The translations under genes and the position numbers were made by a program. A DNA stretch of 43,277 nt from Bacteroidota bacterium (GTDB lineage: Bacteria > Bacteroidota > Ignavibacteria > Ignavibacteriales > Ignavibacteriaceae). Positions 1 to 43,277 of the stretch are shown in pieces (the stretch's first letter is position 1; every line of letters begins with the position of its first letter). A model generated the notes under the pieces. That model did no database searches. It was given only the letters and a program-made list of their open reading frames with translations, and was not told where the DNA came from. The DNA is taken from the NCBI GenBank assembly GCA_021815365.1, contig JAKAGZ010000024.1:1-43277 (forward strand), in the 5' to 3' direction.

Positions 1-10
1 TGGAAAAATA

Positions 11-572
11 TTATGAATATAGTTTTAGAATATTTATAATTTTATTTTTCATTTTCTTCTCAAATACGAAAGTATCAAACGGATTAAAAATTTTGGTAAG
101 TTCTTTTTTCTTTGTTGGGCTGATTCTATCGGAAGCCAAAAGCCTTTGATAAAGAGATTGTGGAGAAGAGAATTTTTTTATAATCTTAGAACCGTCTGTT
201 TTCTTTTCAATCAGTACCATTGTCACAGTCAAAACCAAGGATCTTAAATGGAAGTACATTTCTGATGTTTTTAATGGCATCAAAGACACCCGCTCTACCC
301 TTGCCCCAAACGGCTCTCTGTTCTGTCCATCCAGTTGCAATATCAACGATGTTAAGTGTATATGCAAATTGCCCTGAGACAGAAGAACCGCAATGTGCTA
401 CTGTATCTGCTTCTATAAAGCCCGGGACGGATTCATCCCATTGATTGAGTTTAATAGATACCTGGTTTTTGATTAAGGAACCTCGTTTATAAGGCAGCCA
501 TAAAGTATCGAAGTATCGTCTTCTGATCTCAATCAGATACTCTCTCTTTGCTGAATTGCTCATAGATAACAT
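11..572 (-). pseudogene. Collapsed integrase-type transposase remnant
   Basis: This is a broken DDE/integrase-core transposase read on the minus strand. The first frame (572 to 207) starts with a short helix (KREYLIEIRRRY), then jumps into the start of the catalytic core (PGFIEADTVAHCG, with the first acidic residue) and runs to the second motif (GFDCDNG) before an early stop. A second frame (about 230 to 11) carries the C-terminal tail (DGSKIIKKF, then LYQRLLASDRISPTKKKEL). The part between the DNG motif and the tail, which should carry the catalytic Glu, is missing, as is the segment between the N-terminal helix and the core. So the two ends and a middle block survive with two internal deletions and a frame change. 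It resembles ISNCY-like transposases; the family name is an inference from motif memory. It cannot encode an active enzyme. Confidence 0.72.
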
Positions 573-668
573 CTAAAATTCTTGGTTACCTATATTATGA
601 CCCAACGACCTTTTTACAAATCTTTTTCGGTTACTTTATTTATGGTCCAATGCGTACATCTTAGTAAA

Positions 669-700
669 ATTGTTTTTAACTAATTATTCAGTTAATTTTG
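669..700 (+). promoter_or_regulatory. Candidate Bacteroidetes-type promoter for the GT2 gene
   Basis: ATTG at 669-672 is followed by a 20-nt AT-rich spacer and then TAATTTTG at 693-700. This fits the Bacteroidetes primary sigma consensus TTTG-N19-21-TAnnTTTG except for one base in the upstream box. It lies 28 bases before the TTG start of the first gene of the surface polysaccharide cluster and downstream of the transposase remnant. AT-rich sequence makes chance matches likely. Confidence 0.35.
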
Positions 701-727
701 AATAAAATAAATTAAACGGAAGCTTAG

Positions 728-1831
728 TTGGACGAGCAGAAGAAAACTGAAAATAGCCCGAACAGTACAAATCAGAGTGGAGAAGCACAGCAAAAGCCGT
801 CAGAAGGCGGCGAGCAGAAAAGTTTCCGAAAACCTTATTATAACAGAAAAAGAAGATACTCTTACAGGCAAAACAGAGCTTCCGGTTTTCAGCAGATAAA
901 TACAGCGTTCAAAAAATTATCTGTTGTAGTACCTCTTTTTAATGAAGAAGAATCCCTTCAGCCGCTGGCAAATGAAATAAGAAAAGCTATTAAACCTATC
1001 AACATTGCTTACGAGGTAATTCTTGTAGACGATGGGAGTACTGATAACTCATTAAAAATCATAAAAGAGATCTGCAAGCCTGATAAAAGGTTCAGGTATG
1101 TAAGCTTCAGGAAAAATTACGGAAAATCTGCAGCGCTGCAAATCGGATTTAAAGAAGCAACCGGCGATGTTGTTGTTACGATGGATGCAGATCTGCAGGA
1201 TGACCCGAATGAAATTCCTAATCTCCTAAAAAAACTTGAAGAAGGATTTGATCTTGTTTCAGGATGGAAAAAAAAGAGACACGATCCTTTCATAAAAAGA
1301 GTATCATCAAGATTTTTTAATTTTATTACCCGCCTGATGACCAAAATTAAAATTCACGATTTCAACTGCGGACTAAAAGCCTACAGGAAAGAAGTAACTG
1401 AAAACATAAAAGTTTACGGTGAGCTTCACCGGTACATGCCCGTGCTTGCCGATTGGGAAGGTTTCAGTGTTTCAGAAATTGCAGTTAACCATCACCCCAG
1501 GAGATATGGCAAAACAAAGTTTGGCACTTCAAGATTCTTCAAGGGCTTTATTGACCTGATCACTGTTTTATTCTCGACAAGATATATTAAAAGACCACTG
1601 CACTTTTTCGGATTCTTCGGTGCATTTGCTTTCTTTGTTGGTATTATTGTTAACGGCTATCTTTCATACCTCTGGATAATCGGCGAATCGCTCAGCAACA
1701 GACCGATGTTATTTTTAGGTATACTTTTGATAATCGTTGGAGTGCAATTTTTTTCTGTAGGCTTATTAGGAGAAATGTTCGTTCATAATTCAATGAATGA
1801 AAAAGAATATTTTATTAAAGAGAAAGGATAA
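728..1831 (+). CDS. DPM1-like family 2 glycosyltransferase, membrane anchored
   Basis: The product (367 aa) is a GT-A fold inverting glycosyltransferase of the dolichol/undecaprenyl-phosphate sugar transferase type, probably moving a sugar from a nucleotide donor to a polyprenyl phosphate at the cytoplasmic face of the inner membrane. Residues 1-60 are a hydrophilic, low-complexity, very basic leader (KRRYSYR), not typical of the family. The GT2 core follows with VVVPLFNEE (about 66-74), VDDGSTD (100-106) and the metal-binding MDADLQDD (152-159). Two hydrophobic helices (about 290-313 and 325-350) form the usual C-terminal anchor. The start is TTG at 728; CGGA just upstream is a weak ribosome site. 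The gene opens the polysaccharide cluster. The exact sugar cannot be read from sequence. Confidence 0.85.
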   Translation: MDEQKKTENSPNSTNQSGEAQQKPSEGGEQKSFRKPYYNRKRRYSYRQNRASGFQQINTAFKKLSVVVPLFNEEESLQPLANEIRKAIKPINIAYEVILVDDGSTDNSLKIIKEICKPDKRFRYVSFRKNYGKSAALQIGFKEATGDVVVTMDADLQDDPNEIPNLLKKLEEGFDLVSGWKKKRHDPFIKRVSSRFFNFITRLMTKIKIHDFNCGLKAYRKEVTENIKVYGELHRYMPVLADWEGFSVSEIAVNHHPRRYGKTKFGTSRFFKGFIDLITVLFSTRYIKRPLHFFGFFGAFAFFVGIIVNGYLSYLWIIGESLSNRPMLFLGILLIIVGVQFFSVGLLGEMFVHNSMNEKEYFIKEKG

Positions 1832-1859
1832 TCTTAACCTCTTTTAAGATGATGATGAA

Positions 1860-2033
1860 ATGGAAAGAATAGTTCATAAAGCCAAAAATCATAAAGAAGC
1901 CGAACTGTGGGATATATATCAGCAGATAAACATGAAGCCGGAGGAAAGGCAGCGCGCAGCTAAAAAACTAAAGGAAAAAGTATTCGGCATAAAAAGTCAG
2001 GATATAAAAGAAGCGTATAAGCGTAAAAAATGA
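1860..2033 (+). CDS. Small charged hypothetical protein (57 aa)
   Basis: The open frame begins ATG at 1860 and ends TGA at 2031-2033, giving a 57-residue, strongly charged, probably helical protein rich in Lys, Glu and Arg with an MKPEERQRAAKKLKEKV core. It sits 28 bases after the GT2 stop and 33 bases before the heptosyltransferase-like gene, on the same strand, so it is probably co-transcribed. It resembles small proteins I recall as partners upstream of nucleotidyltransferase-type genes of toxin systems; that is memory-based inference, and no nucleotidyltransferase follows here. Codon use matches its neighbours. Function unknown. Confidence 0.5.
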   Translation: MERIVHKAKNHKEAELWDIYQQINMKPEERQRAAKKLKEKVFGIKSQDIKEAYKRKK

Positions 2034-2066
2034 AGGGACCTTATTTCTCAAATGATTTAAAGCTTT

Positions 2067-3161
2067 ATGAAAATTTCTGACATAAAAACAGACTGCCGGT
2101 ACTTCAGAGGGGATATTCCCTGTAAGCCATCCAAAGATCACGGGGTTCATTGCGTTGATGAAAATGGAAAGGACTGTAAGTATTACGATCGAACTGAAGA
2201 AAAAATTCTTATTATAAAGCTGGGTGCTATTGGCGATGTGATAAGAACTACGCCGCTTTTACAAGCTGTAAAATCAAAATACCCGAAATCAAAAATTTTT
2301 TGGCTCACACATTCACCATCTGTTATACCGGATACTGTTGATGTTATTCTAAAATTCAACCAGGAAGGAATTACTTACTTAGAGAACGTAGACTTCGATA
2401 TAGTCTTTAATCTTGACAAAGATAAAGAAGCCTGTGCACTAGCAGTTAAAATAAGTTCAAAAGTAAAAAAAGGATTTTTGCTGAAAGATGGTGTACCCTT
2501 CCCTGCAGATTCTGCAGCAGAACAAAAATTTTTTACAGGTCTTTTTGATGATGTAAATCAAGCTAATAAGAAAAATTATCTTGAAGAAATTTTTGAAATC
2601 TGCGGTTTCAAATATTCGGGCGAAAAATATATCCTCTCTCCTTTTGATGAATATTCGGATTCCTGGAATCTGGACAAAACAAAAAATATCGTTGGATTAA
2701 ATACAGGCTGCGGCGGAAGGTGGACTTCACGCCTTTGGGCTGATGAAAACTGGATAACACTTGCAAGCTCACTGATAAAAAGGAACTATGAAGTTGTTTT
2801 CCTCGGAGGCTCACAGGAAGATGAAAAGAATAAAATGTTCGCTGAAAAAACCGGCGGAAAATATTTAGGGCATTTTCACCTCGAAAAATTTATAAACCTT
2901 GTCAACCAATGTGACCTGGTTGTAACAGCCGTAACGATGGCAATGCATATTACAATCGGTCTGAACAAAAAGATCGTCCTTTTCAATAATATATTTAACC
3001 CGAATGAGTTCGAGCTTTTCGGTCTTGGAGAAATCATTCAACCTGAAAAAGAATGTAAATGTTTTTTCAGGGGAACATGTGTAAACCCTGAATACAAATG
3101 TATGGACTACATTAAAACCGATACTGTTTTAAAAACGATAGACCGTTTGATTCCCGAATGA
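2067..3161 (+). CDS. GT9 heptosyltransferase-like protein with terminal cysteine clusters
   Basis: The protein (364 aa) belongs to the ADP-heptose:LPS heptosyltransferase family (GT9, GT-B fold), which adds heptose-type sugars to lipopolysaccharide core on the cytoplasmic side. The N-domain starts at ILIIKLGAIGDVIRTTPLL (about 47-65), the family hallmark; the C-domain carries GLNTGCGGRW and an MAMHITIGL segment corresponding to the usual donor-site region. Unusual additions flank the fold: residues 1-45 contain Cys10, Cys19, Cys29 and Cys37, and residues 330-345 contain Cys330, Cys332, Cys338 and Cys345. Eight cysteines at the two ends suggest a metal site or disulphides, which is inference. 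The stop overlaps the next gene by 4 bases (ATGA), indicating translational coupling. Confidence 0.82.
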   Translation: MKISDIKTDCRYFRGDIPCKPSKDHGVHCVDENGKDCKYYDRTEEKILIIKLGAIGDVIRTTPLLQAVKSKYPKSKIFWLTHSPSVIPDTVDVILKFNQEGITYLENVDFDIVFNLDKDKEACALAVKISSKVKKGFLLKDGVPFPADSAAEQKFFTGLFDDVNQANKKNYLEEIFEICGFKYSGEKYILSPFDEYSDSWNLDKTKNIVGLNTGCGGRWTSRLWADENWITLASSLIKRNYEVVFLGGSQEDEKNKMFAEKTGGKYLGHFHLEKFINLVNQCDLVVTAVTMAMHITIGLNKKIVLFNNIFNPNEFELFGLGEIIQPEKECKCFFRGTCVNPEYKCMDYIKTDTVLKTIDRLIPE

Positions 3162-4285
3162 AAATTACAATTCTTTCAGCGGCTTATCCCTTACGGGGGG
3201 GAATTTCGCATTTTGTCGGATTACTTTATAAAGAACTTTCAATCAACCATGATGTAAATGTAATAACTTTTAAAAGACAATACCCTTCACTGTTCTTTCC
3301 AGGAAAGTCTCAATTAGAATCCGGCAACACTGTTGAAAAAATCCCTGCAGAAATCCTGCTTGATTCTATAAATCCATTCAACTGGGTAAAAGTTGGGAAG
3401 AAAATTCAAAAGGATGCGCCGGATCTTTTAATTTACAAATACTGGATGCCTTTTTTTGCTCCCTGTTTCGGAACAATTTCGAAGATCGCGAAGAAAAACG
3501 GGAAGACAAAGATTTTAACAATTTGCGATAACGTTATTCCCCACGAAAAAAAACGGGGAGATAAGGCAATGACAAAATACTTTTTCAGATTTGCAGATTA
3601 CTTTGTTGTTTTGTCAAAAAGTGTGCAGGATGATCTTGTAAAAATAAAACCGAAAGCTAAGATTAAATTTCTCTCACATCCTGTATATTCGAATTTCGGT
3701 AAACCGGTCAGCAAAACTGATGCAAGAAAGTTTTTGGGTTTGCCTGAAGATGAAAAATTAATTTTGTTCTTTGGCTTTATCAGGGAATATAAAGGACTGG
3801 ACATTTTACTTGAAGCAATGAACATCTTAAAAGAAAAACTAAATGTAAAGCTGGTCGTGGCAGGTGAATACTATTCAAATGAAGAAAAATATAAAGAGAT
3901 AATTCAGAAGCTGGATCTGAAAAATCAATTGTACCTGTTCACAGATTTTATTCCTACTTCGGAGGTTAAATATTATTTTTCGGCAGCGGATTGCGTGATT
4001 CTTCCATACCGTGATGCGACGCAAAGCGGCATTGTGCAGATCGCAATGAATTTCCATAAGCCGGTAATTGCAACAAATGTTGGCGGGCTGGCAGAGGTTA
4101 TTAATGATAATCAAACCGGCTTTATAATTGAAAAGGAAAACCCGGAAGCTTTAGCAGAAGCTATTGAAAAATTTTATGTGGAAAATAAAGAATCACAATT
4201 TATATATTCCATTAGTAATGAAGTTAACAAATATTCTTGGACTAATTTTGTTGCAGGAATAATAGGAATGGTAAATGATATTTAA
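3158..4285 (+). CDS. GT4 glycosyltransferase
   Basis: The product (375 aa) is a GT-B retaining glycosyltransferase of the GT4 group. The N-domain begins ITILSAAYPLRGGISHF, the Gly-rich acceptor-side loop, and the C-domain shows LILFFGFIREYKGLDILLEA (the Arg/Lys phosphate-binding region) and PVIATNVGGLAEVI. The canonical EGFGxxxLEA motif is altered to ATQSGIVQIAM, a variant seen in parts of GT4. No membrane segments are evident; it should act at the inner membrane cytoplasmic face. It overlaps the preceding GT9 gene by 4 bases, so both are in one operon and may act in sequence. Acceptor and sugar are not determinable. Confidence 0.85.
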   Translation: MKITILSAAYPLRGGISHFVGLLYKELSINHDVNVITFKRQYPSLFFPGKSQLESGNTVEKIPAEILLDSINPFNWVKVGKKIQKDAPDLLIYKYWMPFFAPCFGTISKIAKKNGKTKILTICDNVIPHEKKRGDKAMTKYFFRFADYFVVLSKSVQDDLVKIKPKAKIKFLSHPVYSNFGKPVSKTDARKFLGLPEDEKLILFFGFIREYKGLDILLEAMNILKEKLNVKLVVAGEYYSNEEKYKEIIQKLDLKNQLYLFTDFIPTSEVKYYFSAADCVILPYRDATQSGIVQIAMNFHKPVIATNVGGLAEVINDNQTGFIIEKENPEALAEAIEKFYVENKESQFIYSISNEVNKYSWTNFVAGIIGMVNDI

Positions 4286-4365
4286 TAATTTTTATAAAGA
4301 TAAATTAGCCGGATAAATGAAGGACAAAACATATTCCATATTCCATTAAACATCATCCATCTTTT

Positions 4366-5175
4366 ATGTACTACGACCCGATTAAAAATGTTTTCGCAGC
4401 AATAATTAAAAAGTTCTCGTTTTTAACTGTTCTTTTTTATAACACACTGGATTTAATGTTCCTCCGTTCGTGGTACGTACGAAGAGAATTAAAAAATCTC
4501 AGGAAGGTATTCGATCAAAAAGAAATTTCGATTTATGACGCAGGAACAGGATACGGGCAGTACTCATATTTTATGTCAAAGAAATTACTGCCGAATAAAA
4601 TTTACGCTGTTGATATTAAAGACGATTGGATAAACAACTGTAAAAGATTTTTTGAAAAACAAAATCTGCGTAACGTTTTATTTGGAGTGGAAGATTTAAC
4701 AAAAATCACTCACGAAAATAAATTCGATCTGATTTTAAGTGTTGACGTAATGGAACACATCGAAGACGATATCCGGGTGTTTAAAAATTTTTATAAGGCA
4801 TTAAAACCCGGCGGTTTTTTAATGATCAATACTCCTTCAATTTACGGAGGCAGCGACGCACATGAAGACGAAGATGAAAGCTTTATAGGCGAACACGCAA
4901 GGATCGGTTACTCCTTTGAAGAACTTGAGGCTAAGCTTAACCTGGCTGGATTTTCTGTTTATCAGAAAAAATATACCTATGGATTCTGGGGGGATAAAGC
5001 GTGGCGGCTTGGAATAAAATACCCGATGCTGCTGCTGAATGCGTCAAAAATATTTTTTATTCTCCTCCCGTTTTATTATTTAGCAACACTTCCCTTTACA
5101 TTTTTAATGATGTATGTTGATTACTCAGGAAATAATAAAATTGGTTCAGGAATAAATTTAATAGCTAAAAAATAA
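4366..5175 (+). CDS. Class I SAM methyltransferase with C-terminal hydrophobic segment
   Basis: The 269-aa protein is a Rossmann-fold S-adenosylmethionine methyltransferase. Motif I is DAGTGYG (58-64), the acidic ribose-binding position is in VDIKDD (about 82-87), and DLILSVDVMEHIEDD (121-135) is the motif common in small-molecule and sugar methyltransferases. A hydrophobic stretch near 228-255 suggests membrane association, useful for a lipid-linked glycan substrate. No clear ribosome-binding site precedes the ATG; an 80-base gap with a short CATATTCCATATTCCA duplication separates it from the GT4 gene. Its place among glycosyltransferases suggests a methylated sugar in the surface polysaccharide; the substrate is inferred only. 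Confidence 0.8.
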   Translation: MYYDPIKNVFAAIIKKFSFLTVLFYNTLDLMFLRSWYVRRELKNLRKVFDQKEISIYDAGTGYGQYSYFMSKKLLPNKIYAVDIKDDWINNCKRFFEKQNLRNVLFGVEDLTKITHENKFDLILSVDVMEHIEDDIRVFKNFYKALKPGGFLMINTPSIYGGSDAHEDEDESFIGEHARIGYSFEELEAKLNLAGFSVYQKKYTYGFWGDKAWRLGIKYPMLLLNASKIFFILLPFYYLATLPFTFLMMYVDYSGNNKIGSGINLIAKK

Positions 5176-5209
5176 TTATCAAATAAAGTTTGAGCTGCAC
5201 GGTGTAGAA

Positions 5210-7798
5210 ATGACTAAAACAAAAAAAACGGTTAGACCGCAAAAAGACCAAGAAACTTTTTTCAACAAGTTCAGCCTGGAAGAAATTCTGCCGGTAAAAT
5301 ATCATCCACTTGCTGTAATTTTAGTAATCATCATCTTATTCCTGATTTTTTTAAACCCGCTTTACTTTGGCAATAAGACATTTCAGTCGGGTGATATTTT
5401 AGCCAGCAAAAGTTTAGGCTCTTATATAAATAATCATAAAGAGGGTTTCACACTATGGAACCCGCTGATCTTTTGCGGAATGCCCGCTTATGCTCTCGGA
5501 ACATCTTATTTATGGTTTAACCTGATTTACGTTATATATACAGCTATCAGAGATTTATTTACTTCGTTATTTGCTGTTCCATATACTACGTGGACTTTTT
5601 TCCTGATACTTTTAGCATTCAATTCCTACTTAGTGGTGAAACATATTACAAAGAATACTCTTGTAAGTTTGTTTACAGGCTTAACAACAGCTTTCAGCAC
5701 TGGTATAATTGTGTTCCTTTACATCGGGCACGTTACAAAATTAACCACGCTTTGTATGTTTCCATTAATACTTTTGATGCTGTTGCGTTTAAAAGATAAA
5801 ATTAGATTAATAGATTTTTTAATTCTTATTGTTATCCTTCAAATAATGCTTCAGGGATTTCATCCTCAAATAATTTTTTATATACTTTTAGCTGTTGCAA
5901 TTTATTTCATCTATTTTTTTATCAGGCACCAGGTAAAGAAAGAATTTGAAGTCAGGAAAAAATTAGTAAAGTCCGCAGCCCTTTTTGCTGTTTCTTTGGG
6001 AATAGCTTTATTGATTCAGGCAGATAATATCACTCAGATATATGAGTATACACAGTTTTCGACAAGAGGAACAAAGAGCGTTGTTGAACAGGCTGCTGAT
6101 AAATCGGACGCTTCATCATCTGAATATTATGAGTACCATACGAACTGGTCTTTTTCTCCTGAAGAAGTTTTAACATTCATTATACCTTCATTTGAAGGGT
6201 TTGGATATACTATATATAAGGGACCTCTGTCAAACAATCAGCCCGTAGATGTAAATTTATATATTGGTCAGATGCCTTTTGTTGATGTTGCAATGTATAT
6301 GGGAGTAATTGTATTCTTCCTCACTTTATTTGCCGTATTCACCAGGTGGGAAGAGCCGCTGGTTCAATTCCTTGCCATACTATCGGGCATTTCAATACTG
6401 ATATCATTTGGCAGAACTTTTCCTTTGCTGTTTGATCTTCTTTTCTATTATCTGCCGCTGTTTAATAAGTTCAGAGTACCATCAATGATACTTGTAATTC
6501 CCCAAATGTGTTTTCCGATATTGGCAGGATTTGGTCTGATGAAAATTATTTCCTTAAAGGAAAATTTTGACCAGAAGGCATTAAATATTTTAAAATATTT
6601 TACATACGGTTTTACTATTGTTTTTGTTTTCGGACTACTCTTTAACGGTTCACTTACAAGTTGGTTTGCCGGCAGGGTTAATGACTATGCTTCATCTATT
6701 GAAACAAGGCAATCAGGATTGGCTCAACAATACAGAGCGCTTGCTGTATTTGCAGGAAATATGTTTTCGTCAGATTTTATGTTCGGGTTCGCGCTTCTTT
6801 CATTAGCTTTCTGGTCTGCTATTGCTTACCTGAAGAAAAAATTAAGCAAAGATATTTTCATCGCTCTTGTAATTCTCTTTGCAATGATTGATCTTTTAAG
6901 GATTGATGCACGTGGTGCAGAGCCTAAGTACATTGATGTCCCGGATGTCTCCGGCATGTTCAAAGAGCCGGAATATGTAAAAGTAATTAAAAAGCAGAAT
7001 GACAGTAATCCGTTCCGGATTTTGAACTTAAAACAAGACGGCTCGCTGGGTTCATTTAATAATAATTCAAATTACAATTCATATTTTATGCTGGAAGATT
7101 TTTATGGTTATTCAGGAATAAAGCCAAGATCATACCAGGATATAATGGATGTAATCGGTCCTGTAAATCCAACACTCTGGCGAATGTTGAACGTAAAATA
7201 TATTATTACGAATCAAGCTGCACAGCTACCGGGTCTTACTCCTATTTTGCAGACAAAAGGAGAGAATGTTTACAGAAATGATAATGCTCTTAACCGGGCT
7301 TATTTTGTTAAATCAATCGAAACTAAACCTGCTTTAGAAATATTGAACCTGATTAAGAATAATTCATTTGATCCGCAGAACATTGCTTATGTTGAAGATC
7401 AAAATTTAAAGGTTGCTCCCCCTGATTCAACTGCTTCAGTTTCCCTGACAAGCTATAAAGATGAAACAGTAAAATATAATGTTAATGCCAGCGGTAATAA
7501 TTTCCTTTTTTTTGGTGATACTTATATTGCAGGCAAAGCAGATTACAAACTATTTAAAGTGCCAACAGGATGGAACGCTTTTATTGACGGAACTAAAACT
7601 AAAATTTACAAAACAAATCATGGATTTATGGGAATAATCGTCCCAAAAGGTAAACACGAAGTTAAATTTGTTTACTCTCCAATAAGTTTTTCAATCAGCA
7701 AATACCTGGTTTTAACATTAAGCGGGCTGGTAATATTAGGATTAGTAATAAGTACCTTTTTAGAAATTAGAAAAAATATTCTTGCAAAGTCAAATTAA
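5210..7798 (+). CDS. YfhO-family polytopic membrane protein
   Basis: The 862-aa protein has a short cytosolic lead, then about a dozen hydrophobic helices from residue 35 to about 560, and a soluble C-terminal domain (about 570-825) closed by one more helix near the end. Family features include the early loop SGDILASKSL, GFTLWNPLIFCGMPAYALG and FHPQIIFYILLAVAI, as in YfhO-type (GT-C-like) proteins. Members are implicated in glycosylation of teichoic acid or surface polymers in Bacillus and Listeria; here a role in decorating the surface glycan outside the membrane is inferred. A GGTG ribosome site lies 6 bases upstream of ATG. The position inside the glycosyltransferase operon supports the assignment. 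Confidence 0.8.
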   Translation: MTKTKKTVRPQKDQETFFNKFSLEEILPVKYHPLAVILVIIILFLIFLNPLYFGNKTFQSGDILASKSLGSYINNHKEGFTLWNPLIFCGMPAYALGTSYLWFNLIYVIYTAIRDLFTSLFAVPYTTWTFFLILLAFNSYLVVKHITKNTLVSLFTGLTTAFSTGIIVFLYIGHVTKLTTLCMFPLILLMLLRLKDKIRLIDFLILIVILQIMLQGFHPQIIFYILLAVAIYFIYFFIRHQVKKEFEVRKKLVKSAALFAVSLGIALLIQADNITQIYEYTQFSTRGTKSVVEQAADKSDASSSEYYEYHTNWSFSPEEVLTFIIPSFEGFGYTIYKGPLSNNQPVDVNLYIGQMPFVDVAMYMGVIVFFLTLFAVFTRWEEPLVQFLAILSGISILISFGRTFPLLFDLLFYYLPLFNKFRVPSMILVIPQMCFPILAGFGLMKIISLKENFDQKALNILKYFTYGFTIVFVFGLLFNGSLTSWFAGRVNDYASSIETRQSGLAQQYRALAVFAGNMFSSDFMFGFALLSLAFWSAIAYLKKKLSKDIFIALVILFAMIDLLRIDARGAEPKYIDVPDVSGMFKEPEYVKVIKKQNDSNPFRILNLKQDGSLGSFNNNSNYNSYFMLEDFYGYSGIKPRSYQDIMDVIGPVNPTLWRMLNVKYIITNQAAQLPGLTPILQTKGENVYRNDNALNRAYFVKSIETKPALEILNLIKNNSFDPQNIAYVEDQNLKVAPPDSTASVSLTSYKDETVKYNVNASGNNFLFFGDTYIAGKADYKLFKVPTGWNAFIDGTKTKIYKTNHGFMGIIVPKGKHEVKFVYSPISFSISKYLVLTLSGLVILGLVISTFLEIRKNILAKSN

Positions 7799-7830
7799 CT
7801 TATAGATAAAAGCGTAAATTAAGGTGTGGT

Positions 7831-8787
7831 ATGAAAAATTTTGGAATGACAGGAGTTGCGGGATATATTGCTCCAAGGCATCTTCAGGCTATTAAGGATA
7901 CAGGTCATAGATTAATTGCAGCAATGGATCCTCACGATTCAGTTGGAATTATAGATAGATATTTTTCAACCACTTCGTTCTTCACCGAGTTTGAAAGATT
8001 CGACAGACACCTTGAGAAATTAAGAAGGACTTCACAGGAAGAGAAGATTGATTATCTCACCATTTGTTCGCCAAATCATTTACACGACGCTCATATAAGA
8101 TTAGCTTTACGACTGGGTGCAAATGCAATCTGCGAGAAACCGCTTGTACTTAACCCCTGGAATCTTGATGCGCTGCAAGAACTTGAAAGAGATTCTGAAG
8201 GCAGAGTTTACACAATCCTTCAGCTACGAGTTCATCCTTCGTTAATTGAACTCAAGAACAAGTTACAGCAGCAAAAACAAAAGAAGCATGATGTTGAGTT
8301 AAGTTATATAACTTCGCGCGGACCTTGGTATAAATATTCATGGAAGGGTGATGAACATAAGAGCGGCGGCATTGCAACTAATATCGGTATACATTTCTTT
8401 GATTTATTGATGTGGTACTTCGGCGGTACTGAGAGGGTTGAAGTACATTATTCTTCCTATGATAAAATGTCAGGTTATATAGAACTTGAAAGTGCAAATG
8501 TAAAATGGTTCCTATCTATTGACAGAAACGATTTGCCCGAAGAAGCTATTAAGAATAGTAAGACAACATTTCGTTCAATTAAAATTAACGATAAAGAAGT
8601 TGAGTTTACAGAAGGCTTTACTGATCTTCATACTAAAGTATACAGTGAAACCTTAGAAGGAAGAGGATTCGGAATAGAGACTGCTCGTCCTTCTGTTGAG
8701 CTTGTCCATAAAATAAGAAATGAAAAGATCACACTAAAGCCCGCTTTAATTCACCCGTTTGCAAAAAAAATTTTAGGAATAAAATAA
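7831..8787 (+). CDS. wbpB: UDP-N-acetylglucosaminuronate 3-dehydrogenase (WbpB/WlbA type)
   Basis: This 318-aa Gfo/Idh/MocA oxidoreductase should oxidise the 3-hydroxyl of UDP-GlcNAc uronic acid using NAD, a step toward 2,3-diacetamido-2,3-dideoxy uronates in O-antigens. It has an N-terminal Rossmann region (GMTGVAGYIAP, 5-15), the catalytic-loop lysine in CEKPLVLNPW (K103), and the family-specific blocks YITSRGPWYKYSWKGD (159-174) and SGGIATNIGIHFFDLL (178-193), which distinguish WbpB/WlbA from other family members. AAGGTGTGG precedes the ATG. The acetyltransferase WbpD follows 70 bases downstream. The partner dehydrogenase WbpA is absent from the window; the aminotransferase step could be met elsewhere or by the DegT protein at 17413. 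Confidence 0.88.
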   Translation: MKNFGMTGVAGYIAPRHLQAIKDTGHRLIAAMDPHDSVGIIDRYFSTTSFFTEFERFDRHLEKLRRTSQEEKIDYLTICSPNHLHDAHIRLALRLGANAICEKPLVLNPWNLDALQELERDSEGRVYTILQLRVHPSLIELKNKLQQQKQKKHDVELSYITSRGPWYKYSWKGDEHKSGGIATNIGIHFFDLLMWYFGGTERVEVHYSSYDKMSGYIELESANVKWFLSIDRNDLPEEAIKNSKTTFRSIKINDKEVEFTEGFTDLHTKVYSETLEGRGFGIETARPSVELVHKIRNEKITLKPALIHPFAKKILGIK

Positions 8788-8857
8788 GATAATTATCAAA
8801 TGATGATAGAAGTTTTGAATCATCAAGTAAAAATAGAAAATCGTAAGGTAATTTAGA

Positions 8858-9448
8858 ATGCCTGAAAATAAAAATTATTTTGTACATGAGTCATCTTATG
8901 TAGATGAACCATGTGAAATTGGAGAAGGAACAAAGATCTGGCATTTTTCACATATTCAAAAAAATTCCAGGATTGGAAAATTCTGTGTTATTGGTCAAAA
9001 TGTAAATGTGGCAAACAACGTAACCATTGGCAACTACTGTAAAATCCAGAACAACGTTTCTATATATGAGGGGGTAACGCTTGAAGATGATGTGTTTTGT
9101 GGTCCATCAATGGTTTTCACAAACATTTTGAACCCACGTTGTAAATACCCACAGGTTGGCTCCCAATATTATATAAAAACACTAGTAAAGGTAGGCGCAT
9201 CAATTGGAGCTAATGCTACAATTATATGCGGACACACGATAGGAAAGTATGCCTTGATCGGTGCCGGCGCGGTAGTTACTAAAGATGTTCCCGATTATGC
9301 ATTAGTGATTGGTAATCCTGGGAAGATTGTCGGATGGGTGAGCGAAGCTGGGAAGAAATTAAAGTTCGATGAGAACGGGATTGCGTTTTGTGAGAAGTCT
9401 AAGAAGAAATACAAACTTGAAAGTGGAAAAGTAGAAGAAGCGGAATAA
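8858..9448 (+). CDS. wbpD: UDP-2-acetamido-3-amino-glucuronate N-acetyltransferase (WbpD/WlbB type)
   Basis: The 196-aa protein is a left-handed beta-helix (hexapeptide repeat) acetyltransferase. Hexad repeats run from about residue 15 to 140 (IGEGTKIWHFSHI, IGKFCVIGQNVNVAN, IGNYCKIQNNVSIYEGV, then IGANATIICG and ALIGAGAVVTKDVPDYALV), with the FTNILNPRCKYPQ loop typical of WbpD/WlbB. It would acetylate the 3-amino group of the UDP-uronate using acetyl-CoA in the cytoplasm, after WbpB and an aminotransferase. It directly follows wbpB. The 3' end faces the remains of a minus-strand methyltransferase, so transcription is convergent here. Residues 175-196 are a charged tail beyond the helix. Confidence 0.88.
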   Translation: MPENKNYFVHESSYVDEPCEIGEGTKIWHFSHIQKNSRIGKFCVIGQNVNVANNVTIGNYCKIQNNVSIYEGVTLEDDVFCGPSMVFTNILNPRCKYPQVGSQYYIKTLVKVGASIGANATIICGHTIGKYALIGAGAVVTKDVPDYALVIGNPGKIVGWVSEAGKKLKFDENGIAFCEKSKKKYKLESGKVEEAE

Positions 9449-9477
9449 GAAGTATTACTTCTAACTACATTAGCTGA

Positions 9478-10016
9478 TAATTCTTCATTCCAAACAATCC
9501 TCATATAAGTGCGTGGAAGATATACCCATATTTTGTTCAGAAAGAAATTTATAAGTTTTAAGATTGGATTATTAGTTTTTATAGTTTCAAAATCATGTCC
9601 ATCCCTGTTCAAATAGAAAATTGAATAAAATAGTTTTGAGAAAGGCTTCTTTCTATAATTTTTTTTGAAATAAATTTTTGTATCCTTTCTGGTAACAGTC
9701 CGTTTATGAGCAATGGAAGGAAGGAAAAATTCTGTAAGAGGACCGGGCGTTTCTATATAGCCGCTTTTTGCAACTCTTCTTAGCTCTGAACAAAATTTAA
9801 CCGGTTATCAATATGCTCGGCAATGTGGGAAGCGATCAGGAAATCAAATTCCTTATCTTTAAATGGAATTGTCAAGACGTCGCCAATTACCAATTCCTTA
9901 TCATCCGGTACTTCAACTTTCTGATTAGTTCGGTGGATTGTTTCGCCCATATACTTTTCCAAGATTACGTTTGCTCTTCGATTTGGATGATGACCACTGC
10001 CTACATCAAGAACCTT
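9478..10016 (-). pseudogene. SAM methyltransferase split by frameshifts
   Basis: On the minus strand a class I methyltransferase can be read in pieces. From 10016: KVLDVGSGHHPNRRANVILE (motif I), then GDVLTIPFKDKEFDFLIASH and IAEHIDN to about 9790, then a shift into FCSELRRVAKSGYIETPGP, continuing to WNEEL near 9481. The GT4 frame upstream (10001-11263) ends in LIDIKPDG, exactly the residues expected just before KVLDVGSG, so one missing base near 10017 separates them; a second missing base near 9790 breaks the core. Both sites lie at runs of A on the coding strand. The real C-terminus is unclear, because the frame runs on to 9295 antisense to wbpD. This is either a decayed gene (possibly a GT4-methyltransferase fusion) or two assembly indels. 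Confidence 0.75.
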
Positions 10017-11263
10017 CCGTCAGGTTTAATATCAATCAGCTTTGAAGTATTTGCGGCTTTCCATTTTTGTATAACTTGCTCATAAACTTTATAAGTATTC
10101 TCGCAAATAACATCAGGGCTGAAATGTTGCCTGCCAAACTCTTGCAGCTTTAATGGATCATAATCTTGAGAATGATCAAGCATATAAATTATAGCATCAA
10201 TAAGCTGCTGAAGATTTCTTCTGTCAATTAAGATCCCAACTTCCGGAGTAACAAAATCTTCCGGTCCGCCACACTTAGTAGCTATAACAGGAATCCCATA
10301 CAAAATAGATTCAGCTGTAACGACGGAGAAACCTTCTGCATCACTGTTGAGAATATGAAAATCCGAACTTGTCAGTAGTTCTAATTTTCTTTTTTCATCA
10401 ACGAATCCATGAAAGAAGATATTCTTATTCAGCAATCCAAGCTCCGAAGCCAAATATTCTAGCTCTGCTTTTTGCTCCCCTTCACCAATAAGATGGAATT
10501 CAACATTTTTTCTGTTTAACTTATTACAGACATGATCAAATGCCCTGATAATATCACTTACATTCTTTCTTTCGTTTAAAATCGAAATATGAACTGCTTT
10601 CTTTATGTTGTCCTTTTTAATTCTGTCTTTTTTAACCAGATACTCTGTTCTAATCTCTACAACATTTTTTATAACCCCAAAATTTCCTCTGAATCCTACT
10701 TTCTTATAATACTCTAAGGAAGCTTCCGAATCGACATTCATAAACTCGCTGTTTTTTATCACAAGAGATTTTAAAAATCTTAATGGTATTTTTGTACGGT
10801 TTGTAATTCCCCGCAAAAAATTTATATCAGGGGTAGAATGTTCAGTGATAACATATTTAATTTTCTTCAAATATTTTAAAATGAGCGCAATATATCCGGC
10901 TCTATCAATAACATTTACATGAATAAGATCGGGGTTTTCCCACTCTCTTTTAATTGCTTTCCAGCCAAGATAATGTGCTATAATATAGCTTAAATTGTAA
11001 AAAATTTTTCTGATTATCCCGGAAAAGAAATATCTAAAATAAACTCTTACGACAATTAGACTGTCTTCTTTGGAACAAACTATATCAAAGTTTTTATCTT
11101 TAAGCTGTTGATCTGCGGTTACGAACAGTACCGCAACATCGCACAGTTTAGAAACGGCAACAGCCTTTTTCTTAACAAACACTCCGAGAACTTTGTTTGT
11201 CCTGTTAGGGAACCAGCTTGCTAAAAAAAGAATCTTGTATTTTAGAGGTTTAAAATATTTCAT
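10001..11263 (-). CDS. GT4 glycosyltransferase, possibly truncated fusion
   Basis: The 420-aa product is a GT-B, GT4 family glycosyltransferase. The N-domain starts KILFLASWFPNRTNKVLGVF; the C-domain has VHISILNERKNVSDIIRAF (donor phosphate region) and the signature DAEGFSVVTAESILYGIPVI with the conserved Glu pair, then ATKCGGPEDFV. It is the only gene on the minus strand inside the polysaccharide cluster, with a 297-base AT-rich gap at its 5' side shared with gmd. The last residues, LIDIKPDG, belong by content to the methyltransferase next to it, so the annotated stop probably results from a one-base deletion. The glycosyltransferase domain itself is complete. Confidence 0.82.
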   Translation of the reverse strand: MKYFKPLKYKILFLASWFPNRTNKVLGVFVKKKAVAVSKLCDVAVLFVTADQQLKDKNFDIVCSKEDSLIVVRVYFRYFFSGIIRKIFYNLSYIIAHYLGWKAIKREWENPDLIHVNVIDRAGYIALILKYLKKIKYVITEHSTPDINFLRGITNRTKIPLRFLKSLVIKNSEFMNVDSEASLEYYKKVGFRGNFGVIKNVVEIRTEYLVKKDRIKKDNIKKAVHISILNERKNVSDIIRAFDHVCNKLNRKNVEFHLIGEGEQKAELEYLASELGLLNKNIFFHGFVDEKRKLELLTSSDFHILNSDAEGFSVVTAESILYGIPVIATKCGGPEDFVTPEVGILIDRRNLQQLIDAIIYMLDHSQDYDPLKLQEFGRQHFSPDVICENTYKVYEQVIQKWKAANTSKLIDIKPDGRFLM

Positions 11264-11560
11264 TATAAATAGAGATTAAAATGGCATTTGCTAATTATTA
11301 ACTACCTTACATTTGAGTGTCTAAATAATTGTTTTTTTTGATTGCAGAATGCATTGAGCAAATAGTTATTCAAGGATAAACTGAATGTCAATTATATGTA
11401 ATTTGGGTTTAATAAAAAAATAAAGACGTTTTTTTAATTTTATAAATTTCCATATAATAAAATGAAATATATGCTTAAAAGTTTTTGAAAAATATTACAT
11501 TTACAATAAAACTTTAAGAAAATTTACTTAAATATGCTTTACAACTTCCCGGTGTAAACT
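11264..11560. other. Divergent AT-rich intergenic region
   Basis: These 297 bases separate the minus-strand GT4 gene from gmd and should hold promoters for both directions. The sequence is extremely AT-rich with T and A runs; I see no gene, no clear hairpin terminator and no consensus promoter I would assign with confidence. CCCGGTG a few bases before the gmd ATG could serve as its ribosome site. Confidence 0.5.
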
Positions 11561-12526
11561 ATGGCAAAAGCACTGATAATAGGAATTTCAGGACAGGACG
11601 GAACATATCTTGCAAACCATCTTTTAAAAAGTGGATATCAGGTTCATGGTACTTCGAGAGACGCCGATCTTTCTAATTTTTATGGACTAAAAAAATTAAA
11701 TATATACGATAAAGTAAAACTGTACTCAATGTCTCTGATCGATTTTAGAAGTGTAATGCAAACTATACTTCAAGTTCTACCAGATGAAATTTACAATCTG
11801 TCCGGTCAAACTTCGGTTGGATTATCTTTTCTGCAGCCAGTGGAAACTTTGGAAAGTATAAGCATCGGCACTTTAAATATTCTTGAGGTTCTAAGATTTC
11901 ATAAGCTTCCGATAAAATTCTACAATGCTTGTTCAAGCGAATGTTTTGGAGATACAAATGGAAAGGCTGCAAACGAAGAAATGCCATTTAGGCCACGCAG
12001 CCCTTATGCCGTTGCTAAATCGGCGGCATATTGGCAGGTTGCAAATTATCGTGAGGCATATAATCTTTTTGCCTGTTCTGGAATTCTTTTCAATCATGAG
12101 TCTCCATTAAGACCTAAAAGGTTTGTAACAAAAAAAATTATAGAGACAGCATGTAAAATTGCAAGCGGTGAGAAATTGAATCTTAGGCTTGGAAATATAT
12201 TAATCAAGAGAGACTGGGGATGGGCACCGGAATATGTTGAAGCAATGTTTTCAATATTACAGCAAGATAAACCAGATGATTTTGTAATCGCGACCGGGAG
12301 AAATATTACACTTGAAGAATTTGTTCAAAAGGCATTTGAATATTTTAATTTGCCATATAAAGAATTTATTAAATATGACAACAGTTTAATTCGTCCGACA
12401 GATTTAACTTTTAGTTTAGGTGATCCGTCAAAAGCAAAAAAAATATTAAACTGGCAGCCTAAATATTATGTTGATGACGTAATCAAAATGATGATTGAAG
12501 ATGAATTAAATAAAAATAAATTTTAA
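11561..12526 (+). CDS. gmd: GDP-mannose 4,6-dehydratase
   Basis: The 321-aa protein is an extended short-chain dehydrogenase (NAD(P)-binding Rossmann fold) that converts GDP-D-mannose to GDP-4-keto-6-deoxymannose, precursor of GDP-fucose, rhamnose or perosamine. It has the GISGQDGTYL cofactor loop near the N-terminus, SGQTSVGLSF, the ACSSECFGDTNG active-site segment (SSE in place of the usual TSE), the catalytic SPYAVAKSAAYW (YxxxK), ACSGILFNHESP and the C-terminal RPTDLTFSLGDPSKAKKIL. The usual RRG-E cofactor loop after NHESP is replaced by LRPKR, so it may belong to a divergent GMD clade. No reductase such as RMD or Fcl is in the window. The flippase gene follows on the same strand. Confidence 0.85.
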   Translation: MAKALIIGISGQDGTYLANHLLKSGYQVHGTSRDADLSNFYGLKKLNIYDKVKLYSMSLIDFRSVMQTILQVLPDEIYNLSGQTSVGLSFLQPVETLESISIGTLNILEVLRFHKLPIKFYNACSSECFGDTNGKAANEEMPFRPRSPYAVAKSAAYWQVANYREAYNLFACSGILFNHESPLRPKRFVTKKIIETACKIASGEKLNLRLGNILIKRDWGWAPEYVEAMFSILQQDKPDDFVIATGRNITLEEFVQKAFEYFNLPYKEFIKYDNSLIRPTDLTFSLGDPSKAKKILNWQPKYYVDDVIKMMIEDELNKNKF

Positions 12527-12569
12527 CGTAACCAGGAATTGAATTAATGCTTCAACAAAGAATTGAGAT

Positions 12570-14063
12570 ATGGGCATAGTTGTTCGTCAGAGCGCTAAAA
12601 CAGTTTTTCTCACATACCTTGGGATTGGTGTTGGTATAATCAATACTTTGTGGCTCTTTCCTTATGTGCTTACTGAGGAACAGATCGGTCTGGTCAGAAC
12701 TTTAATAAATGTTGCATTATTATTTTCAACTTTTGCATCTCTGGGAGCCGGAAATATACCCACAAAATTTTTCCCGTACTTTAAGGATATTAAAAAAAGT
12801 CATAACGGATTTTTATTTTTTCTTCTTGTTACTGGTGTAACGGGATTCCTGATATTTACCTTATTATATTTAAATTTGAAATTTTTATTTGTGGATGCCT
12901 TCGTTAAGAACGCTCCTATGATTCTTAATTATTTCTTCCAGCTTATTCCGCTCACGTTAATAATGCTTCTTATTAATATTTTTGAATCCTACAATGTAAT
13001 TCAGCAAAATCCCGTTCTCCCTGTATTTACTCGTGAAGTAATGACTAGATTATTTTTATCTATCAGCTTGATACTCTTTTTATCCTTAAGATTCGATTAT
13101 AAATGGTTTATTAATATTTTAATCAGTTTTTACGGTGTAGTGCTTTTAGTCTTGGTTTTATATACCTACCATCAAAATTATCTTTTTCTAAGACCAAATT
13201 TAGAAGTATTTAAAAGTCCTTTACTAAAAAGTATATTAGTTTTTTCTGGATTTATAACTATCGGTAATGTAAGCGGAACTGTAATAAACAACATCGACAG
13301 CTTAATGTTAAGCGCTTTTTCAGGGTTAAAACAAACAGGTATTTATACTATTGCTTTTTTTATCGCTACTTTTATAGAGATACCAAAGAAATCTCTTTCT
13401 CAAGTCTTAATCCCGCTTGTCTCTCAAGCAAATATGGAAGGCGATGTGAAAAAGCTTGGGGAGCTTTATAAAAAATCATCAATCACACAGCTAATAATCG
13501 GCGGGTTAATTTTCATCCTAATATGGTTTAATATTGAAAATATTTTTAAGCTGATTCCTCATGGCAGTGTTTATTCTGAGGGAAAGTGGGTTGTATTTTT
13601 CATCGGCATGGCAAAAATTTTCGACATGACTACCGGGATTAACCAAGAAATAGTCGGCACTTCAAAATACTATAAAATTGATCTGGCCTTTTATCCTATC
13701 CTGGGTCTGGTTGCTATTGGTGCAAACATTTTCTTTATACCGAAGTTTGGAATGACGGGCGCCGCTATGGCTACTGCATTTTCTGTTTTTCTTATCAATA
13801 CTATAAGATTTTTCTTCTTGTTGTTTGTAATGAAGATCCAACCGTTTGCTTTTGGAACCATAAAAGCCTTGCTTATATTTGCCATCGCCTTTGTATTAAA
13901 TTATCTGCTGCCGCATATTCAAAACCATTTTTTAATTGATTTATGCTTTCGCACTGCTGTAATTGCAATTATTTTCATTTCTCTTGTTCTTTTGTTAAAA
14001 GTATCTGACGATATTTATAATGTTTATCAAAAATTATTAAGAAGATATTTATTGAGACATTAA
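12570..14063 (+). CDS. Wzx-type polysaccharide flippase (MOP superfamily)
   Basis: The 497-aa protein is almost entirely hydrophobic, with about 12-14 predicted membrane helices, and has the pattern of polysaccharide export proteins: an N-terminal TVFLTYLGIGVGIINTLWLF helix, a central GNVSGTVINNIDSLMLSAF segment (conserved Asp in a helix), YTIAFFIATFIEIPKKSL, and GMTGAAMATAFSVF near the end. It would move lipid-linked repeat units across the inner membrane. A matching Wzy polymerase is not obvious in the window. It starts ATG after GAATTGAG. Located between gmd and glycosyltransferases, it supports a Wzx/Wzy-type surface polymer. Confidence 0.82.
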   Translation: MGIVVRQSAKTVFLTYLGIGVGIINTLWLFPYVLTEEQIGLVRTLINVALLFSTFASLGAGNIPTKFFPYFKDIKKSHNGFLFFLLVTGVTGFLIFTLLYLNLKFLFVDAFVKNAPMILNYFFQLIPLTLIMLLINIFESYNVIQQNPVLPVFTREVMTRLFLSISLILFLSLRFDYKWFINILISFYGVVLLVLVLYTYHQNYLFLRPNLEVFKSPLLKSILVFSGFITIGNVSGTVINNIDSLMLSAFSGLKQTGIYTIAFFIATFIEIPKKSLSQVLIPLVSQANMEGDVKKLGELYKKSSITQLIIGGLIFILIWFNIENIFKLIPHGSVYSEGKWVVFFIGMAKIFDMTTGINQEIVGTSKYYKIDLAFYPILGLVAIGANIFFIPKFGMTGAAMATAFSVFLINTIRFFFLLFVMKIQPFAFGTIKALLIFAIAFVLNYLLPHIQNHFLIDLCFRTAVIAIIFISLVLLLKVSDDIYNVYQKLLRRYLLRH

Positions 14064-14091
14064 AGATTTATTATTTAATTCAATATAATGT

Positions 14092-15321
14092 ATGAGCTAC
14101 CGCTTTCTTAAAATAACTACCTTTTATAGAGATTATTTAAATTACTATTATGGCAAAAATAAATATGAGGATAAGAAATCTTATATTGAACAATATAACA
14201 ACTTAATGTACGATTCTTTCGGATGGGCAAATTTCTTTCAGAAGAATCTATCTAAGCTCGGCATTGATGCTTATGAAATTGTCTATAATGCCATTCCGCT
14301 TCAAAGAGCCTGGGCTGCTGAACACGGGACAAACCTCGAAGGAAAGGAATTGCTGTTGTACCAAATAAAAGTTATAAAACCGGATGTAATTTTGTTCCAG
14401 GATAGTAATTTGTTTAATGGTGACTGGATTAAATTTTTACGTGAACAAATTCCTTCGGTAAAATTAATATCCGGCTGGTGCTGCAGCCCGTTTACTCAAA
14501 AACAGTTAAGCTTGAATAAGAGCTACGACTTTATGCTTACCTGTTCTCCTCTTTTCGATAAGCAATTTAAAGAATATGGATTAAAATCTTTTCAGCTTAA
14601 GCATGCTTTTGATCCGGATATCCTTAAAAAGATTAATTTCAATGAAAGAAAACAAACTATTGATTTTTTATTTACAGGATCGTTTGTACAAAGTTCCGAC
14701 TTTCACAACGAGCGCACACAAATAATTGAGGAGCTTATTAACTCAGGTATAAATATTAAACTATTCTCAAAATTAAATATTGATAGTCCTGCTATATTAT
14801 TTTCAAAACAAGTATCATATTTGCTTGTAAAAATATTTCTTGCTTTAGGCTTTGAAAAGATAATAGACCGCAGTCTAACCTTAAAAAAGTTTACAACCTT
14901 GAACGAGATGCCGGGAAATCCAAATTTCTCGAACAGGCTAAGGAATATTGTAGAGAAACCACTTTACGGTTTGGATATGTTTAAGATTTTGGCAGGCTCT
15001 AAAATAAGTTTGAATATTCACGGAGGTGTTGCAGGAAATTATGCTGCAAACATGAGACTGTTTGAAGCAACCGGCGCAGGCTCTTGTCTAATTACTGATT
15101 GGAAAAAAAATTTGAACGAAATTTTTGAAATCGATAAAGAAGTTGTAGCATTTAAAACAGCCGAAGAATGTGTTGAAAAAGTCAGATGGCTTTTAAATCA
15201 TTCTACTGAAAGAGAAAAAATAGCCAGAGCAGGTCAAAACAGAGTCTTAAAAGATCATACATTTGAGATAAGAGCTAACCAGCTCAACGAAATAATAAAT
15301 CAAGAATTAAACAAAAATTAA
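14092..15321 (+). CDS. CgeB-like glycosyltransferase
   Basis: The 409-aa protein resembles the CgeB / glycosyl transferase 1_2 group (GT-B fold). The N-terminal half includes KPDVILFQDSNLFNG and LISGWCCSPF, and ends with the linker FQLKHAFDPDIL typical of the family. The C-terminal half has IDFLFTGSF, SKISLNIHGGVAGNYAANMR and FEATGAGSCLITDWKKNL, the conserved donor-binding stretch, then a helical tail. No signal peptide or membrane segment is seen, so it works in the cytoplasm on lipid-linked glycans. It lies 28 bases after the flippase gene and 24 bases before a methyltransferase, suggesting one operon. Sugar specificity is unknown. Confidence 0.78.
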   Translation: MSYRFLKITTFYRDYLNYYYGKNKYEDKKSYIEQYNNLMYDSFGWANFFQKNLSKLGIDAYEIVYNAIPLQRAWAAEHGTNLEGKELLLYQIKVIKPDVILFQDSNLFNGDWIKFLREQIPSVKLISGWCCSPFTQKQLSLNKSYDFMLTCSPLFDKQFKEYGLKSFQLKHAFDPDILKKINFNERKQTIDFLFTGSFVQSSDFHNERTQIIEELINSGINIKLFSKLNIDSPAILFSKQVSYLLVKIFLALGFEKIIDRSLTLKKFTTLNEMPGNPNFSNRLRNIVEKPLYGLDMFKILAGSKISLNIHGGVAGNYAANMRLFEATGAGSCLITDWKKNLNEIFEIDKEVVAFKTAEECVEKVRWLLNHSTEREKIARAGQNRVLKDHTFEIRANQLNEIINQELNKN

Positions 15322-15345
15322 ATAAATTTTTGCATAAGTTGAAAA

Positions 15346-16071
15346 ATGTTTCGAAAGTTAGAGGAAAAGATTAACAATGCACAGTTTGAACCTGGTATAA
15401 TTGCGTTCTTTACAAACCCTTTTTATATTGCCCGACAAGGTTTGTATGAAAATATTAAACGCACGGGAAGTTCTATTACAGGCAGAACACTTGATGTTGG
15501 CTGCGGTACTAAGCCTTATGAAAATCTTTTTAATTGCTCCGAATATATTGGACTTGAGTTTGATACCGGGATAGATTCCGGCAAAAAGAAAGCGGATTAT
15601 TACTACGATGGAAAAACTTTCCCCTTCGACGATAAGGGATTCGATTCAGTAATCACAAGCCAGGTTTTTGAACATATTTTTAATCCCCAGCTTTTCTTAA
15701 AGGAAGTTAACCGGGTTTTAAAAATTAGCGGGAAATTCCTGCTTACGGTTCCTTTTGTTTGGGATGAGCACGAACAGCCATTCGACTATGCAAGATATTC
15801 TTCGTTCGGTTTGAATTCTATTTTAAATGAGAACGGATTTAGAATTATAGAACACACAAAAAGCATCAATGATCTAAGGGTAATTGCCCAACTGCTTAAC
15901 GGTTATCTTTATAAGATTACTGCAAAGCATAGAATCATTAAGAGAATCACTATTGTTTGCATTATGCCATTAGTCAATATTTTTGGGATTATCTTATCGA
16001 AAATATTTCCTTCAAATAACGACTTGTACCTCGATAATATTATCTTAACCGAAAAGGTGAAAGATGTATAA
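15346..16071 (+). CDS. Class I SAM methyltransferase
   Basis: The 241-aa protein is a methyltransferase_11 type enzyme: RTLDVGCGTKPYENLF (motif I, about 47-63), DKGFDSVITSQVFEHI (motif IV region), FLKEVNRVLKISGKFLLTVP and WDEHEQPFDYARYSSFG, a block common in methyltransferases of polysaccharide loci. It likely methylates a sugar or glycan end group, using SAM in the cytoplasm. Its stop overlaps the start of the next gene by 8 bases, so the two are probably translated together. A hydrophobic stretch near residues 205-225 may attach it to the membrane. Substrate unknown. Confidence 0.82.
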   Translation: MFRKLEEKINNAQFEPGIIAFFTNPFYIARQGLYENIKRTGSSITGRTLDVGCGTKPYENLFNCSEYIGLEFDTGIDSGKKKADYYYDGKTFPFDDKGFDSVITSQVFEHIFNPQLFLKEVNRVLKISGKFLLTVPFVWDEHEQPFDYARYSSFGLNSILNENGFRIIEHTKSINDLRVIAQLLNGYLYKITAKHRIIKRITIVCIMPLVNIFGIILSKIFPSNNDLYLDNIILTEKVKDV

Positions 16072-17050
16072 CTTTTGCACCTTGTTTGATTCAAACTATC
16101 TTTCACGAGGAATAACCCTTTATGAATCGTTAGAAAACGTATGCGATAAATTTCATCTCTATATTTTTGCATTTGATAATAGATCTGAAGAAATTCTGAG
16201 GAAACTGAATCTGAAAAATGCTACGATTATTTCATTAAAAGATTTTGAAGACAAGGAACTACTTTCTGTTAAACCTTCAAGATCAACAGCAGAATATTGC
16301 TGGACGGCAACTTCTTCAACTATATTATATGTCCTGAATAATTTTAAAGTAGAAAGCTGCACCTACCTTGATGCAGATATGTTTTTCTACAGCTCACCGA
16401 AACCTCTTTTCGATGAGATGAAAAATAATTCCATTATGATCACTGAACACCGCTACACCCCGATGTATGATAAATCAAAAAAAAGCGGAAAGTACTGCGT
16501 GCAATTCGTAACATTTAAGAACAATGATAAGGGGCTGAAAGCATTAAAATGGTGGAGAGAAAGGTGTCTTGAATGGTGTTATAACAGGCTCGAAGATGGT
16601 AAGTTTGGAGACCAGATGTATCTCGACGATTGGACCACAAGGTTTGAAGACGTTCACGTTATGCAGCACCTCGGCGGAGGGCTTGCTGCCTGGAATGTAC
16701 AACAATATGAGTTTCATAAAGACGATAAAAAGATCTATGGAAAAGAAATCAAAACCTTAAAAGAATTTGAAGTAATTTTTTATCATTTCCATTATCTTAA
16801 ATTTATAAAAAATAGTACAATAGAACTTGGCAGGAGATTATTAAGTGAAAATGTCAAAAACATTTTTTACAAACCTTATGTTCTTCAGCTTGAAAAAACA
16901 AAGGAGAATATTATCGGGTCAGATAATTCTTTCGACCCGCACGGTGCTGCAAATTATTTATTAAATTGGAAAACTCCTTTACTATTTTTATGGCGAAAAT
17001 TCAGATCAACTTATAACATACATAACTTAAATGAATTCATCGGGAAATAA
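16064..17050 (+). CDS. GT-A fold glycosyltransferase (GT8-like)
   Basis: The 328-aa protein begins YNFCTLFDSNYLSRGITLYE, a fold start typical of GT8-like and nucleotide-diphospho-sugar transferase families, and has a DxD metal site in TYLDADMFFYSS (Asp103 and Asp105). Later blocks include FGDQMYLDDWTTRF and MQHLGGGLAAWNVQQYEF, which match a family found in bacterial surface glycan clusters. No signal peptide. The ATG lies inside the end of the methyltransferase gene (8-base overlap), and its stop abuts the FdtA-like gene with no gap. Family confidence is good, sugar specificity unknown. Confidence 0.75.
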   Translation: MYNFCTLFDSNYLSRGITLYESLENVCDKFHLYIFAFDNRSEEILRKLNLKNATIISLKDFEDKELLSVKPSRSTAEYCWTATSSTILYVLNNFKVESCTYLDADMFFYSSPKPLFDEMKNNSIMITEHRYTPMYDKSKKSGKYCVQFVTFKNNDKGLKALKWWRERCLEWCYNRLEDGKFGDQMYLDDWTTRFEDVHVMQHLGGGLAAWNVQQYEFHKDDKKIYGKEIKTLKEFEVIFYHFHYLKFIKNSTIELGRRLLSENVKNIFYKPYVLQLEKTKENIIGSDNSFDPHGAANYLLNWKTPLLFLWRKFRSTYNIHNLNEFIGK

Positions 17051-17416
17051 ATGGCGCATATAATAAACCTTACCACACATTCGGATAAAAGAGGTAACCT
17101 GACTGTAATAGAAGATCAGATACCTTTTCCGATAAAAAGAATTTTTTATATATATGGTGTTGATGATTCGGTACGTGGCGGACACCGGCATAAAACAACA
17201 AGGCAGGCTGCTATCTGTCTACACGGAAGCTGTAAAGTTACCAACAACGATGGTAAAAAAACTGATGTGTTTGTGCTTGATCACCCTAAAAAATGCCTGA
17301 TACTTGAACCGGAAGACTGGCACGCTATGCACGACTTTACAAAAGATGCTGTCTTCCTTGTTTTTGCTTCAACGAAATTTGATCCCACAGACTATATTTA
17401 TGAGCAATACAAATGA
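17051..17416 (+). CDS. fdtA: FdtA/QdtA-type sugar 3,4-ketoisomerase
   Basis: This 121-aa single-domain cupin is a dTDP-4-keto-6-deoxyglucose 3,4-ketoisomerase candidate. The catalytic HxH lies in [11 protein letters not shown] (His45 and His47), followed by [11 protein letters not shown], and the domain ends with [14 protein letters not shown]. Length and motifs match FdtA/QdtA, which convert dTDP-4-keto-6-deoxyglucose to the 3-keto isomer for 3-amino sugars (Fuc3NAc or Qui3NAc). The ATG follows the previous stop directly, and the gene overlaps the next one by 4 bases (ATGA). The coupled DegT aminotransferase is the expected next enzyme. RmlA and RmlB are not in the window. Confidence 0.87.
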
Positions 17417-18498
17417 TCGAATACGAAAACCTGCGAAAAGTTAACCTGCCATTTTTTGAAGAATACCTGCAAAGTTTTAAAGACACACTTGAAAGCGGGT
17501 GGTTCATACTTGGCAGTAATGTAAAAAAATTTGAAAAAGATTTTACAGATTATGTGAATTGTAAATATTGTGTTGGTGTTGCTTCTGGTCTCGATGCTTT
17601 GATTCTTTCGTTAAAAGCATTTGATTTTGAAAGTGGAAGCGAGGTAATCGTTCCCTCAAATACTTATATCGCTACGATCCTTTCAATATTGCACTGCGGA
17701 CTCAAACCAATTCTTGTTGAACCTGATATCAGAACCTACAACATTGACCCATCAAAAATTGAGGAAAAGATTTCTCCAAACACCAAAGCAGTTATGGTTG
17801 TTCATCTTTATGGAAAATCCTGTGAGATGGACCCAATCATAAATATTTGCAGGAAATATAATCTAAAACTTATCGAAGACTGTGCTCAATCTCACGGCGC
17901 AAAATATAAAAATAAGACGACGGGTTCATTCGGCGACTTCGGTGCATTCAGCTTTTATCCCACGAAAAATCTCGGTGCTTTAGGAGATGCAGGTGCAATT
18001 ACAACAGATAACGAAAACCTTGCTAAGATAATCAAACGCTTAAGAAATTACGGTTCCGACATTAAATATTATAACGAAATTGCCGGCTACAACTCCCGTC
18101 TTGATGAAGTTCAGGCTGGTTTTCTTTCAGTCAAATTAAAAAAACTTAATGAAATAAATGATCATAAAAGAAAACTTGCAAAGATATATTTTGAAAATCT
18201 CAGGAATGATTTTATAAAGCCTGATGTACATCAGGATTTTTTTGATGTCTATCATATTTTCAATATTAGGCATCCTAAGAGAGATATGCTGAAAGAGTTC
18301 TTATTAAAAAACGGAATAAAGACAGATATTCATTACCCTGTTCCTCCTCACAAACAAAAGGCTATGAATGAGATCATTAAAGAAAAATATTTCCCGATTT
18401 CTGAAGAGATCCACTCAACTACATTAAGCTTGCCTATTTCTTATTCACACTCAGAAGAGGATATTTATAGAGTGATTGACACAATGAACAGATTCTAG
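17413..18498 (+). CDS. fdtB: DegT/DnrJ/EryC1 sugar aminotransferase (FdtB type)
   Basis: The 361-aa protein is a PLP-dependent fold-I aminotransferase. The Schiff-base lysine is in [15 protein letters not shown] (K185), the cofactor-binding Asp in [11 protein letters not shown] (D156), and the substrate loop includes [11 protein letters not shown] and [12 protein letters not shown]-terminal blocks [13 protein letters not shown] and [11 protein letters not shown] are typical. Coupled by a 4-base overlap to the FdtA-like cupin, it most likely aminates dTDP-3-keto-6-deoxyhexose at C3. It could instead, or in addition, supply the aminotransferase step for the WbpB/WbpD branch; sequence alone does not decide. 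It ends the + strand polysaccharide operon. Confidence 0.85.
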
Positions 18499-18578
18499 TG
18501 AGTTTATTTTTTATTTGATTTTGAATCGGGTTATATTTAATATTTAGCACTCAATAAAGATAAAATTCGGGGGTCTTT

Positions 18579-19883
18579 ATGAAATACGTGTTTTTACTTT
18601 TAGTCTGTGCTTTAGTTTTATATAACGGTTGTATAAAATACACGATAACTTCTCCTGATAATAATACTAAGGGCAAAGTTTCACTTCAAATTGACAAAAC
18701 TAATGCGCCGCAAAATGTTGTCAGGGTTATTGCCTATTTAAGCCGCACTAATTACGCCACTCTCTCCGGTGAATTAAACTTACTGGATAGCTCTAGTGCT
18801 CAAATCACATTTAATGATGTACCGGCTGGGACATGGCATTTAAAAGTAGATGCATTGACTGCAGACAGCCTGGTTGTTTACAGCGGAGAAGCTGATGTGC
18901 AGGTTAATGATGGATTTACTACCCAGGTGAATTTAACATTAGTCCCTACAGGAAATGGCAAAGGCAGCATTTATATTTTTGTCAGATGGGGAACTGGCTC
19001 AAATTGGATTGATTATAGTTTAAACCCAATTTTTACTTCAAATGATAATCCCACCTTTCCCAATCAAGTAAGTACTTCAAAAGTAATTTATGATAACGGT
19101 AAATATAGAATGTGGTATATGTGTACTTACAATGGAGGAAGAAATAATGTGTGGTATGCTGAATCATTAGATGGAATACACTGGCAAAATAAATTTACTT
19201 ATCCTGTATTCGCAAGTGGAAATACAGGATCATGGGATGACTATGGTGTTGCTCCTGGTTCGATAATCAAAGATGGAAATAAGTATTTGATGTATTATAC
19301 TGGCTGGCGATCAATATATGGCGTTTGGCAAATAGGATTAGCTGAATCAAATGATGGTATTACGTGGCTAAGATATCCAAACCCCATCTTAAAGGCTGAT
19401 AGTTCATCAAACTTTAAGATAGGAGTAACTTCGGTTTTGAAAATTAATGGCAAATACTATATGTACTATACTTCAAGTCCTCTTGGTTATTACGATAATA
19501 TGAGAATTAATCTTGCGATTTCCTCTGATGGCATAAACTGGACTAGATATCCCGCAAACCCTGTATTAAAACCAACAGAAAGCTGGGAAGGTGTAGGTAT
19601 TAATTTTCCTGCTGTAATATATGATAATAATCATTTCATTATGATTTATAATAATACTGATAGAACAAAACTAGGTATAGCTAATTCAGATGATGGTATT
19701 AATTGGAAAAAGTCTTTGACACCTACTTTTACCACTCGAGATACACAAAAAAAATGGGAACAAGCAGCTTATCCTTTTCTGACTAAATTTGGCAATGAAT
19801 ACTGGTTATATTATACCGGAACACCCCCTAGTTCCAGTGATAAAGGAGAAATTTGCTTTGCAAAGAGCTTAAAGTTATATTAA
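18579..19883 (+). CDS. Lipoprotein with glycosidase-like beta-propeller
   Basis: The 434-aa protein starts MKYVFLLLVCALVLYNGC, a hydrophobic signal with a likely lipidated Cys18, although the -3 residue Tyr is atypical. Residues 25-125 form a beta-rich domain (carboxypeptidase-regulatory or Ig-like look). Residues 140-430 are a repeat propeller like GH43/GH32/GH130 proteins: four blades carry AESLDGIHW, AESNDGITW, AISSDGINW and ANSDDGINW, each followed by proline and preceded by YLMYYTGW or YYMYYTSS strands. It is probably anchored in the outer membrane or periplasm and may bind or cut glycans; catalytic acids cannot be assigned. GGGGG lies before the ATG. Downstream transcription is convergent with the Asp-box protein gene. 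Confidence 0.7.
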   Translation: MKYVFLLLVCALVLYNGCIKYTITSPDNNTKGKVSLQIDKTNAPQNVVRVIAYLSRTNYATLSGELNLLDSSSAQITFNDVPAGTWHLKVDALTADSLVVYSGEADVQVNDGFTTQVNLTLVPTGNGKGSIYIFVRWGTGSNWIDYSLNPIFTSNDNPTFPNQVSTSKVIYDNGKYRMWYMCTYNGGRNNVWYAESLDGIHWQNKFTYPVFASGNTGSWDDYGVAPGSIIKDGNKYLMYYTGWRSIYGVWQIGLAESNDGITWLRYPNPILKADSSSNFKIGVTSVLKINGKYYMYYTSSPLGYYDNMRINLAISSDGINWTRYPANPVLKPTESWEGVGINFPAVIYDNNHFIMIYNNTDRTKLGIANSDDGINWKKSLTPTFTTRDTQKKWEQAAYPFLTKFGNEYWLYYTGTPPSSSDKGEICFAKSLKLY

Positions 19884-19889
19884 ATATTT

Positions 19890-19912
19890 TTGAACAGAAT
19901 AACTATTTTTAA
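19890..19912 (+). repeat. 23-bp direct repeat, left copy flanking the Asp-box gene
   Basis: The 23 bases here and at 23135-23157 match at 22 positions, in the same orientation. The pair encloses the Asp-box protein gene and its ribosome site. Confidence 0.75.
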
Positions 19913-19931
19913 CCTTAGCACCTCATATAAA

Positions 19932-22900
19932 TTACTCACCTTTTGCCTTCTTTAGAATCACAGCAGGTACTGAGGAATCATGCACTAATTTATTGAATGC
20001 TGGTATATCATTATCAATAACATTTTTCAATTTCAAAAGCTGCTCGTCAATCAATTTTACCAGCTCATTTTTTACTTCAATTGCCTGATCGGTCGGCTTA
20101 AAGCTGCCTAAGGACATTAATCTTCCTACTCCTGCAAGTTTATCGTTCAACCGTACAGGAAAGTTTAACGGATCCTGCGAACTTCGGTTTTTTGTCTGGT
20201 ACAAACTTTCTTCTATTGCCGTAATTTTTTTATCAATTTCCTCTTCAGATTTTTTTATTTCATCTGCACCTTTCTGTCCTTTGATCTTTGTCAGAACATC
20301 TTTCATCTGATCCCTGATCTCTCTTATTTGTTTTACTGCTTCATTTGTTTCAGACAATTTGTCCCTAACCGAAATAAGAAAATCAAATTGAGCCTGCAGA
20401 TCCTCCTGTGAAGAAGATGACCTGGGATCTTTGAGTATTTCAAATGGAACTGTTAATGTATCTTTGCCGGAAATTAATCTTGCCTGGTAACTTCCGGGCA
20501 CTGTGACAGGTCCTTGGGTATTACCTGCCCAGAGGATCATCCCTTTAAACTTTTCTGCATTGGGATATCTCATATTCCATGTAAACCTGTTCAGTCCTTT
20601 ATTCACAGGAAGCTGATGATCTTCTTCTTCTGCTTTTGGTTTAATGACTGTAATTATTTTTGAATCCTTATCCAAAATCTGAAGCTGCACCGAATTACTG
20701 TCAGCCGGCGATTTAGGAACAGCATTTTGTGAAAAGAAATAATCAATAATAACACCTCCCGGCAGGTTCTTTCCTTCAGTAATTGTATTATCAGAAGCAA
20801 AGCCGCCGACCCTGTATGTTTGGCGGGGTGTATAAAGCCAGACAGATTTTTTTTCAACTTCTTTATTCAACTGGTATAACGGCGTAAGATCGTCAAGTAC
20901 CCAGAAAGCTCTTCCCTGTGTTGCAACAATTAAATCATTATTCTTTACTGCAAGATCTGTTATAGGAACAATGGGCAAATTTAGCTGGAACGGATTCCAG
21001 TTCACACCGTCATTAAATGAAATATACATACCTTGTTCTGTCCCTGCATACAACAATCCTTTTCTGTTTGGGTCTGCTCTTACAACTCTCGTAAAATGAT
21101 CTGCTGGAATCCCATTTGTAATTTTTTCCCAGTGTTTCCCGAAGTCAGTTGTCTTTAATAAATAGGGATGATAATCATCTGACTTATATCTTGTAGCAGC
21201 AGCATAAAGACCTCCTTCAATAAACGGATCAGCTTCAATGCTATTGATCTGTGCCCACTCCGGTAAAATATTTTTCGGAGGAGTTACGTTCGTCCAGGTT
21301 TTTCCGGCATCTTTTGTGACATAAATCAGTCCGTCGTCGGAACCAGTCCAGATAATTCCTGCCTTAACCGGACTTTCTGTAACTGTAAAAATAGTAGCGT
21401 AATATTCAACGCTTGTATTATCTTTTGTGATCGGACCGCCGGATGAACCAAGCTTCGTTGTGTCATTTCTTGTTAAGTCAGGGCTGATGGCTGTCCAGCT
21501 TTGTCCTTCATTTGTAGTTTTAAACAAAACATTCCCCGCTGCGTAAAGAGTATTTGGATCGTGAATCGAAAATAAAATCGGGAAGTTCCACTGGAACCTG
21601 TACTTCAGGTCTTTAGCTGCATGACCCATTGCATTATCGGGCCAGACATCTACATCGCGGTTCTCACCTGTTTTATGATTGTGCCTGATTATTAATCCAT
21701 CATAGGAACCGCCGTACACGATGTCAGGGTTTTTAGGATCTGGTGCAAGCCATCCGCTTTCGCCGCCTGCTGATTCTTCCCAGTCTTTTTCTGAAATACT
21801 GCCGCCATCAGTTCTGTGAAATATTCTCAGTGTGGAATTATCCTGCTGCGCACCGTAAATCCTGTAGGGAAAATAGTTATCGGTAGTAACCCTGTAAAAT
21901 TGAGCAGTCGGCTGATTGTAATAAGTACTCCAGCTATCACCCTGGTTAACAGAAACCTGCGCTCCGCCGTCATCGCCTATTATCATTTTAGCAGGATCAT
22001 TCGGATTTATCCAGAGATCATGATGATCTCCGTGAGGTGTTCTGATACTTTTAAAACTCTTTCCTCCATCCTTTGAAACCCAGAACCTTACATTCAATAC
22101 ATAAACCATATCTTCATTTTTTGTATCGGCATAAATTCTTGAATAGTACCATGCCCTCTGCCTTAAACTTCTTTCGCTGTTAACTTTGATCCACTTTTCG
22201 CCTCCGTTATCAGAACGGAAAACACCGCCATCGCTGGCTTCAACAATAGCCCAGATGCGATCATGGTTCACCGGCGAAACAGTTACTCCGATAATACCCA
22301 AAGTTCCTTTAGGCAATCCTTCGTTTTGTGAAATGTCTTTCCATGTGTCTCCGCTGTCAGTAGATTTCCATAAACCCGAACCTTCGCCCCCGCTTTCAAA
22401 ACCATAAGGCGTACGTTTAACTCTCCACGTTGATGCATAAAGTATTCTCGGGTTAACAGGATCCATAGCGAGATCAACTGCGCCGACTTCATTATTTACA
22501 AACAGTATCTTCTCCCATGTTTTTCCGCCGTCTTTGCTTCTGAAAATTCCTCTCTGTTCATTCGGTCCGAACAAATGCCCGATAACTGCGGCATAAACCA
22601 GGTCGGGATTTTTAGGATTTATTCTAATACGTGAAATGTGCCTCGAATCTTCAAGCCCGATATGCTTCCATGTTTTTCCGGCGTCAACTGATTTCCACAT
22701 CCCGTTTCCGCTTGAAACATTTCCTCTTAAAGTTTCTTCACCGGTACCAACATAAATAACGTTCGGGTCCCATTCACTAACAGCAACAGCGCCGATAGAG
22801 CCTCCGAAAAATCCATCTGAAATATTTTTCCAGGTCTGTCCTGCATCTTCAGTTTTCCACACGCCGCCTCCGGTGCCTCCGAAATAATAAAGCATCGGGT

Positions 22901-23093
22901 TGTTTGTTACTCCGGTTACCGCTGCAGACCTGCCTCCCCGGAAAGGACCAATGTTCCTGTATTTCAGGCCGTTATAAAATGAAGTATCAACATCTGTGTT
23001 TTGTGAGAATGCGGACGCTGCTGGTAACAGGGTCAGAAGTATCAATGTCGAAGAGAAAATATAAGTACGGAAAAATTTTAAAATAAGATGCAT
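19932..23093 (-). CDS. Secreted Asp-box (BNR) multi-propeller protein
   Basis: The 1053-aa protein has a signal peptide (hydrophobic 12-29, cleavage near ASAFSQ) and about eleven Asp-box motifs (S/T-x-D/N-x-G-x-T/S-W), for example EDAGQTWK, VDAGKTWK, KDGGKTWE, TNEGQSWT and KDAGKTWT, spread from residue 80 to 700. This marks two linked beta-propellers of the sortilin/VPS10, YCF48 and BNR-glycosidase group. Residues about 780-900 contain FnIII-like strands, and residues 910-1010 are charged and helical, probably coiled coil. It is exported; a carbohydrate- or peptide-related role is likely, but no catalytic residues are assignable. Strong GGAGG ribosome site 6 bases before ATG. Flanked on both sides by 23-bp direct repeats, hinting at insertion as a cassette. 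Confidence 0.82.
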   Translation of the reverse strand: MHLILKFFRTYIFSSTLILLTLLPAASAFSQNTDVDTSFYNGLKYRNIGPFRGGRSAAVTGVTNNPMLYYFGGTGGGVWKTEDAGQTWKNISDGFFGGSIGAVAVSEWDPNVIYVGTGEETLRGNVSSGNGMWKSVDAGKTWKHIGLEDSRHISRIRINPKNPDLVYAAVIGHLFGPNEQRGIFRSKDGGKTWEKILFVNNEVGAVDLAMDPVNPRILYASTWRVKRTPYGFESGGEGSGLWKSTDSGDTWKDISQNEGLPKGTLGIIGVTVSPVNHDRIWAIVEASDGGVFRSDNGGEKWIKVNSERSLRQRAWYYSRIYADTKNEDMVYVLNVRFWVSKDGGKSFKSIRTPHGDHHDLWINPNDPAKMIIGDDGGAQVSVNQGDSWSTYYNQPTAQFYRVTTDNYFPYRIYGAQQDNSTLRIFHRTDGGSISEKDWEESAGGESGWLAPDPKNPDIVYGGSYDGLIIRHNHKTGENRDVDVWPDNAMGHAAKDLKYRFQWNFPILFSIHDPNTLYAAGNVLFKTTNEGQSWTAISPDLTRNDTTKLGSSGGPITKDNTSVEYYATIFTVTESPVKAGIIWTGSDDGLIYVTKDAGKTWTNVTPPKNILPEWAQINSIEADPFIEGGLYAAATRYKSDDYHPYLLKTTDFGKHWEKITNGIPADHFTRVVRADPNRKGLLYAGTEQGMYISFNDGVNWNPFQLNLPIVPITDLAVKNNDLIVATQGRAFWVLDDLTPLYQLNKEVEKKSVWLYTPRQTYRVGGFASDNTITEGKNLPGGVIIDYFFSQNAVPKSPADSNSVQLQILDKDSKIITVIKPKAEEEDHQLPVNKGLNRFTWNMRYPNAEKFKGMILWAGNTQGPVTVPGSYQARLISGKDTLTVPFEILKDPRSSSSQEDLQAQFDFLISVRDKLSETNEAVKQIREIRDQMKDVLTKIKGQKGADEIKKSEEEIDKKITAIEESLYQTKNRSSQDPLNFPVRLNDKLAGVGRLMSLGSFKPTDQAIEVKNELVKLIDEQLLKLKNVIDNDIPAFNKLVHDSSVPAVILKKAKGE

Positions 23094-23134
23094 AATTATC
23101 CTCCATAATGAGAGATCTTATGATTAAAAACAGA

Positions 23135-23157
23135 TTGAACAGAATAACTATTTCTAA
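23135..23157 (+). repeat. 23-bp direct repeat, right copy flanking the Asp-box gene
   Basis: Partner of 19890-19912, identical except one base (C for T at the 20th position). It lies 42 bases upstream of the start codon of the minus-strand gene. Confidence 0.75.
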
Positions 23158-23292
23158 AATTATGACTGCTGAATAAAGTTAAACAAAATTGTTTTAATAT
23201 CAACGCGTTTTGTGATGAATGAATCTAAAAAAAATTTATTTGCTTGTGAGTTCAGTTTAATTTTCTGATATTGAAAACCAAAAAAAGTAACA

Positions 23293-24606
23293 TTGGCAGA
23301 ATTAAAGAAAGCTCTCTCCCGTTTTGATCTGATAATGATTGCAATCGGATCAACTATCGGTTCCGGAATTTTCCTGACCCCTGCAATTATTGCTAACTCA
23401 CTTCAGTCACCAGCATATATTTTAATTATCTGGTTAGCCGGCGGACTCCTCATTCTCTGCGGAGCTTTAACCTTTGCGGAACTAGGCGCGTTTATGCCTC
23501 AAGCCGGCGGTGTGTATGTTTTTCTATCCGAAGCTTACGGCAAACCCGCAGGTTTTCTTTACGGATGGGCTTACTTCCTTGTCGTTAACACGGGTGGAAT
23601 TGCCGCTTTGTCTGTTGCGTTTTCAACATATCTTGCATATTTCTTTCCGTTGAGTCCGATTGCTTTAAAACTTACAGCAGTAACCGGGATTTTCATCCTT
23701 ACCGTAATTAATGTACTCGGCGTAAAAATGGGCGGCATCTTCAGCGATCTTTTTACTGTTCTAAAATTAATTGGAATATTTGGAATTATAACAGCAGGGT
23801 TTATCTGGGGAAGCAGCACTGTCACAAATTTTTCTTTTGATACGCATTCCGGTATTACCGGCGGACTTGCTGTTGCAATGGTCGGAGTCTTATGGTCATA
23901 CGGCGGATGGCAGCATGCAACTTACACTGCCGGAGAAGCAAAAGATGCAAAGAAAGATGTTCCTGCTGCAATGATAATCGCAGCTTTGACTGTTACTGCA
24001 ATCTATGTGATTATAAATATTGCTTATATGTTTCTGCTGCCGGTTAACAAGATAGCAAATTCTCCCAGTGTTGCAGCGGACGCTGTAAAAACAGTTCTCG
24101 GTCCAGTTGGCGGAGGAATAATAGCACTAGCAATTTTCATATCAACTTTTGGAACTGCAGGAATTTACACGCTTACAGCGCCAAGAATTTATTTCGCAAT
24201 GGCAAAAGACGGAATATTTTTCCCGCAGATTGCTAAGATTCATCCCAAGTACAGTACACCTCATAACGCAATAATTATCCAATCAGCCTGGGCTGTGATA
24301 CTGATTTTATTCTGGGGTACTTTTGAAAATCTTATTTCTTATGTGGTATTTACGGACTGGATATTTTTTGGTCTGACGGCAGCTAGTGTTTTTATCTTCA
24401 GAAAAAAATTGCCTGAAGCAAAAAGAGACTATAAAACTCTCGGCTACCCTATCACTCCGCTAATTTTTACAGGCGTTGCTGCCTGGTTCGTGATAAACAC
24501 TTTAATCGAAAAACCCGGGCAGGCAATTGCAGGTTTGATTATGCTCGGGCTTGGACTGCCGGTATATTTTTACTGGAAAAATAAAACAAGAAGCCTTGAA
24601 AAATAA
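23293..24606 (+). CDS. APC superfamily amino-acid permease
   Basis: The 437-aa protein has about 12 membrane helices and the APC hallmark in helix 1, IAIGSTIGSGIFLTPAII, whose Gly-rich break binds the amino-acid carboxylate. AGGVYVFLSEAYGKPAGFLY and VGVLWSYGGWQHATYTAGEA (helix 6 region) are typical of the LAT/SteT-like group. It would import or exchange amino acids across the inner membrane. The start is TTG at 23293; AAAAGTAA upstream gives only a weak ribosome site. It is a lone + strand gene, divergent from the Asp-box gene and convergent with the alpha-mannosidase gene, with no obvious link to the glycan loci. Confidence 0.85.
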   Translation: MAELKKALSRFDLIMIAIGSTIGSGIFLTPAIIANSLQSPAYILIIWLAGGLLILCGALTFAELGAFMPQAGGVYVFLSEAYGKPAGFLYGWAYFLVVNTGGIAALSVAFSTYLAYFFPLSPIALKLTAVTGIFILTVINVLGVKMGGIFSDLFTVLKLIGIFGIITAGFIWGSSTVTNFSFDTHSGITGGLAVAMVGVLWSYGGWQHATYTAGEAKDAKKDVPAAMIIAALTVTAIYVIINIAYMFLLPVNKIANSPSVAADAVKTVLGPVGGGIIALAIFISTFGTAGIYTLTAPRIYFAMAKDGIFFPQIAKIHPKYSTPHNAIIIQSAWAVILILFWGTFENLISYVVFTDWIFFGLTAASVFIFRKKLPEAKRDYKTLGYPITPLIFTGVAAWFVINTLIEKPGQAIAGLIMLGLGLPVYFYWKNKTRSLEK

Positions 24607-24646
24607 TAAATGAGACTAAGGATGAACACTGATCCCGATTCCCTCT

Positions 24647-24663
24647 CATAGACGTCAACTTAA
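24647..24663 (+). repeat. Inverted repeat, left arm
   Basis: CATAGACGTCAACTTAA matches the reverse complement of 24967-24983 at 15 of 17 positions. The two arms enclose the multi-hairpin element and could be the ends of a small mobile unit. Confidence 0.5.
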
Positions 24664-24730
24664 CATATAGAGAAAAAATGAAAATGTAGAAAATTATTTA
24701 GAAATATTTCCATAAATAAAAAAATCTTAT

Positions 24731-24898
24731 AAATCCTCTACGAGGATTTGGTGCTTGAAATGGGAATATTTACTACAATAATTTGACCCTGCCTACCGCA
24801 GGCAGGCTCTACGAGGTCAATTACCTAAAACATCGTAGATGTTTAATTATTGTAGAAAAAGTTTTCCACCCATAAAGCTAACATCCTCGTAGAGGATG
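24731..24898. repeat. Symmetric four-hairpin palindromic element (REP/MITE-like)
   Basis: Four short palindromes with three-base loops lie in mirror order: AAATCCTC-TAC-GAGGATTT (24731-24749), TTGACCTC-TAC-GAGGTCAA (24783-24820, interrupted by an insertion), AAACATC-GTA-GATGTTT (24828-24844) and CATCCTC-GTA-GAGGATG (24882-24898). The first two share CCTCTACGAGG; the last has its reverse complement. CTACAATAATT (24773-24783) and AATTATTGTAG (24845-24855) pair across the middle hairpins. The layout is that of a REP-type or miniature element able to fold in DNA or RNA. No transposase lies nearby. Confidence 0.75.
24789..24807. repeat. 19-nt palindrome inserted inside another palindrome
   Basis: Removing these 19 bases restores the perfect palindrome TTGACC/TCTACGAGGTCAA. 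The inserted sequence itself is palindromic (stem CCTGCCT/AGGCAGG with a five-base loop, one base of boundary ambiguity). Its ends are the same as those of the in-frame repeats in the two glycosidase genes. Confidence 0.75.
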
Positions 24899-24966
24899 AA
24901 TAACAGTAATCTTAAATTAAGTTAACCTCCAATAATCACAGTAGTTAGATGGATTATATAGGAAAA

Positions 24967-24983
24967 TTAAGTTAACGCCTATG
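24967..24983 (-). repeat. Inverted repeat, right arm
   Basis: Reverse complement CATAGGCGTTAACTTAA pairs with 24647-24663 (15 of 17). Confidence 0.5.
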
Positions 24984-25065
24984 CAATTCCCTCTGGACTG
25001 CATTCATCCCCGCTGGATTTATGAAATCCGCGCCTGCCTGCAATAGTTGTCAGGTTCTATTTTTC

Positions 25066-28000
25066 TTAAAAATATACTTTAATTGTCTCTACTGAATTTT
25101 TCTTTGTTTTAACTTTTACAACTCTTCCATCAAATTTAATTGGTTTCCCATCCACTTCCATAAAATTCGATTGCAAAACTTTTTTCGGAACAGAAGGCAA
25201 GGTTAATGTTGCTTCAGTTTCTCTTCCTTCAGCATCATACCATTGGAAAATCCAAGCATCTGCCTTGCCCTCTTCGCCGCGAGGCGAGCCGGCTAGTCTC
25301 GTCTCCGACTTGTCGGAGCGGGCAAACAGGTGTAAATCTTCAGCTTTTTTAACAGTCGTCAAGACAAGATTCTTTTCATTTAGTTTAATAAAAGAATCAC
25401 TCAATGGTAATTTCCCAGGATGAATAGAATTCATTACAGCAATCAAAGGTTCATTATATTCCCAGCCTCTTCTTACAGTGTTTGCTTCTTTCCAGCTTCC
25501 TGCGTGAGGATAAAGTGCATAATCAATTGAATGCTTGCCCATATCCGCAGTCGGATCGGGCCACTTTGGAGAACGAAGCAATGATAATCGCATTACATTA
25601 CCTTTCGTGTCATAACCATATTTAGAGTTGTTCAGCAAGCTGACTCCGTAATTACCTGCCTTGCCCGCTTCGCTGCGAGGCGAGCCAGCTTGCCTCGTCT
25701 CCGACTTGTCTGAGCGGGCAGACAGGTCAGCCCAGTTTTCTGCAGGAACTTCATACCGCGCTTTCTGCCAGCTTGTTATTCTTTGGGTAGATCGTTCAAT
25801 TGATCCATAAGGAATTTCGTAAGTCGCCACAGTATCGCTGAATGAAAACGGGAAAGCGACTTTTAACATTGTATGCTCTTCCCACCAGTCAGCATCGGTT
25901 TTAAAATCAATTCTGTCAAGCCCGTTGTAAAGAATTACATCCTGCGTAAAGAATGATGAAGGAAAATTCGGAGTGGGGTAATCTTTTACAACTCCCGGTT
26001 TTAAATAATCACGGTACAGCCTTACAACAATTCTGACGGGACCGGATTCAACAACTTCTGCTTTACGGAAATGCGATGGATATTCAACACCCGTTAAACC
26101 AAGATTCCACGCATCCCATTGTTTAGGTTTATCTTCGAGCAATTGCAGCTTATTTCCTTCGCCCTTAAATAATTCCTTCCCGTTTCTTTTGTCAGTAATA
26201 TTTTTCACCCAGCCGGTTGTCGTATCAATTGAGACTGTAAAAAGCTGATTCTCCATTTTAGTTTCAGTAGCAGAAAGAGAAGCATTCGTTAAAGAAGATT
26301 TACCCCTCTTCAACACATAAGTTTTATAACCAATTGATGGAACATCTGAAGCGATGAACATTATCTGATTATGATAGCGATCGCTCTTAACCATTTGCGA
26401 AGGAATTTCTTTTCCGGTTGTTTCACAAACGGAGTAATCATTTTCATCCCCTGCCGGAAGATTAAATTTTACAATATCTGTCCTATCCCAATTTAACGGA
26501 TTGTAAACAGTTATTGGTGATCCGTCTTTTATTTCAGAAGTATTAATATTTCTATCAATTGAGCCAAGCGCGTTAGCAAGAGTGAAGCTGCCGATCTCTT
26601 TAGCCTTTTCATATTTTTCATCGGCATCAATATAATTTTCTCTGATTCCTGAACCGGGAAGTATATCATGAAATTGGTTGAACATAACTTTTTCCCAGGC
26701 ATCTCTCAAATCACTTTGAGGATATTTATTACCAAAGCTTGTTGATATCACAGAAAATTTTTCTGTTTCAGTAAGAAGGTTTTCAAGCTCTCTGTTGTAT
26801 TTTTTTACCTTAGCCTGTGTAGTGTATGTTCCGCGGTGATATTCGAGATAAAGCTCATCATCCCACACAGGAAGTTTGGAGAGGTCCTGTTTCTTCAGCC
26901 AGCCGATATATTTTGCCGCTGTCCCATATTCAATGTTGGGGTAAATAAAAAGAGTTTTGAGGTGCTCAATCCTGTTTAACATATCAATAGAGGGACCGCC
27001 GCCGTGATCACCTACTCCAAACAATATCATAAAATTCCTGAAGCCCGTGTTAGCTTCAAACTGTCTGAGCCAGTCTACTAACTGGTATGACTGCGTGATC
27101 GTATTTACATAATCGAACGGGAAGTATGAAAGGATTTTTGAACCATCGGGAGATTCCCACCAGAAAACCCTGTAAGGAAATACATTCGTATCGTTCCAGC
27201 CAATCTTTTGTGTTATGAAAGCATCAATGCCGGCGTTCTTATAAAACATCGGCATATTCCAGTTGTATCCGAAAGAATCAGGGTTCCAGCCAATCTTTAC
27301 ATCTACTCCCATTTCATCCTGAAAATATTTTTTTGCATACAAAAGCTGCCTCTCCCAGGAAACACCGCTTGGCAGATTGCAATCGGGTTCTATCCACATT
27401 CCACCAACGATCTCCCATCTGCCGTCTTTAATTCTTGCTTTAATTCCTTTAAACACATCAGGAAATTTATCCTGCATCCATTTAAAATATTGTGCGGCAC
27501 TTTGTGTATATGTAAAATCAGGTTTCTCGTCCATTATATGAAGCACAGAAGCAAAAGTATTTCTGCAGATCATTACAGTTTCAAGATCGCGCCAGAGCCA
27601 CGCTGCATCAATGTGAGCATTTGAATCGAAGAAGAGCGTGAATTTTTTTGCAAACTTTGCTACAGGTACGAGTTCTTTCTTTACTTCTTCCACTGACTCT
27701 TTGTAATTTGCAAGATCGCCTTGTTCAAGTGCGTCAACGTTAATCTTTAAAGCTTCCTCCTGAAGCAGTTTATTTAATTTTATTTTTTCATTTTTGTCGA
27801 GTGTAGATTTATCAATTCCCGGATCTGTTCTCACGCGGGCATTTGTCTGATAGGTGTCAAAACTTAAAAGTTTTTGCCCGACTTTCAAACTCAGTGCAAA
27901 ATCCTGAATCTCCTGCCTGAGCGGAGTAACGACTCCCATATCGAGCTCGGCTCTGATTAATCTTAACGGACCACCAGTATTGATCGCTTTAATAACGATA

Positions 28001-28452
28001 ACAAATTTATCTCCCGGCTTTGCATTTTCAGTTAAAACGAAATCGCCGTCCCACGGGAAATATCCTTTGCTCTCTCCGTTGATCCATAAATAACCGTAAT
28101 CATCTACTGAAAGGAGAAGTTTAACTTTTCCGTTCACAGGTGTTCCAAGAATTTGTTTTGGGAGAACAATTGTTTTTCTCAGCCAGCAGGAATCATCCGT
28201 AACGTGTTCATTAAGGCTTAGCGTCCCCCATTTTGAATCGTCAAAATTTATCGAGGTAGGGTCGCCTGCGATTACTGTTCCGCCGGAAAGATTCGGACTT
28301 TTTTTCCAGTCATCATAAGAATAAGTGCTGAGGAAAGTTAACTTCTTGGCAACTTTATCAACATTGGTTTCGTTTTTATTATCACTTTTATTTTGTGAAA
28401 GAATTATGAACGGGAACAAGGAAATGAGCAGAAAGTATTTCAACGATTTCAT
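25066..28452 (-). CDS. Secreted GH38 alpha-mannosidase with two repeat-derived insertions
   Basis: The 1128-aa protein has a signal peptide (1-19, FIILSQ) and a jelly-roll domain (about 60-175, LLLSVDDYGYLWINGE), then the GH38 catalytic barrel with zinc ligands in NAHIDAAWLW (His280, Asp282) and the nucleophile in GWNPDSFGYN (Asp392), plus WIEPDCNLPSG and FGVGDHGGGPS. The C-terminal beta domains include GVSLLNNSKYGYD and AWIFQWYDAEG. It should remove alpha-mannose residues from oligosaccharides outside the cytoplasm. At about residues 909-933 and 1041-1065 two related peptides (both containing ARSDKSETR) interrupt otherwise typical C-domain sequence; each is encoded by a 72-nt palindromic repeat. 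AAAGG precedes the ATG. Convergent with the permease gene; probably part of the minus-strand glycan locus. Confidence 0.9.
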   Translation of the reverse strand: MKSLKYFLLISLFPFIILSQNKSDNKNETNVDKVAKKLTFLSTYSYDDWKKSPNLSGGTVIAGDPTSINFDDSKWGTLSLNEHVTDDSCWLRKTIVLPKQILGTPVNGKVKLLLSVDDYGYLWINGESKGYFPWDGDFVLTENAKPGDKFVIVIKAINTGGPLRLIRAELDMGVVTPLRQEIQDFALSLKVGQKLLSFDTYQTNARVRTDPGIDKSTLDKNEKIKLNKLLQEEALKINVDALEQGDLANYKESVEEVKKELVPVAKFAKKFTLFFDSNAHIDAAWLWRDLETVMICRNTFASVLHIMDEKPDFTYTQSAAQYFKWMQDKFPDVFKGIKARIKDGRWEIVGGMWIEPDCNLPSGVSWERQLLYAKKYFQDEMGVDVKIGWNPDSFGYNWNMPMFYKNAGIDAFITQKIGWNDTNVFPYRVFWWESPDGSKILSYFPFDYVNTITQSYQLVDWLRQFEANTGFRNFMILFGVGDHGGGPSIDMLNRIEHLKTLFIYPNIEYGTAAKYIGWLKKQDLSKLPVWDDELYLEYHRGTYTTQAKVKKYNRELENLLTETEKFSVISTSFGNKYPQSDLRDAWEKVMFNQFHDILPGSGIRENYIDADEKYEKAKEIGSFTLANALGSIDRNINTSEIKDGSPITVYNPLNWDRTDIVKFNLPAGDENDYSVCETTGKEIPSQMVKSDRYHNQIMFIASDVPSIGYKTYVLKRGKSSLTNASLSATETKMENQLFTVSIDTTTGWVKNITDKRNGKELFKGEGNKLQLLEDKPKQWDAWNLGLTGVEYPSHFRKAEVVESGPVRIVVRLYRDYLKPGVVKDYPTPNFPSSFFTQDVILYNGLDRIDFKTDADWWEEHTMLKVAFPFSFSDTVATYEIPYGSIERSTQRITSWQKARYEVPAENWADLSARSDKSETRQAGSPRSEAGKAGNYGVSLLNNSKYGYDTKGNVMRLSLLRSPKWPDPTADMGKHSIDYALYPHAGSWKEANTVRRGWEYNEPLIAVMNSIHPGKLPLSDSFIKLNEKNLVLTTVKKAEDLHLFARSDKSETRLAGSPRGEEGKADAWIFQWYDAEGRETEATLTLPSVPKKVLQSNFMEVDGKPIKFDGRVVKVKTKKNSVETIKVYF
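25260..25331 (-). repeat. In-frame 72-nt palindromic repeat, copy A
   Basis: Exactly 24 codons inside the alpha-mannosidase gene, encoding a peptide with ARSDKSETRLAGSPRG. It matches copy B (25656-25727) at 65 of 72 positions. Ends are inverted repeats (CTGCCTTGCCC / GGGCAAACAGG), with an internal perfect hairpin CTCCGAC-TT-GTCGGAG and a weaker GAGGCGAGCC/GGCTAGTCTC-type stem. It lies between VKKAED and DAWIFQW, a run that looks continuous without it. Confidence 0.85.
25656..25727 (-). repeat. In-frame 72-nt palindromic repeat, copy B
   Basis: Second copy in the same gene, same orientation and reading frame, encoding ARSDKSETRQAGSPRS and neighbours. It lies between NWADL and NYGVSLLN. Terminal arms ACCTGCCTTGCCCGCT and AGCGGGCAGACAGGT pair with a few mismatches; an inner CGAGGC/GCCTCG stem is perfect. 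Confidence 0.85.
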
Positions 28453-28513
28453 TTCAGATACCTTTGGATTATAATGAGGAAAAAAGTTTTACTCTCTTCA
28501 ACAAATTTAGTTA

Positions 28514-28690
28514 CTATAAAAACTTCTTTAATAGTTCGGCGTCAGCTATATCTTTTGCTCTCCCGCCAGATGTTTTATTTCCTAAAAGGTCGCAAGCTGA
28601 AATAAATGTGAAAGATCAAGGCGTATGCCCCCACCACAAGATATTTAACTTTGTGATAGTTTAATAATTTTATGAATTCTTCGAAGCCCT
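28514..28690 (-). pseudogene. Nucleotidyltransferase remnant
   Basis: On the minus strand EEFIKLLNYHKVKYLVVGAY and ALIFH match the N-terminus of small nucleotidyltransferases of toxin-type systems, which normally continue into a G-S/D-x-D catalytic motif. Here the sequence jumps, after a short unrelated stretch and a frame change, to GGRAKDIADAELLKKFL, the family's C-terminal helix. The catalytic middle is deleted, so the gene is dead. It overlaps the end of the DUF5615 fragment in another frame. Confidence 0.6.
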
Positions 28691-28794
28691 TTAATATTTA
28701 GCTCCTGAACGTTCACAGCATCAAACCCGCGCTTACGCAGAGCTTCAGCAAGACCTGAATGTACATCTTCATCAATGAGCAGTTTAATTTTCAA
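28645..28794 (-). pseudogene. DUF5615 PIN-like toxin fragment
   Basis: A 49-residue open frame starting TTG reads KIKLLIDEDVHSGLAEALRK and RGFDAVNVQELNIKG, the N-terminal half of DUF5615 (PIN-like, VapC45-type) proteins with the first catalytic Asp. The rest of the domain, with the remaining acidic residues, is replaced by HKIIKLSQS read out of the nucleotidyltransferase remnant. It appears to be a deletion join of two toxin genes. Confidence 0.6.
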
Positions 28795-28808
28795 AACACC
28801 CGCCTTTA

Positions 28809-28907
28809 TTATTTTTTACCGGTGTGATATGCTTCCTCATTTTCACGAATCTGCATATCAATTTCATTCTGGTGATCAAAATACGTTTTGGCACGCAGGC
28901 GTGTCAT
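28809..28907 (-). pseudogene. C-terminal fragment of a DUF433-like antitoxin
   Basis: A 32-residue frame, LRAKTYFDHQNEIDMQIREN, resembles the C-terminal helix of DUF433 proteins (YYxDHxxEIDxxI), which commonly pair with DUF5615 toxins. It starts just after the galK stop and ends 15 bases before the DUF5615 fragment, in the expected antitoxin-toxin order. The N-terminal DNA-binding part is missing. Assignment rests on a short match. Confidence 0.4.
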
Positions 28908-28917
28908 CAGCGTGCTA

Positions 28918-30072
28918 TCATTTTATAATTCCTGTGCCATCAACTATTTTGCAAACATAAATCCCCGGTTCTTTCCCGAAAGTTATTCTGTATTCTTCGG
29001 AAATTATTTTACTTGCTTCTGCAACATAATCATTCTTTATTAAATTTATTGTACATCCGCCAAACCCGCCGCCCATCATTCGTGCACCTAAAACTCCCTG
29101 CTGCACAGAAGCGACTTCAACCAGGTAATCCAATTCTCTGCAGCTAACTTCGTATTTATCGCGCAGACCTTCGTGCGAGAATATCATTTGAAGTCCGAAA
29201 TCTTCCTGATTATTTTCACTCAGATCATTACAGGCTTTTTCGACACGTTCGTTTTCTTCGACCACATATAAGCAGCGGTCGAAGACTGCACGGGTAAACT
29301 CTTTCTTGTGCTCAATTATTTCTTCTTTTTTTGCATCTCTCAGACTCTTTATCCACGGAAAGTGGTGCTGTAAAATTCTTACTCCTTCCTCACATTGTCT
29401 TCTCCTCAAATTATACTCAGTCGAAGCAAGCGAATGTTTAACGTGAGTATCAAACAAGACAATTTTATAATCATCCGAATCAAATGAATAATAATTAAAT
29501 CTTAGTGAACGGCAGTCGAGCTTTAAAACGTGATTTTCTTTCCCGAAAATATTAATAAACTGATCCATTATCCCGCAGCGAACGCCGACAAATTCATTTT
29601 CTGCTTTCTGCGCAAGCTTAACTAACTGAAGCTTATCAATATTCAATTTATAAATATGATCGAGAGCATACGCCAGCCCGGCTTCAATTGCTGCTGAAGA
29701 AGAAAGCCCTGAACCAATAGGAATATCACCGCCAAAAACACAGTTGAATCCCTTTATCTTCTCTCCTGTTTTTGTAATCTGCTCAACAACGCCGAGCAAA
29801 TAATCAGCCCAGTGTATTTCTGACTTATGCAAATTATTCAGATCTGTTTCTGCGTGTTCGTTGAAGTCGAGAGAATAAAATGAAATCAGGTTGTCATTCC
29901 GCGGGCAAACACCAAAGACAATATCTTTATCAATCGCTGCAGGAAGAACGAAGCCTTCATTGTAATCTGTATGTTCTCCGATCAAATTTACTCTGCCTGG
30001 CGAGCGGAAAAGCAGAGGATCTTCATTATATAATCCCCTAAATTTTTCCCGGATTTTTTCAGGGTCTGTCAT
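28918..30072 (-). CDS. galK: Galactokinase
   Basis: The 384-aa GHMP kinase phosphorylates galactose at C1 with ATP, the entry step of the Leloir pathway, in the cytoplasm. It has the galactokinase signature SPGRVNLIGEHTDYNEG (24-40), the ATP loop PIGSGLSSSAA (118-128), the catalytic Asp in CGIMDQF (about residue 170) and MMGGGFGGC near the C-terminus. Length is typical. It lies 15 bases downstream of a small membrane protein gene and the SSS symporter gene, the same order of functions as other Na+/galactose uptake loci. The other Leloir enzymes (GalT, GalE) are not in the window. Confidence 0.95.
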   Translation of the reverse strand: MTDPEKIREKFRGLYNEDPLLFRSPGRVNLIGEHTDYNEGFVLPAAIDKDIVFGVCPRNDNLISFYSLDFNEHAETDLNNLHKSEIHWADYLLGVVEQITKTGEKIKGFNCVFGGDIPIGSGLSSSAAIEAGLAYALDHIYKLNIDKLQLVKLAQKAENEFVGVRCGIMDQFINIFGKENHVLKLDCRSLRFNYYSFDSDDYKIVLFDTHVKHSLASTEYNLRRRQCEEGVRILQHHFPWIKSLRDAKKEEIIEHKKEFTRAVFDRCLYVVEENERVEKACNDLSENNQEDFGLQMIFSHEGLRDKYEVSCRELDYLVEVASVQQGVLGARMMGGGFGGCTINLIKNDYVAEASKIISEEYRITFGKEPGIYVCKIVDGTGIIK

Positions 30073-30087
30073 AATTATTTTTTAACA

Positions 30088-30291
30088 TCATTCGATTTTT
30101 ACCTTCCTGTTCTTTATAATATATATCAGTCCCACTATGATCATCAGAGCGCCCCACCATATATCAGGATGAAGATCTTTAAGCACTGTCTGATCACTGC
30201 TGGGATTCATCAAATAATAAATGCCGTTAATAAAAAGCACAAGACCCATTGAGGATAAAATAAGCCCGACAAAATACCAGATTGGTTTCAT
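30088..30291 (-). CDS. Small two-helix membrane protein
   Basis: The 67-aa protein has two hydrophobic helices (about 5-27 and 44-60) joined by a polar loop (NPSSDQTVLKDLHPD) and a basic tail (KNRKVKIE), so it is probably an integral inner-membrane protein with both ends inside. AGAAGGAGAT gives a strong ribosome site. It sits 13 bases after the symporter stop and 15 before galK, so it is clearly in the operon. It may be an accessory to the symporter; the family is not recognised. Confidence 0.65.
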   Translation of the reverse strand: MKPIWYFVGLILSSMGLVLFINGIYYLMNPSSDQTVLKDLHPDIWWGALMIIVGLIYIIKNRKVKIE

Positions 30292-30304
30292 AAAATATCT
30301 CCTT

Positions 30305-31966
30305 CTACCAAAAGATTACATTTAAGATTATTAAAACTATTATAGAAAGTACTGCATAAAATTCCGGTCGTTTAACGAATGGAACATCTTTATTTACATT
30401 TTCTTTTGTTAAACCTTTCACCAGCCCGACAAGTTCTTCTTTCGGTTTCTTTTCGGTAAAGAAGCTTATAACAATAGTAACAACAAAGCAGATAAGCCAC
30501 GCCCACCATGCCCGCCAGAAATTTGCAGCCATATCGCTCGAAGGGCTTGAAAGAGTGATAAAACCTTTTTCTATCCACTCAAATTTTACTGCAAGGTAAA
30601 GTGTAAAAGAAGAACCCATTCCTGCAATCAGTCCCCAGAAAGCACCTGCCGGAGTTATCCAGACAACAAACATTCCAAGAAGCATAGTTGCAAACAATGG
30701 TGCGTTGACCCAGGAAAAGATCGCCTGCATGTAATCCATTATGCTCGGAAAACTTTTTGCCCAGTAAGCTGTACCTAAACTAACAGCAACTCCTACTACG
30801 GTGGCTGTTCTTCCCATCCACAGAAGGTGTTCATCACTTGCATTTTTATTAATTACTGATTTATAAATATCATAAGTCCATACTGTATTAAAAGCGCTGA
30901 CGTTTCCAGCCTGCCCTGCCATAAAACCCGCAAGCAGTGCAGTAACTCCCAGTCCCACCAAACCTCTTGGATAATATCTTGCGATCAGCATGGGAAGAGC
31001 AGAATCATAATTGATCTGCCCGCCGTCTTTCAATAATGCAAAACCGCTGTGAGGATCGTGTGCAAGAACGAGCGCAATAAGTCCGGCAAGTATAACAATA
31101 AACGGAACCGCCATTTTAAAAAATGATGCAAGTATAGGTGTCATTCGTGCCGAACGAAGATCTTTCGCAGAGAAAGCGCGCTGCACCACAAGAAAATCCG
31201 TAGTCCAATATCCGAATGAAAGAACAAAGCCGAGGCCAAGAACGATTCCACCCCACGTTATCATCATTCCGTTCTGTGAAGGATCGCCCGAAGTTGACCA
31301 GAGTGTATTGAATGATTCAGGGATTCTCGCAAAAATTTCGTGAACGCTTCCGATCTCAAGGATCCCTAAAATCGAAACAAGGAACAAGCCAAACCATATC
31401 AGGAAGAACTGAATAATTTCGGTGAAGATTGCAGACAGCAGCCCGCTGAGTGTTACATAAACACCGACTGTAATTGCCGACACCCACATACTTACGTCCC
31501 AGTTCCAGCCGAGGAATGTATGCAGCACAAGCGCCATTGCGTAAAGGTTTATTCCTGAAACCAGCAATGTCATAATTGCGAAAGCAATTCCGTTCAGTAC
31601 TCTTGTCTTTTCATCGAAACGAAGTTTTAAATAACCAGGTACAGATTTTATCCTGCTGCTGTAGTAGAACGGCATCATGTAAATGCCGAGGAAGAGCATT
31701 GCAGGAATTGCACCGATCCAGTAAAAGTGTGCGACGTACATTCCGTACTTAAATGTGTTGCCTGTCATCCCGAGCAGCTCAAGCGCACCAAGATTTGCAG
31801 AAAGAAAAGCAAGCCCGGCTACCCACGAACTATTTTTTCTTCCCGCAAGAAAAAAATCATCCTGATTTTTTGTGTACCTGCGAAGATAGAAACCTATGCC
31901 TATTATAAAGCCGAAATAAATAATTATTATAAGCCAGTCAGCAAATGAAAGCCCTATTGCATGCAT
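30305..31966 (-). CDS. Sodium:sugar symporter of the SSS family
   Basis: The 553-aa protein has about 14 membrane helices and the SSS fold: DWLIIIIYFGFIIGIGFYLR, AGRKNSSWVAGLAFLSANLG (the Na+-site helix 1 region), YSSRIKSVPGYLKLRFDEKT and FSFGYWTTDFLVVQRAF-type motif, as in vSGLT. It should import galactose or another hexose with sodium. The AGAGGATAAAT ribosome site is good. galK downstream in the same operon supports galactose as substrate by context, an inference. Confidence 0.88.
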   Translation of the reverse strand: MHAIGLSFADWLIIIIYFGFIIGIGFYLRRYTKNQDDFFLAGRKNSSWVAGLAFLSANLGALELLGMTGNTFKYGMYVAHFYWIGAIPAMLFLGIYMMPFYYSSRIKSVPGYLKLRFDEKTRVLNGIAFAIMTLLVSGINLYAMALVLHTFLGWNWDVSMWVSAITVGVYVTLSGLLSAIFTEIIQFFLIWFGLFLVSILGILEIGSVHEIFARIPESFNTLWSTSGDPSQNGMMITWGGIVLGLGFVLSFGYWTTDFLVVQRAFSAKDLRSARMTPILASFFKMAVPFIVILAGLIALVLAHDPHSGFALLKDGGQINYDSALPMLIARYYPRGLVGLGVTALLAGFMAGQAGNVSAFNTVWTYDIYKSVINKNASDEHLLWMGRTATVVGVAVSLGTAYWAKSFPSIMDYMQAIFSWVNAPLFATMLLGMFVVWITPAGAFWGLIAGMGSSFTLYLAVKFEWIEKGFITLSSPSSDMAANFWRAWWAWLICFVVTIVISFFTEKKPKEELVGLVKGLTKENVNKDVPFVKRPEFYAVLSIIVLIILNVIFW

Positions 31967-32049
31967 ATTTATCCTCTTTAATTAATTTGAGTGTTATAAT
32001 TTAAAAGAATCCTTTTAATAATTTTTTTTATCATTGTCCTGGATAAATG

Positions 32050-33363
32050 TCATTTATAATCCCGGGCATTAATTGTAACAACAGGCTGATCTATTATTTT
32101 ACCTGTCTGCGGGTCTTTCAATAAAATTGCAGGCTGAGGATAAATTTTACCATACAGTTCAACATTTATCATCGGCCAGTTTTTAGATTTTGTAATTACT
32201 TCGGTGCTGTCTTTGTAAGCAACCAAAGTTTCTTCAACTTTAGATCCGGGCACTGTGGGATTCCACGCAAAAGCCTGATGGTCGAGAACAGTTTCGGAGT
32301 TCCCCGGATACAGAATATATTCTCTGTCGTTATAACCGATCGCACCACCCTGGTGATGATTCTTCCATTCATCATTAAACCCAACACTTGCGTACCACTG
32401 CTGACATTCTTCAAAAATTTTTTCTATTGATGTGCCGGGTTTGGTCGCCTCTTCGTAATGCGCATTTACAACCGCAGCCTTTTTAATATTCTCCTCAAGA
32501 TTTTTCGGCAGCTTTCCAAAATGGACAAAGCGCGTTACAGCAATCGGCATTCCCCATTTCTCTGCGACAACATTTACCATCGCATAATCTTTTAAAGTAT
32601 CGCCAACCGGCAGAGCGTGGCGGTATTTATAGATTCTGTCATTCACCGCAATCAAAAGAACAGTTGGCATAATCCCTCTTGAAAGAAGTGATGCCGAAGT
32701 CATTGCCTCAATTTCGTATTCATTCATCCCGGGCATTAATTTTCTGCATACGTCGCTGACTGCTTCGGTGGTTTGTTCACCAAGCCATTTGTATCGTTTA
32801 ATCTCCGTGTTAGTTAATTGATACCTGAGTTTTGCAAATTTATCTGCAACTAATTCTGTGCCCGGATAATTTATATCACTTCCGACTCTGCCTGTTCCTG
32901 CAATTTCTCTTATAATTTTTCCCCTTACATCCTTAACACTGTTTGCTTCATACCAAGGGAATTCTTTAAGCTGGTAACCGAGATCGCTAAGCGCTTCATC
33001 CATAAGCAAACCTGCTTCACTCTCGCTGCAGATCAGATATTTTCTGCCGTCATTCATTATTAATAAAGAGGCGGCTCCGACATCCTTATTCAATACAATC
33101 TGATTATCTGCAGTGCCGGCAGTCATCCAGTAAAAATTCCTGACCTGGGTCAAAAGAATTCCGGCAAGATTGTTTTCTTTCAGAAAATTTTTAACTCTTG
33201 CAATTTTTATCTCTGTTTCCTGCTTTACTTCATCCTTTGTCAGAAGCTGTGAAGGCTCGCCTTTCCATATCTCTTTGCTGACTTTTCCATTTGACCGCCT
33301 CGCACAGCCTGAAATTAAAACCCCAATTGCAAAAGCGAAAAAAATATAAAATATCTTCTTCAT
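32050..33363 (-). CDS. M24-fold lipoprotein lacking most metal ligands
   Basis: The 437-aa protein carries a lipoprotein signal (lipobox ISGC, Cys20) and an M24 (aminopeptidase P / creatinase) pita-bread domain from about residue 200. In active M24 enzymes five residues bind two metals (Asp, Asp, His, Glu, Glu). Here the first Asp aligns to Asn in MVNVVAEKWG, the second to Ala in PIAVTRFVHFG, and the first Glu to Asn in FAWNPTVPG, while the His (HHQGGAIG) and last Glu (KVEETLV) remain. A classical peptidase activity is therefore unlikely. Strong AAGGAGGAT ribosome site. It sits between the glycosidase and symporter genes, so a sugar-related or binding role is possible. Confidence 0.72.
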   Translation of the reverse strand: MKKIFYIFFAFAIGVLISGCARRSNGKVSKEIWKGEPSQLLTKDEVKQETEIKIARVKNFLKENNLAGILLTQVRNFYWMTAGTADNQIVLNKDVGAASLLIMNDGRKYLICSESEAGLLMDEALSDLGYQLKEFPWYEANSVKDVRGKIIREIAGTGRVGSDINYPGTELVADKFAKLRYQLTNTEIKRYKWLGEQTTEAVSDVCRKLMPGMNEYEIEAMTSASLLSRGIMPTVLLIAVNDRIYKYRHALPVGDTLKDYAMVNVVAEKWGMPIAVTRFVHFGKLPKNLEENIKKAAVVNAHYEEATKPGTSIEKIFEECQQWYASVGFNDEWKNHHQGGAIGYNDREYILYPGNSETVLDHQAFAWNPTVPGSKVEETLVAYKDSTEVITKSKNWPMINVELYGKIYPQPAILLKDPQTGKIIDQPVVTINARDYK

Positions 33364-33390
33364 CCTATCCTCCTTTTGAAATCAAAGGAA

Positions 33391-36003
33391 TTATTTTTTC
33401 ATTGTTATAGAAATTACCTGATCAACAAAATGGTTTTTATTTGCATTATTAATTTTGATATTTAAAATATTACCCGAAAGCACAGCACCTGTAATATCAT
33501 TTATCAACTCCGGATTCATTACCCCCAGCCTGTAACTTCTCCCGCTGATCCCTTCAATATGAATTTTTAATTCATCGCCGTTCAATTCCTGCGAGGTAAC
33601 TTTCAGAGTGTGGTTGGTTTCTCCGGGTGATATTTTCTCTTTCAGAAAATAAATCTCTGGTACAGGTTTGTAAGCAATAATAAGTTCATCCTTTTTATCC
33701 AAAGTAAATTCTGTTTTAGCCAGGTATTCCTGAGAAAGCTTTTCTATCCTTGTTTCAATTTTTCTTCCGTTCAACACAGATGAAATTATTTCTGTGCCTA
33801 ATCCAAGCGAAGGTGAAAAATCAATTTTAATTTTGTCGTTCCCTGTTTTATCAACATTTAATTTCAGCTTTCCATTTTCTTTTGTTAAGTGCAGAGCGAC
33901 AATACTTCCTCCGGCTTTGATATTTTCAATTGTTACTCTCTTCCAATCCGCAGGCAGGTTTGGAGAAAAATAAATTGTTTTATCAGGTACATCAACTTTT
34001 AACCCGAGCAGTCCGCGCACAAATGGCTCCATAAATCCCGTTGCAGAAAATCCCTGGTCGTGATAAGCTTCGCCAAGTTTCTGATTTATTTTTCCTGAAA
34101 AAACTTCAGGAACGACTCCGGCTGCATTGTCAAAAAAGTGATCAGCAGCAGATTCAACAGTTTTATATCCGGCTAAATTGAAATGATAATTATACTGAGC
34201 AGTTCCAAAGAATGAAGCAATAAAGGGCCAGACAGCGCCGTAGTTATAATTTACCGGATCAAATATTTCCGATTTATCAGAAAGAGAACGTATCCCCCAA
34301 TCAGTGGAAAGATCAGAATTGTTCAGGAACGGCAGGCTCTTTTCCGAATGTTCATCATTCAAAACTCTGAAAGCCATTCCAATAGTAGCCCAGGGAGTTT
34401 TTTCTTTTATCTGTCTGCCTGTTTCTGTTGCGCCGTAAGAATATAAATTCATCTCCGGTATCCAGAATTTTTCATCGAGAGATTTTAATGCTTTTTGTAA
34501 CTCTTGTTCAGCTTCTGATTTTAATTTTGTATCACCAACAGCATCAGACATTCTAATCACCGCCTCTATCGCTTTTGTCCATATTGCAGAAGTGTACATA
34601 TCGGCGTAGATGTGAACATACTTACCAAACTCAAGCGCGCCAAGTCCTGCACCTTTCAAATCCATAAGCCCGTCATTATCGCTGTCTTTTCCAACGCACC
34701 ACTCATAAGCCTGTTTAATTGATTTCCAGCTTTGCCTGACAAAATCTATATCGCCGCTCTGCAGATAATAATCGCCCATCGCAACGAGATACCATGGAGT
34801 TGTATCAGCGTGATTGTACCCGTAATGATAATCATTCCACCAGTCTATCAGTCCTTCGCTTTGTGAAAGCTCGTGAGCCATTTTACCAATATTATTATTT
34901 ATTTCTTTAGGAGATTTTTTCCTGATTGGAAAATTATCCTCCCTCTGCCATTTTTGTGTGAACGTAAGAGCGTCTTTCACAGTCTGGAAATCCTGGAAGC
35001 TGTTGAAAGCAAGACTGTTTATAAATGCATCGCCGCCGAAAAACCATGCAAAACCGGGACGACCACCGGCGCCGGACATACCATAGCCGGCGACCAATCC
35101 CTCTCCAAGATTCGGATTTTTTACGAGTAAATTATGAAGAGCTGCTTTTCCCCATTCGTAAGCAAGATTAAATTTCTTGTTTGGTGTTTCGACCTTTATA
35201 GTGTTATTAGATAAAGCCTGGTAACAATCATAATTCTGATCGTAAAATTTTTCGGCATCCATCCATAAATTTTTATAAAGAGTTTTTACTGAATCAAATT
35301 TCATTTTATCGCCGCCGGCAATTACGATCGGAATATATTTATCATCTGTCTCGCCGGGTTTAATATTAATTCTGAATTGAATCGGGTTATCTGCGAACAT
35401 GTGTGCGGGAGGAGCAGTCATTTGATTTCCTGCGGGAGAGCCGCATAGAAAAACTGCTCTGCCCTGGGATTCAGAAATAACATAAGCTTTCTGATCATTA
35501 TCCCAGTAGCTGTACTGTCCGCCGATCCCCGCGGGCCACTGCGGCTGAAGCACAGGAAGAAATCCCGGTACGATGCTCAACGGCTCTGTTGTGAAAACAT
35601 CCAGCAAAATAATTACGCCCGGCTCATCAACAGGAATAAAAATTATTTCTTTCACTTTGAACGATTCATAAGTAAAAGTAATTGTCGTTACTTCCGGAGT
35701 TACAGAGATCGTCCTTAAAATATCTTTTGAAAGAATAGGCGAAGTTGATGAACCGAGGAAAAACTGCAGATCAAAATTTCTTAAAACTTTCCACGGCCAG
35801 ACCCACATTTCGAACGAGCCGTTTTCGTACCCCATCAACGCAGCTTTTCTGCCAATTTTATCAAAGTACTGGTTCGGCTGTGCAAGCCTGGTTATTTCGA
35901 AAGCATTTTCTTTTAACTCAAATTGAGGGATGAGTCCGGTTTGTGCTGACAAATTAATAATAAATAAAAATATTACTGACAATAATATTGCTGATGATTT
36001 CAT
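33391..36003 (-). CDS. Secreted (alpha/alpha)6-barrel glycosidase, debranching-enzyme-like
   Basis: The 870-aa protein has a signal peptide (1-21, INLSAQ), a beta-sandwich N-domain, and an (alpha/alpha)6 barrel of the amylo-alpha-1,6-glucosidase / GDE_C type: VAGYGMSGAGGRPGFAWFFG then GDAFINSLAF, HADTTPWYLVAMGDYYLQSG, DSDNDGLMDLKGAGLGALE and YNYGAVWPFIASF. Paralogue of the 1032-aa protein at 40177, sharing the VAGY...GRPG loop and a similar C-terminal beta domain. It should cleave glucose- or mannose-type linkages outside the cytoplasm; specificity unknown. The upstream region is a duplicated fragment of the neighbouring glycosidase gene, so its own promoter region has been rebuilt. Confidence 0.8.
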   Translation of the reverse strand: MKSSAILLSVIFLFIINLSAQTGLIPQFELKENAFEITRLAQPNQYFDKIGRKAALMGYENGSFEMWVWPWKVLRNFDLQFFLGSSTSPILSKDILRTISVTPEVTTITFTYESFKVKEIIFIPVDEPGVIILLDVFTTEPLSIVPGFLPVLQPQWPAGIGGQYSYWDNDQKAYVISESQGRAVFLCGSPAGNQMTAPPAHMFADNPIQFRINIKPGETDDKYIPIVIAGGDKMKFDSVKTLYKNLWMDAEKFYDQNYDCYQALSNNTIKVETPNKKFNLAYEWGKAALHNLLVKNPNLGEGLVAGYGMSGAGGRPGFAWFFGGDAFINSLAFNSFQDFQTVKDALTFTQKWQREDNFPIRKKSPKEINNNIGKMAHELSQSEGLIDWWNDYHYGYNHADTTPWYLVAMGDYYLQSGDIDFVRQSWKSIKQAYEWCVGKDSDNDGLMDLKGAGLGALEFGKYVHIYADMYTSAIWTKAIEAVIRMSDAVGDTKLKSEAEQELQKALKSLDEKFWIPEMNLYSYGATETGRQIKEKTPWATIGMAFRVLNDEHSEKSLPFLNNSDLSTDWGIRSLSDKSEIFDPVNYNYGAVWPFIASFFGTAQYNYHFNLAGYKTVESAADHFFDNAAGVVPEVFSGKINQKLGEAYHDQGFSATGFMEPFVRGLLGLKVDVPDKTIYFSPNLPADWKRVTIENIKAGGSIVALHLTKENGKLKLNVDKTGNDKIKIDFSPSLGLGTEIISSVLNGRKIETRIEKLSQEYLAKTEFTLDKKDELIIAYKPVPEIYFLKEKISPGETNHTLKVTSQELNGDELKIHIEGISGRSYRLGVMNPELINDITGAVLSGNILNIKINNANKNHFVDQVISITMKK

Positions 36004-36028
36004 TTACGTTCCAATTATTATTTTTTAC

Positions 36029-36163
36029 AATTGTTTATAATCAATCAACATCCTTGCAATAATCCCGGCCCGCCCGGATGTAGGTTTTGTTCCATCCTGC
36101 CTGCAGGTCATCTGCGCTGTAAAATTTCCACAACCAGTGATTTGTTCTTAACTGGTTATCTAC
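36029..36163 (-). pseudogene. Third copy of the GH63-like gene 3' end (shortest, decayed)
   Basis: About 135 bases match the last 45 codons of the gene at 38013-40163 and of the copy at 36729, but with a 4-base insertion (36068 region) and several missense changes. It ends in its own stop after LIDYKQL, just upstream of the 870-aa glycosidase gene. Confidence 0.85.
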
Positions 36164-36169
36164 TTAGAA

Positions 36170-36457
36170 CTAACTTTTATGCCAATAACCCGGCTTCCTG
36201 TGCTGGTGAGCAACTGCCGCGATTATGATTTTATTCTCAGTATGGTAATAAATGATATTATAAGGGAAAGCATTTAATACAGCTTTACGAGTGTGTTTTG
36301 AATAATTTGAAAAAACGTCAGGATAATTTTTAATTATTGATATCGTTCTGTCAACTTCAGAAATAAATTTTCCCCCTAGTCCTTTTAATTGAAGATCATA
36401 ATATTTAACAGCATCTAAATATTCATTGTAGGCAGGTTCAAGAAATTCAATTTTCAT
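36170..36457 (-). CDS. RelE/ParE-family toxin
   Basis: The 95-aa protein is a type II toxin of the RelE/ParE superfamily: EFLEPAYNEYLDAVKYYD (N-terminal helical hairpin), GGKFISEVDRTI, YPDVFSNYSKHTRKAVLNAF and PYNIIYYHTENKIIIAAVAH, then the H-x-x-RKPGYW end typical of the ParE branch. Members act as mRNA interferases or gyrase poisons; this one looks more like ParE. Its ATG overlaps the antitoxin stop by 4 bases, so the pair is coupled. It lies between two partial copies of a glycosidase gene end. Confidence 0.85.
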   Translation of the reverse strand: MKIEFLEPAYNEYLDAVKYYDLQLKGLGGKFISEVDRTISIIKNYPDVFSNYSKHTRKAVLNAFPYNIIYYHTENKIIIAAVAHQHRKPGYWHKS

Positions 36458-36657
36458 TTTTTTAAGTTTTTATCGTAAGGTATACTTTTAATTTCACCTG
36501 CCCGATATGCTTCAAATCTCCTCTCTACTTCTTCCTTCCAGTATTTATCAATTTCTCTGTCAGGTTCACTCAGACTTTGTGATAACAGTTCAATGAGGTA
36601 AAGCCTTTCTGACGGACTCAAATTTAAAGCGTCTTTAATAATACTATTAGAATTCAT
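36454..36657 (-). CDS. Addiction-module antitoxin (Unstab_antitox type)
   Basis: The 67-aa protein matches the short antitoxin family paired with RelE/ParE toxins: ALNLSPSERLYLIELLSQSL then PDREIDKYWKEEVERRFEAY and a GEIKSIPYD tail. The helical N-terminus and extended C-terminal toxin-wrapping segment are typical. AAGGG precedes the ATG. It is the first gene of the pair and overlaps the toxin by 4 bases; autorepression by the complex is usual in the family. Confidence 0.85.
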   Translation of the reverse strand: MNSNSIIKDALNLSPSERLYLIELLSQSLSEPDREIDKYWKEEVERRFEAYRAGEIKSIPYDKNLKK

Positions 36658-36685
36658 TTTATACCCTTAAAATTTTTATGAGTCA

Positions 36686-36714
36686 ATAATAGAAAAGGTG
36701 GGCTATAAATTCAA
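36686..36714 (-). promoter_or_regulatory. Candidate sigma70-type promoter of the RelE/ParE module
   Basis: On the minus strand TTGAAT (36714-36709), a 17-base spacer and TATTAT (36691-36686) lie 29 bases before the antitoxin start. Spacing is ideal and both boxes are close to consensus. Confidence 0.5.
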
Positions 36715-36728
36715 GTCTGGTAATACAG

Positions 36729-36999
36729 CTATTGTAACTCGTTATAATCAATCAACATCCTTGCAATAATTCCAGCCCAGATGTACGTTCTATTCCATCC
36801 CGCCTGCAAATCATCAGCGCTGTAAAATTCCCAGAACCAGTGGTTTGTTCTTAACTGGTAATCTACATTTTTTAAAACTTTTTTCACTAATTCTTTTGCT
36901 CCTTTTTTATAACCGTAGTCAATCAGTCCGCGGAAAATTAAATACTGCCATTGTGTCCACACAGGTCCGTTCCAGTAACCGATTGGATTGTAATAATTG
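36729..36999 (-). pseudogene. Second copy of the GH63-like gene 3' end
   Basis: About 271 bases match the 3' end of the gene at 38013-40163 at roughly 93 percent, including 82 bases with no difference. It encodes YYNPIGYWNGPVWTQWQYL through LIDYNELQ and its own stop, without any start or N-terminal 85 percent. Differences are mostly synonymous or conservative, as between paralogues, so it may be what is left of a tandem gene copy. The upstream break is near 36999. Confidence 0.88.
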
Positions 37000-37055
37000 C
37001 CCCGTTAAGATATCATCAATTCAAAATAGGTGTTTTTTTGTCAAGTCGGCAGAGG

Positions 37056-37149
37056 AAATTTATGACTGTTCATATTTTTTCAAAACGTGCTTTTAATATT
37101 TGAGCAGTTCTTCGGTTTGTTCCGGCGATAATTGCTTTTTGTCGCTATT
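37056..37149 (-). pseudogene. DUF4256 N-terminal remnant
   Basis: Reading the minus strand from 37149: NSDKKQLSPEQTEELLK, then with a one-base shift ILKARFEK, then with another shift MNSHK. Joined, this matches the conserved start of DUF4256 proteins (LSPEQREELLKxLKARFExNMxRH). The rest of the gene is missing. It lies upstream of the second glycosidase gene fragment. Confidence 0.5.
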
Positions 37150-37200
37150 TATATTTTACATACCTTTAATTATCTCTGTTGAATAGGGTGTTGTTCCCTT

Positions 37201-37234
37201 TTAAAAATACTTCATTTAATCCTGCTTTTCAAAA
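37201..37234 (+). repeat. Direct repeat flanking the VapBC module, left copy
   Basis: Shares AATACTTCATTTAATCCTG and near-identical flanks with 37856-37889, about 655 bases away; the two enclose vapB and vapC. Confidence 0.7.
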
Positions 37235-37244
37235 TTGTAATACA

Positions 37245-37628
37245 CTACCAAATTGTACTTACCTGATATTTCATTATGTTTTCATCTTTGGTAGCCATTA
37301 CTAAATTATTTGCTTTACATTGTGCAATTAAAATCCTATCAAAGGGATCTCGGTGTATAAATTCCAGAGTTGATACAATTATTGTATCCTCAAAAGATAT
37401 TGGTAGAATATCAAACCCATTTTCTTCAATCAGTTCCAAAAAAAGCTTGAATCCTTTTGCGAATCTAAATTTATCGAGACTGATTTTAATGGCTATTTCC
37501 CAGATGGAAGCAATACTGACAAATTTTATATTATTTTGATCCTCAATAATTTCTTTTACCTTTTGAGATAGAGTAGAATCCCCATTTAAAAACCAAATAA
37601 GCACGTGCGTATCGAGTAATATATCCAT
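37245..37628 (-). CDS. vapC: PIN-domain ribonuclease toxin (VapC type)
   Basis: The 127-aa protein has the PIN acidic residues: first Asp in ILLDTHVLIWFL (Asp6), Glu in SIASIWEIAIKISL, then HRDPFDRILIAQC and ATKDENI. Members are Mg-dependent RNases that cut tRNA or rRNA. Its start codon shares one base with the antitoxin stop. The HRDPFDR variant and the DUF2281 partner place it in a common VapC subgroup of FCB bacteria and cyanobacteria. Complete and probably functional. Confidence 0.9.
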   Translation of the reverse strand: MDILLDTHVLIWFLNGDSTLSQKVKEIIEDQNNIKFVSIASIWEIAIKISLDKFRFAKGFKLFLELIEENGFDILPISFEDTIIVSTLEFIHRDPFDRILIAQCKANNLVMATKDENIMKYQVSTIW

Positions 37629-37831
37629 TACATATATTCTTTGAAATCATCTAATGGTTTATCAAAATCAGGCGACGTATAAATTTGCCCTTTTGCACAT
37701 CCAAACTTTGGTTTCTTTTTCCCAATTTGCTGTTTTCTTTTATTTAACAGAAAATCAATGAAATCGTTTACCTGGGATTTCAGATCAGAAGGCAGATGAT
37801 TTAGCTTTTTATATAATTGTATATATTCCAT
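37628..37831 (-). CDS. vapB: DUF2281 antitoxin (VapB type)
   Basis: The 67-aa protein shows the DUF2281 pattern: LYKKLNHLPSDLKSQVNDFI then DFLLNKRKQ (helices) and a KPKFGCAKGQIYTSPDFD segment ending DDFKEYM, the toxin-binding tail. Its stop overlaps the vapC start by one base. A tandem 10-base repeat lies just upstream and could be its operator. The family typically neutralises a PIN toxin and autoregulates. Confidence 0.87.
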   Translation of the reverse strand: MEYIQLYKKLNHLPSDLKSQVNDFIDFLLNKRKQQIGKKKPKFGCAKGQIYTSPDFDKPLDDFKEYM

Positions 37832-37839
37832 ATAGATAT

Positions 37840-37860
37840 ATTAGTTTAAGATTAGTTTAA
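37840..37860 (-). promoter_or_regulatory. Candidate VapB operator, tandem 10-base repeat
   Basis: TTAAACTAAT occurs twice with one base between (11-base period, one helical turn), ending 9 bases before the vapB ATG. Such repeats at toxin-antitoxin starts often bind the antitoxin complex; binding here is inferred. Confidence 0.45.
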
Positions 37861-37889
37861 AATACTTCATTTAATCCTGTTTATCAAAT
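37856..37889 (+). repeat. Direct repeat flanking the VapBC module, right copy
   Basis: Partner of 37201-37234; overlaps the tandem repeat in front of vapB. Confidence 0.7.
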
Positions 37890-38012
37890 AATCTTCTATT
37901 GAACATTGGCATCATTTAACAAGTAACAAGGAAAGCAAAATAACAACCTTTTTTAATTTAAGAAATAAATTTTTTTGTCAAGACAGCAGCAAAAATTTTA
38001 ATGACTTTCTTC

Positions 38013-40163
38013 TCATGGCTCAGGCAATATTTTATCATAATCAATCAGCATCTTTGCGATAATCCCCGCCCAGATGTAGGTTTTGTTCCATCCAGCCTGC
38101 AGATCATCCGAGCTGTAAAATTCCCAGAACCAGTGGTTTGTTCTTAACTGGTAATCTACATTTTTTAAAACTTTTTTCACTAATTCTTTTGCTTCTTTTT
38201 TATAGCCGTAGTCAATCAGTCCGCGGAAAACCAGATACTGCCATTGTGTCCACACAGGTCCGTTCCAGTAACCGATCGGATTGTAATAACTGTCATCGGC
38301 TGAAAGAGACGGAACACCGAACCTTCGCCAGAATTCTTTTTTGTTTGTTAAATGTTTTATCAATTCCTTTGCCTGATCCTTATTTGCGACTCCCGCCCAC
38401 AACGCAAGAAATGCAATTATTTCTTTTCTCTTTAAATCATTTTTCTTTTTGAAAGTGAAAGAATGGTTGTCTTTATTAATGTTATAATAAAATTTCGTTT
38501 CGGGATCCCACATATATTTATTTATCAGAGCAGTTCTTTTTTCATAATTTTTTTTGAACGATTTTGCTTCATCCGTCAGACCGAGTTCATTCGCCATCTT
38601 TTCGAGAGATTTTGCTTCCTTAACCAGCATTAAATTTAAATCAACAGCATCGAAGTTCGATGGGTCGCCGACTTTATCCCAGACAGCTACAAGCCCGTCG
38701 CGCACACACTCAAGCACCCCGTTCCCTCCCCATTCACAAAGTCCATCATTATTTGAATCCCGGTTCTTCATAAAATACTCAAATAATTTTCTACCTGATT
38801 TGTACGCATCTTCCAGAAATTTTTTACCTGCCTGTCCAGCCCGCTCCGCCGATGCAGAAGTGAGGCGAGCAGGCAGGTCTTTCGTCAATTTATAAATTTC
38901 CCAATTCTCCCAGTTAAACCATGGAGCTGAAGTTGTGAGCTGACCATTTTCGGGAATCGTTTCATTCAGGTAGGGACCTGTCCGGTAATTTATGTAGCCA
39001 TCAGGATGCTGTCTTTCCATAAAAACTCTCTGAGAGTTCATTGCACCCTGCGGATCCATATAAACATAAGCAAGCATTGAGAGACTTTCGTGAAAAACCT
39101 GTCCGCCGTATCCCCATCCCCATCGTGGCTCGCGTGAAAAAACATAATAATTGTAGCTGCATTTGCCTTCCGGCGGCAGCATACATTGCCGCAGCAGTGA
39201 AAAAGCATTCCAGTAAAGAGCGTTGTAACCTTTTTCTTTAAAGTCTATACGAGGAATTTGGCTGTAGCCCTCTTCATCTTCCCTTACAAATTCTTCTGAA
39301 TTTTTGGTCATTAGTAACTGGCAATTGGTAATTAGTGAGGTTAAATCTTTTTCAGCTTCGTTGATTCCCCTTATAATTTTTAATGTTACTGAACTGCCTG
39401 CGGGAACAGATAAACTCTTTTGAAGAGAAATTATTTTTGCATATCTGTAATCAGCAGGATTTTTCAGGCTATCATTTTTAAGATCGTTAAGAAAAACTTT
39501 GTCGGAAGTATCTTTCACAGAATTAAAAAAATTATATGCACCGTGTCCGTCAGGTTTAAGGTTCATCAATAAAACATCCGTAATATCTTCCTGGAAAGGA
39601 ATATTGTGATCTTTCATCCACCTGTCAGGAAATTCTTTGTGATTAAATTGCATACCGTCATCAAGTGTTCTTAAATCAGAAAAGCTCTCGTTGATATTCT
39701 GAATGAAAGGATAAACGTTGACATCTAGTTCAAAAGGAGATTCATTTATTATTTTCATTTCACTAACAGCAATGCGCGAGCTGTAAACCAAAAAAGTATT
39801 TTCGATTTTTAAATCCTTAAAGGGGTAATAATAAAATTTAACAAGATCACTGTATGAAGCTGTTATGACCGGTCGTTTATAGAATTGAGAAAGTTTGTAT
39901 TTGATAATCCCGTTTAATTTAAATGCAGTCCCGAGTTCTCCAGCCTGAGCCGATCTAAAGCACATCCCTTTTTCAGGATCGTACCAGACGAACTGGTAAC
40001 CTTCGTTTACTTTATATTCTGATCTGTTCAGTGCGGCGGCGTACGTAGTGTAAATAGGATCGTTTTGTGTTACATTAAGATTGGAGAGATAATTTTGTGA
40101 AAAAGAATTGAAGAAAATAATTAAAACTAAAATTGCTGTACGATTTATACTTTTAAAATGCAT
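38013..40163 (-). CDS. Secreted GH63-like (alpha/alpha)6 glycosidase
   Basis: The 716-aa protein has a signal peptide (about 1-22, FFNSFSQ), an N-terminal beta-sandwich domain (residues 30-270), and an (alpha/alpha)6 barrel of the GH63/mannosylglycerate hydrolase-like clan: EPRWGWGYGGQVFHESLSML, KNRDSNNDGLCEWGG, DAVDLNLMLVKEAKSL, PIGYWNGPVWTQWQYLVFRG (the family hallmark) and WEFYSSDDLQAGWN. It likely trims glucose- or mannose-linked oligosaccharides outside the cytoplasm. A 51-nt palindromic repeat encodes residues about 429-446. Its last 90 codons are copied twice downstream. It begins 13 bases after the 1032-aa glycosidase stop, so the two are in one operon. Confidence 0.83.
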   Translation of the reverse strand: MHFKSINRTAILVLIIFFNSFSQNYLSNLNVTQNDPIYTTYAAALNRSEYKVNEGYQFVWYDPEKGMCFRSAQAGELGTAFKLNGIIKYKLSQFYKRPVITASYSDLVKFYYYPFKDLKIENTFLVYSSRIAVSEMKIINESPFELDVNVYPFIQNINESFSDLRTLDDGMQFNHKEFPDRWMKDHNIPFQEDITDVLLMNLKPDGHGAYNFFNSVKDTSDKVFLNDLKNDSLKNPADYRYAKIISLQKSLSVPAGSSVTLKIIRGINEAEKDLTSLITNCQLLMTKNSEEFVREDEEGYSQIPRIDFKEKGYNALYWNAFSLLRQCMLPPEGKCSYNYYVFSREPRWGWGYGGQVFHESLSMLAYVYMDPQGAMNSQRVFMERQHPDGYINYRTGPYLNETIPENGQLTTSAPWFNWENWEIYKLTKDLPARLTSASAERAGQAGKKFLEDAYKSGRKLFEYFMKNRDSNNDGLCEWGGNGVLECVRDGLVAVWDKVGDPSNFDAVDLNLMLVKEAKSLEKMANELGLTDEAKSFKKNYEKRTALINKYMWDPETKFYYNINKDNHSFTFKKKNDLKRKEIIAFLALWAGVANKDQAKELIKHLTNKKEFWRRFGVPSLSADDSYYNPIGYWNGPVWTQWQYLVFRGLIDYGYKKEAKELVKKVLKNVDYQLRTNHWFWEFYSSDDLQAGWNKTYIWAGIIAKMLIDYDKILPEP
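38828..38878 (-). repeat. In-frame 51-nt palindromic repeat, copy C
   Basis: Exactly 17 codons inside the GH63-like gene, giving LPARLTSASAERAGQAG between YKLTKD and KKFLEDAYK. Outer arms ACCTGCCTG (38826) and CAGGCAGGT (ending 38878) are perfect inverted repeats; an inner CGCC/GGCG stem follows. The ends and frame (D-L-x-A-R start, A-G end) match copies A and B in the alpha-mannosidase gene, while the middle differs. Confidence 0.8.
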
Positions 40164-40176
40164 TTTAATAACACAA

Positions 40177-43100
40177 CTATTTTAAACTGATTTTAATTGT
40201 CTTTCTCAAATATTTCTCAGCACTTTCAGGAAACACTACCTTTATGGAATAAATGCCGTTTTCCTTCCCGGTTATTTCCCCGTCTTTAACACTTGCAATA
40301 TTTTTATCAGGCGCATAGATTTTTAATATCTCTGACCGTTTCGGTTTCCCTTCGACATTTATGCTGTAAATTTCCCCCCGCAGCTCAGAAGATAAAATTC
40401 TGAATCCTTCGGATTTATAATTCGGAATCGGATGAGCAATTGAAGGCAGAACTGAAATGCCGCCTGTATTTTGTATTTCAATTTCTGTTTTCCCTTTCAG
40501 ATCAAATTCAAGATTTAGTGACTCAGAGCTTCTGCCTGAATGTGCTGAGAAAGAAATTTCTTTACCGTTAATTTTAATTTTAGAAAATTGCGTACCCTGT
40601 GGAAAAACAGGATCAAATTCTAAGTGAATTTTATTATTACCCTTTTCTGTGAATGTATAAAAAGTTTTACCGTATACTCTTTCCATCTTAAAACCGATAA
40701 CAGTTTTTCCAAATTTAATATTCTCTACATTTATAAAATTCCAGTCAGAGGGAAGCTGGGGAGAAATTCTTAAAATATTTTTTGCTGCATCGGGATAAAG
40801 CCCGAGCATTCCTTCTATCACAGGCTGGAGTACCATCGTTTCTGACCAGCATTGATGAGGGCAGACCCCCGAGGGCTGAAAAATTTCTCCGTTCAAAACT
40901 TCTTCCACAAAACCTTTTGCCCAATGCTGATACACAAGCAGATTGTTCATAATGTGAAAAAATCCCTGTACGCTGTTCCCTTCTTTATATTCTGCGAGAG
41001 AAGTCCAGCCTGTGAATAAGGGCCAGACACTTCCGAGATGATAGCCTCGGGGATTGAACAATGGACTTTCCTCTCCCAAAATCCTCACACCCCAGTCTGA
41101 AGAAAAATTATTTTCTGCATATTGATCAACAGTTAACTGAGATTTTGTATGATCCGTAACCCCAAAGTAAACCGGCACAGCCGGCAGGACTGTCTTTTCA
41201 GGATTAAATTTCCCGTCAGGCAATTTTCCGTAATTATAAAATTTTTCTTTTTCATTCCAGAATTTTTTATCGATAATTTCCCGAACTACTTTAGCTTCTT
41301 TCTCATAATATTCCGCATCCTTTTTATCACCGATGTTTGCAGCCATATTAGCTGCTTCAGAAAGAGCATCCGCCCAGCAGCCGGCAAGATAAAAAGTCGT
41401 CTGCGCTCCGTACAAAGGTCCGCCTTCAACCCAGCCGTGACCGACATTTGTATTTTCGATCAAATGATCTTTATTAAAGTCAGTCGAAAAACAGAAGTCT
41501 ATCGCTTTTTTAATATGAGTCCAGTTCTTTTTTATAAAAGCTTTATCCCCTGTCCATCTCAGGTAATGCCCGGCAAGAATTATATAAAGCGGCGTTGCAT
41601 CTGCAGCATCATAATGAACTGCGCCGCTCGTTGTAAGCTCGTGGTAGATTTTGCCCTTCGGCGACTGAAATTTTGCATACACTTCAAGTTCAGATTTCAC
41701 TTTTTCAAAATCGCCGTAATCGAGCACAGCCATTCCGCTCCATTGGCCGTCGCGGCCGAAATACCATCCGTATCCGGGTCTTCCGCTTACTTTCTGCCCG
41801 CCGTCCCAGCCTGTCGCAGTTGTTGAGTAACCAGCAACAAGTGATTTACCAATTCCCGGTGTGTTTACAAAAAATCTGTCCGTTCCAACAAGCGCCCATT
41901 TGTAACCTTCGTTAAATTCTTTGTCGGGAGTAGTTATCATCAAATGGTTTTTCAAAAAATCAGAATAATATTTTGCAGTGCTGTTATAAATTTTTTCAGG
42001 GTATCCGATTCCATATCTGTAAAAAGCTTCTGCTTTATCTTTTCCCTCATCCGTTCCTGAAATTGTTACATCGAAATTGTCATTCATCTTCAGATCATAT
42101 TCCAGAATTCCTGCAACCTGAAGTTTATCAGTAGTGATTCCTGCAAAAGTTGAATCTTCTTTTTTAAATCCGTCAAATCTTCCGAACATTCTTTGTACAG
42201 GAATTTTATTTGCACCGATTATAGAATTAAAATCGCCGCTTTTATCTTTAACCACAAAAGCGTTCAGCTCTTTATCCCATCCATAAAAAATTGATCCCAG
42301 TGCATTCTCAGAGTAGGGCCACATAAAGCGAAGATTGCTTTTAAACTTTAAGAAAATTTTTGCAGGAGAAAGTCCGCGGTATTCATAATGAATAATTCCA
42401 ACCGGCTTTGTAATATCGGGAGTAACTACTTCTTTTAAAAATGCTCTGTTGAACCTGTAGGTGCGGGTAAACGATTCTGGTTTCACTTCGATTTGTGGAC
42501 GCAGATCACCTACCCAATAAATAGTATCTCTGTAAGGGAACTGAATACCAACTTCATAATCGCGGAAAGCCATGAATGGGTGAGTCCAGATTTCTTCGAT
42601 TCCGCCGTTTTCCTTTCCCATAATCAGAATTCTTTCGCCTGCTAAATCCCAGAAATTTTTCGATGCAAACTCAGAAGAAATTGTAAGTGATCCTTTATTT
42701 GTGTTCCAGGGATTTGAAGATTTTAATTTGACAGGATTACTTTTAATTGATGTTTCAATTACCTCCGGTATTTCATAATTCCAGTAATGTGATTTTACTT
42801 TTAATTTTTCGCCGGCAAGATAATTCAGACAATTATTAATAAAGATATTCAGCATAATCCTGTTAAAATTCTTCGGCGCAAAATATGTGTAAGCACCAAC
42901 AGCTAAAATCTTACCTTTACCTTCCTTATACTCAACAACAAGCTTAGAATTTTCATTAAAGGTTATGTATGCCCAATCAATTCCAACAACCTTTCCGTTT
43001 TGCGGAACTGAGTTATTAAAAAATCCAACCTGCCTGCAGATATTGTCTTCATAAGCATTCCAGATAAAAGCGCCGCCGTGAAGCCCATCGAATATTGGAT

Positions 43101-43275
43101 GCGAACGGAATGAATGCAAACCAACTTTTCTGCCGTAACCCTGATCTTCCGCTTTGAAATGTCTTACCTGCGGTTTTACAGATTCTATTCCAAGCGTGTT
43201 TATATAATTGAAAGCGTCAAGAGTTAAAAATAACCCGCCGCCTTTTTGAACAAAATAGTTTATTGCTTCTATCAC
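40177..43275 (-). CDS. Debranching-enzyme-like glycosidase, 5' end outside the window
   Basis: The visible 1032 residues are open to the window edge; the GTG at 43275 is probably internal, so the true start lies beyond. Residues 1-155 look like a class I glutamine-amidotransferase-like (ThuA/BPL-type) domain (GGGLFLTLDAF, GYGRKVGLHSF, HPIFDGLHGGAF), without clear catalytic residues. A beta-sandwich follows, then the (alpha/alpha)6 barrel: VAGYSTTATGWDGGQ, SGRPGYGWYFGRDGQWSG, HYDAADATPLYIILAGHYLR, FSSDWGVRIL and HLGSVWPLFTGW. This is the COG3408 amylo-alpha-1,6-glucosidase type. The C-terminal beta domain resembles that of the 870-aa paralogue. First visible gene of the minus-strand glycan operon. 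Confidence 0.82.
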   Translation of the reverse strand: MIEAINYFVQKGGGLFLTLDAFNYINTLGIESVKPQVRHFKAEDQGYGRKVGLHSFRSHPIFDGLHGGAFIWNAYEDNICRQVGFFNNSVPQNGKVVGIDWAYITFNENSKLVVEYKEGKGKILAVGAYTYFAPKNFNRIMLNIFINNCLNYLAGEKLKVKSHYWNYEIPEVIETSIKSNPVKLKSSNPWNTNKGSLTISSEFASKNFWDLAGERILIMGKENGGIEEIWTHPFMAFRDYEVGIQFPYRDTIYWVGDLRPQIEVKPESFTRTYRFNRAFLKEVVTPDITKPVGIIHYEYRGLSPAKIFLKFKSNLRFMWPYSENALGSIFYGWDKELNAFVVKDKSGDFNSIIGANKIPVQRMFGRFDGFKKEDSTFAGITTDKLQVAGILEYDLKMNDNFDVTISGTDEGKDKAEAFYRYGIGYPEKIYNSTAKYYSDFLKNHLMITTPDKEFNEGYKWALVGTDRFFVNTPGIGKSLVAGYSTTATGWDGGQKVSGRPGYGWYFGRDGQWSGMAVLDYGDFEKVKSELEVYAKFQSPKGKIYHELTTSGAVHYDAADATPLYIILAGHYLRWTGDKAFIKKNWTHIKKAIDFCFSTDFNKDHLIENTNVGHGWVEGGPLYGAQTTFYLAGCWADALSEAANMAANIGDKKDAEYYEKEAKVVREIIDKKFWNEKEKFYNYGKLPDGKFNPEKTVLPAVPVYFGVTDHTKSQLTVDQYAENNFSSDWGVRILGEESPLFNPRGYHLGSVWPLFTGWTSLAEYKEGNSVQGFFHIMNNLLVYQHWAKGFVEEVLNGEIFQPSGVCPHQCWSETMVLQPVIEGMLGLYPDAAKNILRISPQLPSDWNFINVENIKFGKTVIGFKMERVYGKTFYTFTEKGNNKIHLEFDPVFPQGTQFSKIKINGKEISFSAHSGRSSESLNLEFDLKGKTEIEIQNTGGISVLPSIAHPIPNYKSEGFRILSSELRGEIYSINVEGKPKRSEILKIYAPDKNIASVKDGEITGKENGIYSIKVVFPESAEKYLRKTIKISLK

Positions 43276-43277
43276 CT

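Follow-up and report, generated by a model that had tools for sequence, protein, structure and literature searches.

The 19-nt palindrome nested at positions 24783-24820 of the window (the whole 43,277-nt stretch of DNA analysed) is very probably an insertion, and it lies at a point where other palindromes of its kind are found in several genera. Its host is a repeated unit of four hairpins, A-B-C-D, and in three of these (A, B and D) different CCTGCC palindromes occupy one and the same junction, GTAGAG^(CCTGCC...)^G, always on the same strand. When the copies are compared, this junction looks like a preferred landing site, and it is probably a recurrent hot spot. Copies of the host unit also stand on either side of a Y1 (HUH) transposase gene with the signature of subclass 1.2. 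Nested palindromes are already known; what is new here is the fixed junction and the identity of the host.

The nested palindrome and its host unit

The nested site is intergenic, between ORF 23293-24606 (+) and ORF 25066-28452 (-), and reads TTGAC-CCTGCCTACCGCAGGCAGG-CTCTACGAGGTCAA. As an initial sequence-only reading of this DNA had proposed, removal of 24788-24806 restores a palindrome with a TAC loop, TTGACCTC-TAC-GAGGTCAA, which is 19 nt long with 8-bp arms and a 3-nt loop; the neighbouring palindrome of the same type to which that reading pointed is AATCCTC-TAC-GAGGATT at 24732-24748. The removed 19-mer (plus strand) is itself palindromic, with the CCTGCCT/AGGCAGG ends already remarked upon pairing as 7-bp arms around ACCGC. 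The exact 19-mer occurs once in the window, with 0 occurrences expected from shuffled sequences, and forms a separate branch in the predicted DNA fold of the host unit. Because C24787 and C24807 are identical, the junction is ambiguous by 1 nt and the insert may equally be placed at 24789-24807, so that a 19-nt insert without target duplication and an 18-nt insert with a 1-nt duplication both fit; the early statement that no duplication is visible corresponds to the former. An Rfam search of the window matched 0 families.

The host of the 19-mer is hairpin B, and all parts of the unit lie on the plus strand. Hairpin A (24732-24748) is recognized from its sequence, the alignment of copies and paired changes, and is followed by the 5' half of an outer stem, CTACAATAA (24773-24781; alignment, pairing and predicted fold). 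The interrupted hairpin B (24783-24820; sequence, alignment and pairing) has one arm split into 24783-24787 and 24807-24809, a loop at 24810-24812 and the other arm at 24813-24820. Hairpin C, AACATC-GTA-GATGTT (24829-24843), and the 3' half of the outer stem, TTATTGTAG (24847-24855), are defined by alignment and paired changes, and hairpin D, ATCCTC-GTA-GAGGAT (24883-24897), by the alignment of copies from the same genome. The outer stem encloses hairpins B and C, and the core CCTCTACGAGG is common to hairpins A, B and D. In 20 sequences from the window's genome and its relatives the host structure was paired in 95.9% of cells, and two-sided changes affected 6 pairs (12 cells) vs 0-2 pairs (0-3 cells) when the partners were slid, counts that are inflated by related copies.

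The window's A-D unit sits within a 339-bp unit bearing 18-bp terminal inverted repeats, at 24646-24663 (+) and 24967-24984 (-), which were delimited by comparison of units. Such repeats are a trait of MITEs, and paired ends also occur on contigs C71, C108, C63, C82 and C101 of the same genome; in the flanking sequence, no target duplication is visible beside the ends. At C63:2406-2744 and C101:7068-7420 the same terminal inverted repeats enclose other hairpin arrays, as if units with these ends often took up hairpin repeats.

Searches of the window's genome gave 26 host matches with the surrounding 160 bp as query and 23 with a second query, and 18 copies were aligned. Site 1, in hairpin B, is occupied in 7 copies and empty in 11. 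Site 2, in the 3' half of the outer stem, holds the 20-nt palindrome CCTGTCTGCCGACAGGCAGG in 6 of the 18, and site 3, in hairpin D, holds the 34-nt CCTGCCTGCGCGAAGCCGCTTCGGCATAGGCAGG in 4, which, read by eye, looks like a CCTGCC palindrome holding another palindrome; both sites are empty in the window. When read on the same strand, sites 1 and 3 have the identical junction GTAGAG^G. All six copies of the window's subfamily in this genome are occupied at site 1. The intact hairpin, ACCTCTACGAGGT, is present at 6 places in the genome, and a copy from another genus with outer ends as in the window (L225, genome G027) is also empty, reading CGACCTCTACGAGGTC. The sequence-only reading had held that the 19-mer was inserted and that its presence in every related copy would speak for an intrinsic part; since 11 of the 18 copies in the genome lack it, and empty copies exist in other genera, it is to be regarded as a presence/absence insertion. 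Gain and precise loss of the 19-mer are not always distinguishable.

The GTAGAG^G junction and the CCTGCC family

Copies and genera were compared with one genome per species. The host unit was matched in 21 of the 59 genomes searched, the window's own included, and 40 stretches were read. In genome G003 the unit is bordered on the left and right by several different sequences, and its ends lie immediately beyond hairpins A and D, which is the behaviour expected of a mobile unit. Site 1 is empty in those G003 copies read that have hairpin B in full. Most copies in G014 carry CCTGCCTTGCCGTCAGGCAGG at site 1, G030 has a longer nested palindrome there (L259), and in G120, which belongs to another family, site 1 holds CCTGCCTGCCGGCAGGCAGG in the copies read. 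A palindrome was found in hairpin A (L255) and another in the outer stem (L254) of G008, and one in hairpin D of G033 (L260). Empty hairpins keep their arms complementary through paired changes (GACC/GGTC, AACC/GGTT).

Other departures from the intact unit were also seen. In G027, an unrelated second palindrome family (TCCGAAGGATGC...GCA type) occupies the loop of hairpin B (L226, L227 and L229); in G003, hairpin A runs into hairpin B at the core that they share, and the intervening stretch is lost (L242, L248 and L251); and at G051:C11:82807-87237 (partly L264) many host-unit matches are clustered in about 4.4 kb.

The junction was searched for with TCGTAGAGN{0,6}CCTGCC in 164 genomes of the order. 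Spacing 0 gave 24 places in 6 genomes (7 in the window's genome, 9 in G120, 5 in G014 and 1 each in G003, G008 and G030), the other spacings gave 7 places in 6 genomes, and the reversed control gave 7 matches. All but one of the 24 places are host units, from 5 genomes, the G003 place (L266) lying outside any host unit; four of the nine G120 places were read. The inserts at the junction differ between hairpins B and D of the window's genome, hairpin B of G014, G030 and G120, hairpin A of G008 and hairpin D of G033. Their polarity is constant, with the CCTGCC leading end on the GTAGAG side and a variable far end, and in each of hairpins A, B and D a distance of 2-3 nt separates the junction from the loop. 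The probability of such recurrence is 2.6e-6 with hairpin B counted once and 1.7e-9 otherwise, values that serve as a rough guide, being based on a uniform junction over about 180 positions and on events counted by eye.

In a tree built from 49 host rows, 20 of them occupied and 29 empty, the pattern at site 1 requires 6 changes, of which at least 4 are forced by supported branches. The other 13 of the 62 rows had no clean hairpin B (other-family loop inserts, A/B fusions and truncations) and were left out, among them C71a2r, which is empty by alignment. In this tree the empty L225 is nested within the window's occupied clade (100/93), so that, besides gain, loss or exchange of the insert is possible in some copies. 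Of the earlier view that the nesting is a snapshot of transposition order, the insertion therefore stands, and the order is blurred by such possible loss or exchange.

The 19-mer belongs to a dispersed family of tiny CCTGCC...GGCAGG palindromes. The pattern CTGCCTN{2,8}AGGCAG matches 32 places in the window's genome (control 0); chance may account for a few of them, whose middles are simple and A/T-rich. CCTGCCTGN{2,5}CAGGCAGG occurs at 1 to 19 places per genome in 8 of 31 genomes (controls 0). The exact 19-mer also occurs in an unrelated repeat (C10) and at C94. Two other repeats of the genome that hold CCTGCC palindromes yield no empty sites because each has 3 copies, all occupied.

Several general properties were considered for this family and either rejected or found weak. 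Identity with GTAG-tagged REPs was one: GTAG precedes 12 of the 13 unique host-junction sites, where it is supplied by the host, and a general tag (GTAG or GTGG 0-2 nt 5' of the hairpin) occurs at 1 of 69 sites outside the host vs a random mean of 1.18. A cognate tyrosine transposase flanked by copies was likewise sought, and CCTGCC palindromes flank none of the four Y1 genes of the genome; the suggestion that the 19-mer is a minimal form of a mobile element is therefore retained as regards its membership of a dispersed family and weakened as regards an enzyme of its own. Among 80 related Y1 loci, a CCTGCC palindrome is present in 2 only, more than 1.5 kb from the gene. A few CCTGCC palindromes in hairpin loops and tRNA fragments prompted a test of loop targeting, in which a stem of at least 5 spanned 13 of 82 unique sites vs 11.1 for random positions and 8.3 for swapped flanks. 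An AG target as a general property is weak (12 of 112 flanks vs a 5.3% background); AA is the more frequent flank (37 of 112 vs 12.3%), and this leaning makes a poor fit to the host junction.

Some further occurrences of these palindromes deserve mention in their own right. The repeat AATAAGTCACCGTATT^palindrome^ATGAATCAGAGCA (C80:58869, C56:68402 and C71:14417 of the window's genome) holds a CCTGCC palindrome in the 3 copies seen. At 38827-38877 of the window, a 51-bp nested palindrome, CCTGCCTG...GAGGCGAGCAGGCAGG, lies within ORF 38013-40163 (-). A literature search for the peptide LPAGRQAG, which we take to be a reading of CCTGCC-type repeats, found no paper. CCTGCC palindromes are also found inside displaced tRNA fragments (D-loop of Leu or Pro type, T-loop) in four cases, L081 2075 (C93:18274 of the window's genome), L308/L329 (G003:C93:312), L337 1134 (G014:C115:3133) and L325 509 (G018:C1:120508), the last repeated 5 times, 450 bp apart. 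The same stretch holds an intact tRNA gene (ARAGORN) in all four, and in three a small GIY-YIG nuclease gene lies next, within about 80 bp. Small GIY-YIG genes form tandem arrays of 3-5 copies at 300-450 bp spacing (G001:C1:2945594-2947066 and 712542-713374; G018:C1:120132-122135, 854791-855669, 1911908-1912826 and 2076525-2077349), some of which adjoin tRNA fragments; these arrays look like a repeating tRNA-targeting nuclease element.

Y1 transposase genes beside the host unit

The Y1 transposase that the sequence-only reading had advised looking for does have a counterpart in the genome, where a Y1 gene is flanked by the outer (host) repeat. On contig C71, a gene for a 154-aa Y1 transposase (L087 2985-3449, minus strand; Pfam Y1_Tnp, E 1.5e-27) has host-unit copies on either side. 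Its motifs are DHIH, WQ and YISNQEIHH, and those of the gene on C38 are DHVH, WQ and YIFNQKEHH. The signature of TnpA-Y1 subclass 1.2 (DH[IV]H, WQ, Y---Q--HH) is present in 77 of 80 related loci and in both of these genes, and the C71 product is also close to the length of about 148 aa that goes with this subclass. The named relatives span several phyla, as judged from the record titles of 68 of the 80 loci.

A GC hairpin lies within 150 bp on both sides of the gene at 53 of 78 Y1 loci vs 2.0 expected from random stand-ins, and the stem core is shared at 33 of 78 vs 0.5 expected; the remaining 2 of the 80 loci lack 150 bp on one side. At many of the 18 named loci listed, the Y1 gene is preceded by a C/D-like hairpin pair and followed by an A/B-like one, an arrangement that is not universal, as L127 has none downstream. 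In distant organisms among these loci (L115, L116, L117, L118 and L120), the units beside Y1 genes contain intact, empty B-like hairpins.

In the accessible part of the published survey, subclass 1.2 is listed without REPs and generally without terminal secondary structures (PMC6006769). The host-flanked Y1 genes share its signature and differ from that description by the hairpins found on both sides at most of the loci counted (PMC6006769), which we read as a correction of the description of the subclass and not as exclusion from it. Subclass 1.2 Y1 proteins would thereby gain candidate cognate hairpins that are absent from the survey. No later paper on the subclass was found in the literature searched, most subscription journals being outside its scope.

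Origin of the inserts and known systems

The best overall explanation, which we hold with evenly balanced confidence, is the recurrent insertion of small hairpins at GTAGAG^G, which would be a preferred break or joining point of the Y1-flanking host hairpins. The single-stranded host hairpin would be nicked, most likely by the Y1 enzyme of the host unit, an attribution that we offer tentatively, or else by a hairpin nuclease. A small hairpin would then be joined at the break, duplicating no more than 1 nt, and its precise exit would be possible. Its folding as a separate branch of the host hairpin may explain why the insert is tolerated. In their polarity the inserts recall the IS200/IS605 family, which is described, in the material available to us, as inserting into single strands next to a short target on the left. 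Against this explanation stand the palindromes outside the host, which have no GTRG tag, no excess of flanking hairpins and AA-leaning flanks, together with the lack of CCTGCC palindromes beside the four Y1 genes of the genome and their rare and distant occurrence at the related loci. A bolder version, according to which subclass 1.2 Y1 enzymes own the four-hairpin unit and cut it at GTAGAG^G, and foreign mini-hairpins of about 19 nt are pasted in, each forming a GTAG-AG-hairpin that is formally a REP, seems improbable; if true, the capture of other palindromes at a programmed position would be a source of diversity among REP-like repeats.

Some site-1 cases may descend from a single old insertion. 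Extended to all cases, this would mean that one hairpin-B insertion multiplied as the host unit was amplified and was passed on, through recombination or gene conversion, among copies and among the similar hairpins A, B and D, the empty copies never having been invaded or having been converted back, with no recurrent targeting. Such a history is possible but rather doubtful. It would accommodate the full occupancy of the window's subfamily, the nesting of L225 in its clade, the core shared by hairpins A, B and D and the A/B fusions at that core, but the inserts found at this junction vary in both sequence and length, an insert passing from B to D or A would, as read from the sequences, be flanked by homology of 10 nt on one side and of about 1 nt on the other, and the tree needs its several changes at site 1, most of them forced.

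It is unlikely that the inserts arose by structure-driven copying errors, in which a hairpin-stalled fork or a hairpin nuclease (for example, SbcCD) breaks the host hairpin near its loop and template-switch repair copies a nearby palindrome, no transposase being involved. The closeness of the junction to the loop in three hairpins and the other palindrome family in the hairpin B loop of G027 agree with this mechanism, but the junction is constant to the base and strand across genera, the insert always begins with CCTGCC on the GTAGAG side and the 82 unique sites show no general loop preference. That the 19-mer belonged to hairpin B from the start, with the empty copies arising by precise deletion, has very little probability, for although loss of the stretch between the repeated C residues would make the palindrome whole again and L225 lies among occupied copies, most copies in the genome are empty, the empty arms carry paired changes, Y1-adjacent units of distant organisms have intact empty B-like hairpins and the same kind of insert is found at other sites of the host unit.

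The means by which palindromes of about 20 nt spread in bacteria and organelles have long been in question. At GTAGAG^G, a single short junction, different palindromes are found in several genera, within repeats lying on either side of a small enzyme gene, so that cutting and joining there are open to direct test. The literature searched contained neither the fixed GTAGAG^G junction nor hairpin units for subclass 1.2 Y1 genes.

SDR5, reportedly described by Elhai in 2008, is said to be a "very small mobile repeated element" of cyanobacteria. It has been found inside HIP1, and differs from the present case, as far as the available part of the source goes, in sequence and organisms and in its host, which is an 8-nt palindrome there and a four-hairpin Y1-flanking unit here (PMC4390886). 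The short palindromes of Volvox organelles are often nested in one another, as here, but they are organellar, AT-rich in the mitochondrion and have TAAA/TTTA loops, and a fixed junction is not described in the accessible portion of that report (PMC2670323). The yeast mitochondrial GC cluster GC42, as presented in the text at hand, is also a GC-rich mobile palindrome with a short AG target and no known enzyme, but it is mitochondrial and 42 nt long, whereas here, outside the host, AG flanks show only a weak excess (PMC4478555). Finally, REPs within palindromes provide a palindrome-in-palindrome arrangement in bacterial genomes; in the part of the source consulted those inserts are GTAG- or CGTC-tagged, whereas the CCTGCC palindromes are untagged outside the host junction (PMC3733652).

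Follow-up and report, generated by a model that had tools for sequence, protein, structure and literature searches.

Two composite palindromic inserts in a Bacteroidota alpha-mannosidase gene, probably members of a family of ultra-short palindromic insertion elements

The window (the whole 43,277-nt stretch analysed here) carries a GH38 alpha-mannosidase gene that holds two near-identical palindromic inserts, copies A and B, and an MGH1-like glycosidase gene with a third, divergent one that was not in an earlier note on this DNA. These features, with the units that make up the inserts, are as follows.

25066-28452, minus strand: GH38 alpha-mannosidase gene, an intact ORF of 1128 aa with both composite inserts (domains Glyco_hydro_38N, Alpha-mann_mid and Glyco_hydro_38C)
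25260-25331, minus strand: copy A, a 72-nt palindromic composite spanning residues about 1041-1063, with a net gain of 24 codons relative to orthologues
25268-25288, plus strand: 21-nt unit of copy A (CCCTCTTCGCCGCGAGGCGAG)
25293-25322, minus strand: 30-nt unit of copy A (CCCGCTCCGACAAGTCGGAGACGAGACTAG); a similar 30-mer occurs in G059
25656-25727, minus strand: copy B, a 72-nt palindromic composite spanning residues about 912-932, with a net gain of 20 codons relative to orthologues
25664-25684, plus strand: exact 21-nt unit of copy B (CCCGCTTCGCTGCGAGGCGAG)
25689-25718, minus strand: 30-nt unit of copy B (CCCGCTCAGACAAGTCGGAGACGAGGCAAG), resembling CCCGCTTCGACTCGTCGAAGACGAGGCGAG of a Levybacteria genome (24/30 identical by eye)
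38013-40163, minus strand: MGH1-like / GH63-related glycosidase gene, host of the third insert
38826-38878, minus strand: third in-frame insert, a gain of 17 aa relative to three orthologues, related to the units of A and B
38840-38869: 30-nt unit of the third insert (CCCGCTCCGCCGATGCAGAAGTGAGGCGAG, given in plus-strand sense), flanked by the arms CCTGCCTG and CAGGCAGG

The earlier note had described two 72-nt repeats lying in frame within the alpha-mannosidase gene, and their positions, their identity (65/72, or 90%) and the intact reading frame were all borne out. Both copies encode a peptide of the form ...ARSDKSETRxAGSPRxEeGKA.... The earlier note would have counted the same peptide in orthologues without palindromic DNA against its reading; neither insert is present in any of eight GH38 orthologues from related genomes (seven at 54-66% protein identity, the eighth at 33%), where WADLS--xNYG and KKAED--DAW run continuously across the two sites. 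In a moderate-quality AlphaFold model (mean pLDDT 71.8), insert A, at residues 1041-1063, is a disordered loop with a beta strand on either side. The copies could fold into hairpins of -28.7 to -35.8 kcal/mol, with z-scores of -1.0 to -2.9 against shuffled sequences; this hairpin potential is real, yet modest for such GC-rich DNA.

It is an even bet that one copy (B or A) arose from its partner by local duplication or gene conversion within the GH38 gene. The combination of a 30-nt and a 21-nt unit is common to both, and is complete only at these two places. Moreover, the net gain at copy B is 60 nt rather than 72, because the flanking ACCTGTCTGCC/GGT looks partly native, and the history of copy B is thus not a single clean insertion. 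However, local duplication accounts for the A/B pair only and not for the family described below, and the surrounding gene sequence is not duplicated. It is thus compatible with our preferred explanation, that A and B belong to a family of insertion elements, and is not an alternative to it.

Although 72 nt had been taken as the repeat unit, the 72-mer is a composite that joins a 21-nt unit (CCCGCTTCGCnGCGAGGCGAG) to a related one of 30 nt, with CCTG/CAGG arms on the outside; the elementary unit is 21 nt (or 30 nt) long. Read on the plus strand, a copy consists of an 8-nt arm, the 21-nt unit, CCGG or CCAG, the 30-nt unit in the opposite sense, and a 9-nt arm. The basic unit, GC-rich and seven codons long, is an imperfect palindrome (CCCGCTTCGC-n-GCGAGGCGAG), whose 10-nt arms are complementary except at two positions, a T.G wobble and a C.A mismatch. 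Rfam gave no match above the gathering score in the GH38 gene region. We also considered whether six open frames are a special trait of the 21-mer, and dropped the idea; 60% of shuffles have six open frames too.

Variants of 18, 24, 27 and 30 nt share their ends with the 21-nt unit. The fixed 21-mer search pattern is biased towards 21 nt. In a search with a free centre, among unit lengths besides 21, 27 of the 34 distinct variants measured 18, 24, 27 or 30 nt, all multiples of three (p about 5e-8 on the assumption that lengths are independent and uniform, from which related variants depart to some extent). The free-length search also returned a few variants off multiples of three (22, 26, 28 and 29 nt), and 30-nt variants are common too in some carriers. 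We set the insert length from empty sites in orthologues; a deletion scan for restoration of the palindrome was too broad to give one.

The earlier note would also have given up its reading had the repeat been found nowhere else in this genome. It does occur elsewhere, in the form of its core; with up to three mismatches allowed, a 20-nt core matches at 23 places across the 3.09 Mb (one match is poor), against none for a backwards-pattern control, and the full 72-mer is confined to A and B. Across 40 sampled stretches of the genome (about 0.8 Mb), 12-mers of the core rank among the most over-represented k-mers. Copies are intergenic as well as inside gltB, rsmI, mutS, alr, class II aldolase, MFS, SDR, M61 peptidase and ABC-2 genes (names from family searches). 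For gltB, a YyaL-like gene (named from sequence; a fragment without a Pfam match), rsmI, mutS, alr and the MGH1-like gene, the segment is missing from all orthologues examined, leaving gaps of 7, 10, 18, 14, 36 and 17 aa, respectively; the 7-aa gap in gltB counts as an empty site. Copies inside genes are always in frame, and collectively they use all six reading frames. The conserved frame and orientation previously noted are therefore true of the A/B pair only, whose common frame follows from A and B being near-copies of a single composite.

Other repeats were seen in the same genome. Just downstream of the MGH1-like gene, two partial repeats of its 3' end (window positions 36035-36999 compared with 38013-38292) are 86-95% identical to it, as if left by a decayed gene duplication. 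A 20-nt palindrome, CCTGTCTGCCGACAGGCAGG, is placed exactly at TTATTG^TAGAA within another repeat (L035:453-472 and L041:15800-15819) that resembles the repeats around this genome's RAYT gene. An uninterrupted relative lies at about 24.85 kb in the window, upstream of the GH38 gene.

Outside this genome, the distribution of the unit is patchy. A search of 246 other genomes from the host's phylum for the 21-mer with at most one mismatch returned no copy, and 58 close relatives gave one weak match to the core. Other genomes contain the exact 21-mer in at least 86 stretches. By hand tally, the 55 named carrier assemblies among the matches listed comprise 42 Patescibacteria, 4 Omnitrophota, 3 Bacteroidota, 2 Margulisbacteria, 1 Nitrospirota, 1 Elusimicrobiota and 2 that are unplaced. 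The 21-mer thus spans at least six phyla, with scattered carriers; among the Patescibacteria sampled, it occurs in 7/380 genomes, the query genome counted. Carriers hold 1-11 copies each, with in-frame insertions in secA, alaS, leuS, murE, glmS and gyrB; nrdJ and comEC are host genes too. The viral contigs searched contained no exact copy. Given the identical sequence and the patchy occurrence, horizontal spread is presumably the best explanation.

In some carriers the unit has company. Flavobacteriia MAGs (L150, L160, L162, L175, L181, L187) have the 21-mer embedded in a conserved repeat of greater length, TTTTTAATGGTCAGA-21mer-TG, and 18-nt forms of the unit lie close by. The leucyl-tRNA synthetase gene of a Levybacteria MAG (L138:5784-7955) has a 21-mer insert together with further repeat-like segments, such as NPSASLRSSTPRSLRRSSRGLSPEGLEEARV. 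As close copies might bound a composite transposon, we looked at what lies between them, and dropped this idea; there is only a glyA-like gene and leuS, and no transposase.

The precision of insertion can be read from three empty sites in Levybacteria (pairs L185/L246, L186/L271 and L198/L248), aligned at the DNA level between relatives of about 70% identity rather than near-identical strains. These are TTTTTGG^[21]^TAATAAATAAATATGC vs TTTTTGGTTATAAATAAATATGC, ACTTTA^[21]^TATTTTTTG vs ACTTTATATTTTTTG, and (CGAATTT)2^[21]^(CGAATTT)2 vs (CGAATTT)4. At all three, exactly 21 nt are gained and the target is neither duplicated nor deleted. The junction is purine^pyrimidine (R^Y) in 61/81 cases, compared with 22% at random, and apart from this no conserved tetra- or pentanucleotide lies 5' of the insertions. 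An outer inverted repeat encloses 21 of 93 copies (shuffled mean 4.8, maximum 11), and period-7 tandems hold 9 of the 93 (shuffled mean 1.2, maximum 4). Copies lie in ORFs in 64/88 cases (73%) vs 84% of random positions, a deficit that the purging of harmful insertions would produce; insertions in genes are tolerated but mildly purged.

Two kinds of target region deserve separate mention. In alaS of Levybacteria (L186, L245, L251, L253, L263, L269, L277), the short palindrome found at one site varies with the species (the 21-mer, TGTCCTGAGCCTGTCGAAGGA, CCTCTCCCTATGGGAGAGG and composites), and this site is an insertion hot spot common to unrelated palindromes. AT-rich period-7 tandems (AACTTTG, CAATTTT, CGAATTT and others) are found in Microgenomates genes (L138, L142, L165, L170, L177, L196, L198, L248), where they serve as targets of the 21-mer and look like another class of insert.

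We therefore regard copies A and B as composites belonging to a family of very short, GC-rich palindromic insertion elements that insert precisely within genes, spread in trans and horizontally, and encode neutral peptides (probability about 0.75). The unit of 21 nt (with variants of 18, 24, 27 and 30 nt) inserts at R^Y, often in the loops of other palindromes or in AT-rich period-7 tandems, and adds at least seven codons to a conserved protein in any of six frames. With lengths divisible by three and few stop codons, it can survive inside genes. In this genome, a 30-nt and a 21-nt unit in opposite orientation, set in CCTG.../...CAGG arms, form the 72-nt composite that occurs twice in the GH38 gene. 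The peptides would be neutral, tolerated in surface loops without selection for function, and transfer between phyla would be horizontal.

How the units move is more tentative. Clean, duplication-free insertion of a hairpin at loop-prone sites suggests a single-strand route, to which we give slightly less than even odds; a folded single-stranded hairpin (or its circle) would insert into an exposed single-stranded target. The enzyme would act in trans, encoded neither by the element nor next to it, which is a guess. In a bolder reading, to which we give somewhat less than even odds, this 21-nt palindrome, about two helical turns long, is among the smallest mobile DNA units known, inserted by a machine that places folded single strands cleanly at R^Y. 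It may have crossed phyla horizontally with its sequence unchanged, its codon-multiple lengths reflecting a life largely inside protein genes, and the same machine may move the other hot-spot palindromes (e.g. TGTCCTGAGCCTGTCGAAGGA and CCTGCCTGCCGGCAGGCAGG).

A more familiar proposal is that the units are REPs moved by their own REP-associated tyrosine transposase (RAYT, Y1_Tnp). Y1_Tnp has four matches in this genome and is present in 13 of 16 carrier genomes, and the lack of target duplication is what one expects of IS200/IS605-type enzymes. However, the remaining three carriers have no Y1_Tnp match, and the unit adjoins none of the 33 RAYT loci scanned (3 of this genome's own and 30 from carriers), with a single core match about 1 kb away. 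At many of these loci it is other palindromes that flank or neighbour the gene. Both the GTAG tag and a conserved tetranucleotide 5' of the insertions are also missing. We thus consider a dedicated RAYT unlikely, while movement in trans by a RAYT is possible. Separately, RAYT genes at L026, L028, L223, L227 and L240 have their own distinct palindromes on their flanks (CCTCTACGAGG, ACCTCGAAGGTC, TGGGCTAGGACGGTCCTAGCCCA and others), and these are possibly undescribed RAYT/REP pairs.

It seems improbable that replication errors templated at hairpins create the palindromes de novo time and again, with no element moving. Nested palindromes, insertion in hairpin loops and variable centres would all fit such an origin, but the same asymmetric 21-mer, including its mismatched positions, is found in unrelated genomes of at least six phyla, and the sites in L185 and L186 lack any template for it. 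Even less probable is that the segments are selected functional peptide linkers and the DNA palindromes a by-product. In-frame persistence across many conserved proteins would be explained; however, the use of all six frames argues against selection on the peptide, as the frames give unrelated peptides (PLRSEAS, PASQRGE, ARFAARR, LASLRSG, ARLAAKR and SPRSEAG), there are intergenic copies, and none of the orthologues examined has the segments. Finally, although the carriers named among the matches listed are MAGs or uncultured bins, an assembly or sequencing artefact is scarcely credible, given that the assemblies are independent and come from many laboratories, that one record (CP070837) is a closed chromosome, that the unit lengths leave reading frames open, that sequence variants are lineage-specific, and that the unit is absent from the 246 other genomes of the phylum.

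The spread of protein-coding palindromes such as the Rickettsia elements has long been unexplained, and the unit found here is short and sharply defined. Its empty sites, resolved to single bases in several phyla, provide a target rule (R^Y, loops and no duplication) for any proposed enzyme. Essential proteins of uncultured bacteria, including SecA, AlaRS, LeuRS, MurE, GlmS, GyrB and MutS, contain peptide insertions derived from DNA elements, which bears on MAG annotation, structure prediction and phylogenetics.

Several known systems resemble this family in part. We found no description of the 21-nt unit in the literature searched (RPE, REP and MITE papers were found; subscription papers and preprints were outside its scope), and its novelty in print is uncertain. 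MITEs (ERIC, NEMIS/Correia, RUP) are about 100-200 bp long, several duplicate their target, and in-frame fusions are known (PMC2229807). They are non-autonomous and in-frame like the 21-nt family, whereas the target-site duplication of a DDE-type MITE is absent at the three empty sites. IS200/IS605-type elements (HUH Y1) share the lack of target duplication, but insert 3' of a conserved tetra- or pentanucleotide, which we did not find. GTAG REPs and REPINs moved by RAYT are likewise short hairpins in inverted pairs, and the 21-nt family shows no target duplication; however, its unit bears no GTAG tag and flanks no RAYT gene (33 loci).

The closest parallels are with two groups. Rickettsia palindromic elements (RPEs) are 105-146 bp long with 12-bp terminal inverted repeats (PMC2229807). 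Like the 21-nt family, these Rickettsia (and Wolbachia) elements lie in frame in conserved protein genes as well as in intergenic regions, and their mechanism is unexplained (PMC2229807). The earlier note had drawn this parallel, and it stands in that palindromic DNA repeats, of another sequence and in another host, have made new protein segments in conserved proteins; it fails for the conservation of frame and orientation. As in RPEs, the in-frame palindromic insert in a conserved gene is missing from orthologues. Compared by description, length and host differ, with a unit of 21 nt (18-30) and a composite of 72 nt in Patescibacteria and other phyla; the unit also uses all six frames and keeps an identical sequence over at least six phyla. 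CGTC-tagged REPs, which include RPE-4/RPE-6 and Neisseria CGTC-1 (Di Nocera et al. 2013; PMC3733652), are tiny palindromes of several phyla with intragenic copies, no dedicated transposase and some nesting in palindromes (PMC3733652). The 21-nt unit shares all of these traits, and two of its copies lie inside CGTC-1-like palindromes (L136 and L154; resemblance by eye). By the published description, however, the unit and its flanks lack the CGTC (or TGTC/CCTC) tag, the A/T at the stem base and the CCA-like tail; the stem here is 10 bp with a 1-nt centre, and exact insertion is demonstrated at empty sites. As the length and host of RPEs, the CGTC tag and CCA tail, and the GTAG tag and RAYT linkage are all unmatched, we assign the 21-nt family to none of these classes; it fits the definition of neither RPEs nor CGTC REPs, yet it behaves like them.
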